From Cryomorphaceae bacterium (GTDB taxonomy: Bacteria > Bacteroidota > Bacteroidia > Flavobacteriales_D > Cryomorphaceae): a DNA stretch of 64,000 nt. The notes under the pieces were generated by a model that saw only the letters and a list, made by a program, of their open reading frames with translations, was not told where the DNA came from and did not search any database. Positions within the stretch are counted from its first letter, which is position 1; each line of letters begins with the position of its first letter. Shown one piece after another: positions 1-64,000 of this stretch. A program made the translations under genes and the position numbers. The stretch lies in the NCBI GenBank assembly GCA_003565555.1, contig PXBH01000074.1:1-64000 (forward strand), written 5' to 3'.

Positions 1-91
1 CCGCCTCACCCCGAGGCAGCGAAGGGGGCCCTCCCTCTTTGTGCGGCGCTGAATCCATCGGCCCAAAATTAAGCTTTACGCGGGGAATTGC

Positions 92-99
92 TAATTTTG
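92..99 (+). promoter_or_regulatory. Candidate -7 promoter element of glyA
   Basis: TAATTTTG matches the Bacteroidota -7 consensus TAnnTTTG and lies 27 bases before the glyA ATG. No convincing TTTG -33 box is seen at the usual spacing. Bases 1-91 hold no gene that can be supported. Confidence 0.5.
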
Positions 100-125
100 A
101 CATCTGAGAACGAAAACAATTCTAA

Positions 126-1412
126 ATGAAAAGAGACACCGCCGTATTTGACATAATCGAAAATGAAAAACGCCGACAAACAGAAGGTATAGAGTTGATT
201 GCTTCAGAAAATTTTGTGAGCAATCAGGTGATGGAAGCGATGGGGTCAGTGATGACCAATAAATATGCCGAGGGACTTCCCGGAAAGCGCTACTACGGCG
301 GATGCGTGTTCGTAGACCAAACCGAGACTCTGGCCATTGAGAGGTTGAAAGAACTCTTCGGCGCAGTGTGGGCCAATGTACAGCCACACAGCGGAGCACA
401 AGCCAATGCAGCCGTGATGCTCGCTGTGCTGAACCCGGGAGATAAAATCATGGGCTTCGACCTGAGCCACGGCGGTCACCTCACCCACGGCTCTCCCGTA
501 AATTACTCGGGAAAACTCTACACCCCCGTATTTTACGGCGTGGAAAAAGAGACCGGACGTATCGACTATGACAAGCTGGAAGAACAGGCCAAAAAAGAAA
601 AGCCCAAAATGCTCATCTGCGGCGCATCAGCCTATGCACGCGACTGGGACTACGCGCGGCTGCGCGAGGTGGCAGACGCGGTAGGCGCGCTCTTGCTGGC
701 CGACATTTCTCACCCCAGCGGATTGATCGCGGCGGGCCTTCTCAACGATCCCCTTCCCCACTGCCACATCATCACGTCTACCACGCATAAAACCCTGCGG
801 GGTCCGCGCGGCGGCATCATTATGATGGGCCGAGATTTCGACAATCCCTTCGGCCTGAAAAACCCGAAAGGCCAAATAAGGCCCATGTCGGCACTCTTGG
901 ATTCGGCTGTATTTCCCGGCACACAGGGCGGACCGCTTGAGCACGTCATTGCCGCCAAAGCGGTAGCTTTCGGCGAAGCACTTACCCCCGAATTCAAGAC
1001 TTACGGGAAAAAGGTGATTGCCAATGCGCAGGCCATGGCCAAAGCCTTTACGGATCGGGGCTACAACATCATTTCCGGCGGTACGGACAACCACAGTATG
1101 CTCATTGACCTGAGGTCAAAAGGCATTACCGGAAAAGAAGCGGAAAACACCCTGATGAAGGTGGACATTACCGTGAATAAAAACATGGTGCCCTTCGACG
1201 ACAAGTCTCCTTTCGTGACCAGCGGCATGCGCATCGGGACACCTGCAATTACGACCAGAGGTCTTTCGGAAAAACACATGGAGCCTGTAACCGACCTCAT
1301 CGATCGGGCGCTCTCGGCACGCGAAGATGTGCATGTGCTCGAAGAAATTAAGAAAGAAGTACACGCGATGATGCGCGAATTCCCCCTCTTTGCAGAAACC
1401 GTAACCGCATAA
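126..1412 (+). CDS. glyA: Serine hydroxymethyltransferase
   Basis: Cytoplasmic PLP enzyme that interconverts serine plus tetrahydrofolate with glycine plus 5,10-methylene-THF, the main source of one-carbon units. The 428 residues match the usual bacterial length. The PLP-lysine signature [13 protein letters not shown] is present, with the Schiff-base lysine near residue 222, and the N-terminal stretch ELIASENF is typical of the family. The ATG start gives the standard N-terminus. It is followed after 15 bases by fahA and then rel, all on the same strand, so a short operon is likely. Identification is secure from the motif and full-length family resemblance. Confidence 0.97.
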
Positions 1413-1427
1413 AAAACCGAAAAGTCA

Positions 1428-2708
1428 ATGAATATCAGCGCGAACGATCCGGCTAAAAAAACTTGGGTCTCTGTACCCGAAAATTCAGATTTTCCCATTC
1501 AAAACATCCCTTTCGGCGTGTACCGCGACAACCAGATCGCTCATCGCGCCTGCACGCGCATCGGCGATCAGGTCATTGACCTCTGCGAACTCTTCAAGGC
1601 CGGGTATCTCGAAGGCTTGGGCTTTGAGCAATCAGACTTTACCGGTGCGTCCCTCAATACCCTGATGAAGCACGGCAAGAAAGGTATGCGAAACCTTCGC
1701 AATGCGCTCAGCGAACTTTTTGAAGAAAGCAATCCCGAGCTCCGCGACAACGAACCGCACAGGAAAGCTGCCGTGAAGCCCGCAGAGAAAACAGAAATGC
1801 TGCTGCCGGTCGAGGTAGGCGATTACACCGACTTCTACTCGAGCATAGAGCATGCGACGAACGTGGGCACCATGTTTCGCGATCCGGACAACGCCTTGCT
1901 TCCCAACTGGCGTCACTTGCCCGTGGCCTACCACGGGCGCAGCTCCTCCATCTTCGTTTCGGGAGTACCTGTGCGGCGCCCGTGCGGACAAACCCGCCCG
2001 GACGACAGTGCCCCGCCGGTATTCGGGCCTACGCGGTTGCTCGACTTCGAATTGGAGGCCGCCTTTGTAACATTTGACGGAAAGCCGGCGGGTGAAGCCA
2101 TCTCAACAGAAGAAGCCGATGAATACATCTTCGGGATGCTGCTATTCAACGACTGGTCGGCGCGCGACATTCAAAAATGGGAATACGTACCCTTGGGGCC
2201 TTTTCTGGCAAAAAACTTTGCCTCTACGGTATCGCCTTGGATCGTTACGCTCGATGCACTCGAGCCTTTTCGCGCGGAAGGCCCCGAGCAGGAACCGGAG
2301 GTGCTCCCTTATTTGCGCTACAGCGGAAATAAAAACATCGACATTGACCTGGAAGTGGCCATCGCCCCCGAAAACGGTGCGGAAACGACGGTATGTCGAT
2401 CGAATTACAAGTACATGTACTGGAATATGAATCAGCAGCTGGCTCACCACACGGTAAACGGGTGCAATGTGCGCTGCGGAGACATGATGGCTTCAGGCAC
2501 CATCTCCGGAAAAACGCCGGACAGCTACGGCTCTATGCTGGAAATCACCTGGCGCGGGAGCAAGCCTGTGACCCTCAGCGACGGCACCGAGCGAAAATTC
2601 ATTAATGACGGAGATGAAGTCATCATGCGGGGAAACTGCAAAAAGGACGGAGTGCGGATCGGATTCGGAGAAGTGAGGGCAAAAGTACTCCCCGCCCTGC
2701 TCAACTGA
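1428..2708 (+). CDS. fahA: Fumarylacetoacetase
   Basis: Hydrolyses 4-fumarylacetoacetate to fumarate and acetoacetate, the last step of tyrosine/phenylalanine (homogentisate) catabolism. At 426 residues it has the length of the eukaryotic-type FAH. Visible active-site segments are DYTDFYSS with the following HATNVG (metal Asp and catalytic His), DFELEAAF (two metal-binding acidic residues) and FNDWSARDIQ (metal Asp). An N-terminal SH3-like FAH_N region precedes the catalytic fold. It sits between glyA and rel with short gaps (15 and 19 bases). The other homogentisate genes (hppD, hmgA) are not in the window. Confidence 0.95.
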   Translation: MNISANDPAKKTWVSVPENSDFPIQNIPFGVYRDNQIAHRACTRIGDQVIDLCELFKAGYLEGLGFEQSDFTGASLNTLMKHGKKGMRNLRNALSELFEESNPELRDNEPHRKAAVKPAEKTEMLLPVEVGDYTDFYSSIEHATNVGTMFRDPDNALLPNWRHLPVAYHGRSSSIFVSGVPVRRPCGQTRPDDSAPPVFGPTRLLDFELEAAFVTFDGKPAGEAISTEEADEYIFGMLLFNDWSARDIQKWEYVPLGPFLAKNFASTVSPWIVTLDALEPFRAEGPEQEPEVLPYLRYSGNKNIDIDLEVAIAPENGAETTVCRSNYKYMYWNMNQQLAHHTVNGCNVRCGDMMASGTISGKTPDSYGSMLEITWRGSKPVTLSDGTERKFINDGDEVIMRGNCKKDGVRIGFGEVRAKVLPALLN

Positions 2709-2727
2709 AGCCGAAGGCCTCGATATT

Positions 2728-4950
2728 ATGGAACTCAAAATCGACCCGGAAAAAGAGAAAAAAGAGATTCTCGCCAGTTACCGCAGCCTGTTGCGCGTGG
2801 CCAAGTATTCCAAGTCGGCTGAGGACAAAAAACACATTCGCAAGGCTTTCGATATCGCCTTGGATGCGCACAAAGACATGCGCCGCAAGTCGGGAGAGCC
2901 CTACATCTACCATCCCATCGCCGTGGCGCGCATCACGGCGGAGGAAATCGGGTTGGGTACCACGGCCATCATTGCCGCACTGCTTCATGACACGGTAGAA
3001 GATACGGAAATCACCCTGGAAGACATCGACCACCTCTTCGGACCGAAGGTGGCGAAAATTATAGACGGGCTCACGAAGATCTCCGACATCTTTGACCATA
3101 CCGCGAGCATCCAAGCGGAAAATTTCCGCAAAATGCTCCTCACACTCAGCGATGATGTGCGTGTGATCCTCATCAAGCTGGCCGACCGGCTGCACAACAT
3201 GCGCACCCTGGAGTCGATGCGGCGGGACAAACAGCTCAAAATTGCGAGCGAAACCCAGTATATGTACGCGCCGCTGGCCCACCGACTGGGGCTGTACTCG
3301 ATCAAATCAGAACTGGAAGACCTCTCATTGAAGTACACAGAGCCGGAGCAGTATGAGGATATTGTAGTCAAGCTGAAAAAGGGGCAGGCGGTGAGAACGC
3401 GGTTTATCAATCGGTTCACCCTGCCCATTACGCGCGCGCTGGATGCCGAGGGATTTAAGTATACCATCAAAAGCCGGCCGAAATCCATCTCGAGTATTTG
3501 GAACAAGATTTACCGCAAGGGCATTCCCTTTGAGCAGATTTACGACCTCTTCGCCATCCGGCTCATTTTAGATACACCGCCCGAAAGGGAAAAGGCCGAT
3601 TGCTGGAAGGTGTACTCGATCGTCACTGATTTTTACCAACCCAATCCCGATCGACTCCGGGACTGGATCAGCACCCCCAAAGCCAACGGTTACGAATCTC
3701 TGCACACCACAGTGATGAGCCCTACGGGAAAGTGGGTAGAAGTGCAGATCCGCACCGAGCGCATGGATGAGATCGCGGAAATGGGTTATGCCGCCCATTG
3801 GAAGTACAAAGACCGGCAAGAGGGCGAGTCAAAATTGGACATGTGGCTCTCGCGGATCCGAGAAATGCTTGAAAGCAACAGCAACAGCGCCATTGACTTT
3901 ATCGATGATTTCAAGCTGAACCTGTTCAGCGATGAGATTTTTGTATTCACACCCAACGGAGATCTGAAAACGCTGCCCTCCGGGGCCACCGCGCTCGATT
4001 TTGCTTTTGAGATCCACTCGCAGGTGGGCGAGACCTGTATCGGGGCCAAAGTGAACCAGAAACTGGTGCCGCTGAGCCATGTGCTCAAGAGCGGTGACCA
4101 AATCGAGGTGATCACCTCCAAAAAGCAAAAAGCCAAAGAAGATTGGCTGAGCTATGTCGTCACCGCAAAGGCCAAGTCAAAAATCAAGGCCGCGCTGCGG
4201 GAAGCGGAACGGAAGACCGCTGCGCTCGGCAAGGAGATGGTGCAACGCAAGTTTAAAAGCTTGGGAGCAGAATTCCCCTCCGCCAATGTAGCCGTTCTGG
4301 AGCAGTACTACGGGTATAAGACCACCACGGAGATGTACAAAGACATTTCCAAAGGGAAAATCAGCCTGAAAAAACTTAAAGGCCTGAACGTTGAAAACGG
4401 CGTCCTGTCTCACCTTCGCACCCCGCAAGTGCACGAGCAGAATGCCAAGAAAACCGATGTCAAGTCCAGATCGATTCCCAAGGACATGCTGATCATCGGG
4501 GACGATGAAAAGGATGTACCGTACAAGCTCGCTCCATGCTGCAACCCCATACCCGGTGATGATGTATTCGGGTTCGTGACCATCACCGAAGGCATCAAGA
4601 TACACCGGAACAATTGTCCGAATGCCGTGCAGCTCAGATCGAATTACGCATACCGCGTGATCCGCGCGCAATGGCAAAGCCAGAAAGACAAAGAATTCAT
4701 TGCGGAACTTATTTTTAAGGGCATCGACGACCTCGGTTTGGTAAACAGCATCACACAGGCTATCTCTAGCGACCTGAATGTCAATATGAAGGCCCTCAGC
4801 TTTGAAAGCAACGACGGCGTATTCGACGGCCGCGTGGCGGTCTATGTATACGATACCGATCACCTCAAGGCACTGATGTCAAAATTGAGAAAGGTTGAGG
4901 GCGTACTTACGGTAACGCGGGGTGAAGCCTACGGCACGGAAGACGAATAG
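2728..4950 (+). CDS. RelA/SpoT family (p)ppGpp synthetase/hydrolase
   Basis: Long RSH enzyme controlling the stringent response. In order: HD hydrolase domain (about residues 40-200), with H62 and the HDTVED box at 87-92 intact, so hydrolase activity is expected; synthetase domain (about 240-370) containing KANGYESLHT and the nearby VEVQIRT; TGS domain (about 395-460) beginning DEIFVFTPNGD; a helical/zinc-finger-like region with the CC pair in KLAPCCNPIPGDD; and a C-terminal ACT domain (about 665-740). The 740-residue length fits bifunctional Rel proteins of Bacteroidota. It probably shares a transcript with fahA, 19 bases upstream. Confidence 0.95.
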   Translation: MELKIDPEKEKKEILASYRSLLRVAKYSKSAEDKKHIRKAFDIALDAHKDMRRKSGEPYIYHPIAVARITAEEIGLGTTAIIAALLHDTVEDTEITLEDIDHLFGPKVAKIIDGLTKISDIFDHTASIQAENFRKMLLTLSDDVRVILIKLADRLHNMRTLESMRRDKQLKIASETQYMYAPLAHRLGLYSIKSELEDLSLKYTEPEQYEDIVVKLKKGQAVRTRFINRFTLPITRALDAEGFKYTIKSRPKSISSIWNKIYRKGIPFEQIYDLFAIRLILDTPPEREKADCWKVYSIVTDFYQPNPDRLRDWISTPKANGYESLHTTVMSPTGKWVEVQIRTERMDEIAEMGYAAHWKYKDRQEGESKLDMWLSRIREMLESNSNSAIDFIDDFKLNLFSDEIFVFTPNGDLKTLPSGATALDFAFEIHSQVGETCIGAKVNQKLVPLSHVLKSGDQIEVITSKKQKAKEDWLSYVVTAKAKSKIKAALREAERKTAALGKEMVQRKFKSLGAEFPSANVAVLEQYYGYKTTTEMYKDISKGKISLKKLKGLNVENGVLSHLRTPQVHEQNAKKTDVKSRSIPKDMLIIGDDEKDVPYKLAPCCNPIPGDDVFGFVTITEGIKIHRNNCPNAVQLRSNYAYRVIRAQWQSQKDKEFIAELIFKGIDDLGLVNSITQAISSDLNVNMKALSFESNDGVFDGRVAVYVYDTDHLKALMSKLRKVEGVLTVTRGEAYGTEDE

Positions 4951-5061
4951 CCCGAAAAACTCCGGATATATCCGCAGTATGCCGGGCGCTGCACCGGGTT
5001 TCGCAAATGGCAAGGCTTGCTAAAAATACGGGCGACAAAGCGCGAATTACGGGCTTTTATG

Positions 5062-5069
5062 TAGTTTTG
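5062..5069 (+). promoter_or_regulatory. Candidate -7 promoter element of the fur-family gene
   Basis: TAGTTTTG is an exact TAnnTTTG match 15 bases before the ATG at 5084, which implies a very short leader. No clear -33 box is visible. Confidence 0.5.
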
Positions 5070-5083
5070 TCTTTTAAACAGAA

Positions 5084-5566
5084 ATGGCAGTAAATCCGGA
5101 AATTCAAAACAAGGTAAAGCAGGTTTTCTCCGCCTATTTGGAGCAAAACGGGCACAGAAAGACTCCGGAGCGATTTGCCATTCTGCATGAGATATACGCG
5201 TACCAAGGTCATTTCGATATAGAATCACTCTACATCTCGATGAAGAACAAAAACTACCGCGTAAGCCGCGCCACGCTCTATAACACCATCGATCTCCTCC
5301 TCGCGTGCAACCTCGTCCGCAAGCATCAGTTCGGAAAGAATATCGCCCAATTCGAAAAGTCGCACGAGTACAAGCAGCACGACCACGTGATCTGCACCGA
5401 TACCGGGGAGGTGCTCGAATTTTGTGATCCGCGTATAGAAACCATCAAAAAGACCATCGAAGATATTTTTGACGTAAAAGTGATGCACCACAGCTTGTAC
5501 TTTTACGCCGTGAGGTCGCCCGAAAAAAAAACCGAGGCGGAAAACGCCGGAAAAAGCGGCGATTAA
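5084..5566 (+). CDS. Fur family metal-responsive transcriptional regulator
   Basis: A 160-residue Fur-type repressor: N-terminal winged helix (about residues 15-90, recognition-helix region [15 protein letters not shown]) followed by the dimerisation domain with the metal-binding HDHVIC segment and a later HH pair. The CxxC pairs that bind structural zinc in many Fur proteins are not complete here: only [11 protein letters not shown] remains. The target metal (iron, zinc or peroxide sensing) therefore cannot be assigned from sequence. A run of nine A within the C-terminal tail codons (5523-5531) could slip, but this would only alter the disordered tail. A promoter-like element lies just upstream; the STAS gene follows 54 bases later. 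Confidence 0.9.
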
Positions 5567-5620
5567 AACCCTGACGTCCACTGAACCAAAGATCCACTTC
5601 CACCTACTCCACCACAACTT

Positions 5621-5980
5621 ATGGCATTCACATATCGACTTACCGAAAGAGAAAACACTGCAGTGCTCACGATGGGCGGCAAACTCGTAGATAAAGCAGA
5701 AGCAACTGAGGTGAGCGCAGACACCGAAGAGGCCCTCCGCAAGGGTTTCGGACGTTTTATTGTCGACCTTTCAGATTTAGAATACATGAACTCCACCGGG
5801 CTCAATATTCTGATCAATGTGATGAACAAAACACGCAACAACGGCGGCGATGCCGTCATTGTCGGGGTAAAGCCGCGTATTAGGTCCCTGTTTTCGGTGA
5901 CGAAGCTCGATACAGTATTCACAATGAAATCCGGTGTAGACGAGGCCTTCACCCACTTCGAACAGACCGCAAAGAAATAA
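5621..5980 (+). CDS. STAS domain anti-sigma factor antagonist
   Basis: A 119-residue single STAS domain of the SpoIIAA/RsbV type. The phosphoacceptor segment is FIVDLSDLEYMNSTGLNIL, with the regulatory serine in NSTGL. Such proteins bind and release anti-sigma kinases depending on phosphorylation. No cognate kinase or SpoIIE-type phosphatase is in the window, so its partner is unknown. Its stop is two bases from the purA start, suggesting co-transcription. Confidence 0.88.
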   Translation: MAFTYRLTERENTAVLTMGGKLVDKAEATEVSADTEEALRKGFGRFIVDLSDLEYMNSTGLNILINVMNKTRNNGGDAVIVGVKPRIRSLFSVTKLDTVFTMKSGVDEAFTHFEQTAKK

Positions 5981-5982
5981 CC

Positions 5983-7272
5983 ATGCAGAACAGAGTCGAC
6001 GTGCTTTTGGGCCTCCAGTGGGGCGACGAAGGCAAAGGCAAAATTGTGGACGTACTCACGCCCGAATACGACGTGATCGCGCGTTTTCAGGGCGGACCGA
6101 ATGCAGGCCATACGCTTGAATTTAACGGCATCAAGCATGTCTTGCACACCATTCCGTCAGGGATATTTCACGGGGATAAGGAAAACGTGGTAGGCAACGG
6201 CGTAGTGATCGACCCGATTATTTTGGCCAAAGAAATCAAAGCCTTGGAGGATATGGGCGTGGATGTAAATGCACGTCTTCTGCTCTCTCGAAAGGCCCAC
6301 CTCATCCTCCCCACCCACTGTGTGTTAGACGGCGCCTCTGAGGCTGAGAAAGGAAAAATGAAAATCGGATCCACGCTGAAAGGTATAGGCCCGACCTATA
6401 TGGACAAAACCGGCCGAAACGGACTCCGCGTGGGTGACCTTTTTGAAGAAGATTTTGCCGAGCGCTACGAGGCCTTGAAAAACAAGCACCTGAAAATACT
6501 CTCCCAGTACAATTTTGAATTCGACATCAAGGAGAAAGAAAAGACATGGATGAAAAGTGCAGATCGACTGAGAGCACTCACGGTGATTGACTCGGAGCAT
6601 TATATCAATGCCAAGGTGAAGGCCGGAAAGCGGGTACTCGCCGAGGGTGCCCAGGGCAGCCTCCTCGATATCGACTTCGGAAGCTATCCCTATGTTACTT
6701 CGTCCAATACGGTATCGGCCGGGGCATGTACGGGCCTCGGAGTGGCTCCCCGCCGCCTGGGTGAAGTCATCGGTATCTTTAAAGCATACTGCACGCGTGT
6801 GGGAAGCGGCCCTTTTCCCACGGAATTGCACGATGAAGCGGGAGAAGCCCTGAGAAAGGCCGGCAATGAATTCGGTGCTACCACGGGAAGGCCGAGAAGA
6901 TGCGGGTGGATTGACCTCCCCGCACTGAAGTACGCGGTGATGATCAACGGAGTCACACAGCTCAACATGACGAAAGCGGATGTGTTGGCGGGATTTGACA
7001 ACATCAAAGTGTGCACGGCTTATGAACTGGACGGAGAAGTGATCGACCACCTGCCCTACGATGCCGTTACCGAGCGATTGAAACCCGTGTATGAGACCCT
7101 GCCCGGCTGGAAGACGGACCTTACGGGCATGCACTCCGAGGCAGAGTTTCCCGAGGCATTAAACAACTACATCGCATACCTCGAAGCAGCGCTGGAAACC
7201 CCGATTACCATAGTATCGCTCGGACCGGACCGGACACAGACCATCGTGCGTAAAGCGGTTGCCGCTTCATAA
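5983..7272 (+). CDS. purA: Adenylosuccinate synthetase
   Basis: Joins IMP and aspartate using GTP to form adenylosuccinate, the first committed step to AMP. The 429 residues match the family. The catalytic N-terminal loop WGDEGKGK (about residues 11-18), QGGPNAGHT and the RVGSGPFPTE and TTGRPRRCGW segments are all present. It follows the STAS gene by two bases and is followed closely by the OstA-like gene. Confidence 0.97.
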   Translation: MQNRVDVLLGLQWGDEGKGKIVDVLTPEYDVIARFQGGPNAGHTLEFNGIKHVLHTIPSGIFHGDKENVVGNGVVIDPIILAKEIKALEDMGVDVNARLLLSRKAHLILPTHCVLDGASEAEKGKMKIGSTLKGIGPTYMDKTGRNGLRVGDLFEEDFAERYEALKNKHLKILSQYNFEFDIKEKEKTWMKSADRLRALTVIDSEHYINAKVKAGKRVLAEGAQGSLLDIDFGSYPYVTSSNTVSAGACTGLGVAPRRLGEVIGIFKAYCTRVGSGPFPTELHDEAGEALRKAGNEFGATTGRPRRCGWIDLPALKYAVMINGVTQLNMTKADVLAGFDNIKVCTAYELDGEVIDHLPYDAVTERLKPVYETLPGWKTDLTGMHSEAEFPEALNNYIAYLEAALETPITIVSLGPDRTQTIVRKAVAAS

Positions 7273-7300
7273 CGGCACTGTTTTTGAGTTGACCGCAGGC

Positions 7301-9121
7301 ATGCTTAAATACGCGCTCCGGTACCGAATGATCCCCGCCTTCATCGCCTTGATGACGGTGTGCGGAGGAGGCCTTTTCGGACAGACCAAGAGCAAGATTG
7401 AACTTCTGGGTGCCAAAGACCTCAAGTACGACAAGCGGTTCGGCGCCGATGCCCAAAGGTTGATCGGCGATGTACGCTTCCGACATCAGGGCGCGCTGAT
7501 GTTTTGTGACAGCGCCTACCTCTACGATGCGAGCAATACCCTCGACGCTTTCGGAAATGTAAAAATCAATCAGGGAGACACCCTTTATCTGTACGGTGAC
7601 AAACTGAACTACAACGGGGAAACCCGCATGGTGAAGGTCCGCAACAATGTGCGTCTCGAAGACGGGGAAATGACGCTCACCACCCACATTCTCGATTACA
7701 ATCGAAGAACAGAAGTAGCTGTATTCTACGACCGCGGCACCATTGTCTCGGAGAAAAATGACAATGTCCTCATTGCCTGCGAAGGCGACTATATCGCGCA
7801 AAATGAGTTTTTCCATTTTCGCGACAGCGTGGTTCTCATCAACCCGGGATACACCGTAGAGACCGACACCCTCGACTACGACAACCGCACGGAGATCGCA
7901 TATTTCGAAGGACCCACCTTCATATTTTCCGATGAAAATACCATCTACTGCGAAAACGGCTGGTATGACACCCGATCGGACCTCTCGCAATTCAACGAAA
8001 ACGCCTACCTGGACAACCAAAAACAGGTGCTGCGCGGCGACAGCCTGTGGTACTCCCGCAATGAGGGGCTGGGCCGAGCTTTCAAAGATGTATCCATTAC
8101 GGATACCGTTGACCACTACATTATCAGCGGACAAAGGGGCAATTACTATGAAAACGAGAAGCGCACCGTAGTCACCGTAGGAGCCGAACTCATTCAATAC
8201 GACGAGAGAGACTCTCTTTTCCTCCACGCCGATACGCTTCAGGCCGTAGATGATTCGGAGCGGGGCAATCTGCTCTTTGCCCACCGGAACGTACGCTTTT
8301 TCCGAAAGGATATGCAAGGCGCGGCAGACTCGATGTATTTTGCACAGCGCGACAGCACCATTTATATGTACTTCGACCCGGTGCTCTGGTCTGACGATCT
8401 TCAGATCACGGGCGACACCATGGAGATCATCAACAAAGCCGAGGGCTTGGATCGGCTTTTGGTATACCGGGATGCCATGCTCATAGATTATGTAGAGCCT
8501 GACCGCTACAACCAGATCAAGGGCCGCACCCTCACAGGCTATTTTCGGAAAAATGAGCTTTACTACGTCTTCATTCAGGGCAACGGGCAGTCGCTCTACT
8601 TTGCGATGGAGGAGGTGCGGGTCGCAGAGGACACCACCGGACTTGCAGCCGATACCGCCGCGGCTGCTTCCGCCCTTACCGTAACCGAATCAACGGAAGA
8701 TCCGGATGCGGCCGCTACGGAAATTGAAACCGACACTGCCGACCTGCGGATCGACACCCTCACGGGGGAAATTCCCGACACCCTTTCCGTCTTTACAGGA
8801 GATTCACTCCCGCCGGACACTGCCGCTGTAAAACCGAAAAAGCCCCTCACCGTACAGCGCGTGATGGGCGTGAATAAGGCCGAATGCAGCAATATCGCCA
8901 TCTACCTGGAGGACAAACGCGTACAGCGAATACGGTTTTTGGTAAGTCCGGACGGAAAATTTATTCCGATCGATCTCTTTGACAAGGACAACGCCTACCT
9001 GGGCGGATTTACATGGCAGCAATACCGCCGCCCGCTTGACCGAGCGGATATTTTCCGAAAGGCCCCGCTAATCAAAGAGGAAGACGACGGTAAAAAAAAG
9101 GGAAAGGGGAAAAAGATTTGA
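7301..9121 (+). CDS. OstA/LptA-like LPS-transport domain protein
   Basis: Secreted or periplasmic protein of about 606 residues. An N-terminal signal peptide (MLKYALRYRMIPAFIALM then a small-residue cleavage region at GGGLFGQ) is followed by repeated beta-rich OstA-like segments of the form D..N/YGD.., as in LptA and the N-terminus of LptD. The reading frame is open from 7259 inside purA, but ATG 7301 places the signal peptide correctly (ATG 7328 is an alternative). A Thr/Ala/Asp-rich linker lies around residues 450-520 and the C-terminus is basic (KKKGKGKK). An LptD-like gene is encoded convergently nearby, supporting a role in LPS transport. The precise role in Bacteroidota is inference. 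Confidence 0.82.
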   Translation: MLKYALRYRMIPAFIALMTVCGGGLFGQTKSKIELLGAKDLKYDKRFGADAQRLIGDVRFRHQGALMFCDSAYLYDASNTLDAFGNVKINQGDTLYLYGDKLNYNGETRMVKVRNNVRLEDGEMTLTTHILDYNRRTEVAVFYDRGTIVSEKNDNVLIACEGDYIAQNEFFHFRDSVVLINPGYTVETDTLDYDNRTEIAYFEGPTFIFSDENTIYCENGWYDTRSDLSQFNENAYLDNQKQVLRGDSLWYSRNEGLGRAFKDVSITDTVDHYIISGQRGNYYENEKRTVVTVGAELIQYDERDSLFLHADTLQAVDDSERGNLLFAHRNVRFFRKDMQGAADSMYFAQRDSTIYMYFDPVLWSDDLQITGDTMEIINKAEGLDRLLVYRDAMLIDYVEPDRYNQIKGRTLTGYFRKNELYYVFIQGNGQSLYFAMEEVRVAEDTTGLAADTAAAASALTVTESTEDPDAAATEIETDTADLRIDTLTGEIPDTLSVFTGDSLPPDTAAVKPKKPLTVQRVMGVNKAECSNIAIYLEDKRVQRIRFLVSPDGKFIPIDLFDKDNAYLGGFTWQQYRRPLDRADIFRKAPLIKEEDDGKKKGKGKKI

Positions 9122-9128
9122 TCTGCTG

Positions 9129-9710
9129 TCAGTAGGGCGTACCGTCGGCACGGGCTGTTTTCAATGCACGTGCGTACCAAAGCAATTCATCTGCAAAGCG
9201 GCCGAACCGCTCGGCCGTTTTTTCATTTTCGGGAGTTCCGTTCTCATCTATAGCGGATTGTACTTTGGGCACAGGCAGCATAGCGGAGATCGTAGGCATT
9301 CCGAGTTCACCTAGCACAGCGCGCACATGGACCGCGGCACGTACCCCGCCGAAAGCACCTGCAGAGTAAGTCATGATGCCGGCCGGTTTGAAAAAGTACT
9401 CCTTTTGGAAATGATCGAGAAAGTTCTTGAGGCCGGGCGGCATGCTGTGGTTGTACTCCCCGCTTACCACCACAAATCCGTCGCATTTGCGGAGGGTCTC
9501 CGCAGCAGCCTCCATGGCTTCGGGGGCGGCGCCTTCGTCGTATTCTTTGTACATTTTATCCAGAAGGGGCAGGTCGATTTCAGCGGCATCAAGCAGTACG
9601 GGCATGCAGCGGTCTCGGAGGAGGTTCATCGCCATTCGGGCGGCACGGATACCTTCTCTGCTTGCACGGTAAGAGCCGTAAATGACGCCTATTGTTATTT
9701 TTTCGCTCAT
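9129..9710 (-). CDS. NADPH-dependent FMN reductase-like flavoprotein
   Basis: A 193-residue flavodoxin-fold oxidoreductase. FMN-phosphate loop GSYRASREG is near the N-terminus and the family segment EYNHSMPPGLKNFLDHF lies mid-protein, followed by a GAFGG motif. It belongs with the azoreductase/quinone-reductase (ArsH/ChrR/WrbA-like) group; the physiological acceptor cannot be told. The start is two bases downstream of the LptD-like stop, so the two are probably co-transcribed, although no functional link is evident. Confidence 0.88.
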   Translation of the reverse strand: MSEKITIGVIYGSYRASREGIRAARMAMNLLRDRCMPVLLDAAEIDLPLLDKMYKEYDEGAAPEAMEAAAETLRKCDGFVVVSGEYNHSMPPGLKNFLDHFQKEYFFKPAGIMTYSAGAFGGVRAAVHVRAVLGELGMPTISAMLPVPKVQSAIDENGTPENEKTAERFGRFADELLWYARALKTARADGTPY

Positions 9711-9712
9711 GT

Positions 9713-12418
9713 CTACATGAAAAAGTTTTGGTCTCGGCCTAAGTTACGGTTTCTTTCCAACTTGAGGTCCTGAAGCATGGACGACTTGATATTGAGTGAA
9801 ATATTGTAGCTCTGCCGGATGCCGAACGGCACCACGCGGGCATTGAGCTCCCAGCAGTTCAAATCGACTGAGATGAGTATCGTGGTGGGCGTAATCTCCT
9901 TTCGGAGAAAATCGTATCCCGTATTGAAGTTGACCTTCACCCGCTTGAAAAAGTCAAAGCTGCCGTTCATCTGAATGCTTTGTACAATAGCGATAGAATC
10001 TTGAATGGCGAAGCCTTCAGCGTGTTGCTCAGGCGTACGCACCCGTCTGGCATCAAAAGAGTACCCGAAATTCAGGTTCCAGGGCACTTTAAATCCGCTT
10101 ACAAACTTTTGAATAAGGTTGTCGGTAACTGCGGCTTCGTCATCCTCACTGACCACCTCGTCGCCTTTCTTGTCTTTGCGCTCAAACATGGAGCTTCCCA
10201 GCCCGTTTCCGTTTACGGCAATGTTCCCCGATTCGAAGGTAGCGAGTCCCCCTCCCCCTTCATAGACGAAGGTATTCACCCTGGTAATCCGTCCGTCCTC
10301 TGATATCCCGTGGGCATAGGGATCAAAGGATCCGCGAAAGACCAGATTGGCATATTTGGTCACTTTGGTACGGCCTGCCACGGAGATGAGTGAAAAGTTG
10401 AGAGAGTCGGCGGCCACATTATAGTTACCGTTGATTGTAAGGTTTTCTAGGATGGCCACCTTCTTACTGGCACCTGTGGAATCACGCCCCGCGACCTTGG
10501 CTTCAATATTGTTGATCAGGGAGAAGGACAGCGCCCCTTGGGTCCCGGACGGTGACATGCCGAAAATTCCGTCCTCAAAGGGTGAGTAGCTGGTAAGGCT
10601 TCCGTCAGGTCCGTAAAAACCGAAAACCCGGGTATCGAAATCCGGGCGGTATGAGAAAGAGAGGGACGGTGTGAGGGTGTGCCGGATGGCTTTTATCAGT
10701 TTGCTCTTTTTGAAAGTATACATCCCGTAGAGCTTTGTGGTGACCGCTGCGCCCATGCTCCAGTCAGAATTTACGGCGAATCCCTGCACCGTATCCCGAA
10801 CAAACTGCTGCTGTTCAGGATCAAAAATACGGTCTGAAGTCTCGAAATACCAACGCTGGGTGTAGTTAAAGGTGGGGTTGATGGTAAAAGGGCCCGCTTT
10901 AAGCGAGTTGGTCACGGCGGCCCTGTGCTGCACACCGTTTCGAAACTGCCCGCCCAAGTTTGAGAAGTTGTCAAATCTCAATTCGCTTTCGTCTACGTTG
11001 AGGGTATTTCTGAAAGCCGAGGAATAGGTAAGTCCGAATTTTTCGTACCAACGCTGCTTGGTACTGCTGTTAAATAGCCCCTTGAGCGGAAAGGTACGCG
11101 CCCGATTGATCGCAATATCGGGCAGGGTGAAGTTAAAGCGTCCCGTTCGGGAGTTTTGGTCATGACCGGCATTTACTGCCAAATTCCAGGGGGAATCGTA
11201 GAAAGAGCGCTGGTAGCGGATATTGGACCGAAAGGTATTGGTGAGGAAGTCGTTTTGGGAAGCATTCAGGTTGGTTTGAAAATTCTGGGAGCTTCCCGCG
11301 TTTACATCGGCGGAAAAGTTTGACATCGGATTGGCCTTCGGGTCTTGCATGTGCCGCCAAGTCACAAAAAAGTTGGTGGCCTGAGAGAAATTTCCGAGTT
11401 CCCGATCGCCCAGCTGCTGATTGTTGTACTGGATATTAAAGTTTCCGTCGTGCTTGTACCGTTTTTTGTATCGCGTGAAGTTCTGCACCCCCCAGCTTCC
11501 GCGCGAGTAGAGGTCGGTGAGAAATTTGGTGTCCACATTGTCGCCGATGGGCAGGTAAAACCCTAAGTCATTGAGAAAGTATCCCTGTCTGCGGCCGTTT
11601 CCGTAGCTCGGCACGATGAGGCCCGCCTGCTTTTTGTCCGTATTCGGAAAGAAGCCGAAAGGAAAGGCCAAGGGCGTGGGCACCCCCCAAAAGGAGAGGT
11701 ACCCGGGCCCTGTCACGATTTTATCGTCTTTGATTACTTTGAGCTTGCCGATTTTAAAGCGGGTTTTGGCATTGGGGTCCTCGCAGGGGCAATACTCACC
11801 TTTGGCAACGTAGATTACAGACCCGCCGTCGAAGATTTTTACCTCTTTTCCCGTAAGGGTACCCTCGATCACACCGGTCTCAACTTTCTTGATGTAGGCC
11901 TTCTTGGTTTTAAAATTATAATCCATGGTAAAGGCATCGTATTCCTCGCCGGCGTCTGTGAACTCGGGCAGCCCCTTCCATACCCCTAAGGAGTCTTGGA
12001 TCCCCTCAGCGTGCACCTGATATTTTTCAAAATCATAAACAATCCGTTCTGCCTTGAGGGTAATGGTTCCGAAAGTAATTTTGGCATCCCCGTAGAGATA
12101 CACTTTTCGGTTGATTAAATCATTGTCTATGGAGTCTCTTGCCGTGTAGTCAATGATGTCGTTCAGCGGTCCCCCTTTCGGTTCTTCCGCGAAAGTGGTA
12201 TCATTTTTGGCGAGGAGGGCAGAATCGGTGAGCAATGCAAGGTTCGTGTCAAAAACTGCCGTGGAATCAATCAAGGTGTAGGTGGAATCAATTTGAGCCA
12301 CCACTTCTGCAAAGCTCGATATAAACAGGCTGACAAGGATAAATACTACCTTTACGGCACCTGCTCCGGCACGGATATACCTACCTTTAATGATTGCTGC
12401 GGATTTTGAAATGTGCAA
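9713..12418 (-). CDS. LptD-like LPS-assembly outer membrane protein
   Basis: Large outer-membrane protein resembling the Bacteroidota LptD family that inserts LPS at the cell surface. After a hydrophobic signal (VVFILVSLFISSF, cleavage near AEVVAQ), an OstA-like beta domain (YLYGDAKITFG, LKAERIVYDF) is followed by SFWGVPTPLAFPFGFFP and a long run of alternating beta-strand sequence ending NQNFFM-like (RDQNFFM). The start is uncertain. The frame stays open to 12793, but that part is antisense to the amidase gene and is not credible. TTG 12418 is the last standard start before the signal peptide, yet it overlaps a promoter-like TAGTTTTG; an ATT codon at 12391 is the other possibility. Confidence 0.82.
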   Translation of the reverse strand: MHISKSAAIIKGRYIRAGAGAVKVVFILVSLFISSFAEVVAQIDSTYTLIDSTAVFDTNLALLTDSALLAKNDTTFAEEPKGGPLNDIIDYTARDSIDNDLINRKVYLYGDAKITFGTITLKAERIVYDFEKYQVHAEGIQDSLGVWKGLPEFTDAGEEYDAFTMDYNFKTKKAYIKKVETGVIEGTLTGKEVKIFDGGSVIYVAKGEYCPCEDPNAKTRFKIGKLKVIKDDKIVTGPGYLSFWGVPTPLAFPFGFFPNTDKKQAGLIVPSYGNGRRQGYFLNDLGFYLPIGDNVDTKFLTDLYSRGSWGVQNFTRYKKRYKHDGNFNIQYNNQQLGDRELGNFSQATNFFVTWRHMQDPKANPMSNFSADVNAGSSQNFQTNLNASQNDFLTNTFRSNIRYQRSFYDSPWNLAVNAGHDQNSRTGRFNFTLPDIAINRARTFPLKGLFNSSTKQRWYEKFGLTYSSAFRNTLNVDESELRFDNFSNLGGQFRNGVQHRAAVTNSLKAGPFTINPTFNYTQRWYFETSDRIFDPEQQQFVRDTVQGFAVNSDWSMGAAVTTKLYGMYTFKKSKLIKAIRHTLTPSLSFSYRPDFDTRVFGFYGPDGSLTSYSPFEDGIFGMSPSGTQGALSFSLINNIEAKVAGRDSTGASKKVAILENLTINGNYNVAADSLNFSLISVAGRTKVTKYANLVFRGSFDPYAHGISEDGRITRVNTFVYEGGGGLATFESGNIAVNGNGLGSSMFERKDKKGDEVVSEDDEAAVTDNLIQKFVSGFKVPWNLNFGYSFDARRVRTPEQHAEGFAIQDSIAIVQSIQMNGSFDFFKRVKVNFNTGYDFLRKEITPTTILISVDLNCWELNARVVPFGIRQSYNISLNIKSSMLQDLKLERNRNLGRDQNFFM

Positions 12419-12423
12419 AACTA
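12416..12423 (-). promoter_or_regulatory. Candidate -7 promoter element of the LptD-like gene
   Basis: On the minus strand TAGTTTTG matches TAnnTTTG. It lies in the short divergent gap before the amidase gene and overlaps the last standard in-frame start codon (TTG) of the LptD-like frame, so either the element or that start is wrong. Confidence 0.4.
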
Positions 12424-12439
12424 ACCAATTAGCAAAGCG

Positions 12440-13600
12440 ATGATGCAAGTCACGGGCAGATACAAAGCAATTATTATCGCCGGCGTTGCCGCATTGGCGG
12501 TGCTCTGCACAGCATCTACCATGCCAAAAACTGCCAAATCTGAGGCAATTAAAAGAATTGTCATTGATGCGGGGCACGGCGGCAAAGACCCGGGCAATCT
12601 CGGCACGGGGCGCTACAAGATCACAGAGAAAACGATCGCCCTCAACGTGGCAAAAAAAGTGGGCGGCTACATCTCCGAAGCCTTCCCCGATGTAGAGGTC
12701 CTTTACACCCGAAGCGACGATACTTTCATTCCCCTGCACGAGCGCACGAAATTTGCCAATACCAAGGGTGCCGACCTGTTCATCTCCGTGCACTGCGATG
12801 CCTTCACCAAAGAATCAGCCAAAGGGGCGGGCTCATTTGTGATGGGGCCGGCCAAAACGGAAGCCAACCTCAAAGCGGCCCAGCGGGAAAATTCCGCCAT
12901 CTTGCTGGAGGAAAACCGCGAGGAGAACTACGGCGATTTTGACCCCAACTCGCCCGAGGGGCTGATCGAATTGAGCCTGCGTCAAAATGCGCACATCAAG
13001 CAGAGCCTGAAATTCGCCAAACACGTTCAAGACCAGTTTCGCACCCGGGTAGGCCGCACCGACCGAGGCGTGAGGCAAGCCCCGTACTGGGTGATCTCCT
13101 TCACGACCATGCCCAGTGTTCTGGTAGAATTGGGCTTTTTGACAAACAGAGAGGAGGAAGACTTTTTGGTGAGCACCCAAGGACAAGATTATCTCGCTTC
13201 AGCCATCTACCGCGCATTTAAGGATTACAAAATCGAGCTTGAAAAAATAGAAGCCGCCAAGGAAGCAGAGCGGCCCGCCCCGGTAGCAAACCAAAACGAA
13301 GCGGTTACAGAGAAAGCGGCGCCCGGTGAAGTGGTGTTTCGCGTGCAGCTCCTCTCCTCTTCACAGAAGGTAGAAACCGTACCCGGCAACTTTAACGGAT
13401 TGAAAGGCGTAACGGAATACAGTGAAAACGGAACGTATAAGTACCTTTGGGGAGCTGCGAAAGATTATGACAGCGCAAAAGAAATGCAAAAAAACGTACG
13501 TAAAACCGGGTATAAAGGCGCATTTATAGTAGCTTTCGATGCGGAAAACCACCGCATCCCGCTCAAAGATGCGCTGGAAGCCGTAACCGTCAACGAATAA
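12440..13600 (+). CDS. N-acetylmuramoyl-L-alanine amidase (Amidase_3)
   Basis: Zinc amidase that cleaves the bond between N-acetylmuramic acid and L-alanine in peptidoglycan. An N-terminal hydrophobic anchor/signal (YKAIIIAGVAALAVLCTAS) precedes the Amidase_3 domain (about residues 30-255). The zinc ligands are visible: His in VIDAGHGGKDPG, Glu in ITEKTIALNVA and His in SVHCDAF, with catalytic Glu in VELGFLTNREEE. A C-terminal region (about 285-380), FRVQLLSSS onward, resembles a SPOR-type peptidoglycan-binding domain. It is transcribed divergently from the LptD-like gene and is followed eight bases later by the MCE gene. Two ATGs (12440, 12443) are adjacent. Confidence 0.93.
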   Translation: MMQVTGRYKAIIIAGVAALAVLCTASTMPKTAKSEAIKRIVIDAGHGGKDPGNLGTGRYKITEKTIALNVAKKVGGYISEAFPDVEVLYTRSDDTFIPLHERTKFANTKGADLFISVHCDAFTKESAKGAGSFVMGPAKTEANLKAAQRENSAILLEENREENYGDFDPNSPEGLIELSLRQNAHIKQSLKFAKHVQDQFRTRVGRTDRGVRQAPYWVISFTTMPSVLVELGFLTNREEEDFLVSTQGQDYLASAIYRAFKDYKIELEKIEAAKEAERPAPVANQNEAVTEKAAPGEVVFRVQLLSSSQKVETVPGNFNGLKGVTEYSENGTYKYLWGAAKDYDSAKEMQKNVRKTGYKGAFIVAFDAENHRIPLKDALEAVTVNE

Positions 13601-13607
13601 AAAGTCT

Positions 13608-14630
13608 GTGAAAATTCGGAAGGAAACCAAAATCGGCATTCTCGTCATTGCAGCCGTGCTCATCGGCTATGCGGGCGTGAATTTTCTCAGGGGCGTTCAC
13701 GTATTCAAAAAGCCCAACATCTACTACGGCGTGTATGACAAAATCAACGGACTGAACGCGTCGAACCCCGTGGTGATCAACGGATTTAAAGTAGGGCAGG
13801 TTCGCTCCATCGAAATGCTGCGAGAACCCAAGGGAAAACTCTTGGTGACCCTCATGATCTACGACGATTTGCCCATCCCCAAAGATTCCCGTGCCGTTCT
13901 GCGCAGCGCAGACCTGCTGGGCTCCATGCAGGTCGACCTCCAACTGGGAAAAAGCAAAGTTTACGCCCTTTCGGGCGACACCCTCACCCCCGATATCGAA
14001 GGCGATTTGGTAGATGAAGTCAACGAGCAAATCCGCCCGATCAAACTGAAAGCGGAAAGTCTTATATCATCTGTAGATAGTGTGATCAAGGTGGTGGAAG
14101 CCATTTTGAATACTCAATCTCAAGACAATATCATTGAAAGCTTCAGCGGGATCAACAATGCCATTGCAAGCTTGGAGCGTACCGCATTCCAAATCGACAC
14201 CATTGTTCAGGAGGAGAAAGACAGGATCAGCGCCATTTTCGAAAACGTACAGAACCTCTCGCGCGTGATGAGCGACAACAGCGCCGAGCTGGAACACATC
14301 ATCAAAAACTTCTCTGCGATCAGTGATACCCTGGCCAAAACGGATGTAGCCCAAACCATTCGCAATGCCAACAAGGCACTGACTGAAGTAGAAACCATTG
14401 TCAAGAAAATCAACAACGGAGAAGGAACCTTGGGTATGTTGATCAACGATGAAGAACTCTACACGAAAATCGAGGCTGCAACTGAAAATATGGACCTGCT
14501 TATCGAAGATATACGGGTAAATCCGAACAGATACCTCCACTTTTCTGTTTTCGGTAGGAAGAACAGGAATATTGAATTGACCCGCAAAGAACTCGAGGAA
14601 TTGCGGGAGTACATCAACTCAACCGAGTAA
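13608..14630 (+). CDS. MlaD/MCE family lipid-transport protein
   Basis: A 340-residue membrane-anchored MCE-domain protein. One N-terminal transmembrane helix (IGILVIAAVLIGYAGVNFL) leads into a single MCE domain (about 35-115; VYDKINGLNASNPVVINGFKVGQV), followed by a long alpha-helical region that probably forms the tunnel or coiled coil. MCE proteins carry phospholipids between the inner and outer membranes with an MlaE/F-type ABC transporter, which is not in the window. The start is GTG at 13608, eight bases after the amidase stop, suggesting an envelope-maintenance operon. Confidence 0.9.
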   Translation: MKIRKETKIGILVIAAVLIGYAGVNFLRGVHVFKKPNIYYGVYDKINGLNASNPVVINGFKVGQVRSIEMLREPKGKLLVTLMIYDDLPIPKDSRAVLRSADLLGSMQVDLQLGKSKVYALSGDTLTPDIEGDLVDEVNEQIRPIKLKAESLISSVDSVIKVVEAILNTQSQDNIIESFSGINNAIASLERTAFQIDTIVQEEKDRISAIFENVQNLSRVMSDNSAELEHIIKNFSAISDTLAKTDVAQTIRNANKALTEVETIVKKINNGEGTLGMLINDEELYTKIEAATENMDLLIEDIRVNPNRYLHFSVFGRKNRNIELTRKELEELREYINSTE

Positions 14631-14636
14631 AGAGAC

Positions 14637-15965
14637 ATGGGCATTTCCAACATTGTATTTCTCATCGTATTCGTTGCGGCCGTAGCGGCCTTCACTTATC
14701 AGGTGCGAAAAATCCGACGAAACATCCTGCTGGGCCGCGACACAGATCGCTCAGATCGCCCCGCCGAAAGATTTAAAACCATGGCCCGCGTGGCCTTGGG
14801 GCAGTCCAAAATGGTGGTGCGACCCTTCGCCGGCTTGATGCACATTTTTATCTACGTAGGCTTCGTGATCATCAATATCGAAGTTTTGGAGATCATCATC
14901 GACGGCATTTTCGGAACGCACCGTGTATTTGCCCCGTTGGGACCCGCGTATGACTTTTTGATCGCATCATTTGAGATCCTGGCCGTATTGGTTTTGGTGG
15001 CATGCGTGGTGTTTTTGATCCGAAGATATGCGGGAGATATCCGTCGATTCAGGATGAAAGAGCTCACGGGCTGGCCCAAAACAGATGCTTACATTATACT
15101 TTGGGTAGAGATCATTTTGATGGGAGCTTTCCTCACCATGAATGCTGCCGACGGCGCGCTTCAGGTGCGCAATGACCCGCACTACGTGCAGGCGGGAAGT
15201 TTTCCGGTGAGCGGCCTTTTTGTTCCGCTGCTTGCGAACCTCGACTCCTCCGTTCTCATCGCCACGGAGCGCACGGCATGGTGGGCGCACATTGTAGGAA
15301 TTCTCCTTTTCCTGAACTACCTGCCCATATCCAAGCACTTCCACATCATTCTTGCCTTTCCGAACACCTATTTCAGCAACTTGAATGATCAGGGGAAATT
15401 TACCAATATGAACCGCGTAACGGACGAGGTGAAGTTGATGATGGACCCCGATGCCGACCCCTACGCCGCTCCTCCGCCCGCGGAAGACAATCCCGGAGTG
15501 CCGGAAAAATTCGGTGCCAAAGACGTTCCCGATCTCACTTGGAAAAACCTCATGGACGCCTACTCATGCACGGAATGCGGGAGATGCACGGCAGAGTGTC
15601 CGGCCAATATCACCGGCAAAAAGCTCTCTCCCCGTAAAATCATGATGGACACCCGCGACCGCATGGAAGAAATCGGGAAAAACATAGATAAACACGGGAA
15701 GGACTACGACGACGGGAAGTCACTTCTGGGCGATTACATCACACCGGAAGAGCTCTGGGCCTGCACCACTTGCAATGCCTGCGTACAAGCCTGCCCTGTC
15801 AATATCAGCCCTTTAGAAATCATCGTGGACCTGCGCAGGTACCTCGTCATGGAAGAATCGAAATCGCCGAGTGAACTCACCGGCATGTTTAACAATATTG
15901 AAAACAACGGCGCACCCTGGGCATTCGCGCAGGCTGACCGCCTAAAATGGGCCGAAGAGGCCTGA
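14637..15965 (+). CDS. Membrane-bound [4Fe-4S] oxidoreductase subunit (NarI/HdrC-like)
   Basis: A 442-residue protein with several N-terminal transmembrane helices (about residues 3-25, 65-90, 105-130, 160-185, 220-240) similar to cytochrome-b-type NarI/HdrE domains, then a dicluster ferredoxin domain with CTECGRCTAECP and CTTCNACVQACP, the two classical four-cysteine clusters. It pairs with the next gene, a CCG-domain protein, as in heterodisulfide-reductase-like or LutA/GlpC-like complexes. The electron donor and acceptor cannot be read from sequence. It starts six bases after the MCE stop. Confidence 0.88.
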   Translation: MGISNIVFLIVFVAAVAAFTYQVRKIRRNILLGRDTDRSDRPAERFKTMARVALGQSKMVVRPFAGLMHIFIYVGFVIINIEVLEIIIDGIFGTHRVFAPLGPAYDFLIASFEILAVLVLVACVVFLIRRYAGDIRRFRMKELTGWPKTDAYIILWVEIILMGAFLTMNAADGALQVRNDPHYVQAGSFPVSGLFVPLLANLDSSVLIATERTAWWAHIVGILLFLNYLPISKHFHIILAFPNTYFSNLNDQGKFTNMNRVTDEVKLMMDPDADPYAAPPPAEDNPGVPEKFGAKDVPDLTWKNLMDAYSCTECGRCTAECPANITGKKLSPRKIMMDTRDRMEEIGKNIDKHGKDYDDGKSLLGDYITPEELWACTTCNACVQACPVNISPLEIIVDLRRYLVMEESKSPSELTGMFNNIENNGAPWAFAQADRLKWAEEA

Positions 15966-15980
15966 TAAAAACAGGAGCAG

Positions 15981-16775
15981 ATGAGTGAACCCGTGAAAGT
16001 ACCTACCATGGCCGAAATGCTCGCATCGGGCGAAGTGCCCGAAGTGCTGTTTTGGGTGGGCTGCGCCGGAAGCTTCGACGACCGCGCCAAGAAGATCACG
16101 AAAGCCATTGTGAAAATCCTGCACAAAGCAGAAGTGAAATTCGCCGTACTGGGCACCGAAGAAGGCTGCACCGGGGATCCCGCAAAACGCGCGGGAAATG
16201 AATTTCTCTTCCAAATGCAGGCCATGATGAACATTCAGGTGCTGAACGGCTACGAAGTGAAATCTATCGTCACCGGATGTCCGCACTGCTTCAATACCAT
16301 CAAGAATGAATACCCTGACCTCGGGGGAAACTATGAGGTGCTCCACCACACGCAGTTCATCCGGAAGCTGATCAAGGATGGCCGGCTGAAAATGAAAGGC
16401 GGCGGAAAATTCAAAGGAAAGCGCATTACCTTTCACGATCCCTGCTATCTGGGGCGCGGAAACGGCGAGTACGAAGCCCCGCGTGATTTGCTGGAAAAGC
16501 TCGACGCCGAACTCACAGAAATGCGCCGATGCAAGTCAAAGGGACTGTGCTGCGGAGCGGGAGGTGCACAAATGTTCAAAGAAGCCGAACCCGGCAACAA
16601 GGAAGTCAATATTGAGCGCACGGAAGAAGCCCTGGGCTTGAAGCCTCAAGTGATCGCAACGGGCTGCCCCTTTTGTAACACCATGATGACCGACGGCGTG
16701 AAGAATGCCGAAAAAGAAGCGGAGACTGCAGTAATGGACGTCGCTGAGCTCATCGCAAATGCCGAAGACCTGTGA
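15981..16775 (+). CDS. CCG-domain Fe-S protein (HdrB-like)
   Basis: A 264-residue cytoplasmic partner of the preceding membrane protein. It carries two cysteine-rich CCG-type modules: the first around CAGS, GCTGDPAKRAGNE and CPHCFN; the second around DPCYLGR, GLCCGAGGAQMF and CPFCNTMM. In HdrB this domain binds an unusual non-cubane [4Fe-4S] cluster at the disulfide site. The pair probably moves electrons between the quinone pool and a soluble thiol or flavoprotein, but the substrate is unknown. Its stop overlaps the next start (GTGA), indicating translational coupling. Confidence 0.88.
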   Translation: MSEPVKVPTMAEMLASGEVPEVLFWVGCAGSFDDRAKKITKAIVKILHKAEVKFAVLGTEEGCTGDPAKRAGNEFLFQMQAMMNIQVLNGYEVKSIVTGCPHCFNTIKNEYPDLGGNYEVLHHTQFIRKLIKDGRLKMKGGGKFKGKRITFHDPCYLGRGNGEYEAPRDLLEKLDAELTEMRRCKSKGLCCGAGGAQMFKEAEPGNKEVNIERTEEALGLKPQVIATGCPFCNTMMTDGVKNAEKEAETAVMDVAELIANAEDL

Positions 16776-17284
16776 AGACACTGACGAAAACGAAAGAAAA
16801 AGCACTTCCCGAGAATATGCCGGACACGACGCGGGTCTGGATTTATCAATGTGACCGAAATTTTACGGAGGATGAGGCCGAACACTTGACCGCTCTCTGC
16901 CGTGCCTTCGCGGAAAAGTGGACAGCACACAATGTGAAACTCCGCTCTGCAGCCGGGGTATTCTACCGCAGGTTTATTTGCCTCTTTGCCGATGAGTCTG
17001 CCGCGGGAGCGTCCGGGTGCAGCATTGACACCTCGGTGCGTTTTATCCGCGAGCAAGAGCAGCGCCTGAATGTCTCCATGACAAACCGCATGCTCATGGC
17101 CTATGCAGAAGGAGACACCGTAGAAACTGCCCACTTGAATGACCTTCCGGAAAAATTGAAAAGCGGCGTGATCCGCCCGGACACCCCTGTCTTTGATAAC
17201 CTCATTGCCACCCTCGGCGACATGAAGGCAAAGTGGCCCGCGCCCTTTTCAGAGACTTGGTTCACCAAATTCTCCGGGGAATAA
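16772..17284 (+). CDS. Conserved hypothetical protein (misnamed 'ABC transporter ATPase' in some genomes)
   Basis: A 170-residue soluble protein containing RVWIYQCDRNFTEDEAE near its N-terminus, a signature I recognise from a Bacteroidota family sometimes labelled ABC transporter ATPase. No Walker A, Walker B or ABC signature is present, so that label is not supported. The GTG at 16772 overlaps the preceding stop; ATG 16817 would give a start closer to that of relatives. Linkage to the Fe-S pair suggests a shared but unknown process. Confidence 0.75.
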   Translation: MKTLTKTKEKALPENMPDTTRVWIYQCDRNFTEDEAEHLTALCRAFAEKWTAHNVKLRSAAGVFYRRFICLFADESAAGASGCSIDTSVRFIREQEQRLNVSMTNRMLMAYAEGDTVETAHLNDLPEKLKSGVIRPDTPVFDNLIATLGDMKAKWPAPFSETWFTKFSGE

Positions 17285-17306
17285 AGCACTGATCAACTTC
17301 CCGTTA

Positions 17307-17347
17307 GAATTCAGGCCCGCCCCCGCCTCCTGCGGAGTTCTGAATTC
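17307..17347. repeat. Inverted repeat between two convergent genes
   Basis: GAATTCAG (17307-17314) and CTGAATTC (17340-17347) are perfect inverted arms around a GC-rich loop, between the stops of two convergent genes. It could act as a bidirectional terminator, but neither side has a long T-run, so the role is uncertain. Confidence 0.35.
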
Positions 17348-17367
17348 ACTGCGGTCACCGGGTGCGA

Positions 17368-18132
17368 TCAGCAAGGGAGGGTGTCTGCATTTTTGGTTTT
17401 GTAAATTTTTCCGGAATCCACATCCACGCAGACCAGCCTCCCGAACCCGCTGTGGCGGGAACGCACGCATCCGTTGTCAACGGGCCACACGAAATCATCG
17501 TTCTCAACGGCGCGCTCAATGCGCTTTAACGGTTGCGGTACATGTCCGTGAATCACGCGCTTTCCCTTGAGGAGTTTTTCCACATATCCGAATTTTCTGA
17601 CCCAAAGCATATCATGCCAAGCCTTCAGGGGTTTGTCTGCCACGGTATTGAACCCCGCATGCACGAGCAGATGGGCATCGGTCTCGATATAATACGGCAG
17701 CGCTTGAAAAAAGGCGCCTACCGAATCGGACAAGCCGCCGCCTTTCAGCAGGTGGCGCGCATTTTGTCTTTGTGCGAAGTACCTGAGCTTGCTCGGGGAC
17801 CTATCCCTGTACTCCAGAAAAAGCTGTTCGTGGTTTCCGCGGATGGGATATACCGCATATCCTTCTGCCAAGAGCTGCATTACCCTGTCAATGACTGCGC
17901 GGGAATAGGGGCCGCGGTCGATGCAATCGCCGAGGATGAAGAGCTGGTCCGATTTCGTAAATCCCGTTTTATTGAGGAGATTTTCAAAGGTTTCGAAACA
18001 CCCGTGAATATCACTCACCACCAGCCTGCGTCCTGCGCCTTTCGGGACGAAAAAGGCCTTTCCGCTTTTTACCACCGGTTCGTTCAGATTTGCCGAAAGG
18101 CGTGAGAGGGCTTCGCGGGTAAGGTCATTCAC
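17368..18132 (-). CDS. PP1-like serine/threonine (metallo)phosphatase
   Basis: A 254-residue calcineurin-like phosphoesterase. The dinuclear metal site motifs are all visible: DIHG (about residue 40), GDCIDRGP, RGNHEQ and a late HGHVPQ. This order and spacing fit bacterial PrpA/PP1-type phosphatases, possibly also the ApaH-related group; the substrate is unknown. It faces the small conserved gene convergently. Confidence 0.9.
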   Translation of the reverse strand: MNDLTREALSRLSANLNEPVVKSGKAFFVPKGAGRRLVVSDIHGCFETFENLLNKTGFTKSDQLFILGDCIDRGPYSRAVIDRVMQLLAEGYAVYPIRGNHEQLFLEYRDRSPSKLRYFAQRQNARHLLKGGGLSDSVGAFFQALPYYIETDAHLLVHAGFNTVADKPLKAWHDMLWVRKFGYVEKLLKGKRVIHGHVPQPLKRIERAVENDDFVWPVDNGCVRSRHSGFGRLVCVDVDSGKIYKTKNADTLPC

Positions 18133-18225
18133 AACTGCCCGAAAGTTTTGTCGAAAACGAGGCGAAGGGATCTGTAACAGTCCTCGGGGACCGGAAAGAA
18201 AACCTGTGCAAAACGACTTCGAATT

Positions 18226-18984
18226 TCACGGAAAGAAACTGAGTTGAAAAGTTTTTCGGGACTGATGACCGATGATATTGATCGCTTTAACGCTCAATAC
18301 CTCCGGCTTTACCTCAAATTCATCGAAAAATACGGTATCTGCTGAGGCGGCATCCCAGACCGTAATGAAGGTATCGGGAAAAAGGTAATTGAGTTGGGTG
18401 ACCAAAGACCCGTTTTCCGCCTTAAATTCGAAGGCTACCTCTGCGATGCCGCTTTCGTCGCCCACACTGCCGGAGAAGTGCAGCCCGTCATTCGGAGCCA
18501 AAACGACCTCTCCCGCAGGCTCCGGACCGGGAACCGTAGTAAGTCCCGAAAAGACCGGTTGAAGTCCCGATTGGAGAATAAGCAGTTGCTGTACAGAATC
18601 CTGTCCGGCATTGCCGCGAATGTCCACCACTTGGAAATTGATCTCGTAAAGCCCTGCCAGAGCCGTGTCGGGAACGGGGAAGCTGTAGGTACCGCTGTGG
18701 CTTACTCCCGAAAGATCTTCTACGCGAACTACATCCCAATGTCCGAATGATTTGGCGAAAGCCTGCCTGATACGAAAGCGCATCTGCCCGAGCTCAGCAT
18801 TGTCTGTGACCTCGACGGAAACCGAAAGCTCGTCTGCGCCCGCAGCCAGAGTATCTGCGGAAAGCTCATAACGAAGGATCTCGGGAGGAATTTTATCATC
18901 GCTCGTATCGTCGCAGCCGACCAGAAAGGCGGCAAGAAGCAATCCTCCCGAAACAAAAAACGATTTATAATCAATTGAAATCAT
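18226..18984 (-). CDS. DUF4625-like lipoprotein
   Basis: A putative outer-membrane lipoprotein. From ATG 18984 the signal runs MISIDYKSFFVSGGLLLAAF with lipobox LVGC, followed by DDTSDD, an acidic stretch common after the lipidated Cys in Bacteroidota. The mature part is beta-rich (about 230 residues) with DNAELGQMRFRIRQ and GTYSFPVPDTALAGLYEI segments that resemble the DUF4625 family. The frame is open to 19008. The next lipoprotein gene ends 33 bases upstream, so they probably share a transcript. Function is unknown. Confidence 0.75.
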   Translation of the reverse strand: MISIDYKSFFVSGGLLLAAFLVGCDDTSDDKIPPEILRYELSADTLAAGADELSVSVEVTDNAELGQMRFRIRQAFAKSFGHWDVVRVEDLSGVSHSGTYSFPVPDTALAGLYEINFQVVDIRGNAGQDSVQQLLILQSGLQPVFSGLTTVPGPEPAGEVVLAPNDGLHFSGSVGDESGIAEVAFEFKAENGSLVTQLNYLFPDTFITVWDAASADTVFFDEFEVKPEVLSVKAINIIGHQSRKTFQLSFFP

Positions 18985-19017
18985 CGGCTGATACCGGTTC
19001 AAAGCCAATCTGTCAAT

Positions 19018-19614
19018 TTACTGTACGTCCAGAGAAAGCACGGCATCCAATGTGATTTCTCCGCCCATGCCTTCGTTATACACGCCGCCGGCCAGCGAGG
19101 CCGCCTGCTTGTCCAATCCTTCCACCAAAAATATCCTCACGGTCTCCCCTCCCGCGGTAGGTTGGGAAAGGGTCCATTGGGTATTGATTCCCAACGGCCT
19201 GTTGTCGGCATCCGCATCTTGGTATTCAAAGGAGGTAACGACGGAATCAGCCGCTGCATTAAATTCATAAAAGACCTGGAAGTCTTCACTGTTGTCCGTA
19301 ATCCGCGGATTGAGCTCAATCACATTATCCGGGTTTTCACGGTCGCTGAAAAAAACGGTCACCGAATATTCGCCTTGGTTGAGCACAAGAACATCGGCCG
19401 TGACGGTATCACCGGCGGCGTCATAAAAGAAATTCTCAGTCTGCCCGCCTGCATCGGGAACTGTAAACGAAATCTGTAAAAAATTGGCCTTTGGGTCGAT
19501 ACGCGAGATATCGCGGATTTCATCATCACCGTCACCGCAAGACTGCAGCAGCAGTACAACTGCGAACAGCGGGAAAGAAAATTTTAAGATAGCTTTCATC
19601 AGATGGGTTTTCAC
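19018..19614 (-). CDS. Hypothetical lipoprotein
   Basis: A 198-residue lipoprotein with signal MKAILKFSFPLFAVVLLL and lipobox LQSC followed by GDGDDE. The beginning may be ATG 19614 or ATG 19599; both keep the signal. The mature domain (NFLQISFTVPDAGGQT, then Asp/Glu-rich beta strands) was not recognised as a named family. It sits beside two DUF4625-type lipoproteins, suggesting a shared surface function such as binding a metal or small ligand; this is inference from context only. Confidence 0.7.
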   Translation of the reverse strand: MKTHLMKAILKFSFPLFAVVLLLQSCGDGDDEIRDISRIDPKANFLQISFTVPDAGGQTENFFYDAAGDTVTADVLVLNQGEYSVTVFFSDRENPDNVIELNPRITDNSEDFQVFYEFNAAADSVVTSFEYQDADADNRPLGINTQWTLSQPTAGGETVRIFLVEGLDKQAASLAGGVYNEGMGGEITLDAVLSLDVQ

Positions 19615-19768
19615 TGTCGATACGGGCGATATGCCTGTATTCGCTTCGAAGATAAATATAAGTCTTCCGGCGGAATAAGGTCAGCGGTGTTTTTTTCCAA
19701 AATGCGCTTTCGTCCGCGGTGAAGGGAAGATTTTTATTGTTATCTCCCGGTTAATTGAAAAGATTGCA

Positions 19769-19776
19769 TACTTTTG
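19769..19776 (+). promoter_or_regulatory. Candidate -7 promoter element of the 19811 lipoprotein gene
   Basis: TACTTTTG matches TAnnTTTG 34 bases before the ATG at 19811. No -33 box is visible at the usual spacing. Its last two bases overlap the palindrome described next. Confidence 0.55.
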
Positions 19777-19789
19777 CAACATTGTTGCA
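19775..19789. promoter_or_regulatory. Palindromic operator candidate
   Basis: TGCAACATTGTTGCA is a perfect 15-base palindrome (arms TGCAAC and GTTGCA, 3-base centre). It overlaps the end of the -7 element and the likely transcription start, the classical position for a repressor. Binding by a Fur-family regulator such as the one at 5084 is a guess. Confidence 0.5.
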
Positions 19790-19810
19790 TTATGAAAAAT
19801 TAAACCAAAC

Positions 19811-20746
19811 ATGAAAAAGACACTTTACGCATTCCTCGCAGCAGGAGCATTGATCTTCACGGCTTGTAACGATGACGATGACGACGGAAACGGCGGCGCC
19901 ATACCGGGTGACACCGATGCACCCGCCATCACTTTTGCCGAAGGGCGCGACTCTTTCAGGCCAAACATGGGCGAGCACAGGTCTGCCGCCACTTCTCACA
20001 TGCACATCCGCTTCAGGGTAACGGATGAAAGTCCGCTCGATGAGGTAACGGCAGCCGTAACCGGACAGGCCACGGGCACACCCTCTGATGCGTATTATCT
20101 GATCAATATCACAGATGTTTACAATTCAGAAGACGCCGAAAGTGCATTCTACTTTCCGGAAGGGAGCACCGAACTTAACGTAGACAGCGATGAAACCGAC
20201 CTTTACTGGTTCGGAAATGCAGCTCGTGAAGAAGTTGACGGCCCGGTACTCGCCGGCCCTTACGATTTCACCGTTTCGGCTCGGGACGCCTTCGGAAACG
20301 AAACATCTGAAGAAGAGCAGGTGCGTCACCGCTTCTACATCAACCGCGCTTACGCGCCGATGGTAGAAGTAACGAACCTGAATGCAGACGATGAATTGGA
20401 CGGCTCAGGAAATGAGCCGCTGATGGTAGAGGGTACGATTGCCAAAGGTGACGGAGACCTCGCCGGGGAGTTGAGCTTTTTGTGGGTTCGCTTGGTAAAT
20501 CATGACAACCACGATGATTTTGCTCCTGCTGAATCGCCTCTGTCGGAAGCGATTTGGGGAAGTTCTTCAAGGATCAATGCCTCGGGCCAACCGGTACCCG
20601 CAGGTGATATCGACATGTCCACCGCTCTCACGGGCGACAACGCGATCACGGTACCCTCGGGCCACGGGCATTATCACCTGATCGTATGGGCGGAGGATGA
20701 GCACGGAAACGTTACACGCACGTCCGTAGACGTTCACGTCGACTAA
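19811..20746 (+). CDS. DUF4625-like lipoprotein
   Basis: A 311-residue lipoprotein with signal MKKTLYAFLAAGALIF, lipobox FTAC and an acidic NDDDDDG stretch after the Cys. Two beta-rich halves follow; His-containing segments SHMHIRFRVTD and HGHYHLIVWAEDEHG could bind metal. The family resembles DUF4625. It is divergent from the other two lipoprotein genes and has its own promoter, palindromic operator candidate and a strong terminator. A metal-related role is inference from the His clusters and the operator. Confidence 0.75.
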   Translation: MKKTLYAFLAAGALIFTACNDDDDDGNGGAIPGDTDAPAITFAEGRDSFRPNMGEHRSAATSHMHIRFRVTDESPLDEVTAAVTGQATGTPSDAYYLINITDVYNSEDAESAFYFPEGSTELNVDSDETDLYWFGNAAREEVDGPVLAGPYDFTVSARDAFGNETSEEEQVRHRFYINRAYAPMVEVTNLNADDELDGSGNEPLMVEGTIAKGDGDLAGELSFLWVRLVNHDNHDDFAPAESPLSEAIWGSSSRINASGQPVPAGDIDMSTALTGDNAITVPSGHGHYHLIVWAEDEHGNVTRTSVDVHVD

Positions 20747-20775
20747 AATTATTTGTGGTTGACGATTGGTACAAA

Positions 20776-20803
20776 AGCGCAGGCCAGAAGGCCTGCGCTT
20801 TTT
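20776..20803 (+). terminator. Bidirectional intrinsic terminator
   Basis: Perfect 10-bp stem AGCGCAGGCC/GGCCTGCGCT with an AGAA loop, followed by TTTTT on the plus strand and preceded by AAAA, so it can stop both the lipoprotein gene and the convergent GNAT gene. Confidence 0.85.
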
Positions 20804-21273
20804 CATTGCAACAGACTCAAACACATCTTCCTGTGCGGGCCGATATTCGGAATTTCGAAGGTCTCACCCCGCCCGTAAAATCCTGCGCGGGCGTAAAATG
20901 ATACCGCGCTTTCGCGTGCATTGCACCATACAAGATCCGCTCCCTGACCCCGGCACACGTCCAGAGCAGCACCCAGCAGGGTTGTACCGCAGCCTGTGCC
21001 GCGAAAAATCGCTCGTGTTGCCATACCCCGAAGTTGATAAGGTTTCATCGCGTTTACATCCCGCAGTGCAACACGGTAAAGCGATACAATTCCGGCGGCC
21101 TCTCCATCATCGGAAAGCGCCAGCAGATGAACGGTCGAAGCATCCTCATCGCCCGGAAAAATACACTCAGCCATCTCGCGTCCCGGTCTGAGCACTTCGG
21201 AGCGAATCGGGTACAGCTCTTCAGGTTCAGCCCGCTTTACCCGGTATATTTGATTGTGCTTGACCTCCTTCAT
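20803..21273 (-). CDS. GNAT family N-acetyltransferase
   Basis: A 156-residue GNAT protein. The acetyl-CoA-binding motif A appears as QLRGMATRAIFRGTGCGTTLL, with an ARAGFYGRGETFE segment near the C-terminus typical of motif B. The acceptor substrate is not predictable. It starts 13 bases after the Mpo1-like stop, so the two form a small operon downstream of, but terminated apart from, the NQR genes. Confidence 0.88.
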   Translation of the reverse strand: MKEVKHNQIYRVKRAEPEELYPIRSEVLRPGREMAECIFPGDEDASTVHLLALSDDGEAAGIVSLYRVALRDVNAMKPYQLRGMATRAIFRGTGCGTTLLGAALDVCRGQGADLVWCNARESAVSFYARAGFYGRGETFEIPNIGPHRKMCLSLLQ

Positions 21274-21286
21274 GATTTCGCGGAGA

Positions 21287-21763
21287 TTAAAACCGAATAC
21301 CCGCCTTGCGGTAAATGAAATGCAGCAACCACGCGGGGCCGATCATCAAAAATTTCAGATCGTCAAAGAAGGATGGCTTTGCACCCTCGATCTTATGACC
21401 GATAAACTGGCCGATCCAGCTTAAGACAAAAACTGCAGTGAAAAATACCCACGCATCACCTCCGAAAGTAGCGTGGGAAGCCTTAACGAACCAAAGCATT
21501 AAGGCCGAAACTACCGCCATACCGAGGGCAATGCTGCCCGAAAGCCTGAGGAAGAAAAACACGCCGAAAAGCACGAGAACCGTACCGAAATGAACGTAAG
21601 GCACCCATCCGGCTTGCAGGTGTTCCTGCACAAATCCGAACGGGATTAAGGACAGAAGCCCGAGAATTGAGAAGAAAATCAAGGGAACACATACCCAGTG
21701 TACCGCTTTGTTGACGGGATTTTGATGACTCTCACCGTACTTATCAAACCAATCATGGATCGT
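21287..21763 (-). CDS. Mpo1/DUF962 family membrane protein
   Basis: A 158-residue integral membrane protein of the Mpo1 (yeast YGL010w) family, whose yeast member is an Fe(II)-dependent 2-hydroxy fatty acid dioxygenase. Visible family features are the N-terminal WFDKYGESHQNPVNKAVHW, with conserved histidines, and the late GHKIEGAKPSFFDDL, separated by about four transmembrane helices. ATG 21763 gives the usual N-terminus (MTIHDWFDKYG) although the frame is open to 21808. The bacterial substrate is unknown. Confidence 0.85.
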   Translation of the reverse strand, partial: TIHDWFDKYGESHQNPVNKAVHWVCVPLIFFSILGLLSLIPFGFVQEHLQAGWVPYVHFGTVLVLFGVFFFLRLSGSIALGMAVVSALMLWFVKASHATFGGDAWVFFTAVFVLSWIGQFIGHKIEGAKPSFFDDLKFLMIGPAWLLHFIYRKAGIRF

Positions 21764-21816
21764 CATAGGCTGAAGATTTACTTTTGAAAGTACAAAATTC
21801 CGGCCCATTCAGAGGC

Positions 21817-21850
21817 AAAAAAAAGCCCGATCGGCGGATACCGATCGGGC
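21817..21850 (-). terminator. Intrinsic terminator of the nqr operon
   Basis: A 10-bp stem GCCCGATCGG/CCGATCGGGC with a 6-base loop, followed on the minus strand by eight T. It lies 25 bases after the nqrF stop. Confidence 0.9.
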
Positions 21851-21875
21851 ACAAGTCCTTCAATGACGCGGCGTA

Positions 21876-23171
21876 TTAACCTCCGAAGTCGTCAAAAGCC
21901 ACATTTTCCGGAGGTACGCCCCAGTCATCCACCATCTTAAGCACGGCGGCGTTCATGAGCGGCGGACCGCAGAAATAGAATTCGATATCTTCCGGAGCAT
22001 CGTGGTGGTTCAGATATTGATCGATCACCGCTTGGTGCACAAATCCCGTAAATCCGTCACCTTCGTCATCCAGGCTCTTTTTTTCCTTCCAATTGTCTTC
22101 CGGGAGGGGCTCGGACAGTACGACGTGAAAGGTAAAGTTGGGAAACTGCTCCTCAATTTTACGGAAGTGATCGAGATAAAACAATTCGCGCTTGGAACGT
22201 CCACCGTACCAGTATGATACTTTCCTGTCCGTCTTCAGCGTGTGGAAGAGGTGGAAGAGGTGAGAACGCATGGGCGCCATCCCCGCACCGCCGCCGATGT
22301 AAAGCATTTCGGCGTCGGTTTCTTTGATAAAGAATTCACCGTAGGGCCCTGATATGGTGACTTTATCGCCCGGTTTGCGAGAGAATACATAAGAAGAGCA
22401 AATGCCGGGATTTACATCCATCCACTTGTTCTTTGCACGGTCCCACGGCGGAGTGGCGATACGGATGTTGAGCATAATAATGTTGCCCTCCGCAGGGTGA
22501 TTGGCCATAGAATAAGCCCTGAAAATCTCTTCAGGGTTCTTCATTTTCAGGTCCCAAAGTCCGAATTTATCCCACTCGCCTTTGAAGTCCATCGGGTCGC
22601 GGCCCAATTCGGGGTGAGAAGTGATGTCCATATCTTTGAAGTCCACCACACAGGGAGGAACATCAATCTGAATATAACCTCCCGCTTCAAAATCGAGGTT
22701 TTCTCCTTCGGGAAGCTTCACCACAAATTCTTTGATAAAGGAAGCCACATTGTAGTTCGAAACCACTTCGCACTCCCACTTCTTAATTCCGAAAATTTCT
22801 TCCGGAATTTCAATTTTCATGTCCTGTTTTACCTTCACCTGACATCCGAGTCTCCAGTTTTCGCTGATTTCCTTTCGGGAAAAATAAGGCGCTTCGGTGG
22901 GCAGAATTTCTCCTCCGCCCTCCAAAACGCGGCATTTGCACATGGCGCAGGTTCCGCCTCCTCCGCATGCAGAGGGCAGGAAGATTTTTTGGTTACTCAA
23001 GGTGGTCAGGATAGTATCTCCCGCATCAACCTCCACGGTTTTTTCTCCGTTAATCTCCAACTTCACGGCACCTGAAGGTGAGAGCTTGGACTTCGCGAAG
23101 AGCAGTACACTCACGAGAAGCAAGACCAAAACCATAAAGGCGCCTATCGTAGCAATAATTGTGGTGGTCAT
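21876..23171 (-). CDS. nqrF: Na+-translocating NADH:quinone reductase subunit F
   Basis: Electron-entry subunit of Na+-NQR, oxidising NADH through FAD and a [2Fe-2S] cluster. It has one N-terminal transmembrane helix, then a plant-type ferredoxin domain with [10 protein letters not shown] and a distal LGC (four cysteine ligands), then a ferredoxin-reductase domain with the FAD motif RAYSMAN, GPYGEFF and a C-terminal NAD region ending YFCGPPLM. The 431 residues and the last-gene position match the family. A terminator follows. Confidence 0.97.
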
Positions 23172-23211
23172 TTGATGATCTTTTTCTTAAAATGAAACAA
23201 TGGAAAAGCCT

Positions 23212-23826
23212 TTAAAGTTCGATTCCCATAAAGGCCATGAAAGCAATGCCCATCAAGCCTGTAATGATGAAGGTGATACCCAGTCCGCGCAAGGGAGCCG
23301 GAACATTGGAGTAACGGATTTTTTCGCGGATGGCGGCAATCCCGACGATGGCCAGAAGCCATCCCACTCCGCTTCCGAGTCCGAATACCGTGGCATCACC
23401 GATGCCGGTATACTGACGCTCCTGCATGAAGAGTGAACCTCCGAGTATGGCACAGTTTACCGCAATCAGAGGCAGGAAAATTCCCAGCGCTCCGTAGAGT
23501 GCGGGTGCAAACTTCTCAACGATCATCTCAACAAGCTGCACCATGGATGCAATCACCGCGATGAACATAATAAACGAGAGAAAGCTCAAATCAACGGTGG
23601 CGAAAGAAGGATCCAACCAAACCAAGGCACCCTCGGCGAGGACGAAGTTTTCCAAAAGGTAATTGATCGGTACCGTAATTCCCAGCACAAAGATGACTGC
23701 AAATCCCAAACCGACCGCGGTCTGAACCGTTTTAGAAACGGCGAGATAAGAACACATACCGAGAAAGTATGCGAAAATCATGTTGTCGATAAAGATCGAC
23801 TTAACGAAAATATTCAGTGCTTCCAT
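23212..23826 (-). CDS. nqrE: Na+-translocating NADH:quinone reductase subunit E
   Basis: A 204-residue hydrophobic subunit with six transmembrane helices; pairs with NqrD as inverted-topology homologues that hold an Fe centre at their interface. Segments [20 protein letters not shown] and [11 protein letters not shown] (each with the conserved Cys) are typical. It lies six bases after nqrD. Confidence 0.96.
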
Positions 23827-23832
23827 GGCTGA

Positions 23833-24534
23833 TTAATTCTCTTCAATAAGTTTTCTGTTGCGTGCACGCTGCACCCATATGATGATTCCTACGACAATGA
23901 GGGCCATCGGGGGCAAAATCATCAGGTTGTTGTTCATGTAGCCGAATTCGAAGAAGCCTTCGGGAACAAATTTGATTTGGCCTACACCCGGGAAGCTGAT
24001 TGCCCCGGAGCCGAACACTTCACGTGCCACAGCCACCGCCACAAGAATCCAGGCATAGCCCATGGCATTTCCGATCCCGTCGAGGGCAGAAGGAAAGACC
24101 TTATTGCCCATGGCAAAAGCCTCAAAGCGGCCCATGATAATGCAGTTCGTAATGATCAGTCCGACAAATACAGAAAGACGCTCACTGATGTCGGGGAGGA
24201 AAGCTTTGAGAATTTCATTCACCAAAATCACCAGAGCTGCGACTACCACCAACTGAACAATAATTCGAATCCGAGACGGAATCACATTTCGGAAGACCGA
24301 AATAATCATGTTTCCGAACAGCATTACAAACACGACGGAGAGGGACATTACGACCGCCTGCTGAACCTGTACGGTAATCGCAAGTGCGGAGCAGATACCC
24401 AGTACCTGCACGGTGATCGGGTTGTCATCGTCCAAAGGGTCGGTGAGCAATCTTTTATTCTTCGCGGAAAACAGGGGCTCTTTGGGAACCGCTACATCCT
24501 GAACTGCTTCTTTTTCAAGTGTCTCTGTGCTCAT
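23833..24534 (-). CDS. nqrD: Na+-translocating NADH:quinone reductase subunit D
   Basis: A 233-residue subunit with six predicted helices. LTDPLDDDNPITVQVLGICSALAIT and the NCIIMGRFEAFAMGN segment carry the conserved cysteines of the NqrD/NqrE pair. Its start overlaps the nqrC stop by four bases (translational coupling). The N-terminal tail of about 25 residues is slightly longer than in Vibrio. Confidence 0.96.
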   Translation of the reverse strand: MSTETLEKEAVQDVAVPKEPLFSAKNKRLLTDPLDDDNPITVQVLGICSALAITVQVQQAVVMSLSVVFVMLFGNMIISVFRNVIPSRIRIIVQLVVVAALVILVNEILKAFLPDISERLSVFVGLIITNCIIMGRFEAFAMGNKVFPSALDGIGNAMGYAWILVAVAVAREVFGSGAISFPGVGQIKFVPEGFFEFGYMNNNLMILPPMALIVVGIIIWVQRARNRKLIEEN

Positions 24535-25295
24535 TGCAATTCGCTTACGTTTGTTTTTTGGCTTTGAAAGTATCGGTCATAAACGCTGAAGGTGCGCCGC
24601 ATCATTTCTTGGACACCTACACTCGTGATGGTTCCGCCGGTGATACCGTCCACGGCATGGGGATTCGATGAGGTATCCCCGCTTTTCTTCACATCAATGG
24701 AAACCAAGTTTCCGCTGCTGTCATAAATCTGCTTGCCTTCAAAAGGCTCTTGGAAAAATCCTTCCGAAATTTCCGCACCCAAACCGGGCGTTTCGGATTT
24801 GTGTGCGAAAACCGCTCCGAAAATGGTGTTGTAATCTCCCTCCAGGGCTACGTACCCCCAGATGGGACCCCAGAGTCCTTTACCCACCATAGGTACTACC
24901 ACCAAATCGGTGCCGTTCACCTCCGCAAGATATGCGGGGTAGCGCCGGTCTTCAGGCTTCATTTTGGGATCGCGGTATTCTTTCTGGACATCCACGTTAA
25001 AGGGGTCTTCTTCGTCTTGCGCATCCACTTCGCCGTCGCGTCTTGCAATGACTTCACCGTTGTAATTCAGCGTAATGCGCTCTCGTATCGTTTTGTAAAA
25101 CATCTCTGCGGCATTGGTCCTGTCCGCCTCAACGCCCACAGAACTGAGGATACTCATCATATCTTTCTGAATGGCGTTTTCCACCTGACGGGGCTTCAAT
25201 GACATCGCAGCAAAGGAGAGCGCTGCGCCCACTACCACAACCATCGCTATAGCAAAGATGAAAGTAAATGCGTTGCTGTTTTTATCGATCGCCAT
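24531..25295 (-). CDS. nqrC: Na+-translocating NADH:quinone reductase subunit C
   Basis: Periplasmic FMN-bearing subunit, 254 residues. An N-terminal transmembrane helix (FTFIFAIAMVVVVGAALSF) precedes the FMN-binding domain. The covalent flavin site is DGITGGTITS, corresponding to the S(T)GAT-type flavinylation motif with the acceptor threonine. A flavin transferase (ApbE) is needed but not in the window. It starts three bases after nqrB. Confidence 0.95.
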   Translation of the reverse strand: MAIDKNSNAFTFIFAIAMVVVVGAALSFAAMSLKPRQVENAIQKDMMSILSSVGVEADRTNAAEMFYKTIRERITLNYNGEVIARRDGEVDAQDEEDPFNVDVQKEYRDPKMKPEDRRYPAYLAEVNGTDLVVVPMVGKGLWGPIWGYVALEGDYNTIFGAVFAHKSETPGLGAEISEGFFQEPFEGKQIYDSSGNLVSIDVKKSGDTSSNPHAVDGITGGTITSVGVQEMMRRTFSVYDRYFQSQKTNVSELQ

Positions 25296-25297
25296 GA

Positions 25298-26509
25298 TTA
25301 CGCTGCTTTTACGGTTTTAAATCTTTTCAAACGCTTATTGATGTTGCCTTGTACCACATAGTGGTCTACTGTGGGCGCCATCACATTCATGAAGAGAATG
25401 GCCATCATAATTCCCTCGGGGTAAGCGGGGTTAACAACGCGAATAAGTATACCCAAGAGGCCGATAAGAAAGCCGTAAATCACTTTTCCGCGCGTTGTTT
25501 GGGCGGCCGATACAGGATCCGTAGCCATAAATACTACACCGAAAAGGAAGCCTCCCATGACGAGCTGTTGCCACCAGGGCACTTGCAAATAAAGATTTTC
25601 GGGAAAGTAGGCCGGACCGATAAGATTAAAGATAAAACCCATCACAGCACCACCTAAGATGCCCCACAAAATGATACGCCAACTGGCGACACCCGTAAAG
25701 ATCAACATCGCCGCACCGATCAGGATGGCCAGTGCCGAGGTCTCACCGATAGAACCGGGAATGAGTCCGATAAAAGACGCCATGAAACTGTCTGCCGCAC
25801 TTGCATAGGCCTGTCCTGTCACGTCCGTGAAAGCGGCCCCTTTTTCAACGGCCTGCCCCAAAAGGGTTTCACCGGTATATCCGTCTACAGGGGTTCGGTC
25901 TCCGGTCGTGCTGATCCAAACCTTGTTGCCCGACATCTCGGTGGGATAGGCGAAGAAGATAAACGCACGCGCCGTAAGGGCCACATTAAGGATGTTCATC
26001 CCCGTGCCGCCAAACACTTCTTTCACGAATATCACAGAAAAGGCGGTCGCCACTCCCACCATCCACAGGGGTACATCTACGGGCATAATGAGGGGAATCA
26101 ACATTCCCGAAACGAGAAAACCTTCGTAGATGGCATGTCCTTTCTTGATGCAAAAAATAAATTCGATCCCGAGTCCTACGCCGTAGGAAACAATAATAAG
26201 GGGAATGAGCTTCCCGAATCCGAAAAGCGCCATCTCCAAGAAGGTCGCATCGACCCCCATGGCAGCAAAGTGCTGATAGCCCAAATTGTAGACCCCAAAA
26301 AGCAAAGCCGGAACCATCGCCAGAATCACCAAAAACATGGTGCGCTTCATATCGATGGCGTCGCGTACGTGCGCCCCTGTCTTCGTCGTGTGGTCGGGGA
26401 CGAAGGCGAAGGTTTCGAGGGCGTCGTACATCGGCCAGTACTTCTCTAGTTTTCCGCCTTTCTCAAATGCCGGCCGCACTTTTCCGAGTAAATTGTCAAC
26501 TGCTTTCAC
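25298..26509 (-). CDS. nqrB: Na+-translocating NADH:quinone reductase subunit B
   Basis: Main membrane and sodium-channel subunit, about 403 residues and ten helices. The covalent FMN motif appears as DGYTGETLL. GTG 26509, preceded by GGAAG, gives the normal N-terminus VKAVDNLLGKVRPAFEKGGK; the frame is open to 26602 but that would overlap nqrA heavily. It is 17 bases after the nqrA stop. Confidence 0.95.
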   Translation of the reverse strand: MKAVDNLLGKVRPAFEKGGKLEKYWPMYDALETFAFVPDHTTKTGAHVRDAIDMKRTMFLVILAMVPALLFGVYNLGYQHFAAMGVDATFLEMALFGFGKLIPLIIVSYGVGLGIEFIFCIKKGHAIYEGFLVSGMLIPLIMPVDVPLWMVGVATAFSVIFVKEVFGGTGMNILNVALTARAFIFFAYPTEMSGNKVWISTTGDRTPVDGYTGETLLGQAVEKGAAFTDVTGQAYASAADSFMASFIGLIPGSIGETSALAILIGAAMLIFTGVASWRIILWGILGGAVMGFIFNLIGPAYFPENLYLQVPWWQQLVMGGFLFGVVFMATDPVSAAQTTRGKVIYGFLIGLLGILIRVVNPAYPEGIMMAILFMNVMAPTVDHYVVQGNINKRLKRFKTVKAA

Positions 26510-26526
26510 TTCGTTCTTCCTTTTAG

Positions 26527-27882
26527 TTATGCTGCAAATTCTTTCTTCATATCCGCTAAGCCCTGCCGTACCACATCTTGGATATTGATTTTCGAGGTGC
26601 ATACAAACTCACACAGGGCAAAATCTTCTGCATCTACCTCGTAGATGCCCAACTTCTCCATAGAATCGATATCGTTGATCATGATGGCTTTGATCAACTG
26701 CATGGGGTAAATATCAAAAGGAAACACCTGCTCCAGCTCCCCCGTGACAACGAAAGCGCGTTGCTCTCCGTTCAGGTTGGTGTCCAGCTTATACCTCTTC
26801 TTCGGAAAAAGCCAACTGGGATACGCCTTTGAGAGACTGAACTTGTCCAGTCCGGGAGAAAGCCAACCTTCCGTAATCATGAATTTCTTTTGGTCGCCCT
26901 CGGGAATGACCGTCATCTGGGTGCTGTAAAATCCCAAGAAGCCTTCAGGTTCCGTTTTGGCACCCGTGAGCACATTCCCGGAAATAATGCGCACGTTTCC
27001 TTCTTTCAGCTTACCGTCGGTAACGGACTTGGTCAGGGCGCCGATGCGTGTGGTGTAATATTGCGGAGCCTTCGTTTCCGATCCGGTGAGGGCAATGGTG
27101 CGTTTTGCATCAAACTTACCCGAGGTCAGGCAGCGTCCGATCATCACTACATCCAAGGGGTTTACCGTCCACACGATTTCTCCTTTATTTATCGGATTGG
27201 TATGGTGGATAAGCACGCCGACATTCCCCGCGGGATGCGGACCGCTCACCGTGTGTTTCACCACACCTTCGATGTCATCAAAAAAGGTTTCACCCTTCTT
27301 CACCCCCATGTGAACCTCACCGCCGGAAAGTAGGTTAAGGGCATCCATTCCCGTTTGAAAATGGGCCTTCTCCTCCCCGACCGAGAAAGCCGTATCAGGC
27401 GCCAGAGGGGATGAATCGTAGGTAGAAACGTAAATGTCTCGCGGTGTATCCTCGGGGTTGGCAATCACTCCGTAGGGGCGTTGCTTGACGAAGGGCCAGA
27501 GTCCCGACTCCTGAAGCAGCTTCACAAGGCCGTCCCTGTCTTGAGAGGATTTCGACCATGTCGGAAAGGATTTGTACTTGATTTCCTTATCGGCCAAAAC
27601 CTTAACGGCAAGAATCTTCCGCTTAGCTCCGCGCATGATTTCTACGACCTCGCCGCTCACGGGAGAGACAAAGAGAACGTCTTCACGCTGCTTGTCGAAG
27701 AAGAGTGGCGAACCCGCCTCAACTTCCGCACCTTCCTTTACCGTGAGTTTCGGCACAACACCGAAAAAATCGTCGGGCTGAAGCGCATAGATTTCAGAAT
27801 TTCCCGCAGGACTTACCTTCTGTTCGGCTTGGCCGACCAGCTTAATGTCCAAACCTTTCTTTACTTTTACCGCCTTTGACAT
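26527..27882 (-). CDS. nqrA: Na+-translocating NADH:quinone reductase subunit A
   Basis: First gene of the six-gene nqr operon (A-B-C-D-E-F order intact). The 451-residue soluble subunit begins KVKKGLDIKLVGQAEQ and contains the HTVSGPHPAGNVGVLIHH segment typical of NqrA, which contributes to quinone binding. A -7 element lies at 27912-27919 and a palindromic operator candidate about 95 bases upstream. Confidence 0.96.
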   Translation of the reverse strand: MSKAVKVKKGLDIKLVGQAEQKVSPAGNSEIYALQPDDFFGVVPKLTVKEGAEVEAGSPLFFDKQREDVLFVSPVSGEVVEIMRGAKRKILAVKVLADKEIKYKSFPTWSKSSQDRDGLVKLLQESGLWPFVKQRPYGVIANPEDTPRDIYVSTYDSSPLAPDTAFSVGEEKAHFQTGMDALNLLSGGEVHMGVKKGETFFDDIEGVVKHTVSGPHPAGNVGVLIHHTNPINKGEIVWTVNPLDVVMIGRCLTSGKFDAKRTIALTGSETKAPQYYTTRIGALTKSVTDGKLKEGNVRIISGNVLTGAKTEPEGFLGFYSTQMTVIPEGDQKKFMITEGWLSPGLDKFSLSKAYPSWLFPKKRYKLDTNLNGEQRAFVVTGELEQVFPFDIYPMQLIKAIMINDIDSMEKLGIYEVDAEDFALCEFVCTSKINIQDVVRQGLADMKKEFAA

Positions 27883-27911
27883 GCGTTTGAAAAGGGTTAA
27901 AATTTTGGGGG

Positions 27912-27919
27912 CAAATGTA
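27912..27919 (-). promoter_or_regulatory. Candidate -7 promoter element of the nqr operon
   Basis: On the minus strand TACATTTG matches TAnnTTTG 30 bases before the nqrA ATG. No obvious -33 box. Confidence 0.55.
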
Positions 27920-27976
27920 AGAATTGTTTCTGTTTACCCCACCGTTGAGACCACGGTATCGGAAGCCCCCGATTTA

Positions 27977-27995
27977 ATTTAGACTCGTTCTAAAT
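27977..27995. promoter_or_regulatory. Palindromic operator candidate between nqrA and the T9SS plug gene
   Basis: ATTTAGActcgtTCTAAAT: perfect 7-base inverted arms around a 5-base centre in the divergent promoter region. It is 33 bases before the plug-protein ATG and about 58 bases from the nqrA -7 element, so it could control either or both. The cognate regulator is unknown. Confidence 0.5.
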
Positions 27996-28027
27996 ACTAT
28001 TTTCGAACGCATCCTGTTTTGGTAATA

Positions 28028-29356
28028 ATGTCTATGAGTATCTACCCCACTGCCGCCCTCCTTATTTTTTTAAGTTGCACCGCACCCTACGGCGTTGCCG
28101 AAGTTGATGCCGGAGCCGCCGAGGCGGAGCACGCCTACTACGAAGACCGTGTAACAGACTACACAACAAGGATTTTTGATCCTGAAATCAAAACACTGAT
28201 TCTGCATTCATCCGCTTCGGAATTGGAGCCGCCCATTATTCAACTCAACGGCTCCGAGCAAATCATTTTAAGGTTTGATGACCTGAGCGAGGACATTCGT
28301 GAAATGCATTATGCCTTTGAGCATTGTACGCACGACTGGAAAAAGTCAGACCTGAATCCCATGGATTACAGCACGGGATTTAACTCTGACATCATCAATG
28401 ACTACGAGCTTTCCTTCAATACTTTAACAAACTTTACCAACTACTACCTCGCTTTTCCCAACGACCGGATCGACCTGACCAGAAGCGGGAATTATATCGT
28501 TAAAGTATATGCCGACGGCGACGAGCGAGACCTTATGTTTACCGCAAGGTTTATGATCGCCGAACCGCTTGCCTTCATAGACCACACCGTGAAACCTTCC
28601 CGTGTGGTGAGCGAGCGCAACCAAAGGCAGGAAGTGGGCCTTACGGTAAACCTGGGCGGAGTGAACAGCAATAACCCCTATTCCGAGATCGAGCTGGTGG
28701 TCATGCAAAATTTTCGGGAAGACAACGCCGTACGCGGAGTAAAGCCAAGCTTTATCAAGGGAAATGTATTGACCTATGATTACGGGCGCGAACTGACCTT
28801 TGACGGGGTAAATGAATTTCGTTTTACAGATGCCAAAAGCGTGCGCTACAGGAGCGCTCAGGTCAAAGACGTGGTCTTGGAAAATGACGGTTACCACATC
28901 ATTCTCACCCCCGATAAAAGCAGGGCCTTTCGCAAATACAGTTTCAACAATGACATAAACGGTCGCTTTCTGATCAAAAATGACGACATGGACGATGCCC
29001 ATTTGGAATCCGATTATGTATTTATCCATTTCAGTATGCCCGTCGACGCTATGTTCGGCAGCGGAAACATGTATTTGTTCGGGCAGCTCAGCAACTGGAA
29101 CCTGTCCAAAGACACCCGGATGGATTACAATCCGGAAACCAACGCGTATGAAAAAAAACTCATGCTGAAGCAAGGGTATTACAACTATATGTACTTGTGG
29201 GAATACGCCAATACCCCGGGCGCAAATACCAATATGACCGAAGGCAACCACGCCGATACCGAAAACGAGTACCTCGTCTTGGTTTACTTCAAGGACCCCG
29301 GTGCCTTTGCAGACCGGCTGGTCGGCTTCAAGAAATTCAGCACGTTCAAAAATTAA
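28028..29356 (+). CDS. Type IX secretion system plug protein (DUF5103)
   Basis: About 442 residues; N-terminal signal with a possible lipobox (LIFLSC), then beta-rich domains. The segments IIQLNGSEQIILRFDDL, YAFEHCTHDW and PMDYSTGFN are recognisable from the DUF5103 family, named after the protein that plugs the T9SS translocon SprA. ATG 28028 is preferred over TTG 28019. The family link fits the T9SS client encoded at 52307. It stands alone, with no other T9SS component gene nearby. Confidence 0.85.
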   Translation: MSMSIYPTAALLIFLSCTAPYGVAEVDAGAAEAEHAYYEDRVTDYTTRIFDPEIKTLILHSSASELEPPIIQLNGSEQIILRFDDLSEDIREMHYAFEHCTHDWKKSDLNPMDYSTGFNSDIINDYELSFNTLTNFTNYYLAFPNDRIDLTRSGNYIVKVYADGDERDLMFTARFMIAEPLAFIDHTVKPSRVVSERNQRQEVGLTVNLGGVNSNNPYSEIELVVMQNFREDNAVRGVKPSFIKGNVLTYDYGRELTFDGVNEFRFTDAKSVRYRSAQVKDVVLENDGYHIILTPDKSRAFRKYSFNNDINGRFLIKNDDMDDAHLESDYVFIHFSMPVDAMFGSGNMYLFGQLSNWNLSKDTRMDYNPETNAYEKKLMLKQGYYNYMYLWEYANTPGANTNMTEGNHADTENEYLVLVYFKDPGAFADRLVGFKKFSTFKN

Positions 29357-29425
29357 AATTATGCGGAGAATTGTCTTTTTTCCGAAAGAATGTATAACCT
29401 TGCATACTGTACTCATACATCTACC

Positions 29426-29812
29426 ATGGTCACCGCTATTTCGGCAGGGGTAAAGATTTCGGTCGACTGCCAATTTGAATCAAAGTTTTCCAATCCGGAG
29501 AACAACCTCTATATGTTTTCTTACCACATCAAAATTGAAAACAGAAATGCTTTCACGGTGAGGCTTGAGCGCCGCAAGTGGCACATCACAGACAGCGCAG
29601 CCCCTGCCCGCACGGTGGAGGGTGAAGGCGTCGTGGGAAAGCAGCCCTTAATCCCGCCGGGGGGCACCTACACCTACCGATCTTCATGTGATTTCTCCGC
29701 AGATACGGGATGTATGAACGGGGTCTACCTGATGCGCAATGTATCCACAAACGCCCTCTTCGAAGTGGAGGTTCCGAGCTTTATGCTCATGGTTCCGCAC
29801 AAGCTCAATTGA
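29426..29812 (+). CDS. apaG: ApaG family protein
   Basis: A 128-residue immunoglobulin-like ApaG protein. Family features visible: MFSYHIKIENRN, ERRKWHITD, VVGKQPLIPPGGTYTYRSSC and MNGVYLMRN. In enterobacteria apaG is linked to cobalt/magnesium resistance and Ap4A metabolism, though the activity is not defined. ATG 29426 gives the usual start; a weak -7-like sequence (TAACCTTG) is upstream. It converges with the sensor-kinase gene ten bases away. Confidence 0.9.
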   Translation: MVTAISAGVKISVDCQFESKFSNPENNLYMFSYHIKIENRNAFTVRLERRKWHITDSAAPARTVEGEGVVGKQPLIPPGGTYTYRSSCDFSADTGCMNGVYLMRNVSTNALFEVEVPSFMLMVPHKLN

Positions 29813-29821
29813 GACCGGGAA

Positions 29822-32800
29822 TCACTCCTCCACATCTTCAAAATCAATAAGATAAACTGTTCCCTTTCGCTCGCGCAGCAGCTTAATGGAGCCGTTCAGT
29901 TGCTCGGTGAGGGCGTGTATCAGCTCCGTGCCGAATGAGCCCGAAGTCTCCGTGAATTCCTCATCGGATTCAAAAGGGAGTCCGATACCGTCGTCACCGA
30001 TCACCATGCGGTAGCGGCCGTTTCCGCACTTGGTAATCTCCACAAATACGCTACCCTCGGTATCCTCCTGAAAAGCATACTTCAAGGCATTGCTCATGAT
30101 CTCATTGATGATCAGACCCAGAGGTGTAAGCGTATCGCTCTTGAACCGGTTCACTTCCACGTTGATATCGAGTTTGATATTACGGTTCACATTGTAAGTT
30201 TTGAGCAGGTTCTCAGAAAGATCGCGTATGTATTCCGCGATATTCACGGTGGACAAATCCTTACTCTGATACATCTTTTGGTGAATCAGCGACATGGAGC
30301 GCACACGGTTTTGGACCTCGTTGAATACCTTCACCTGCCCCTCGTCACGGATAAAACGCGACTGTAGGCTGAGCAGACTTACGATAATTTGGAGATTGTT
30401 TTTTACCCGATGGTGCACCTCTCTGAGCAACACGGCATTGGTGTCACGCTCTTTGGCAATTTCGGCGGTACGGCGCTCCACGGCTGCTTCAAGTGCCGAC
30501 CTTCGTTCCTTTTCCAAACGAATCCTGTAGCGGTAAATCGCATAAAGCGCCAGCAGGAGGAGAAAGGCTACGGCAACCTTAAAAGATGCTGTTTGCCAGA
30601 AAGCATGCTGCACCGTAAAGGTGATGGATGCGGGCGTTTCATTCCAGTATCCGTCATTGTTTGAGCCGCGCACTTCGAAGGTGTAATTACCGGGAGAAAG
30701 GTTCGAAAAGGTGGCAAAACGGCGCGTACCCATATACCGCCATTCATTGCTCAAGCCCAGCAAGCGGTAAGCGTATCTGTTCTTTTCGGGTTGCTTAAAA
30801 TTAAGTGCGGCAAATTCAATGGTAAACCCGGGATGGTTGTGCTTCAGCTTTATCCGCTCCCGGGGAGACTTACTCCTCCCCGAATCTGAACGCAGTACAT
30901 CGTCGCGCAGCATACTGAATCTGCGAATCACAACGGGCGGGATAAAGCGGTTTTCCCTGAGCCCCTCGGCATAGAAGTAAGTGAACCCGTTGGCACCTCC
31001 GAAGAAAATTCGGTTCTCGTCGCCGCGAAAAGCACTTCCCGCAAAGAAGGTATTGCTTCCGGGCATGTCGTTTTCGTTGTAATTTCGAAATACCGAAGTT
31101 TCCGGATTGAATACGGAAATTCCCCCGTTGGTGCTCACCCAGAGGTTGCCCTCAAAATCGCACCGAATCGACTGCACCACATCACTTGCGAGGCCGTCTT
31201 CTAAAGTGAAAGAGGTGAAGATGCCGTTGCCTTCATAACGCGCGAGTCCGCCTCCCGAAGTAGCCACCCAAATGACATCGTTGCGGTCCAAGTAGATGTC
31301 ATTGATAATGCCGGAGCCCAACACCCCTTTATCGATTTCACCCTGCGCAAAACGCTCAAGGCGCTCTGTCTCCGTATCGAAGCGGTATACCCCGGAATTG
31401 CCCGTACCGATCCAAAGCGTGCGCTCGTCTTTGCGGCGCATACAGGTGATATTATTGTCGCGCAGGCTCCCTCGGTCTTCACCGGAAAAACGGAAGGTCC
31501 TGAAGCGGTCCGTTTCTGCCGAATACTTGCAAAATCCCGCGCCCAGCGTGCCCACCCAGAGGTCTCCGCCTTCTTCGGGTATCACGGCCGATATTTTATT
31601 CACGGGAATACCCTCGCGGTCTTCCGCCTGTACGGTGTAACGGTTTATGACGGTAAAGTCGGCAGGGTCGAGTTCCAGGAGTCCGTCCCCGTCTGTAGCC
31701 GCCCAAATACGGCCGTCGGTACCGCGCTCCAAATCGCGAACCATGGCCTGAGCGTTCCCTATTTTTCCGACGGGCTTCCACTGAAACCGATCCGGAACGG
31801 GGTCGCGCACTTTTTGAAACTGCATGATTCCGCTCCCCGTGCCCACCAAAAGGCCGGCCGAAGAGTCGCGCATGAAGCAGTAATTTTTGTTGTGTTCGGG
31901 AAGGTATTTTTTGTGGTCGGAAAAGAGGAAAGCAAAAAACTTTTGTGCTTCATCATTGAAAGTGGCAATGCCTGCAGTGAGCGTGCCTACCCAGATCAAC
32001 CCGGAACGGTCTGTCATCAAGGTGGAAATATGGCTGTTCGGCAAATCTTCAAAACTCAGTGAGCCCTGTACGGCCTCTTCGTCATCCTCGCGCGTCTTGC
32101 GGTATAGCCGGCTTAAACCCGCGGGGGTTCCCACCCAGATTTGTCCGCGCTTGTCTGTAAGAACGGCGTTGATGATCGAAGAATTCAGCAGCCCCGGCTT
32201 GGGATGGTCGGCATAATAGCGGGTAAAGATTTCCAAGTCCGGTTGAAAACGGTTGAGGCCGTTGCGTGTGCCTATCCAAAGATGACCGTCAAAATCTTCT
32301 GCAATACTGAGGACAATATTGTCGCTCAAACTATTGTCATCATTAAAATCCCTTTTGTACCGCTTAAACGTACCCTCAGGCAGGTAAAGATTCAATCCGG
32401 CATCGGTTCCCACCCACAACTGATTGCGCTCGTCGGCATAGATGGTATTGACCCTATTTCCGGAAAGGCTGAAAGGGTCATTTTCGCGGATGGAGAAAGC
32501 AGTAAATCCGCCATCCTTCGAATCGTAACGGTTGAGCCCGTTGTCGGTTCCTATCCACACATTGCCGTGGTGGTCGGTTGTAATTGCGGTTACTTTATTG
32601 CTGCTCAGGGACCGATCGTCCTCAAACCAGTGATAAAAGCGGTTACAGGTCAGCGCCTCGGGATCAAGACGATTGAGGCCGAAATTGGTTCCTACCCAAA
32701 TATTTCCGGAAAGGTCTTGCGAAATAGCCGTGATATTATTGCTGCTGAGCGAGGTGGTATCACCGGGTATGTACCGCACGGTCTCGAAGCTGTACCCGTC

Positions 32801-33010
32801 ATAACGCGTCAACCCGTCTTTGGTACCCGCCCATACATATCCTTCGCGGTCTTGCAGGGTACAGGTTACCGTGCCCTGAGGCAACCCGTCTTTGATCCCC
32901 AGCACGCGAAAAGGAGCGGGCTGGGCGTAAAGCGCTGCCGTTGTCGAAAGACAGGCCAAGACAACAGCCGCCAACTTTGTCAGATACGAAAAATATACCC
33001 GTGGTGTCAT
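29822..33010 (-). CDS. Propeller-sensor histidine kinase (HisKA_2)
   Basis: A 1,062-residue sensor kinase. Order: signal peptide (to about residue 30); a long periplasmic sensor of repeated two-component-regulator propeller units (DREGYVWAGTKDGLTRYDG-type, roughly 14 of them, residues 45-710); a Y_Y_Y domain (about 735-800); one transmembrane helix (about 808-830); and a cytoplasmic kinase with HHRVKNNLQ (phosphoacceptor His about 866), N-box NEIMSNALKYAF and G-box GDDGIGLP. There is no receiver or AraC domain, so unlike many Bacteroidota hybrid sensors it needs a separate response regulator, which is not in the window. Divergent from pruA. Confidence 0.92.
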   Translation of the reverse strand: MTPRVYFSYLTKLAAVVLACLSTTAALYAQPAPFRVLGIKDGLPQGTVTCTLQDREGYVWAGTKDGLTRYDGYSFETVRYIPGDTTSLSSNNITAISQDLSGNIWVGTNFGLNRLDPEALTCNRFYHWFEDDRSLSSNKVTAITTDHHGNVWIGTDNGLNRYDSKDGGFTAFSIRENDPFSLSGNRVNTIYADERNQLWVGTDAGLNLYLPEGTFKRYKRDFNDDNSLSDNIVLSIAEDFDGHLWIGTRNGLNRFQPDLEIFTRYYADHPKPGLLNSSIINAVLTDKRGQIWVGTPAGLSRLYRKTREDDEEAVQGSLSFEDLPNSHISTLMTDRSGLIWVGTLTAGIATFNDEAQKFFAFLFSDHKKYLPEHNKNYCFMRDSSAGLLVGTGSGIMQFQKVRDPVPDRFQWKPVGKIGNAQAMVRDLERGTDGRIWAATDGDGLLELDPADFTVINRYTVQAEDREGIPVNKISAVIPEEGGDLWVGTLGAGFCKYSAETDRFRTFRFSGEDRGSLRDNNITCMRRKDERTLWIGTGNSGVYRFDTETERLERFAQGEIDKGVLGSGIINDIYLDRNDVIWVATSGGGLARYEGNGIFTSFTLEDGLASDVVQSIRCDFEGNLWVSTNGGISVFNPETSVFRNYNENDMPGSNTFFAGSAFRGDENRIFFGGANGFTYFYAEGLRENRFIPPVVIRRFSMLRDDVLRSDSGRSKSPRERIKLKHNHPGFTIEFAALNFKQPEKNRYAYRLLGLSNEWRYMGTRRFATFSNLSPGNYTFEVRGSNNDGYWNETPASITFTVQHAFWQTASFKVAVAFLLLLALYAIYRYRIRLEKERRSALEAAVERRTAEIAKERDTNAVLLREVHHRVKNNLQIIVSLLSLQSRFIRDEGQVKVFNEVQNRVRSMSLIHQKMYQSKDLSTVNIAEYIRDLSENLLKTYNVNRNIKLDINVEVNRFKSDTLTPLGLIINEIMSNALKYAFQEDTEGSVFVEITKCGNGRYRMVIGDDGIGLPFESDEEFTETSGSFGTELIHALTEQLNGSIKLLRERKGTVYLIDFEDVEE

Positions 33011-33098
33011 AAGGTAAGCGGAGCGAAGTTAAGGATTCCGAGGCTCGGTGCGCAGTTTGTCTCGCATGCAAAGAAAATTCTTTTGTTTTTGTATTCGT

Positions 33099-33106
33099 AC
33101 TTTTGC
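33099..33106 (+). promoter_or_regulatory. Candidate -7 promoter element of pruA
   Basis: TACTTTTG matches TAnnTTTG 31 bases before the pruA ATG, with T-rich TTTTG runs just upstream. Confidence 0.55.
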
Positions 33107-33137
33107 GGCCCCTAATGCTTAACCTAAATCAGAAAAC

Positions 33138-34766
33138 ATGCCTAAAGGAGTTTATCAGATACCCTTTCCCGAAAATGAACCTGTATACAGCTACGCACCC
33201 GGCTCCCCGGAGCGCGAAAAACTGGAAGCTGCCTACAGCAAATTGATCTCAGCCGAACCGATCGACGTGCCTATGTACATCGGCGCGGAGGAAGTGCGCA
33301 CCGATAATAAAATTCCGATGAGCCCGCCCTATGACCACCGACATGTGATCGGGCACTTTAACTACGGAACGGCAAAGCACGTGACCGCAGCCATCGAAGC
33401 CGCAATGAAGGCGCGAAAAAAATGGGCTGCGATGAAGTGGGAGCACCGGGCTGCCGTTTTTCTGAAAGCAGCGGACCTGATCGCGGGACCGTACCGTTAT
33501 GAAATGAATGCGGCCACCATGATCGCGCAAAGTAAAAACGCATACCAGTCTGAAATTGACGCTGTATGCGAGCTTATTGACTTTTTGCGGTTCAATGCGG
33601 CCTACATGGAGCAGATTTACACCGACCAGCCCGCAAGCAGCCCCGGTGTGTGGAACCGCTTGGAGTACCGCCCTCTGGAAGGTTTTGTATTTTGCATCAC
33701 TCCTTTCAACTTTACGGCCATCGCAGGTAACCTCCCGGCCAGCGCGGCGCTGATGGGCAATGTATGCGTATGGAAACCGGCCGACAGCCAAGTATATTCG
33801 GCAAATCTGGTGATGAAAATATTCAAAGAAGCGGGGCTCCCCGACGGAGTCATCAACCTCATCACCACCGAAGGTCCCGTGGCGGGAGACGTTGTATTCA
33901 AGCACCCCGACTTTGCAGGGCTGCATTTTACCGGATCCACCGGCGTGTTCAAACACCTTTGGAAAGAAATCGGGCAAAACATCGACCGTTATAAGACTTA
34001 TCCGCGCATCGTGGGCGAAACGGGAGGAAAAGATTTCATCGTGGCCCACCGTTCGGCCAAGGCCAAGCAAGTGGCAACGGCCATCGCTCGGGGTGCTTTT
34101 GAGTTTCAGGGGCAGAAATGCTCGGCAGCTTCTCGCGCCTACATTCCCGACAATATCTGGCCCGATGTCAAAAAATTCCTTCTGGAAGACGTGGGAAGTT
34201 TTAAAATGGGACCTCCGTCCGATTTTTCCAATTTCATCAATGCCGTGATCGACAAGAAAGCTTTTGACAAGATCGCGGGCTATATTGATTACATCAAGGA
34301 GCAGAGCGATGCCGAAATCATCGCCGGCGGAAATTACGACGACAGCAAGGGATACTTTATTGAACCCACCGTAGTAGTGACGACCAACCCGCAGTTCAAA
34401 ACCATGGAGGAAGAGATATTCGGCCCGGTGATGACGATTTACGTCTATGAGGCCGATGACTACGATGCCGTTTTGGAATTGACCGACAAGACCTCCCCTT
34501 ACGCACTGACCGGCGCCATATTCAGCGGTGATCGCTATGCACTGGAAAAGGCGGTAACGAAGCTGGAAAATGCAGCGGGAAATTTCTACATCAATGACAA
34601 ACCCACGGGAGCCGTAGTGGGGCAGCAACCCTTCGGGGGTGCGCGCGCCTCGGGAACCAACGATAAAGCCGGCAGTTACCTCAACCTCTTGAGGTGGGTA
34701 TCTCCGCGCACCATCAAGGAAACCTTCGTTCCGGCAGAAGATTACCGCTACCCTTTCATGGGATAA
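33138..34766 (+). CDS. pruA: 1-pyrroline-5-carboxylate dehydrogenase
   Basis: NAD-dependent aldehyde dehydrogenase that converts glutamate semialdehyde (P5C) to glutamate, the second step of proline catabolism. The 542 residues and the sequence match the Bacteroidota single-domain PruA. Visible: cofactor region FTGSTGVF, catalytic Glu in GETGGKDF, and catalytic Cys in GQKCSAASRAY. ATG 33138 follows a promoter-like element; a strong terminator follows. Proline dehydrogenase is not in the window. Confidence 0.95.
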   Translation: MPKGVYQIPFPENEPVYSYAPGSPEREKLEAAYSKLISAEPIDVPMYIGAEEVRTDNKIPMSPPYDHRHVIGHFNYGTAKHVTAAIEAAMKARKKWAAMKWEHRAAVFLKAADLIAGPYRYEMNAATMIAQSKNAYQSEIDAVCELIDFLRFNAAYMEQIYTDQPASSPGVWNRLEYRPLEGFVFCITPFNFTAIAGNLPASAALMGNVCVWKPADSQVYSANLVMKIFKEAGLPDGVINLITTEGPVAGDVVFKHPDFAGLHFTGSTGVFKHLWKEIGQNIDRYKTYPRIVGETGGKDFIVAHRSAKAKQVATAIARGAFEFQGQKCSAASRAYIPDNIWPDVKKFLLEDVGSFKMGPPSDFSNFINAVIDKKAFDKIAGYIDYIKEQSDAEIIAGGNYDDSKGYFIEPTVVVTTNPQFKTMEEEIFGPVMTIYVYEADDYDAVLELTDKTSPYALTGAIFSGDRYALEKAVTKLENAAGNFYINDKPTGAVVGQQPFGGARASGTNDKAGSYLNLLRWVSPRTIKETFVPAEDYRYPFMG

Positions 34767-34789
34767 ATGCGGAACCCGTATTTAATGAC

Positions 34790-34823
34790 AAGCCTTTCTT
34801 CATAAACGGAGAAAGGCTTTTTT
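34790..34823 (+). terminator. Intrinsic terminator of pruA
   Basis: Stem AAGCCTTTCT/AGAAAGGCTT with a short loop and a following T-run (TTTTTTGTTTTT), just after the pruA stop. Confidence 0.85.
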
Positions 34824-34856
34824 GTTTTTCACGGGCTGAACCCGTAGCTTTATCCC

Positions 34857-35147
34857 GTGTTGAATCGGATACCGAAAATACTTCGCAACCGCTATGTCGC
34901 CCTTACGGCGGCCTTTTTGTTGTACATCTCTTTCATCGACACCCATGATGTAATCACCCAACACAGGCACCGGCAGAAGCTCAAGCAAATCGCCGCTGAA
35001 AAGGCCTACCTCGAGCAGCGCATAGAAGCCGCACGTCTGCGAACCGAAGAGCTTACCGCGAATAAAGCCTCCCTGGAAAAATTTGCCCGCGAACAATACC
35101 GCATGAAGCGGGATAACGAAGAGATCTTTGTAATATTACATGAGTAG
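34857..35147 (+). CDS. Septum formation initiator (FtsB/DivIC-like)
   Basis: A 96-residue single-span membrane protein: short cytoplasmic tail, transmembrane helix (YVALTAAFLLYISFI), then a periplasmic coiled coil rich in heptad residues, ending YRMKRDNEEIFVI, which is typical of the family. It forms part of the divisome with FtsL and FtsQ. The start is GTG 34857. The LON-domain gene follows. Confidence 0.88.
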   Translation: MLNRIPKILRNRYVALTAAFLLYISFIDTHDVITQHRHRQKLKQIAAEKAYLEQRIEAARLRTEELTANKASLEKFAREQYRMKRDNEEIFVILHE

Positions 35148-35206
35148 AGGTCGGCCCGTTAACAATCCCTGCCGCCCTGATGTTATACAATCAGAACCTC
35201 GGAGTC

Positions 35207-35806
35207 ATGCAGAAAACACAAATTGCCCTTTTTCCCCTTCAGATTTTCCTCTTGCCCGGAGAATCTGCGCAGTTGCACATTTTTGAAGACCGGTACAAAC
35301 AACTCCTGGAGGATTGCGAAAAACCGGGAGAAGTGTTTGGAATCCCCTACACACTTAACGGATACTTGGCCGGTGTGGGCTGCGCCGCGGAAGTGACGAA
35401 AATATTAAAACGCTATCCGAACGGAGCGGCCGATATTGAGGTGACCTCCCGGGATATGTTTCGGGTAGAGCATTTTTACATGCGGATGGGTGAGAAACTT
35501 TATCCGGGAGGTGACGTCACATTTCTGCACACCGAATCATCGGAACCCGTAAGCGCTGCGCTCATGAAAGCGCTCGATACCCACATAAAAAATGCTGCCC
35601 CCGAAAAATTTGAAAGCCTGACAGACCCCCACCTGAATGTGTTTGATGCCGCAGTACTTATCGGCATGAACGAAGAGTATAAGGTTAAGCTGGTCAAGGC
35701 CAAAACCCGAGAGCGCAGGGAACGTATCCTTATTGAGCAAATCAGATTTGCCGAGGCCTTGCGAAAACAGGAAAATGCGGTGCAAGGTGAGATTTTTTTG
35801 AATTGA
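35207..35806 (+). CDS. LON substrate-binding domain protein
   Basis: About 199 residues matching the N-terminal substrate-binding domain of Lon protease as a standalone protein: ALFPLQIFLLPGESAQLHIFE opening, YLAGVGCAAEVTKIL, and a helical C-terminus. There is no ATPase or protease domain. ATG 35207, preceded by GGAG, matches the family start better than ATG 35180. Function of such standalone proteins is not established. Confidence 0.85.
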   Translation: MQKTQIALFPLQIFLLPGESAQLHIFEDRYKQLLEDCEKPGEVFGIPYTLNGYLAGVGCAAEVTKILKRYPNGAADIEVTSRDMFRVEHFYMRMGEKLYPGGDVTFLHTESSEPVSAALMKALDTHIKNAAPEKFESLTDPHLNVFDAAVLIGMNEEYKVKLVKAKTRERRERILIEQIRFAEALRKQENAVQGEIFLN

Positions 35807-35870
35807 GGCAACAAGGGCGGGCCGATTTTGTTATATTCACACTTGCATTTCAGATAATTTAGAAGCGAAG

Positions 35871-36602
35871 ATGTTTGATAAAGTGAACTTGGAAGAAGCG
35901 CTGAAAAATATGCGCAACGAGAGAGAGAAGAAAATCGAATCCGAAGTTGTTCTTTCTGAATTTAAAAGTCTTTTCGAAGCAGATTGGGAACGGGAGCAGC
36001 GCATCAACGGAACGGTCTCCGAAGGAGCTGTTTCCTCAGATTTGTTACCGCCCGATCGTTTGGATAAGGAGCGAATTTTTGAATTGAATGAGATTAAAAA
36101 TCTCTGCAAGACCTACCGCCTCAGATTTTTGTCCACCCGATATTTCAAAAATGAAATCCCTCGTGAAGCCATCCTGAAAATTAAGGCCACAGAAGAGTTG
36201 TCCGGTACTGAAATCAAATCTTTTATGATCGCGGCTCCCGCGTCACTTTTCAAATTGCAGGATGTCAACAAAGACCCTTTGCTTTTCGCCCCCTTGAGTG
36301 ACGGAAGATTCTATTTGATCCACAAATGGGGTCGCGATATGAGTCCGCTGCGAAAAATTTTGTGCAGCCCCCTGAAAACGCCCGCCCACCTATTGGCGAC
36401 CGTTCTCATACTTTCTGTCTTCTTGAGTGCCGTAGTGCCCACTACCGTGCTGGCGGGAGCGGAAGCGACTTACTTCAACTTCTACAGGTTTGCATTTCTT
36501 GCATGGAATGTAGTCTTCCTTTCGGGAATGCTGTCATACTTCTGGTTCGCATCAAATTTGAAGTTTTCGGCACATGCGTGGAATGACAAGCATTTTAATT
36601 GA
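35871..36602 (+). CDS. Hypothetical membrane protein
   Basis: A 243-residue protein not recognised as any family. The first two thirds are soluble and rich in charged residues; the C-terminus has two hydrophobic helices (about residues 175-200 and 212-235). Segment SFMIAAPASLFKLQ lies between. It has its own terminator. Length, codon use and the downstream hairpin make it a credible gene. Confidence 0.65.
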   Translation: MFDKVNLEEALKNMRNEREKKIESEVVLSEFKSLFEADWEREQRINGTVSEGAVSSDLLPPDRLDKERIFELNEIKNLCKTYRLRFLSTRYFKNEIPREAILKIKATEELSGTEIKSFMIAAPASLFKLQDVNKDPLLFAPLSDGRFYLIHKWGRDMSPLRKILCSPLKTPAHLLATVLILSVFLSAVVPTTVLAGAEATYFNFYRFAFLAWNVVFLSGMLSYFWFASNLKFSAHAWNDKHFN

Positions 36603-36643
36603 TTGGGGGAGAGCATCCACCCATTTCACACCCGACTTATATT

Positions 36644-36678
36644 CGCGGAGAGGTACAGGTTGCCTTCCGCGTTTTTTT
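36644..36678 (+). terminator. Intrinsic terminator
   Basis: A short stem CGCGGAG/TTCCGCG (one G-T pair) followed by seven T, 42 bases after the preceding stop. Confidence 0.7.
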
Positions 36679-36781
36679 GTTTTCGTCTTTACGAAAAATC
36701 AGCGAAAAGCACTTAGCAATGTGTCAGCCGAGGTGTGCAATTCGAAGACCTTCCTCCCCCGTCGACATATGAAGGTTACAT

Positions 36782-36789
36782 TAAATTTG
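36782..36789 (+). promoter_or_regulatory. Candidate -7 promoter element in a 620-base gap
   Basis: TAAATTTG matches TAnnTTTG 67 bases before the small ORF at 36856. It is the main sign that the 36679-37225 gap is transcribed; nothing else recognisable is in the gap except the small ORF and the short tandem repeat. Confidence 0.4.
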
Positions 36790-36855
36790 GCACTCCATTT
36801 TGTATTATTGACACTAACTGCTAATTTGCGGCGTGATTAAAAAGAACGCCCGCAG

Positions 36856-37014
36856 ATGAATCGCCTTCTTCGACCGCTTGAATATGCCTACCGACTTGTC
36901 TTTCCCGACGCAGGCGGCCATGCCCACGACCAAACCCGTTTCGCTCTGTTTTCCGTCCTTATTTTCGGACTTCTCCTCAGCGGTGCCGCACTCGGAACCG
37001 TGGGTTGGCCCTGA
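36856..37014 (+). CDS. Candidate small membrane protein (52 aa)
   Basis: An ATG-started 52-codon frame beginning MNRLLRPLEYAYRLVFPDAG and ending TVGWP. The first half is basic with aromatic residues; residues about 30-48 (FALFSVLIFGLLLSGAALG) form a clear transmembrane helix. It follows a -7 element and sits in an otherwise empty gap. The stop is followed directly by a small hairpin GACAG/CTGTC and TTT. No homologue is recognised; chance is possible for a frame this short. Confidence 0.4.
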   Translation: MNRLLRPLEYAYRLVFPDAGGHAHDQTRFALFSVLIFGLLLSGAALGTVGWP

Positions 37015-37203
37015 CAGATTTCTGTCTTTACGCTCAAGTGATCGCATCCCATTTGCAACACGGAATGTCCGAGTCGGAGTCGAAGGCATGCGAAAGGGCT
37101 TTTGACTGACGGGAGTCTGAGCGTAGAATAATTTTCAGAAAGAAGCCCTCTCCGAGCAAATCGCAGGCATGGTACAAAGACCAAGGCGGACAGTATGTCT
37201 GCA

Positions 37204-37235
37204 CACGGATTAAAAACTGCACGGATTAAAAACTG
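37204..37235. repeat. Perfect 16-bp tandem duplication
   Basis: CACGGATTAAAAACTG occurs twice head to tail (37204-37219 and 37220-37235). The second copy covers the stop codon of the minus-strand barrel gene. Confidence 0.9.
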
Positions 37236-38113
37236 ATAATCAAACCCAGTCCCGCCTCCACCCGCGTGATATCCGTAGGCCATCCTGACCTGATCAGTGC
37301 GGATACACCGTTGATCACATCATCAGGAGCATCCTCCGGCGGTGAGAGTTGCATATTGCTTACGCTAAAACCCCTAATCCCGATAAATACGGGAACCATC
37401 ACCCCCGGAGATATCGCCAAACGATAAGAAGCGCCGAGATGGAGTCCGAATCCGAACCCGCTGATATCAAAAGGTGCAAAAAGCTCGAAATTATTGGTGT
37501 ACTGAATGATTCCCACCCCTCCCTGCACGGAAAGACCCGAACCCGAAGCATCATTCAGAAAGTCGGCGGTAAACTGCGCTGCGAAGTACCCGATCCTGAT
37601 ATCATCCCTTAACCTTCCCGTCATTCCCGAGTTTTGATCGATAATCCTGACGCTGTTTCCGTATTGCGAAAAAGAAGCATATGCGCCGATTCCGAAACTC
37701 TCATCAATCATGTAAGTTGCGTCGAAAGCATACCAAAAACCGAAATTTCTGTCGCGGTAATATTCGTCAAGGGAACCGTCAGTTCCCTGCACCAAATCCT
37801 GCACGAGCAAAAGGGAAAGCCCGCCGTAGCCGCCAAACCGAAAATTGCGCCAATTGAGGGCAAAGATTCCGTTTCTCTGTCTCATAACAATTTCGTCTGT
37901 ATCTAAAATTCGGGCAATTTGACGGTTGGAAATGACCTCCCGCTCTCCGGGTTTCGTACGCGCTGTTCGGTAATAGGTAAAGCGCTCATCCTCTCCGATA
38001 ATCTTACACCGAATGGAATCGCTGCTGAGGGTCACAATGATATGCTGCGCCGCGAGCCTTGCAGGCAGGCACAAGAACAATACTGCAGCAAGGGTGAGGG
38101 CGCCTTTGATCAT
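37226..38113 (-). CDS. Hypothetical outer-membrane beta-barrel protein
   Basis: About 295 residues with a signal peptide (MIKGALTLAAVLFLCLPARLAAQ) and a beta-rich body with many alternating aromatic/Gly strands (FGGYGGLSLLL, FGIGAYASFSQYG, SGFGFGLHLGASYRL), ending in Phe (GLGLIISF), as expected for a barrel. ATG 38113 is preferred; the frame is open to a TTG at 38134, which falls in the -7 element. Ligand and role unknown. Confidence 0.7.
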   Translation of the reverse strand: MIKGALTLAAVLFLCLPARLAAQHIIVTLSSDSIRCKIIGEDERFTYYRTARTKPGEREVISNRQIARILDTDEIVMRQRNGIFALNWRNFRFGGYGGLSLLLVQDLVQGTDGSLDEYYRDRNFGFWYAFDATYMIDESFGIGAYASFSQYGNSVRIIDQNSGMTGRLRDDIRIGYFAAQFTADFLNDASGSGLSVQGGVGIIQYTNNFELFAPFDISGFGFGLHLGASYRLAISPGVMVPVFIGIRGFSVSNMQLSPPEDAPDDVINGVSALIRSGWPTDITRVEAGLGLIISF

Positions 38114-38121
38114 GATCAGAA

Positions 38122-38129
38122 CAAATATA
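38122..38129 (-). promoter_or_regulatory. Candidate -7 promoter element of the barrel gene
   Basis: On the minus strand TATATTTG matches TAnnTTTG; the ATG is only 8 bases beyond it, implying a nearly leaderless transcript. Confidence 0.4.
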
Positions 38130-38203
38130 AGCAAGTCTGCGCAGCGTGAATTCCGAAAGAAAGCTGCACAGCAACATAATATGTTTCAGTTTGTTTCCTA
38201 TGC

Positions 38204-39691
38204 ATGAAAGTTCTCCTCACAGGTGCCAACGGATACATAGGAATGCGGCTTTTACCTTTGCTTCTCGGCGAGGGCCACGAAGTGATTTGCTGCGTACGAA
38301 ATGCCGGGCGGTTTTCCGTAAAGGATGACACCGCAGAACGCGTTACCGTGACAGAAGCAGACTTTCATGACCCTGTTACGCTCCGTCACTTGCCGAAAGA
38401 TATTGACGTGGCCTTCTACCTCATCCATTCCATGTCAGGTCAAACGGGCAATTTCAAATCTCTGGAGGAGGAAATGGCGGAGAATTTTAAGAATTACATC
38501 GACGGAACCTCTGCATCGCAAATCATCTACCTGACCGGAATTGTAAACGAAGAAACCGTAAGCGAACATTTCGCCGCGCGATTTGCCACAGAAAATATTT
38601 TGAAGACCTCCCGAATACCGCATACGGTTTTTCGTGCGGGGATCATCGTAGGCAGTGGTTCGGCGAGCTTTGAAATAATTCGAGACCTCGTTGAAAAACT
38701 GCCCGTTATGGTGGCTCCGAGGTGGTTAAACAGCAAGTGCAATCCTCTGGCTGTAAGAGATGTACTTCATTACATGCGTGAAGCTACAGGCAATCCGTCC
38801 ACTTACAACAGAACTTTTGAGATCGGCGGGCCTGATACCCTGACGTACAAAGAAATGCTTCTTCAGTTCGCTGAAGTCCGCGGATTGCGTCGATACATTT
38901 ACACATTGCCGCTGCTCACTCCGCGGCTTTCCTCTATGTGGCTTTATTTTGTGACATCCACCAGCATTCACTTGGCCCGAAATCTGGTGGACTCGATGAA
39001 ATACGACGTGAACATGACCGATCATGCCGTGGATGAAGTAATTCCTCACAAGCCTTTGACATACACAAAGGCGGTAGAGCTGGCCTTCCGGAAATTAAGC
39101 CAAAACGAAGTTCTCTCCAGTTGGATCGATGCGGCCTCATCCAGCGGGACGCAAATCAAAAACCCGGATGCGTACAGGGAAGTTCCGCATTACGGATGTT
39201 TTAAAGACCGAAAAACGGTACCGCTCGAGATTTCGGAGACCGAAGCGCTGAACAATGTCTGGAGCATAGGCGGTGAAAGAGGGTACTATTACGCCACCTT
39301 TCTTTGGAAAATTCGCGGGTATATGGACAAGCTGGTCGGAGGAATAGGTTTGCGCCGCGGACGCAGAAGTCCGAGCGAGATTAATCCGGGAGATGCTTTA
39401 GATTTCTGGCGGGGGCTGTCCGCAGACAAATCGGAAAAAAGGCTTTTGCTCTACGCGGAAATGAAACTGCCCGGAGAGGCGTGGCTGGAGTTCAAAATCA
39501 CCCGACAAGATGATCGGAATGTGCTGAATCAGACTGCCACCTTTCGTCCGAAAGGTTTATTGGGCCGCCTGTACTGGTACGCTGTGTGGCCTTTCCACTT
39601 TTTCGTTTTCAGCGGAATGGCGTCTAATATGGCGAGACAGAAGTTTCCTTCGGGAAAGGGGAAGGCATCAACTGCGGGAAGTCAAGTTTAA
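38204..39691 (+). CDS. SDR/NmrA-like NAD(P)-binding protein with DUF2867
   Basis: A 495-residue protein. The N-terminal Rossmann domain (about 1-300) starts MKVLLTGANGYIGMRLLPLLL (TGANGYIG nucleotide loop), with FYLIHSM in the middle. The C-terminal part (about 330-480) resembles DUF2867, a domain often fused to such dehydrogenases; GDALDFWRGL and SGMASNMARQKF are visible there. The substrate is unknown. Its stop overlaps the convergent DUF4199 gene by four bases. Confidence 0.85.
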   Translation: MKVLLTGANGYIGMRLLPLLLGEGHEVICCVRNAGRFSVKDDTAERVTVTEADFHDPVTLRHLPKDIDVAFYLIHSMSGQTGNFKSLEEEMAENFKNYIDGTSASQIIYLTGIVNEETVSEHFAARFATENILKTSRIPHTVFRAGIIVGSGSASFEIIRDLVEKLPVMVAPRWLNSKCNPLAVRDVLHYMREATGNPSTYNRTFEIGGPDTLTYKEMLLQFAEVRGLRRYIYTLPLLTPRLSSMWLYFVTSTSIHLARNLVDSMKYDVNMTDHAVDEVIPHKPLTYTKAVELAFRKLSQNEVLSSWIDAASSSGTQIKNPDAYREVPHYGCFKDRKTVPLEISETEALNNVWSIGGERGYYYATFLWKIRGYMDKLVGGIGLRRGRRSPSEINPGDALDFWRGLSADKSEKRLLLYAEMKLPGEAWLEFKITRQDDRNVLNQTATFRPKGLLGRLYWYAVWPFHFFVFSGMASNMARQKFPSGKGKASTAGSQV

Positions 39692-40134
39692 ACGTTTGTG
39701 GTTTGCTTTCGAGCAAACTGTTTAAAATACTGCATCCAAGCGAAAGAAATTACCACCCCTGAGGCCAATCCTTCAATCAAAATAGCAAAAGCCATTTGCT
39801 CGATTTCCAAGTGGTTGCCCCAAATTTGGGAATTCTCCATAACCTCCATGAAGGCCGGGTCTATTGCCACAATGTACAAGGCCAAAAAAGCTGTAAATAT
39901 TACTACCGCAGCTACCGACATCACTACACCGGCGATCAAACCGTCAAAGTACGACGTTGGTTCGGGATCTTTTTGAAATTTATATTTAAGCAAAAAGTAA
40001 ACGCCCCCGATCAAGATAAAGAAGTTGAGAAATCTCAGCGCAAAGTTGTCCTCCTGCCCTGCTATTTTCATCAAGAGAAAATACACTGTCAGGGCCAAAG
40101 CTGTATAGATTCCGTATTTTACTGAAGTGTTCAT
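39688..40134 (-). CDS. DUF4199-like membrane protein
   Basis: A 148-residue protein with about four transmembrane helices (near residues 8-22, 33-50, 67-92 and 115-135) resembling the Bacteroidota DUF4199 family. Function unknown. It is downstream of the ribosomal genes on the same strand but separated by a strong terminator. Confidence 0.75.
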   Translation of the reverse strand: MNTSVKYGIYTALALTVYFLLMKIAGQEDNFALRFLNFFILIGGVYFLLKYKFQKDPEPTSYFDGLIAGVVMSVAAVVIFTAFLALYIVAIDPAFMEVMENSQIWGNHLEIEQMAFAILIEGLASGVVISFAWMQYFKQFARKQTTNV

Positions 40135-40213
40135 GATTGCATAAGGTTTTCCATAATAACAAGCTAATCAGACATTTGTTCAACAGCAATGCAATACCCT
40201 ACAAGTGAGGGAG

Positions 40214-40255
40214 AAAAAAAAGGCCGAAATGCGTTGCATTTCGGCCTTTTTTTTT
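40214..40255 (-). terminator. Intrinsic terminator of the rpsF-rpsR-rplI operon
   Basis: A 12-bp stem AGGCCGAAATGC/GCATTTCGGCCT with A- and T-runs on both sides, so it can work in both directions; it directly follows rplI on the minus strand. Confidence 0.92.
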
Positions 40256-40266
40256 CAAAAAATAAA

Positions 40267-40713
40267 TTACTCTCCTACCACCTCAAAATTGATGGTTTGC
40301 ACAATTCCTTTGTGCAATACAACATCGGCCTGATAGAGACCGACTTGTTTAATCGGCTCATTTTTAATAGAAATGCGCTTTCGATCAATTTCAAAGCCTT
40401 CCGCAGCCAGTGCATCGGCAAGCTGAATGGTATTGACAGATCCGAAGATCTTGCCGTTCTCTCCGGCCTTCGCGCCGATTTTCACGGTTTTTTCTTCGAG
40501 CGACTTGGCAATCTTTTCGGCTTCCTCCTTAATTTTCGCCTCTTTATGGGCGCGTTGCTTGAGGTTTTCTGCGTGAATTTTCTTCTCCGACGGAGTAGCT
40601 ACTACCGCAAGTCCGTTGGGTATCAAAAAATTTCGCGCATATCCGGGCTTCACCTCGAGGAGGTCATCTTTGAAGCCCAGCTTTTCTACATCTTGCTTAA
40701 GTATGATTTCCAT
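40267..40713 (-). CDS. rplI: 50S ribosomal protein L9
   Basis: A 148-residue L9 with the N-terminal rRNA-binding domain (MEIILKQDVEKLGFKDDLLEVKPGYARNFLIP region), the long central helix and the C-terminal domain containing GKIFGSVNT. The last gene of the conserved rpsF-rpsR-rplI operon; starts eight bases after rpsR. Confidence 0.97.
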   Translation of the reverse strand: MEIILKQDVEKLGFKDDLLEVKPGYARNFLIPNGLAVVATPSEKKIHAENLKQRAHKEAKIKEEAEKIAKSLEEKTVKIGAKAGENGKIFGSVNTIQLADALAAEGFEIDRKRISIKNEPIKQVGLYQADVVLHKGIVQTINFEVVGE

Positions 40714-40721
40714 GGCGCTGA

Positions 40722-40988
40722 TTATTTTAAAAGGTCACCTACATACGGGAGCAGAGCGATATGGCGCGCACGCTTTACGGCTTGGGCCACTTTGCGCTGG
40801 TACTTCATGGAAGTGCCGGTGATTCGTCGGGGCAAAATTTTGCCTTGCTCGTTCACCAATTTCAACAAAAAGTTCGGGTCCTTGTAGTCGATGTACTTAA
40901 TGCGGTTCTTGCGAAACCTGCAGTACTTCGTCTGCTGGGTATCAATCTTAATCGGGGTAAGATATCTGATTTCTGAATTGTCTGCCAT
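40722..40988 (-). CDS. rpsR: 30S ribosomal protein S18
   Basis: An 88-residue S18 with [20 protein letters not shown]-type N-terminal half, IDYKD, and the [22 protein letters not shown] signature. Middle gene of the operon; 11 bases after rpsF. Confidence 0.97.
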
Positions 40989-40999
40989 CTTTCCTTGTC

Positions 41000-41344
41000 T
41001 TAAGCGGTTACTTCAGCTTTTTTGTTGCGTTTCTTCTCGTTGTAAATCACGGCATGCTTGTCGAGCTTTACGGTGAGAAAGCGCAGTACGCGCTCATCGC
41101 GTCTGAATGCGAGTTCGAAATCTCCGATTACGGAACCTTCCGCCTCAAATTCCAAGAGGTGGTAGAAACCTGTCGATTTCTTCTGAATGGGGTAGGCCAT
41201 CTTTCGCAGGCCCCAATCTTCTTCATGGTGGATCTTTGCACCACCGTCGCGAAGAAGTTTTTTGTACTTACCGACCGCTTCCTTTGCCTGTTCTTCAGAC
41301 AAAACGGGAGTCAAGATGAAAACGGTCTCATAACGATTCGTCAT
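41000..41344 (-). CDS. rpsF: 30S ribosomal protein S6
   Basis: A 114-residue S6 that binds 16S rRNA with S18. ATG 41344 gives the standard N-terminus [13 protein letters not shown]; the open frame to 41506 is not coding. [22 protein letters not shown] is the family signature. A -7 element lies 45 bases upstream. Confidence 0.96.
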
Positions 41345-41389
41345 AACTTCTGTCGTTGTTAATAAATGATTTTTCCGAAAAACGGAGTG

Positions 41390-41397
41390 CAAAGGTA
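41390..41397 (-). promoter_or_regulatory. Candidate -7 promoter element of rpsF operon
   Basis: On the minus strand TACCTTTG matches TAnnTTTG; a TTTG is found 24 bases further upstream (41422-41425), a little distant for a -33 box. Confidence 0.6.
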
Positions 41398-41531
41398 GCA
41401 AAATTACCGGCGCGCACAAGACAAAACTTACCGTGCGGCAGTTTTTTAGGGTGGTCCTCCGCAGTGCTTGGCAAAGGCTCTCTGTTCCCGTGAAAACATA
41501 AGGCACCCGCGGAGCTTCCCGCGATAAAAAT

Positions 41532-41539
41532 TATCTTTG
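41532..41539 (+). promoter_or_regulatory. Candidate -7 promoter element of dnaX
   Basis: TATCTTTG matches TAnnTTTG 17 bases before the dnaX ATG. Confidence 0.6.
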
Positions 41540-41556
41540 CGGGAAGTATTGTACCC

Positions 41557-43566
41557 ATGGAAGATTTCATCGTTTCGGCACGAAAATACAGACCGCAAAG
41601 CTTTGACGCCGTGGTCGGGCAGCAGAGTATCACCGATACCTTGCTCAGATCTGTGGAGGAAAACCACCTCGCACAGGCTTTTCTCTTCTGCGGGCCGCGC
41701 GGCGTGGGCAAAACTACCTGCGCCAGAATCCTTGCCAAAACCGTGAATGCGAAATTCGCCGACGAGGCTGACGAGAAATCGGACTATGCGTTCAATATTT
41801 TTGAACTCGATGCAGCTTCCAACAATTCGGTAGACGACATCAGAAGCCTGATCGATCAGGTGCGCGTGCCTCCGCAAACGGGCAGGTACAAGGTCTACAT
41901 CATCGACGAGGTGCACATGCTCTCCACGGGTGCTTTCAATGCCTTCCTGAAAACGCTCGAGGAGCCCCCGCCCTATGCCATTTTCATTCTCGCCACCACC
42001 GAGAAGCACAAAGTACTGCCCACCATACTGTCGCGCTGTCAAATTTTCGATTTCAACCGCATTCAGGTGCCCGAAGCGGTGAGCCATCTGCGTACCATCG
42101 CAGAGGAGGAAGGCATTGCCATTGAGGATGAAGCCCTGCACGTCATTGCCGAGAAGGCTGACGGCGCCCTCCGCGACGCCCTTTCCATCTTTGACAGAAT
42201 GGTAAGCTCATCGGGAAAAAACGTGACCTATGAGGCGGTGATTTCCAACCTGAACGTACTGGACTATGACCATTACTTCAGCCTTACAGACCATTTTCTC
42301 GCAGGCGATCGCACAAACTGCCTGCTCACACTCAACGAAATTGTCAACAAGGGCTTCGACACCCACAACTTCATCAACGGGCTCTCCAACCATTTCCGAA
42401 GCCTGCTTTTCTGCGTTGACGCAAAAACCGCGGCCATTCTCGAAGTAGGAGAAAATGTGAAGCGGCGGTATTTTGAGCAGTCACAAAAATGTGATCTACG
42501 CTTCCTGCTCAACGGGCTCAACATCCTCAGCGACGCCGATACCAATTACAAAAGCAGCAGGAATCAGCGCCTGCTCACGGAACTTGCCCTGCTGAAGCTT
42601 TGCAAAATCGGCGGGGGTGCTTCCGCCGAAAAAAAAAACACTGAACCCGCCGAACTGAGCACAGAGCCCGGCCCCGCTCAAACGCCTGTTTCCGAAAGTG
42701 AAGAGCGGAATCCCTCCCGAGCCTCTGCTCGCGAAGATTTTTCCGGAAAGGAAAAAACCGCACCTGACGCTACGCAAGCCTCCGAGCCAAAGGAAGAAGA
42801 ACGGGAACCCGACCAAGCTGCAGAACCTGCGGGCTTTTCCGAAAAGGGGAATGCCCGCGACACTGCGCCCGAGCCCGCCGAAACGCAGTGCTCCGCAACA
42901 CCCGCCGCCGAAGAAGGCGATCCCGAACCAAACCACGGAGAGCGGGAAGAAACAAAGCCTTCCCTCGGGGGAAATTCACAAACATCGGGCGATTCACGGG
43001 CTGAGCAAACGGAAAGTACTCCCCGCTCATCAGGCTTCAGCGCAAAATTGGGTAATAAAAGAGGAAAAGGGATCCCTTCACTCGGGGCCAAAGCCAAATC
43101 CGCTACGCCGAAAAATATTGATTCTGAAGAAAATGGTTCAGATGAACAGCATGAACCCGTCTCTCCTCTCACCGGCGAACGCCCTTCAGAGCCCTTTAAT
43201 CTGGCCCAACTCTGGGAGGTCTGGGATGCCTATGCGGAAACGATCCGCGAAGAAGACCGACAAAGCTATTACTCCACCCTTACCAAGCGCAAACCCGTAG
43301 TGCGCGAGGAAAATAAGGTGGAGCTGGTGCTGGACAACCACGTACAGCTCGGGGATCTGGAAAAGGACAAGATCAACCTCCTGACCCACCTTCGCGAAAG
43401 TCTGAACAACTGGAAAATCACCCTGGAGGGGGTGATTGAGGAAGAGGAGAGCGGGGACGACTTGCACCTGTACACCCCCGAAGAGCGCTACAAGGCCATG
43501 GCAGCCACAAATCCGCTGCTCTCCGAAATGAAAAGGAATTTCGATCTGGACATCGAGCACGATTGA
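41557..43566 (+). CDS. dnaX: DNA polymerase III subunit gamma/tau
   Basis: A 669-residue clamp-loader ATPase. Walker A is GPRGVGKTTCAR (about residue 50), with the SRC sensor in TILSRCQIF and DEVHML Walker B; the AAA+ and lid domains end near residue 355. The four-Cys zinc module of E. coli DnaX is absent (AKTVNAKFADEADEKSD in its place), as in other flavobacteria I know. A long Glu/Pro/Ser-rich linker (about 360-540) joins to the C-terminal tau domain. At 42629-42638 there is a run of ten A at the domain boundary, described separately. Confidence 0.95.
   Translation: MEDFIVSARKYRPQSFDAVVGQQSITDTLLRSVEENHLAQAFLFCGPRGVGKTTCARILAKTVNAKFADEADEKSDYAFNIFELDAASNNSVDDIRSLIDQVRVPPQTGRYKVYIIDEVHMLSTGAFNAFLKTLEEPPPYAIFILATTEKHKVLPTILSRCQIFDFNRIQVPEAVSHLRTIAEEEGIAIEDEALHVIAEKADGALRDALSIFDRMVSSSGKNVTYEAVISNLNVLDYDHYFSLTDHFLAGDRTNCLLTLNEIVNKGFDTHNFINGLSNHFRSLLFCVDAKTAAILEVGENVKRRYFEQSQKCDLRFLLNGLNILSDADTNYKSSRNQRLLTELALLKLCKIGGGASAEKKNTEPAELSTEPGPAQTPVSESEERNPSRASAREDFSGKEKTAPDATQASEPKEEEREPDQAAEPAGFSEKGNARDTAPEPAETQCSATPAAEEGDPEPNHGEREETKPSLGGNSQTSGDSRAEQTESTPRSSGFSAKLGNKRGKGIPSLGAKAKSATPKNIDSEENGSDEQHEPVSPLTGERPSEPFNLAQLWEVWDAYAETIREEDRQSYYSTLTKRKPVVREENKVELVLDNHVQLGDLEKDKINLLTHLRESLNNWKITLEGVIEEEESGDDLHLYTPEERYKAMAATNPLLSEMKRNFDLDIEHD
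42629..42638 (+). promoter_or_regulatory. Candidate slippage site (A10) in dnaX
   Basis: Ten consecutive A at codons 358-361. Adding one A reads GAA AAA AAA AAA CAC TGA and stops; losing one A leads to a TGA a few codons later. Both would yield a product of about 362-367 residues holding only the ATPase core. It recalls the A9 slippage site of Thermus dnaX and the E. coli frameshift that makes gamma. The site type itself is inference. Confidence 0.5.
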
Positions 43567-43625
43567 TGCATTTACCGGCTTCCCGGAAGCAACTCCGCTT
43601 GAGATAAACATTCGAATTTCTCACG

Positions 43626-43657
43626 GCCCCGGACCTGATGTAAAGTTGAGCCGGGGC
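43626..43657 (+). terminator. Weak hairpin after dnaX
   Basis: GCCCCGG/CCGGGGC arms with an 18-base loop, 60 bases after dnaX; no strong T-run, so termination is uncertain. Confidence 0.35.
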
Positions 43658-43690
43658 GGTCTGAATTTTCAGCACTCCGCACTCAATTTC

Positions 43691-43710
43691 TGCGGCAAAA
43701 AAAAGCCGCA
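43691..43710 (-). other. Hairpin with an all-T loop downstream of the small basic ORF
   Basis: On the minus strand TGCGGC, eight T, then GCCGCA. It lies 50 bases after the small ORF stop and may be a terminator of unusual form; otherwise function is unknown. Confidence 0.35.
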
Positions 43711-43759
43711 AGTGAAAAACACAAACGGCTATGGATCAATTCTGTGCAAAGGTCAAAGG

Positions 43760-43909
43760 TCAGAACGCGTCATCCTCAAGATCAAGGTCATGGTAGCGCA
43801 GTCGCTTCGGCGTCTTTCCCGGTTTTTCAGAGCGGCGCGGGCGCCTTCCGAAATCCTCTTCACCGTAAGCGGCGGTGGTGCGCTTTTTTGTGCGGTCGGG
43901 CTTTCTCAT
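43760..43909 (-). CDS. Candidate small charged protein (49 aa)
   Basis: A 49-codon frame starting MRKPDRTKKRTTAAYG, basic in its first 38 residues (about 15 Arg/Lys) and ending in an acidic tail HDLDLEDDAF. The ATG is preceded by GGAAGA and lies 20 bases after the stop of the upstream gene, the layout of a translated operon partner. Such a basic-then-acidic protein could bind nucleic acid, but this is a guess. No homologue is recognised. Confidence 0.5.
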   Translation of the reverse strand: MRKPDRTKKRTTAAYGEEDFGRRPRRSEKPGKTPKRLRYHDLDLEDDAF

Positions 43910-43929
43910 TCTTCCGATTTGTTTTAAAT

Positions 43930-44226
43930 TTATTCATCCTCATCAACGGAGTTTTCGATCTCCTCTACCCCTGTCGCGTCGGCATCGTCGTCAAATCCGA
44001 AATCATCCGAGTCCTGATAGTCGTTGATGTGTTCATCGAGCTTTCGGTCCAGCTTAATGAGGTAGACCGTATCCTCGGTTTTCACTTCGAGAGCTTTCAC
44101 AAATTCGCCCTTTGCATTGACAAAGGTCACAAGTTCATTGTCCTCATACCCGTAAGGGTATTGGTCGTTGATCAGCGCCATGACCTCCGGAGAGATCGAT
44201 TTAAAATCTTTAATGACCCTTTTCAT
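43930..44226 (-). CDS. Conserved hypothetical acidic protein
   Basis: A 98-residue protein: MKRVIKDFKSISPEVMALIN start, YGYEDNELVTFVNAKGE, LEVKTEDTVYLIKLD, then a long acidic tail of Asp/Glu. I recognise this pattern as a conserved Bacteroidota protein (sometimes labelled DNA primase without support). The tail suggests a disordered region. The candidate small basic protein follows in the same direction. Confidence 0.8.
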   Translation of the reverse strand: MKRVIKDFKSISPEVMALINDQYPYGYEDNELVTFVNAKGEFVKALEVKTEDTVYLIKLDRKLDEHINDYQDSDDFGFDDDADATGVEEIENSVDEDE

Positions 44227-44397
44227 ATTGCCGTCGAATTACGTCCGGAAGGGGCATGGGCGCAGTCACCGTTACCTCCGCAGAAAAGGAGGTTTTCGCC
44301 GATTAATTTCCTTGTATTACACATGGTTGACTTTGTTCTTTTCCCGCTACGGGGCATTGGTTTTTGCGTCTTACGTGATAAATATATAAAAGGTTTT

Positions 44398-45375
44398 TCA
44401 ACGGTTGAGCAACCAGGCAAAAATAAGCGGTGCGACTATTGTTGCATCGCTTTCCACAATGAATTTCGGGGTATCGATGTCGAGCTTTCCCCAGGTGATT
44501 TTTTCGTTGGGAACCGCCCCGGAATATGAGCCGTAGCTCGTTGTAGAATCAGAAATTTGGCAAAAATAGCTCCAGAAGGGAATGTCCTCCATTTCCATGT
44601 CCTGATAGAGCATGGGAACCACACAAATCGGAAAGTCGCCCGCAATTCCTCCGCCGATCTGGAAAAAACCCACACCCTTTCCGCCGGAGTTTTTCACGTA
44701 CCAGTCGGCCAGCCAAGTCATATACTCAATTCCGGACTTTACGAGAGAGGGCTTCAGCTCTCCTTTGATGCAGTAGGAGGCAAAAATATTGCCCATCGTG
44801 CTGTCTTCCCAGCCCGGCACTACGATGGGGAGGTTCTTCTCCGCGGCAGCCACCATCCAAGAATCGGCGGGATCAATTTCGTAAAACTCCTTCAAATCGC
44901 CGGAGAGAAGCATTTTGTACATATACTCATGGGGAAAGTAGCGCTCACCGGCCTCTTCGGCTTTTTTCCATTGTTTTACGATCTTGCTCTGAATGCGCCT
45001 GAAAGCTTCTTCCTCGGGAATGCAGGTATCGGTCACCCGATTGAGCCCCCGCTCCAAGAGGCCCCACTCCTCTTGCGGTGTGAGGTCACGGTATTGCGGC
45101 ACGCGCTCGTAATGCGTGTGGGCCACGAGGTTCATAATGTCCTCCTCGAGATTGGCCCCGGTGCAGGAAATGATGTGCACCTTATCCTGTCGGATCATTT
45201 CGGCCAGACTCTTCCCCAGTTCGGCGGTGCTCATGGCGCCCGCCAGGGTGATCATCATTTTGCCCCCTTCAGCGAGGTGTTTTTCGTAGCCCTTGGCTGC
45301 ATCCATCAGCGCCGCGGCGTTGAAATGCTTGTAGTGGTGTTCGATAAATTTCGAGACAGGTCCTCGTTCACTCAT
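44398..45375 (-). CDS. Deoxyhypusine synthase-like protein
   Basis: An approximately 325-residue NAD-dependent enzyme of the deoxyhypusine/homospermidine synthase superfamily. The N-terminus (MSERGPVSKFIEHHYKHFNAA), TLAGAMSTAELGKSLAEMI and the C-terminal lysine region ITWGKLDIDTPKFIVESDAT are visible. The latter aligns with the substrate-lysine loop of eukaryotic DHS (SWGK), so the catalytic Lys is kept. ATG 45375 is preferred; the frame is open to 45405. Bacteria lack the eIF5A target, so the bacterial role is open; a polyamine product is likely given the speA neighbour. Confidence 0.85.
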   Translation of the reverse strand: MSERGPVSKFIEHHYKHFNAAALMDAAKGYEKHLAEGGKMMITLAGAMSTAELGKSLAEMIRQDKVHIISCTGANLEEDIMNLVAHTHYERVPQYRDLTPQEEWGLLERGLNRVTDTCIPEEEAFRRIQSKIVKQWKKAEEAGERYFPHEYMYKMLLSGDLKEFYEIDPADSWMVAAAEKNLPIVVPGWEDSTMGNIFASYCIKGELKPSLVKSGIEYMTWLADWYVKNSGGKGVGFFQIGGGIAGDFPICVVPMLYQDMEMEDIPFWSYFCQISDSTTSYGSYSGAVPNEKITWGKLDIDTPKFIVESDATIVAPLIFAWLLNR

Positions 45376-45465
45376 AATGTTCCATGTTTTTGGTCCGTAC
45401 CGCAAAGAAGCGGTGAAAATTCAGTTTTGTCATTTAGCCGTGCTGTCTGCAACTCTTTTTCGGTT

Positions 45466-46920
45466 TCACCGATCGGCAAGACCGATGGTTTCCTCCGTGT
45501 TTTCGGCCGGGGGAGTGCCGCTTTCTTCTTGAGAATAGCCCAAGAGCTTCATCATGGCGTCCGCTTTCTGCCTTCCGGAAAAAACGCGGTACGTCAGGTT
45601 GCCCTTTGAATCGCGATCGATCACGAGCTGCTGAGGGTTGGGGATGAGGCAGTGCTGCAGTCCCCCGTAGCCCCCCACGGTATCTTGGTAGGCTCCCGTA
45701 TGGAAAAAACCGATGTACAAGGGGTTCTCCTTGTTGTACCGCGGCAGGTAAATGGCGTTGATGTGCTGCTCCGAATTGTAATAATCATCACTGTCACAAG
45801 TAAGGCCGCCGAGAAATACCCGCTCATAGTCACTGTTCCACCTGTTGAGCGGCAGCATAATGAACCGCTTGTTGATGGCCCATGAATCGGGAAGGGTGGT
45901 CATGAAGGAGGAGTCGATCATATTCTATCGTTCCTTGTCATTCTGCCGCTTTTGGTAGATGACCTTAAAGAGGGTTCCCCCGCTCTCCCCTACGGTAAAA
46001 CTGCCGAACTCGGTGTATATATGCGGATCGTCGATGCCCGCATCTCGCGAGAAGGCCTTGGTTTGCGCGATGATCTCCTCCACCATATAAGCATAGTCAT
46101 AGTCGAAAGCCAAGCTGTTCTTGATAGGAAATCCTCCGCCGATGTTCAGCGAATCCAGGCTTTCACACACTTCCTTGAGCCTGCCGTACACCGTGAGGCA
46201 TTTATTGAACTCGTTCCAATAATAGGCATTGTCGTTAATTCCCGTGTTGATGAAGAAGTGAAGCATCTTCAACTTAATTTTGGGATGGTTCTGAATCACA
46301 TCGCGGTAGAAGGGAGCAATGTTGCGGTAGCCGATCCCGAGCCTGCTCGTATAAAATTCGAATTTCGGCTCCTCCTCACTGGCAATCCGGATACCGATCT
46401 CAAAAGGATTGTCAATTAAGGCATTGAGCACGTCCACCTCTTGGTAATTGTCAATGACGGGCAGCAATTTATAACCCGCATTGATCAGGTGTGCGATCCG
46501 CTCGAGGTAGTCATCGGTCTTATAGCCGTTACACACCACATAGCGGTCTTTGTCAAGCTTGCCCGCATTGTAAAGATGCTCCACTATGTCGAGGTCGTAA
46601 GCCGATGAAGTTTCGATGGAAATATCGTTTTTTAAGGCCTCCTCAACCACATGGGAAAAATGCGAACTTTTCGTGCAGTAACAGTAGTTGTAGCTGCCTT
46701 TGTAATCCGTCTTTTCCATGGCATCTCGGAACCATCCTTTCGCCTTCCGAATGTTTTCGGATATCTTGGGGAGGTAGGTAAACTTGAGCGGTGTCCCGTA
46801 TTTTCTGACCACCTCCATCAAGGGAATGCCGTGAAACTCGAGCTCCTCGCCGTTCAGGCGAAATTCCTCCTGGGGGAAGTCAAAGGTTTGTTCGATCAGG
46901 TCTGCGTATTTAATCTTCAT
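45466..46920 (-). pseudogene. speA: Arginine decarboxylase (SpeA-like), interrupted by an in-frame amber codon
   Basis: A fold-III PLP decarboxylase (arginine to agmatine). From ATG 46920 (MKIKYADLIEQTFDFPQEEF) the frame holds the PLP Lys in YCYCTKSSHFSH and runs to TAG at 45925-45927; it resumes in the same frame without any shift at AAT ATG ATC (45924 onward) with MIDSSFMTTLPDSWAIN, and contains the C-terminal catalytic motif GLTCDSDDYYNSEQ. The junction reads QNDKER-stop-NMIDSS where relatives, as I recall them, carry W. TGG to TAG is one base change. The N-terminal piece alone (331 aa) lacks the catalytic Cys. The rest of the sequence shows no decay, so a recent mutation, a sequencing error, suppression or reinitiation at ATG 45921 are all possible. 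Confidence 0.85.
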
Positions 46921-47411
46921 GAAGAATCGGTGTAAAGTTTTTGTGGATGTCCTCATTCCTTGCCGGAGAGGTGCAGGGAGCTGCCACGTTAAAATACATG
47001 ACAGGAGAAAAAAGTTTTCGGCGGACAACACCCCGCAATTTGGCTTCCGCAAAAAAACGGCGATGGGCGCACTTACACGCCCCGGAGAGAATCAACGCGG
47101 CACACATTTCGGGGCGAAAAGTAAATATAAAACCCATCCGAAAGTACAGATTTTTTCCTGCCCTCAAGATGCACAATCTTAGGTGAAATGCGATGCCTTT
47201 ACGGCAAAACTCTGTTAACAGAGCGGGAAGGTGCCCCCGATCTGTACTGCACAACAGGCCGGCGGCATGCGAGATTCGACGGAAGGCTGCCGCGCCCTCA
47301 ACACCGGTTTGCGAAAAAATCCCGGCAACGGCATCGCGAGCATTGGTGATTTTGCACGCGGACGAATCAGTTTATCTTTGCAATCGGATCAAATCTTCAA
47401 TACCCGACCTC
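46921..47411. other. Intergenic region between speA and the DUF4412 gene
   Basis: About 490 bases with no supported gene. A well-formed promoter lies at its right end. Open frames extending upstream of 47412 and 46920 are not credible because the signal-peptide and family starts are inside. Confidence 0.6.
47351..47380 (+). promoter_or_regulatory. Promoter of the DUF4412 gene
   Basis: TTTG (47351-47354), an 18-base gap and TATCTTTG (47373-47380), matching both the -33 and -7 elements of the Bacteroidota consensus. The ATG follows 32 bases later. Confidence 0.75.
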
Positions 47412-48332
47412 ATGGAAACCCGACTCCCGTTTTTCGCCAAATCTGCGCTCGCCTTTGCCTTGTGTACGCTTGCGGGCCTCTCCGCCTCTGCCCAAATACT
47501 CGACCGCCTCGAGCGTCGCGCGAAACAGCGCGCCAACCAGAGGGTCGAAAAAAAAATAGATGAGAAGGTCGATAAAGCGGTAGATTCCGCCTTTGACGCT
47601 ACCGAAAATGCAGCCAAAGGAGATAGAAATAACAAGTCGGATGCCGACGCGCGGTCCGGGAGATTATCAGGGGCCCTCATGTCGGGCGCCGGCATGACCG
47701 AAGGTGCGGATGTAGATGCGGAATACAGCTTCCACCACGCCATTGATATGCAGTTCGAAAACTTCAACCGAAAAGGAAAAAAGACCGACGTCATGGAAAT
47801 CACCATGATGCTGAGCAAAGAAAGGCCCGTCGCCGCCATGAACACGCATGTGGAGGGGCATCCCGGCACCGTTGTGATCGATTCGGAGAAGAAGCTCATG
47901 TTCACCCTCGCGGATACCGAAGGACAGAAAATGGGAATCGCCTTCGGATTCGACGGTATGGATGATTCTGAGAGCGACGATGAAGAAGTCGTTTTTACAC
48001 CTACGGGAGAGACAAAGACCATCTCGGGCTACCGATGCAAAGCTTACCGCATGGAAAATGCCGGCGACGACAAAACGGTGAACACCGTCTGGATGACGGA
48101 AGACGCCAAGCTCAACTGGATGGAAATCTATGCACGCATGTCAGAGGAACAGTCCGGCGGGCGCGCGTCCATGCCCTCGGACTATCCCTCGGGAACGATG
48201 ATTATGATGGAGTCCGTCTCCGAACGCAGCGGGGAGCGCTCCGTGACCACAGTCCGTGAAATACGGATGGACGATAAAAACACCTTGACCACCGAAGGCT
48301 ACAGGTTCATCACCATGGGCGGAAAGCGCTGA
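47412..48332 (+). CDS. DUF4412 domain secreted protein
   Basis: From ATG 47412 a 306-residue protein with a signal peptide (METRLPFFAKSALAFALCTLAGLSASAQ), an alanine/lysine-rich helical region (ERRAKQRANQRVEKKIDEKVDKAV) and a DUF4412 domain (about residues 95-300; TMMLSKERPVAAMNTHVEG, AYRMENAGDDKTVNTVWMTED). Exported protein of unknown function. A nine-A run at its lysine-rich part is conspicuous but in frame. Confidence 0.8.
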   Translation: METRLPFFAKSALAFALCTLAGLSASAQILDRLERRAKQRANQRVEKKIDEKVDKAVDSAFDATENAAKGDRNNKSDADARSGRLSGALMSGAGMTEGADVDAEYSFHHAIDMQFENFNRKGKKTDVMEITMMLSKERPVAAMNTHVEGHPGTVVIDSEKKLMFTLADTEGQKMGIAFGFDGMDDSESDDEEVVFTPTGETKTISGYRCKAYRMENAGDDKTVNTVWMTEDAKLNWMEIYARMSEEQSGGRASMPSDYPSGTMIMMESVSERSGERSVTTVREIRMDDKNTLTTEGYRFITMGGKR

Positions 48333-48366
48333 CCGCACGACCCGCAAAAAGGAGAACGCCCCGACC

Positions 48367-49722
48367 TTGGCCGTAAGCAGCGAAAAGACATCGGAACATC
48401 CCCGGCGGGCGTTTGACCTGCGCGACATCAACCGGCTTGCCTTGCCCGCCATTGTGACCGGTATTGCAGAGCCCGTTATCGCTTTGGTTGACACAGCATT
48501 TGTGGGGCAAATAGGCACCACTGAACTGGCAGCGGTGGGCATTGCGGGCAGTTTCTACCTGATGACCGTGTGGATCCTTGCGCAAACCCTTACTGCCATC
48601 GCTGCAGTAGTGAGCCGCCACTACGGCAAAGGCACATTGAATGAAGTCGCCACCTTGGTTCCTCAGGCATTCCTGGCCAATGTGCTCTTGGGTGCGGGGT
48701 TTTACCTGCTCACCACGACTTTTTCGGACAGTATCTTCAGGTTTTACAATGCAGAGGGGGCGCTGCTCGAAGCCTGCAAGCGTTACTTCGCCATACGCGC
48801 AGCGGGATTTCCCTTTACCCTCGGAGCATTCCTTCTTTTCGGTGCTTTTCGCGGCATTCAAAACACCTCTTGGGCCATGGCCGTGGCATTGGCGGGGGCT
48901 GTCATCAACGGAATACTCGACTACCTGCTGATTTTCGGTGCGGGCGATGTAATTCCCGCTTTGGGACTTGAAGGTGCCGCATGGGCCGGCTTGGCGGCCC
49001 AAGTCACCATGTTTCTTGCGGCAATTTATATCACGGAGCGGTACACCCCCTTCACCGTCATTCCCGTTCGCAAGCTCAACCCGCATTACAAGTGGCTGGC
49101 CGGTATGAGCTTCGATCTGTTTATCCGCACTGTTTTGCTCAACCTGACTTTCTATCTCGCAGTAAGGTACGCCACCGGCTACGGAGAAGCTGTAGTGGCG
49201 GCCCATACCGTGGCCCTCAATATTTGGCTGTTCTCCTCCTTTTTCATCGACGGGTACGCGCACGCAGGCAATGCTATCGCGGGGCGTTTGGCCGGTGCGG
49301 GGCACATCGACGAGCTGTGTCGTCTGGGTAAAGTGCTCGGGAAAATTGCCCCCGGAATCGGCGCCGGGGTTGCCGCAGTGTACGCCCTCTTATACCCCTT
49401 CGCAGCGGGTGTTTTCACCGATGAAGCCGAGGTCATCACAGCCTTCAACAGCATTTTTTGGTTGGTCATCATTTCGCAGCCTGTCAATGCCTTGGCCTTC
49501 GTTTATGACGGTATCTTCAAAGGTCTGGGTGAAATGAAGTACCTCCGCAACCTGCTCGCGGCCGCCACCCTCTTCGGATTTCTTCCCGTGGCGGCGGGAT
49601 TCCACCATTTTCACCCGGGCCTCACGGGAATCTGGACGGCCTTTACCCTGTGGATGCTGATTCGGGCCGTATCACCCCACCTGAGGTTTAGGCAGCGGTA
49701 CTGCCTTACGGCAAAAAAATAA
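48367..49722 (+). CDS. MATE family efflux transporter (DinF-like)
   Basis: A 451-residue protein with twelve predicted helices of the MATE/DinF type (LALPAIVTGIAEPVIALVDTAFVG opening; late GIWTAFTLWMLIRAV). It exports drugs or cationic compounds by Na+ or H+ antiport; the substrate is unknown. The start is TTG 48367, preceded by AAGGAG 12 bases upstream. It follows the DUF4412 gene by 34 bases. Confidence 0.9.
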   Translation: MAVSSEKTSEHPRRAFDLRDINRLALPAIVTGIAEPVIALVDTAFVGQIGTTELAAVGIAGSFYLMTVWILAQTLTAIAAVVSRHYGKGTLNEVATLVPQAFLANVLLGAGFYLLTTTFSDSIFRFYNAEGALLEACKRYFAIRAAGFPFTLGAFLLFGAFRGIQNTSWAMAVALAGAVINGILDYLLIFGAGDVIPALGLEGAAWAGLAAQVTMFLAAIYITERYTPFTVIPVRKLNPHYKWLAGMSFDLFIRTVLLNLTFYLAVRYATGYGEAVVAAHTVALNIWLFSSFFIDGYAHAGNAIAGRLAGAGHIDELCRLGKVLGKIAPGIGAGVAAVYALLYPFAAGVFTDEAEVITAFNSIFWLVIISQPVNALAFVYDGIFKGLGEMKYLRNLLAAATLFGFLPVAAGFHHFHPGLTGIWTAFTLWMLIRAVSPHLRFRQRYCLTAKK

Positions 49723-49775
49723 GGGCCCGGGGCAGCGGGTGCCTTCGACGACCCGGCGGGTGCGGCGCACGTGCG

Positions 49776-50834
49776 TCACTTCTTTTCGAGGAAGCCTTCA
49801 AAACCGGAGAAGCCGAGCATCCGCGCAAGGGATTCCGGCAATTCCGGAAGTGACTTCCGCGCCACCAAGAGCCCGTTGAGTTCGGCGAGTTCCGAAAAGA
49901 CATAATGCTTGTCGAGCGCAGCCTTGAGATAAGCCCGACCCGTAGAATTGCCCGTACCCACCCGTGCGCCGATCATTCGGTGCACCATATTCATATGGCG
50001 GGTGCGCCAAGTGGCCATGAGCTCATCGATTTCCAGCAGGCCGTTCATCAGGCGGTAGGGCATCTGCAGCAGGGGGTAACCTCTGTAGAGCACGATAAAC
50101 AGAGCGGCACGACATGCTGCCGATGAGAGCCTGCGGTCGGGGTTCTCATTTTTCCCGAAAAGGAGGGCATCAAAAAGTACCGTATTGGACTGCTCGATCC
50201 GCAACAGGCTTTCGGAATAAGCTTTCTTGTAGTCCTGCCAAAAAGGGTGGCCGCCGGGATCGCTTCGGTCGGCGCGGTCGTCCAAAAAATCGAGGTAGGG
50301 CATGCGTTCGAGCCAAAGATTCAACAGCTCGAGCAGGGAAGGCCGCTGCTCGGTGTCTTTCACACTGCTCACATCCTCTTCCCTGAGCTGTGAGGTGTAG
50401 TACCCCTTGCCGTGACGGTCTTCGAACCGAAGCCCGAGCCGTGCTTCGAGGGCCTTCCACTGCACACTTTGAAAACCGCTGGCCGGCCGAAGCAAGTCGC
50501 GGAAATCCAGAAAGTCCAGTGAGGTCATGGTCTCCATCACATTGATCTGATCGACCAAAAGGCGAAGAATGGTGATGATCCGCTCCGTACGGTGCACCAC
50601 GGTCTGCATGGCAGGCGAATTGTCCTTCACCTCGGGGGCTTCCATGAGGTCGGTGATGCTGTCGAGTTCGTAAATAATTTGCTTAAACCACAGCTCATAA
50701 GCCTGATGCGTGATGATAAAAAGCATCTCATCATGCGCTTCAACACCCTTCTTGTCGCTTTCGGGATTTTGGGCGTTGAGAACGGCATCAAGGCGCAGGT
50801 AGTCGCTGTAGTACACGTCTGTTTTTTCCGGCAT
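49776..50834 (-). CDS. Tryptophan 2,3-dioxygenase
   Basis: Heme enzyme converting tryptophan to N-formylkynurenine, opening the kynurenine path. It has 352 residues from ATG 50834 (MPEKTDVYYSDYLRL). Motifs: FIITHQAYELWFKQI (catalytic His near residue 48), SGFQSVQWKALEARLG, and the proximal heme ligand in RTRHMNMVHRMIGARVGTGNSTG (His about 280). Kynureninase and formamidase are not in the window. Confidence 0.95.
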   Translation of the reverse strand: MPEKTDVYYSDYLRLDAVLNAQNPESDKKGVEAHDEMLFIITHQAYELWFKQIIYELDSITDLMEAPEVKDNSPAMQTVVHRTERIITILRLLVDQINVMETMTSLDFLDFRDLLRPASGFQSVQWKALEARLGLRFEDRHGKGYYTSQLREEDVSSVKDTEQRPSLLELLNLWLERMPYLDFLDDRADRSDPGGHPFWQDYKKAYSESLLRIEQSNTVLFDALLFGKNENPDRRLSSAACRAALFIVLYRGYPLLQMPYRLMNGLLEIDELMATWRTRHMNMVHRMIGARVGTGNSTGRAYLKAALDKHYVFSELAELNGLLVARKSLPELPESLARMLGFSGFEGFLEKK

Positions 50835-50859
50835 GGGCACTGTAGAGTTGATGGAATGC

Positions 50860-50867
50860 CAAAGGTA
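50860..50867 (-). promoter_or_regulatory. Candidate -7 promoter element of tryptophan dioxygenase
   Basis: On the minus strand TACCTTTG matches TAnnTTTG 25 bases before the ATG. Confidence 0.6.
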
Positions 50868-50899
50868 GAAAATTTGCGGCCCCGAAAGCTGCGCGCACC

Positions 50900-51841
50900 T
50901 CAGTCGGTGTAGCTTCCCGCACGCAAAATGTATTCATCACAAAACAGACTGAAATCAATGATCTCCGGCTTGCGAAACAAAGCATTCCACTGCCCGCGGT
51001 ACAGAATTTTGCGGGGAAGCAAATGACCCTCTCGGCGGGTATTGACCACCAAGGTGCTGATATCAAAACTAAACAGAAGGGTATTGTGCGCCAATCGGTA
51101 CTCGCGCTTGACCACTTCATAGGTGTCGGGATGAAACCAGGAGGTCAGTTCTCGAATCACGGTATCGTCTTCCGACCCCGGTTTCGTCACACAGGAGAAA
51201 GCAATGGTTTCCTCCCCCTCGGCGACATCGTTGTATATGGCATAATCGTAGTACGGAACCATGTGATCGTCGAAAATGGCCATCTTATCGCCGATGAACG
51301 GCACATTCCCGATTTCGGCGCCGGGATTAAACATCAACCGCTTCAGCTGTGCCTTGTGCTTGTCTATGCGCGAACCCGAGACCAGCTCCTGTTCCTTGTT
51401 TACAATGCGGTTGCTCACCCGCTGAGGCCCTTCCGGAAAAAAGATATCATCGTACATTTCTGCCGTCAGGTAGCGCCAATCTCCGTTTCTTTTTCTGATC
51501 CTGCCGTTGGTCTCTTCGAAGGTGATCTCGAGGTGCATGACCTCATCGGTGCTCAGGTACTGCACAGCGGTCCTGTCCATCGTCCCTTTTTCTGAAGCAT
51601 CCTTCTCAAACACGGTGATGTGCCCTTTTTTCTTGTGAGGAAAATAGCGCATATTGAGGAAAGCCTTGTAGAAGGTGGTGTCCTCACGCACCTTTCGGAT
51701 AAAATCGTTCACCTCGAAGCCCTCCGTGCGCGCACTGACCGTAAAAGCGTCGAGGTTGACCACCTTGGCCACGCCTTCCTGGCCCCGAGCGGCATTCGCG
51801 GAAGCAATCACACAACAAGAAATTATTAACAATCTGCGCAC
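50900..51841 (-). CDS. Hypothetical secreted protein
   Basis: A 313-residue protein with a signal peptide (RRLLIISCCVIASANAARGQ) starting at GTG 51841. It holds VNLDAFTVSARTEGFEVNDFIRKV early and VSNRIVNKEQELVSGSRID mid-way; the rest is beta-rich with many charged residues. It resembles uncharacterised Bacteroidota periplasmic proteins but no named domain is recognised. The tryptophan dioxygenase gene lies downstream. Confidence 0.65.
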   Translation of the reverse strand: MRRLLIISCCVIASANAARGQEGVAKVVNLDAFTVSARTEGFEVNDFIRKVREDTTFYKAFLNMRYFPHKKKGHITVFEKDASEKGTMDRTAVQYLSTDEVMHLEITFEETNGRIRKRNGDWRYLTAEMYDDIFFPEGPQRVSNRIVNKEQELVSGSRIDKHKAQLKRLMFNPGAEIGNVPFIGDKMAIFDDHMVPYYDYAIYNDVAEGEETIAFSCVTKPGSEDDTVIRELTSWFHPDTYEVVKREYRLAHNTLLFSFDISTLVVNTRREGHLLPRKILYRGQWNALFRKPEIIDFSLFCDEYILRAGSYTD

Positions 51842-52306
51842 TTCGTGTTAATAACGCGGAAAAGCCCGAGTGGTTGCATGAAGAATCTGCCGTGAATATC
51901 CGACGAATCGGACTATTCGGTTTCCTCTGCGGGAAAAAATTTCCGACCCTTGATTGGCAAATATTTAGGTGAGTAAACATCACCCTTACACGGCACGGCG
52001 CTTACCGAAGCAGGAGGGAAAGTGCCGAAAAACACAAAGACGCAACTCCCAATCATTACAAACTCTCGATGAAACCGCGATTTATTCAGACTAACTTGTA
52101 TTTCGAAAGGATTTTAGTACTTTAGCGCAATAAACCAATTCACGCTATGATGCCTGCAAACCTTCCGCCTTAGTCTTTATCGGACGAAAACCGCAAAATC
52201 GTCCTTTTCTGCGTGATTCTGATTCGCAGAACCGCGCAAAAACATCCCCTTATTGCCCCTTAAGCTTACGTCTTGAATTTTTTTTAATTGTCCAAAAACC
52301 AAATTT
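51842..52306. other. 465-base gap upstream of the giant repeat protein gene
   Basis: No gene longer than a few codons is supported. A short frame ATG ATG CCT GCA AAC CTT CCG CCT TAG (52147-52173) could encode a leader peptide MMPANLPP. A TACTTTAG sequence near 52118 resembles a -7 element with one mismatch. No tRNA or riboswitch structure was recognised. Confidence 0.5.
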
Positions 52307-55300
52307 ATGAAACCACGTGCTACAAATGAGGTGTCCTCGCAGACATCTTTTGATGCAGTCTGTAGTTCGGGGGGCAAGTTGTCGGCGCTGCCGATGCTGT
52401 TCTCCCTGATTGCAGTTCTGTTCGTTTCTGTTGCGGGATTTGCCCAGAAAGGCGCAGTACCCGTCAAACAGACCCAACCGCCCACAGTCATTGTAATCAA
52501 TGACTACTATCCCGGCGAAGGCCATGTGCCCGCTGAGGTCGCAAGTTATGCTTTCGCCAGAGAAAACGGCGGAGAGGATGCGCCCTCACCTGTCATCAAC
52601 ACCTGTCCGTCCGATCTCACCGTCGAGTGTTTCCTCGACGTTGATCATGTTGTGTCGGAATTGAGTTATGACATCTTCTGCGGACCTGCAGCTTTCGTAT
52701 TTATATATCAGCCCCCCGGAATTCTGGACACAGGATCATGCCCGGGTACGGAATACGAAATCGTATACGAAGTATGGGACCAGTGCGGCGGAAACACGCA
52801 GTGCACACAAACTTTCACCATTGACAATGACGGTCCGGCCATCACTTTTTGCCCGACAGGCGGCGAAATCGAATCAGCTGATCAAGCGGTTTCTGATACC
52901 GACGCCCTTCAATATGAAGTGAGCTGCCCCGAGGATCCCCTCTGTGCTGAAATCACAAAAGAGGTATCACTGACAGAGTCTTACGACCCTTGCCTCGGTG
53001 AGCTTTTCATTTTTACGTACACCATCACGGACGGTTGCGACCGTTCTACCTCTTGTGAGCAGGTCTTCAATATTCTGCCTCCGGCGCTGGACATTGTCTG
53101 TGAAGAAGATGAGACCGTAGAATGCCTGTCAGACATTATGCCGTCAGAAGCGGATGTAGAAATCATCAATGCCATTGATGACCCCTCCGTTTCTACCGAC
53201 CTCGAGATCGGAGAAATCACGCTTGTAAGCGGACAAGACGGATGTGACGGAGCAGTGTACGCAGTGACTTACACCGTAACCGACGACTGCGAACGTGAAG
53301 CATCATGCACCCGCAACTTCACCCTCGAAAATGAAGGGCCGACCATCGAATTGATGAACCCCGAAGTGACCATCGAATGTGCAGCCGATGCCGCTGCCGA
53401 CCTCGAAGGGGTGATTACATCGACTTCTTGTGAACTCGGTGACTCCGTAACTGTTGAAGGACCCGTACTTGTATCGGGTGAAAACGGTAACTGTGCCGGT
53501 GATGTTTGGAACTTTATCTACACCGTAACCGATGAATGCGGACGCAGTGCATCAGCCACTCAGGTTGTGAACATTGACAACGCCGCTCCGACGATCGAAG
53601 CTCCCGCAGCCCTGGTATTCGAATGTGCCGAAGATGCGGAAGCCAATCCTGAAGATGCCGTAGTGACCACCTCTTGCGAACTCGGTTTTGAAATTTCGGT
53701 AGAAGGCCCCGAGCTCGTGGAGGGCGACGGATTCTGCGACGGTTCGGTATGGAAATTTACCTACACCGCTACAGATGATTGCGGACGCGAGTCTGAACCG
53801 GCTGAGCAAATGGTGACCATCGAAAACGACGGTCCGACGATTGAGTTGATGAACCCCGAAATCACCATTGCTTGCGCAGCTGACGCAGCTCCCGATTTCG
53901 AAGGCGTTATCGCTTCATCTGCATGCACGCTGAGCGACTCTGTTACGGTTGAAGGCCCCGTGCTCATCACCGGTGAAAACGGAAATTGCTCCGGAGATGT
54001 GTGGAACTTCACTTACACGGTAACGGATGAGTGCGGACGAACCGCCTCTGCCGTACAAACGGTGAATATCGAAAACGACGGTCCTACGATTGTTGCTCCC
54101 GAAGATGTGGTGCTCACATGCGCAGCCGATGCCGCTCCCGATACGGAGGGCACTGCGGTAACCACCTCTTGCGGACTCGGATTTGAAGTGACCGCCGAAG
54201 GACCTGAACTCCTCGAAGGAGACGGGTTCTGCCCCGGTTCAGTATGGCAATTCACCTACACGGTGACCGACGACTGCGGACGCACAGACAGCGATACGCA
54301 GCTGGTGACCATCGAAAATGACGGTCCTTCCGTTACCGCTCCCGATGATATCTCGATCGACTGCTCCGACAGCACCGATCCCGAATTCACCGGTGAAGCC
54401 ACCGCCTTCTTCCCCTGCGGAGAAGGAGAAATTACCTTTGAAGACCTCCCGATTGAGGACAACTGCCCGCAAACGCTGGTACGTGTGTGGTCAGCTTCTG
54501 ACGGCTGCAGCACAGTAACCGCCGAGCAGACCATCACCATCACCGACACCACTGCTCCGGAGCTGTTTATGCCCGAAGTGACAGAAGGTGAAGTGACCTG
54601 CCAGCAAGTAGATGCGGATCAAGCCATTGCTTTCGGCAACGGTACCTTGACACCCGAAGAAAACCAAGCTTTCCTGAATGTGGTTCGCCCGCTTTTCATG
54701 CAAAACGGATTGGTGCCCACAGGTACACAAGACGACTGCAATGACAGTGAATGGGACGAAATCGGAGTGAATGTAATCACCGAAGGTTTTGACGACTGCA
54801 CCACCAGAGTGATTTTGGAATGCATCTTCGTAGCCATCGATGAATGCGGAAATACTTCCGAGCCCGCGAGCACCTTCTTGGCCGTTGTCTCTGTGAATGA
54901 CCCCTCCATTACTGCTCCCGAAGACGTGGTAATCGAATGTGCGGAAGATGCCGCACCGAACTTCGCGGATGTGATGGCTTCTGCAGATTGCAACCTCGCT
55001 TTTGAAGTAGATGCCGACGGTCCCGAACTCCTCGAGGGCGACGGATTCTGCTCCGGCTCGGTTTGGCAGTTCACATACATCGTGACAGATGAATGCGGAC
55101 GCACCGCTACAGATACGCAGCTCGTCACCATTGAAAATGAAGGCCCGACCATCGAAGCGCCGGCAGCAGTCGTTTTCGAATGCGCCGAAGATGCAGTAGC
55201 AAATCCCGAAGATGCTGTCGTAACAACATCTTGCGGATTTGATTTTGAAGTAACTACCGAAGGTCCCATCCTCGTAAGCGGTGACGGATTCTGCGACGGA

Positions 55301-58300
55301 TCTGTTTGGAAATTTGTTTACACCGCCATCGACGATTGCGGACGTGAATCAGAGCCCGCAGAGCAAACGGTAACCATCGAGAATGACGGTCCGACCATCG
55401 CACTGATGAACCCCGAAGTAACCATTGAATGCGCTGCCGATGCTGCGCCCGACTTCGAAGGGGTGATCACAACTACCTCTTGCGGACTCACAGATTCAGT
55501 AACCGTAGAAGGTCCGATTCTCGTGACCGGCGAAAACGGCAACTGCGACGGTGACGTTTGGAACTTTATCTACACGGTGACCGACGCTTGCGGCCGCGAG
55601 GCTTCAGCCGTACAAACCGTAACGATCGAGAACGACGGACCTGTAATCACGGCTCCCGAAGACGTGGTGATCGAGTGTGCGGAAGACGCTGCTGCGGACC
55701 TTGACGGGGCCATGGTGATAACTTCTTGCGAACTCGACTTCGAAGTATTCGCCGAAGGCCCGCTCCTCGTTGAAGGCGACGGTTTCTGTGACGGCTCCGT
55801 TTGGAAATTCGTCTACACAGCTATTGATGCTTGCGGACGCGAGTCTGAGCCCTCCGAGCAAATGGTAACCATCCAAAACGACGGACCTACCATCGCGGCG
55901 CCTGCAGATGCTGAGACCGACTGCGTAGACGGTATCACGCCCGACTTTGACGGCGTTGAATTTACCGTAGCCTGCGGACTGGACTTCGACATCACGGCTA
56001 CCGACCCCGAACTCGTAGAGGGTACGGGTTCTTGCAACGGCACTCAATACACCATCACGTACACCATCACCGATGAGTGCGAGCGAACTGCCGAAAGTGT
56101 TCAAACCTTCACCATTTTCAACGAAGGCCTGACCGTGGATGAGCCCGCATTGCCCCAAGACACAAGCGTGGAGTGCTACGAGGACATTACCTCTGACCCC
56201 ATGGCTGTGTACAATGCAGTGGCTACCTCTTGCAGCACCGATGTGTTTGTTCAGGTTGTACCGCCCACCAAGGCTTGCTGCGATGCAAACTGCCCGGGTA
56301 CCGAGTACACCATGACTTACACCGTAATCGATGCCTGCGGCAATACTTTTACTCACCTTCAAATCTTCACCATTGAGAACGACGGGCCGGAAATCACAGC
56401 CCCCGAAGACATGATGGTGACTTGCTTTGAAGATATCGCTGTCGACATTGACGGTGTTGAAGCCTCAGCGGCTTGTGACCTCGAACTCTCCGAAGTGACT
56501 GCTTCGGAAATCATGCCTTCCTCTTCGGATGCCGAAGGTTGCCCCGGTGATGTGTACACCGTGGAGTATTCCGTGACCGACGAGTGCGGACGTACGAGCA
56601 CTGCCGTTCAGACTTTCACCATCGAGAACGAAGGCCCGAGCATTACCGCACCCGCCGATGTGACGCTTGCCTGCGCTGCTGACGCTGTGGTAGATTCACT
56701 CGGTGCCACGGTTGAAACCTTCTGCGGAATCGGATTTACAGTGACCAACAGCGGACTCCAGCTTGTAGAAGGCGAAAACGGATTCTGCGACGGCGCAATT
56801 TGGAAAGTCACTTTTACTGTGACCGACGACTGCGGCGGAACCGCTTCCGATGACCAGTTCATCTACATCGAAAATGACGGTCTCGAATTGCCGATGGCCC
56901 CCGAGAATCTCGATATCCCCTGTGATGCAGAGATCCCCGAGGCTGCCGTGCTGACTGCCGTTGATCCTTGCGGAATGACCGTTGAAGCAGACTTTACTGA
57001 AGTGACTACCGAAGGAAGCTGCGCCAATGAATTCCTCATCACACGCACATGGAGCTTTGACGACGGATGCGGTATGCCCGATGTCCTGACGCAGGTCATC
57101 AACGTGTCTGATGAAGAAGCCCCGGTTTGGAATCAGGAATGTGCTTTGTCTACCACTTACTTCACTTCTAACGGCACTGCTTGTCCGTCAGAAGCGGGAT
57201 TCTCACTTGCCGAAGGCGATGAAATCACCGTGAATGACACCTACACCTTTGCCGGTGAAATGATCCCGAACCTTGCGGGATGCGTGACCGACAATTGCAC
57301 GGCCGCCGATGATCTGATCATCCGCGTGGTGAGCATCACCGACGAAGGAGATGACTGCGAGCGTACCTTCGAAATCACTTTCGAAGCCGAAGACGAGTGC
57401 GGTAACATCGCGGGCGGATTCAGCTGCGAGTTCACCGTAATCGACGACGAAGCTCCGGTGGCACCCGAAGCACCCGCCGACATGGACGTGACCTGCGATG
57501 CAGGCGCTCCCGAAGGTGAGATGCTGACTGCTCTTGACGCTTGTGCCGGCGAAATCACCGTTGCCCCCGTTGACTCGATCATCGAAGGCGACTGTGTGAA
57601 TAACTTCACGGTAATCCGTACCTGGACCTTCAGCGACGGTTGCGGCAACACCTCAGAGGTGAGCCAAACCATCAACGTCTCGGACGAGGAAGCCCCCGAA
57701 TGGGACTTTGACTGCGAACTGACCAATACCTACTTCACAAGTGATATGGGTGTGGACTGTCCCGCAGACGCCGGCTTCTCTCTCGAAGTGGGTGACGAAA
57801 TCACCACAAGCGACACCTACACCTTCGCGGGACAGACTGTTCCCTCACTCGGAACCTGCGTGAGCGACAACTGTACTGCCAACGAAGACCTGATTATCCG
57901 CGTCGCGGACATCAGCTCGGAAGGAAGCACCTGCGAGAAAGTTTTCGTGATCACCTTCGAAGCAGAAGATGAATGCGGAAACGTATCCGAAGGATTCAGC
58001 TGTACTTTCACCGTGATCGACGATGTAGCACCGGAGCTCTTTATGCCCGAGGCTACAAGCGCTGATATCACTTGCCAGCAAGTAGACCCGACCCAAGCAG
58101 AAATGTTCGGAAACGGTGAGCTCAACAGCGCTGAAGAAGCGGCCTTCCTCTCTACGGTTCGCCCCCTCTTTGCACAAAACGGATTGATCCCCACCGGAAC
58201 AGCCGATGACTGCAACGACAGCGACTGGGATGAAATCGACGTAAACGTGATCACCGAAGGCCTCGAGTGCCCCGCGGTAGCCATCCTTCAGTGCTTCTTC

Positions 58301-60154
58301 GTAGCGACTGATGCCTGCGGAAACACTTCAGCTCCGCAAATCACGCAGCTCGTGATTAACTCTGTCAACGGACCTACAATTGAAGCGCCCGCAGACACCG
58401 AAATCACATGTGCTTCCGATGCCATGCCGAATACGGCAGGTGCAACGGCTTCTGCCGACTGCGGACTCGACTTCGAGGTGACTGCTGAGGGTCCCAACCT
58501 GATTTCAGGTGACGGATTCTGCGACGGCTCCGTTTGGGAATTCGTTTACATCGTAACGGATGCATGTCAGCGTACTGACTCTGCTGTGCAAACGGTGACC
58601 ATCTCTAATATGGGCCCGAGCATCACGTCTTGCGGAGGCGACATCACTGTGCCCACCGTTGAAGACATCGACGTTTCGACTGATGATGTAGTATTCGAGG
58701 CAGACTGTGAAGACATCGAAGCCTTTGTAACGATCAGCGAACCCGAAATCGAAGACCTCGGTTGTGACGGACTCTTCTACACCTACACCTACATGGTGAT
58801 GGATGACTGCGGACGTACCGATGAGTGCTCACGTACCATTACTGTAGCAGACAATCCGAATTGCGGAGGTCCCTCGATCATCCCTTGCTTCGGTGCAGAG
58901 GTACTCGACTTTTTCCAAGGACCGCAAACCAACGGACAGCCCGTTGCAGCTGACAGAAGCGACCCGCTCGTTGTACTCGGTGAGCCTTCACTGGACAACT
59001 CTGCAGGCAACTTCTTCTCTCTCGGTGTGGGAGGTTATATCGATATTGCCTTCGAAGGCATCGTGCCTGACCTTCCCGGAAATGACATCCTCGTGGTGGA
59101 AACCTCCTTCTCAGGTGATGAGTGCGGTTTCAGCGATGATGAGTTTGCCGACATCGAGCTGACACAGGACGGAATCACTTGGGTTGAATACGGAACTATT
59201 TGCCGCAACGAAGAAATCGACATCGCCGTGACCGGCCTCGAGTTCGTCGTTGCCATCCGTATCATCAACTCAGCGATGACCACCACACTCGACGGATACG
59301 ATGTAGACGGTGTAGTAGCCCTCCAGGGCTGTGAGCCGAATGACTTCGATATCCCCGAGGGTGACTGCTACGCAACGGAAGTACTGGTTTACGACCCTGT
59401 AGGGCCGATCGCTGCTGACCGTATGGATCCCACGCAAGCCTTGGGTGAGCCCGAACGTGACAACACCATCAACTTTGTGTCACTCGGATTCGGCGGAAGC
59501 CTGATCCTCGGATTTGACGGATTCGCTCCGGCACTCCCCGACGTAGATGACCTCGAGGTTGTGGAAACCACCTTCGGCGACAATGACTGCGTGTCCTTTG
59601 AAGAGCGTGCCGATGTGTACGTATCTCAGCAGGTAGTGAACGATCCTTCCGAAATCGATGACGCCCTCTTCGTCTACGTAGGACAGAGCTGCACCAACGG
59701 TGAGTTCTTCGACGTGCACGCTGAAACAGGATTCGACTACTTCACCCTCGTGAAGATCGTAGATGTAACGCCCGAAGAAGCGCAGCTTCCCGGACGTGAC
59801 GGTTACGACGTGGACGGAATTGTACTCATCCACAACTGTGATGAGGAAATCCTCCCCACTCCGCAGCCTACGCCTATGATGTCGAATACTTCGGTGAACG
59901 TAATGGAAACATTCCCGAACCCGACGGACGGAATGTCTAACGTAACATTCACTACCGGCAAAACGCTGCGCACACTCCTCCAAGTGTACGATGCAAGCGG
60001 ACGTGAAATCGCTACCCTGTTTAACCAAACCGCTGATGCAGGTGTGGAATACAGACTGGATTTCGACGGAAGCAATATGCCGAACGGAATGTACATCTAC
60101 CGATTGACGACGCCGGATGAGGTCATCATCCGCAAGTTTATGATCGCGAGATAA
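52307..60154 (+). CDS. Giant secreted HYR-like repeat protein with a T9SS sorting domain
   Basis: A 2,615-residue exported protein. It begins with a long signal peptide (hydrophobic core MLFSLIAVLFVSVAGFAQ). From about residue 100 to 2190 there are some twenty Ig/HYR-like repeats of 80-90 residues with the pattern NDGPTI..ECA.DA..C..VTVEGP..CDGSVW.FTYTVTDECGR; each has four or so Cys. Two rarer pairs of longer repeats occur (the FMPE..TCQQVD type and the TYFTS..TYTFAG type). Two galactose-binding-like domains then follow (ADRSDP..LGEPS..SLGVGGY and ADRMDP..LGEPE..SLGFGGS). The C-terminal 80 residues (ETFPNPTDGMSNVTF to IIRKFMIAR) are a type A T9SS sorting domain. Very acidic, few lysines. Probably an adhesin or surface fibre. 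Confidence 0.93.
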   Translation: MKPRATNEVSSQTSFDAVCSSGGKLSALPMLFSLIAVLFVSVAGFAQKGAVPVKQTQPPTVIVINDYYPGEGHVPAEVASYAFARENGGEDAPSPVINTCPSDLTVECFLDVDHVVSELSYDIFCGPAAFVFIYQPPGILDTGSCPGTEYEIVYEVWDQCGGNTQCTQTFTIDNDGPAITFCPTGGEIESADQAVSDTDALQYEVSCPEDPLCAEITKEVSLTESYDPCLGELFIFTYTITDGCDRSTSCEQVFNILPPALDIVCEEDETVECLSDIMPSEADVEIINAIDDPSVSTDLEIGEITLVSGQDGCDGAVYAVTYTVTDDCEREASCTRNFTLENEGPTIELMNPEVTIECAADAAADLEGVITSTSCELGDSVTVEGPVLVSGENGNCAGDVWNFIYTVTDECGRSASATQVVNIDNAAPTIEAPAALVFECAEDAEANPEDAVVTTSCELGFEISVEGPELVEGDGFCDGSVWKFTYTATDDCGRESEPAEQMVTIENDGPTIELMNPEITIACAADAAPDFEGVIASSACTLSDSVTVEGPVLITGENGNCSGDVWNFTYTVTDECGRTASAVQTVNIENDGPTIVAPEDVVLTCAADAAPDTEGTAVTTSCGLGFEVTAEGPELLEGDGFCPGSVWQFTYTVTDDCGRTDSDTQLVTIENDGPSVTAPDDISIDCSDSTDPEFTGEATAFFPCGEGEITFEDLPIEDNCPQTLVRVWSASDGCSTVTAEQTITITDTTAPELFMPEVTEGEVTCQQVDADQAIAFGNGTLTPEENQAFLNVVRPLFMQNGLVPTGTQDDCNDSEWDEIGVNVITEGFDDCTTRVILECIFVAIDECGNTSEPASTFLAVVSVNDPSITAPEDVVIECAEDAAPNFADVMASADCNLAFEVDADGPELLEGDGFCSGSVWQFTYIVTDECGRTATDTQLVTIENEGPTIEAPAAVVFECAEDAVANPEDAVVTTSCGFDFEVTTEGPILVSGDGFCDGSVWKFVYTAIDDCGRESEPAEQTVTIENDGPTIALMNPEVTIECAADAAPDFEGVITTTSCGLTDSVTVEGPILVTGENGNCDGDVWNFIYTVTDACGREASAVQTVTIENDGPVITAPEDVVIECAEDAAADLDGAMVITSCELDFEVFAEGPLLVEGDGFCDGSVWKFVYTAIDACGRESEPSEQMVTIQNDGPTIAAPADAETDCVDGITPDFDGVEFTVACGLDFDITATDPELVEGTGSCNGTQYTITYTITDECERTAESVQTFTIFNEGLTVDEPALPQDTSVECYEDITSDPMAVYNAVATSCSTDVFVQVVPPTKACCDANCPGTEYTMTYTVIDACGNTFTHLQIFTIENDGPEITAPEDMMVTCFEDIAVDIDGVEASAACDLELSEVTASEIMPSSSDAEGCPGDVYTVEYSVTDECGRTSTAVQTFTIENEGPSITAPADVTLACAADAVVDSLGATVETFCGIGFTVTNSGLQLVEGENGFCDGAIWKVTFTVTDDCGGTASDDQFIYIENDGLELPMAPENLDIPCDAEIPEAAVLTAVDPCGMTVEADFTEVTTEGSCANEFLITRTWSFDDGCGMPDVLTQVINVSDEEAPVWNQECALSTTYFTSNGTACPSEAGFSLAEGDEITVNDTYTFAGEMIPNLAGCVTDNCTAADDLIIRVVSITDEGDDCERTFEITFEAEDECGNIAGGFSCEFTVIDDEAPVAPEAPADMDVTCDAGAPEGEMLTALDACAGEITVAPVDSIIEGDCVNNFTVIRTWTFSDGCGNTSEVSQTINVSDEEAPEWDFDCELTNTYFTSDMGVDCPADAGFSLEVGDEITTSDTYTFAGQTVPSLGTCVSDNCTANEDLIIRVADISSEGSTCEKVFVITFEAEDECGNVSEGFSCTFTVIDDVAPELFMPEATSADITCQQVDPTQAEMFGNGELNSAEEAAFLSTVRPLFAQNGLIPTGTADDCNDSDWDEIDVNVITEGLECPAVAILQCFFVATDACGNTSAPQITQLVINSVNGPTIEAPADTEITCASDAMPNTAGATASADCGLDFEVTAEGPNLISGDGFCDGSVWEFVYIVTDACQRTDSAVQTVTISNMGPSITSCGGDITVPTVEDIDVSTDDVVFEADCEDIEAFVTISEPEIEDLGCDGLFYTYTYMVMDDCGRTDECSRTITVADNPNCGGPSIIPCFGAEVLDFFQGPQTNGQPVAADRSDPLVVLGEPSLDNSAGNFFSLGVGGYIDIAFEGIVPDLPGNDILVVETSFSGDECGFSDDEFADIELTQDGITWVEYGTICRNEEIDIAVTGLEFVVAIRIINSAMTTTLDGYDVDGVVALQGCEPNDFDIPEGDCYATEVLVYDPVGPIAADRMDPTQALGEPERDNTINFVSLGFGGSLILGFDGFAPALPDVDDLEVVETTFGDNDCVSFEERADVYVSQQVVNDPSEIDDALFVYVGQSCTNGEFFDVHAETGFDYFTLVKIVDVTPEEAQLPGRDGYDVDGIVLIHNCDEEILPTPQPTPMMSNTSVNVMETFPNPTDGMSNVTFTTGKTLRTLLQVYDASGREIATLFNQTADAGVEYRLDFDGSNMPNGMYIYRLTTPDEVIIRKFMIAR
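53584..54083 (+). repeat. First copy of the two-repeat block
   Basis: About 500 bases coding for one ECAEDAEANPEDAV-type and one MNPEITIACAADA-type repeat; a closely similar block occurs at 55142-55641, a likely internal duplication of the gene. Confidence 0.75.
54550..54890 (+). repeat. Long repeat type L, copy 1
   Basis: Codes for APELFMPEVTEGEVTCQQVD through a FLNVVRPLFMQNGLVPTGT segment; its partner is near 58030-58330 (FLSTVRPLFAQNGLIPTGT), with DDCNDS.WDEI in both. The 3.4-kb distance shows that the module moved within the gene. Confidence 0.7.
55142..55641 (+). repeat. Second copy of the two-repeat block
   Basis: Same order and near-identical motifs as 53584-54083 (ECAEDAVANPEDAV then MNPEVTIECAADA), showing higher-order duplication of a pair of repeats. 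Confidence 0.75.
58030..58330 (+). repeat. Long repeat type L, copy 2
   Basis: Partner of the copy near 54550; contains APELFMPEATSADITCQQVD and DDCNDSDWDEI. Confidence 0.7.
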
Positions 60155-60203
60155 GCAGACGGAAACCATGAGGGCCCTTCGGGTCACTCATGCCCAAAAC
60201 GTA

Positions 60204-60239
60204 AAATCCCCCTCACCTTCCGGTGGGGGGGATTTTTTT
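60204..60239 (+). terminator. Intrinsic terminator of the giant repeat gene
   Basis: A 14-bp stem AAATCCCCCTCACC/GGTGGGGGGGATTT (one G-T pair), a TTCC loop and seven T, 50 bases after the stop. Confidence 0.92.
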
Positions 60240-60300
60240 ATCCTTTCGAAAAACACAATGAGGCCTGCCCCGGCACAGGTGTTTGCCGGAGCAAAAGAAC

Positions 60301-62400
60301 TCAGGAAATCCTGCTCCAATTGGGTTTGTTCCGAAACAGCTCGGCTGCACGACGGGCCACCGGGAGGTTCTCGGGGTTTTCGAGACGCGGATCCTCTTCC
60401 AAAATATCTGCCGCTGCGTTGCGGGCGTATTGCAATACCTTGGCATCGGTGGCGAGGTTGGCAATTTTCAAGTCCAATATCCCGCTCTGCCGCGTCCCCA
60501 TAAGATCCCCCGGGCCGCGCAGCTCGAGATCCACTTCTGCAATGCGAAAACCGTCATTGGTCTCCGTCATGGTTTTCATACGTTTGCGGGCATCGTTGCT
60601 GAGCTTCTTATCCGATACGAGAATACAATACGACCGCTCCGCGCCCCGCCCTACCCTGCCGCGCAACTGATGGAGCTGGGAAAGTCCGAAACGCTGTGCG
60701 CTTTCGATCACCATCACGGATGCATTCGGCACGTTTACACCTACCTCGATCACTGTGGTGGCCACCATGATCTGTGTCTTCCCTTTTGCAAATCGGTTCA
60801 TCTCCCAGTCCTTGTCTTCCGGCTTCATCTTCCCGTGGAGGATGCTGACCTGATATTCGGGCTTCGGAAATCGGCGGGTAATACTCTCATAGCCGTCGGT
60901 CAAATCTTTCAAATCCAAAGTAGCCGACTCTTCGATCAGCGGGTAGACCACATAGACCTGTCGTCCGCGGCGAATTTGGTCCTCCATAAAACCGAAGATC
61001 CGGATGCGCGACCCGTCATAAACATGGGAGGTCTGCACGGGTTTTCGTCCGGGCGGGAGCTCATCGATCACGCTCACATCCAAATCCCCGTAGAGGGTCA
61101 TGGCCAAAGTGCGCGGTATGGGAGTGGCCGTCATCACCAAAATATGCGGAGGCCGGGTATTCTTCTTCCAGAGCTTGGCCCGCTGCGCTACACCGAAGCG
61201 GTGCTGCTCATCGATGATGGCCAAACCGAGGTTTTGAAAAACCACCCGGTCTTCCAGCAAGGCATGGGTGCCGATGAGCACATTCAGCGCCCCCGAACGC
61301 GCGGCTTCATCAATCTCCCGCCGCCGTTTGGCCTTTACCGATCCGGTGAGCAGATCAATTTTCAAGGGCATACCCCGAAAAAATGCGGAAAAAGTTTCGA
61401 AGTGTTGGTTGGCCAAAATCTCCGTAGGTGCCATGATGGAGACCTGAAATCCGTTGTCGATGGCAATCAGGGCGGAAAGGGCCGCAACCACAGTCTTACC
61501 GCTGCCCACATCACCTTGGAGCAGCCTGTTCATTTGGTAACCGGAGCGCAAGTCTCGGCGGATTTCCTTCATCACGCGCTTTTGGGCGCCGGTGAGCTCA
61601 AAGGGCAAGTGGTGCTCATAAAAGGAACGGAATGCCTCAGCGACATTCTCAAATACAAATCCGCGGGATTGGGCCGTGCGCAATTCCTTTTTCATCAACA
61701 GCTCGAGCTGAACGTAGAAAAGCTCTTCAAACTTCAACCGCCTCCGGGCATGCTTCACATCCTCCTCCTTCCCGGGTTGGTGGATGGCATAAACCGCATC
61801 CGCTTTGGCGGGCAGCTTGAGTGTCTCGGTCAGCGATCGGGGGAGGGTCTCTCGAATCTGTCCGCGGGCCTGAGCGAGTAGCTTGGCGATCACCTTTTCC
61901 AGACCCTTAGATGAAAGACCCAATTTGGAAAGCTTCTCAGTGGCGGAATACACGGGCTGCATATACCCGTCGATCTCCGCACCGGGAGCGATACGCTCAA
62001 ACTCGGGATGTGCAATGCTCGGGCGCCCTTTAAAACTGCCCACCTTTCCGAAAAAGAGATATTCCGCGCCGGAGATAAGCTGCGGAGCGATGTAGGAAGC
62101 CCCTTTAAACCAGACCAACTCGGCGCTGCCCGTGCCATCGCTGACCACGGCGCGCAACCGTTTTGTTCGCCCCGCACCCTCCTGCTTTACAACTCCGAGT
62201 TTTCCGCGAATCTGTACCGGATCGGGACCTTCACGCAGCATGGCGATCGACTGCACCACAGAGCGGTCGATATAGCGAAAGGGATAGTGCGCCAGCAGGT
62301 CCTCCACCGTGCGCAGCCCAAACTCCTCTGCCAGCAATGCGGCACGGCGCTCTCCGATACCGAAGATGTATTCCAAAGGCGTATTGAGCAGGGCGTTCAA
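60301..62400 (-). CDS. recG: ATP-dependent DNA helicase RecG
   Basis: Branch-migration helicase acting on stalled forks and Holliday junctions. An N-terminal wedge/OB domain is followed by helicase domains: Walker A LLQGDVGSGKTVVA, DEQH box in IIDEQHRFG, MTATPIPRTLAM, and QLRGRVGRG. TTG 62400 gives a start MNALLNTPLEYIFGIG, matching flavobacterial RecG (MNxxLLxTPIEYLKGVG) and a length of 699. The frame is open to a TTG at 62475. A -7-like TACTTTTA lies at 62429-62436 (minus strand). Convergent with the terminator of the repeat gene. Confidence 0.93.
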   Translation of the reverse strand: MNALLNTPLEYIFGIGERRAALLAEEFGLRTVEDLLAHYPFRYIDRSVVQSIAMLREGPDPVQIRGKLGVVKQEGAGRTKRLRAVVSDGTGSAELVWFKGASYIAPQLISGAEYLFFGKVGSFKGRPSIAHPEFERIAPGAEIDGYMQPVYSATEKLSKLGLSSKGLEKVIAKLLAQARGQIRETLPRSLTETLKLPAKADAVYAIHQPGKEEDVKHARRRLKFEELFYVQLELLMKKELRTAQSRGFVFENVAEAFRSFYEHHLPFELTGAQKRVMKEIRRDLRSGYQMNRLLQGDVGSGKTVVAALSALIAIDNGFQVSIMAPTEILANQHFETFSAFFRGMPLKIDLLTGSVKAKRRREIDEAARSGALNVLIGTHALLEDRVVFQNLGLAIIDEQHRFGVAQRAKLWKKNTRPPHILVMTATPIPRTLAMTLYGDLDVSVIDELPPGRKPVQTSHVYDGSRIRIFGFMEDQIRRGRQVYVVYPLIEESATLDLKDLTDGYESITRRFPKPEYQVSILHGKMKPEDKDWEMNRFAKGKTQIMVATTVIEVGVNVPNASVMVIESAQRFGLSQLHQLRGRVGRGAERSYCILVSDKKLSNDARKRMKTMTETNDGFRIAEVDLELRGPGDLMGTRQSGILDLKIANLATDAKVLQYARNAAADILEEDPRLENPENLPVARRAAELFRNKPNWSRIS

Positions 62401-62531
62401 GAAGGGATTGTAAAGCAGACTGTGGCGATAAAAGTAAGAAACGTGCGCCACTTCTCTCTCCGTCAAGAAGGACAAGCGGGATAAACGGGAGAATGCATTA
62501 ACTATCTTCGCCTTTTCTTGTTCTGATTTCC

Positions 62532-63302
62532 GTGAAGAAAAAAAACCTCAACCCGATTCAAAGCCGTCAGGCCTTTCGGCTCTACATCGCTCTGGCGGGT
62601 GTCTTCATTGCATGCTTGGTGGCGGGAAACCTGATTTTCCAGAAGTTCTTCTACTGGCAGCCCTTCGCCGGGCTAACCTTCGGGGCTGATCCCGGCAGCC
62701 TTTGGCACGGGTTGACGCAGTACACCTTCGAGATCTCCGTAGGCATCATCCCCTACCCCCTAACTTTTTTGGTCACCGATATCATCAGCGAGATCTACGG
62801 CCGAAAAAAGGCCAACCTGGTGGTTTTTGCCGGACTTTTTGCCACGGTTTTCATATTCATTGTCGTGGTGCTGGCGCAACTGGCCCCCGCTACAGACTTT
62901 TCGCCGGTGAGCGACAGCGTATTCGAACGCGTTTTCGGATTTACCGGGGTAGCGGTGACCGCCTCAATGACCGCCTACCTCCTGGCCCAGCTTGTGGATA
63001 TTCGCATTTTCCATTTCTGGAAAAGAGTGACCAATGGCCGCATGCGCTGGGTGCGCAACAATTTCTCTACCGTGGCATCCCAACTTATCGATACCGCCGT
63101 GGTGCTGCTTTTGCTCTGCGCCTTCGGGGCCATCCCTTGGGAGCTTTTCGGAGCCCTTTTGCTCAACGGATTTCTTTTTAAGGTGCTGGTCGCGGCTTTC
63201 GACACGCCCCTGTTTTACCTGGCCACTGCAGTGCTGCGCAGAAAGTTCGGACTCGCACCGGGTGAAGAAGTAGAATTTGTCGGTTTAGGTTTACAAGATT
63301 GA
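62532..63302 (+). CDS. Queuosine precursor transporter (YhhQ/VUT family)
   Basis: A 256-residue protein with about six transmembrane helices. Family features: FEISVGIIPYPLTFLVTDIISEIYGRKKAN and, later, RWVRNNFSTVASQLIDTAVVLLLLC. It imports preQ0/preQ1, the queuosine precursor. The start is GTG 62532. Divergent from recG with a 131-base gap. Confidence 0.92.
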   Translation: MKKKNLNPIQSRQAFRLYIALAGVFIACLVAGNLIFQKFFYWQPFAGLTFGADPGSLWHGLTQYTFEISVGIIPYPLTFLVTDIISEIYGRKKANLVVFAGLFATVFIFIVVVLAQLAPATDFSPVSDSVFERVFGFTGVAVTASMTAYLLAQLVDIRIFHFWKRVTNGRMRWVRNNFSTVASQLIDTAVVLLLLCAFGAIPWELFGALLLNGFLFKVLVAAFDTPLFYLATAVLRRKFGLAPGEEVEFVGLGLQD

Positions 63303-63337
63303 AACCGGCTTTGCGTAAGCCGGGACGGCAAATTCAT

Positions 63338-63345
63338 TAGCTTTG
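63338..63345 (+). promoter_or_regulatory. Candidate -7 promoter element of the DsbD-like gene
   Basis: TAGCTTTG matches TAnnTTTG 25 bases before the ATG, with TTTG at 63310-63313, 24 bases upstream. Confidence 0.55.
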
Positions 63346-63370
63346 CTCCTGATTTTTGACCTGAATATTC

Positions 63371-64000
63371 ATGCTGAAATTCAAAGGATACCTACTTCCG
63401 CTGCTCTTACTGACCTTCGCGCCGATCGCGACATCTGCGCAAATTTACGAGCCTGTATCATGGTCTTTTGCCGCCGAAAATATTGACGGATCAACCGCCG
63501 AAATCACCTTCAGCGCAGAGATCGAGGAAGGCTGGCACGTGTACGCACTCGACCTGCCTTCCGACGAGGGTCCCATTCCTACGCAGTTTGAATTCGAAAA
63601 GTCAGACGAGTTCACCACCTCGGGAAAACCCTCACAGGGAGCGTATATCACGAGCTACGACCCGAATTTCGGGATGGACCTTAACTTCTTTGACGGAGAG
63701 GCGGTCTTCGTGCAAAAGGTCGAAAGAAAAACGCCGAATGCTTTCCGCGCGAAGGGATTTCTGACTTTCATGGTCTGCAATGACGAGATGTGTCTTCCGC
63801 CCGAGGACGTTGACTTTGACATCGCCGTGCCGGCAGCCCCGCAGGCCGAAAAAAAATCGGATTCGAAAAGCAGCCTCATCCCGCAGGAAAAAAGCATTGA
63901 AAATACCGCGGCGATCAGCAGTGAAATATACCTGCCGGTAAGCTGGGAAATCAGCATCGAGTCGGAATCGGGTACGGATGCGGTCATTTTGGCGAAAGCC
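63371..64000 (+). CDS. Thiol:disulfide interchange protein DsbD-like, N-terminal part (runs off the window)
   Basis: 210 codons of an exported protein with a signal peptide (MLKFKGYLLPLLLLTFAPIATSAQ). The DsbD alpha domain follows: WSFAAENIDGSTAEITFSAEIEEGWHVYAL, then FTFMVCNDEMCLPPEDVDF-like with the redox pair in VCNDEMC (CxxxxC). DsbD takes electrons from thioredoxin across the inner membrane to periplasmic thiol enzymes; the membrane and thioredoxin domains would lie beyond the window. Confidence 0.88.
   Translation, partial: MLKFKGYLLPLLLLTFAPIATSAQIYEPVSWSFAAENIDGSTAEITFSAEIEEGWHVYALDLPSDEGPIPTQFEFEKSDEFTTSGKPSQGAYITSYDPNFGMDLNFFDGEAVFVQKVERKTPNAFRAKGFLTFMVCNDEMCLPPEDVDFDIAVPAAPQAEKKSDSKSSLIPQEKSIENTAAISSEIYLPVSWEISIESESGTDAVILAKA

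Follow-up and report, generated by a model that had tools for sequence, protein, structure and literature searches.

The in-frame amber codon in speA of an uncultured member of the Flavobacteriales is probably either a very recent mutation or an error in the sequence

In an uncultured Flavobacteriales bacterium, the polyamine-making gene speA carries an amber codon about two thirds of the way along an otherwise well-preserved frame. This raises the question of whether the gene has just been broken, whether the base is wrong, or whether an enzyme is still made across or around the stop. As detailed below, a very recent mutation or an error in the sequence seems to account for the TAG, and not a novel route to the enzyme.

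The speA frame and its amber codon

Within the window, that is, the whole 64-kb stretch of DNA that was analysed, the speA frame lies on the minus strand from 46920 (ATG) to 45466 (TGA) and comprises 484 codons, counting the stop codon at 332. The minus strand at the break reads ...GAC AAG GAA CGA TAG AAT ATG ATC GAC TCC... and translates into QNDKER, the stop and NMIDSSF in a single frame that is open on either side. Re-reading the sequence and its translation thus bears out the first-pass annotation, which had described an in-frame TAG without frameshift and with family sequence on both sides. The gene is interrupted only this once, with no shift of frame at the TAG (45925..45927, minus strand) and no further stops or shifts behind it. 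In a codon-usage scan of the window, this TAG ranked first among stops with coding-like sequence in frame on both sides, and the next-ranked stops were mostly ordinary adjoining genes or antisense frames.

The earlier identification of the gene as the arginine decarboxylase speA is confirmed by profile matches. Codons 1-331 (45928..46920, minus strand) encode the PLP-binding barrel domain of a PLP-dependent arginine decarboxylase of the alanine-racemase fold, with matches to PF02784 (8.5e-16) and to positions 60-365 of the NCBIfam PRK05354/speA profile, and with 85-90% identity to the congeners. The C-terminal part (45466..45924, minus strand) continues in the same frame up to the TGA, matches positions 462-594 of PRK05354 (3.6e-20), is 81% identical to its counterpart in genome G002 and keeps the conserved columns. 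The two halves match the SpeA profile in the correct order, N- then C-terminal part, and SpeA profiles are the best matches. The NCBIfam cut-offs (369 bits for PRK05354, 624 bits for TIGR01273) are reached by neither half; the intact congener protein also scores below cut-off (161.9 bits), and both models appear to be built on long-form SpeA. For the intact congener, a structure model of the protein has solved SpeA structures as its best matches; it is of moderate quality, with a pLDDT of 70.5 that falls below 50 at residues 326-351, and is too weak to place Trp332. As had been anticipated, the half with the catalytic Cys is cut off by the stop: the motif GGLTCDSDDYY, with its TCDSDD core in frame, lies past the TAG and hence outside the polypeptide that holds the barrel.

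In length and in sequence (about 62-85% across its full extent), the present gene is like the short-form SpeA of Flavobacteriales and Bacteroidota, and it shares with the congeners the gene order of speA followed by a SpeY-like gene. It differs from these relatives by the amber codon at the position of their invariant Trp332.

Conservation around the stop and the polyamine pathway

The residue expected at the break was Trp (TGG), and the relatives agree: all 97 with a readable motif have W at position 332, and the column is invariant among 24 aligned relatives. The codon is TGG in four other family members compared and in the two congeners; the first-pass annotation had proposed a comparison with close strains. 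In the order as a whole, speA was matched in 262 of 399 genomes, and the present TAG is the sole internal stop among the matches listed (about 160, from these 262 speA-bearing genomes). Several apparent internal stops in the relatives' first matches proved to be the ordinary termini of relatives with a shorter gene and disappeared with a shortened query. The amber codon is not a family feature. It is missing from the intact orthologues and resembles the lesion of nonsense pseudogenes with one disabling mutation, namely one substitution in an intact remainder, unshared by relatives. Among the order's 238 good genomes, 61 have no speA match, so speA is dispensable over a long time scale.

Behind the stop, 130 codons are conserved as in intact relatives and nearly all family-invariant residues are kept; a change at N407H, considered as a lost invariant, was rejected since His is found there in 20 of 96 relatives too. 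Synonymous divergence from the sister genome, estimated for the N-terminal part, is about 1.7 per site, an approximate value near saturation. Because synonymous sites are saturated, dN/dS ratios were unusable and lineage-specific changes were counted in their place. Lineage-private amino-acid changes amount to 5 in 123 positions past the stop and 6 in 331 before it, which is not a significant difference (Fisher p = 0.18). In a non-functional C-terminal half of any great age on the branch to the sister genome, numerous replacements and additional stops would be expected; the TAG is thus very recent, unreal or harmless. Given the undecayed C-terminal half and the synonymous divergence, it fits only on the last small part of the branch.

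Directly downstream of speA lies an intact deoxyhypusine-synthase-like gene (44398..45375, minus strand), a probable SpeY (homospermidine synthase), with 91-92% identity to the congeners. It matches PF01916 (3.5e-40), and its best NCBIfam match is 'homospermidine biosynthesis protein' (5.4e-31, under the cut-off). Deoxyhypusine-synthase homologues can serve as homospermidine synthases, SpeY (PMC9992855; PMC10407285). An agmatinase-like gene is intact elsewhere in the genome; with both genes intact, the pathway is otherwise kept. The search of the whole genome revealed no known putrescine source besides SpeA and no other arginine or ornithine decarboxylase, pyruvoyl ADC (PvlArgDC), OKR_DC_1 and AdoMet_dc being without match. 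The second PF02784 protein of the genome was considered as an alternative decarboxylase and rejected, as it is LysA. A plasmid search returned distant hits only.

A full SpeY-like gene is present in none of the 11 speA-less members of the family or order that were tested. Since speA and the SpeY-like gene tend to co-occur and SpeY is intact here, it looks as if speA was working until very recently. In the speA-less genome G022, only a 32-residue SpeY-like remnant is seen (C25:40370-40465).

Nonsense allele or base error

We tentatively take as the best reading that a very recent single-base nonsense mutation (TGG to TAG) broke speA in the sampled strain, with a base error in the draft assembly as a close second. 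Both had been among the four options of the first-pass annotation, a recent pseudogene and an assembly error, and both are still live, as sequence alone cannot separate them. Should the cell indeed carry this base, as we infer, TGG would have become TAG at codon 332 and translation would stop after residue 331. The product would retain the PLP barrel without the C-terminal half that bears the catalytic Cys, and would presumably be inactive. Because the search revealed no second decarboxylase for arginine or ornithine, the strain would then need imported polyamines or agmatine; otherwise it would represent a transient loss-of-function variant in the population.

The Trp in every readable relative, the lack of another stop among the listed matches, the kept C-terminal half and the long-term dispensability of the gene all argue for a nonsense allele, as do the presence of RF1 and the lack of a UAG-reading tRNA among 31. 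The surroundings of the gene argue against it: the SpeY-like and agmatinase-like genes are intact in a pathway that is complete and conserved around speA, and a lasting speA-minus, speY-plus state would be unusual, the SpeY-like gene being gone as well from the speA-less genomes tested. With no alternative decarboxylase found, a true null would be costly, and the draft is fragmented (237 contigs).

The same observations weigh in favor of a TAG that is absent from the typical cell, where speA would be ordinary and intact and the consensus would hold an assembly base error, a minor-strain variant or a damaged read. We regard this as a serious possibility, if a somewhat less probable one. It accords with the absence of decay past the TAG and with the retention of a pathway for which SpeA is the only putrescine source found. 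The genome is a draft of 237 contigs, 96.7% complete, and its closest relative with a name is a bin from a sediment metagenome; changes of the C-to-T/G-to-A type, the commonest kind of error, also count for a base error. However, no other gene in the window is broken likewise, which argues that the assembly is not generally poor, and base errors are as a rule rare in well-covered short-read contigs.

The sister bin G001 also has an odd speA lesion, and a possible assembly fault there would add to the case for a base error. In this congener, an exact 83-bp copy of the gene's own downstream stretch, 155 bp apart (L144 (G001:C19), plus-strand 7391-7473 and 7236-7318), replaces the codons for about NSEQHINAI and shifts the frame. 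It may stem from faulty assembly (the contig contains 278 N) or from genuine copying over a short distance. As an independent lesion, it would favor the nonsense allele, in keeping with weakened selection in the genus. If both lesions are real, speA would be under weakened selection in the genus; otherwise one or both would be assembly faults.

A real nonsense allele would catch a polyamine pathway in the act of losing its first step, with the later steps still in place, in a genus that has a second member with a damaged speA. An error would instead call for caution in inferring pseudogenes or recoding from draft genomes. Under either outcome, the known picture of translation is unchanged.

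Split enzyme and recoding

Two further options would preserve the activity. In the first, ribosomes would end at the TAG and restart at the ATG of Met334 (45919..45921, minus strand), and chains of 331 and 151 residues would assemble into an active decarboxylase, which we consider unlikely. The first-pass annotation had placed this candidate re-initiation codon correctly, at 45921, but had put it 4 bases beyond the amber codon, whereas the actual spacing is three (AAT). This short distance and an AAGGA upstream favor re-initiation. The position of the break is also suggestive. The long-form biosynthetic SpeA proteins (E. coli 3NZQ, Vibrio vulnificus 3N2O, Campylobacter 3NZP) have the same fold and are matched by both halves, but are longer by a segment of about 100 residues just where the present frame breaks; the profile match against long SpeA ends near 350-370 and restarts near 470-490, where the counterpart of MIDSSF lies. 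A chain break at this insert point could be tolerated. Both halves are conserved, and the break falls within the low-confidence region (residues 326-351) of the intact-relative model. Oat arginine decarboxylase is reportedly active as two clipped polypeptides (Malmberg & Cellino 1994, cited in PMC5645388); there, the two chains of one SpeA-type sequence reportedly arise by precursor proteolysis, not from a stop codon.

The split enzyme is at most structurally conceivable. Intact relatives invariably have Met334, so the ATG predates the stop and is no adaptation; nothing has been gained for re-initiation. Shine-Dalgarno sequences are in general little used in Bacteroidota, and the enzyme would have to withstand the loss of an invariant Trp. 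Relatives in which the break separates two genes, the test set out in the first-pass annotation, were looked for in the genomes of the order and none was found. Genomes with speA in two pieces were examined as possible split genes and rejected, as most of the pieces run out where a contig stops, and in no case does codon 332 form the boundary between two adjoining genes. That a split enzyme has just been born, its two chains joining at the site of the large insert that longer relatives accommodate and so saving the cell's only arginine decarboxylase, seems to us a shade more doubtful still.

Least probable of all is readthrough or suppression, with UAG in speA decoded as Trp or some other amino acid: the frame past the TAG is open and conserved, but the RF1 gene is full length and above cut-off, the 31 tRNAs found in this incomplete assembly, from which some tRNAs are missing, include a single tRNA-Trp (CCA) and none with CUA (a suppressor tRNA had been proposed earlier), no relative has the codon, and the RNA past the TAG folds no better than shuffles (z = 0.12), which together make recoding unlikely. 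Neither a UAG-reading tRNA among these 31 nor a loss of RF1 thus accompanies the codon. Within the window, TAG terminates three of the 33 long frames, one of them presumably through the internal stop of speA itself.
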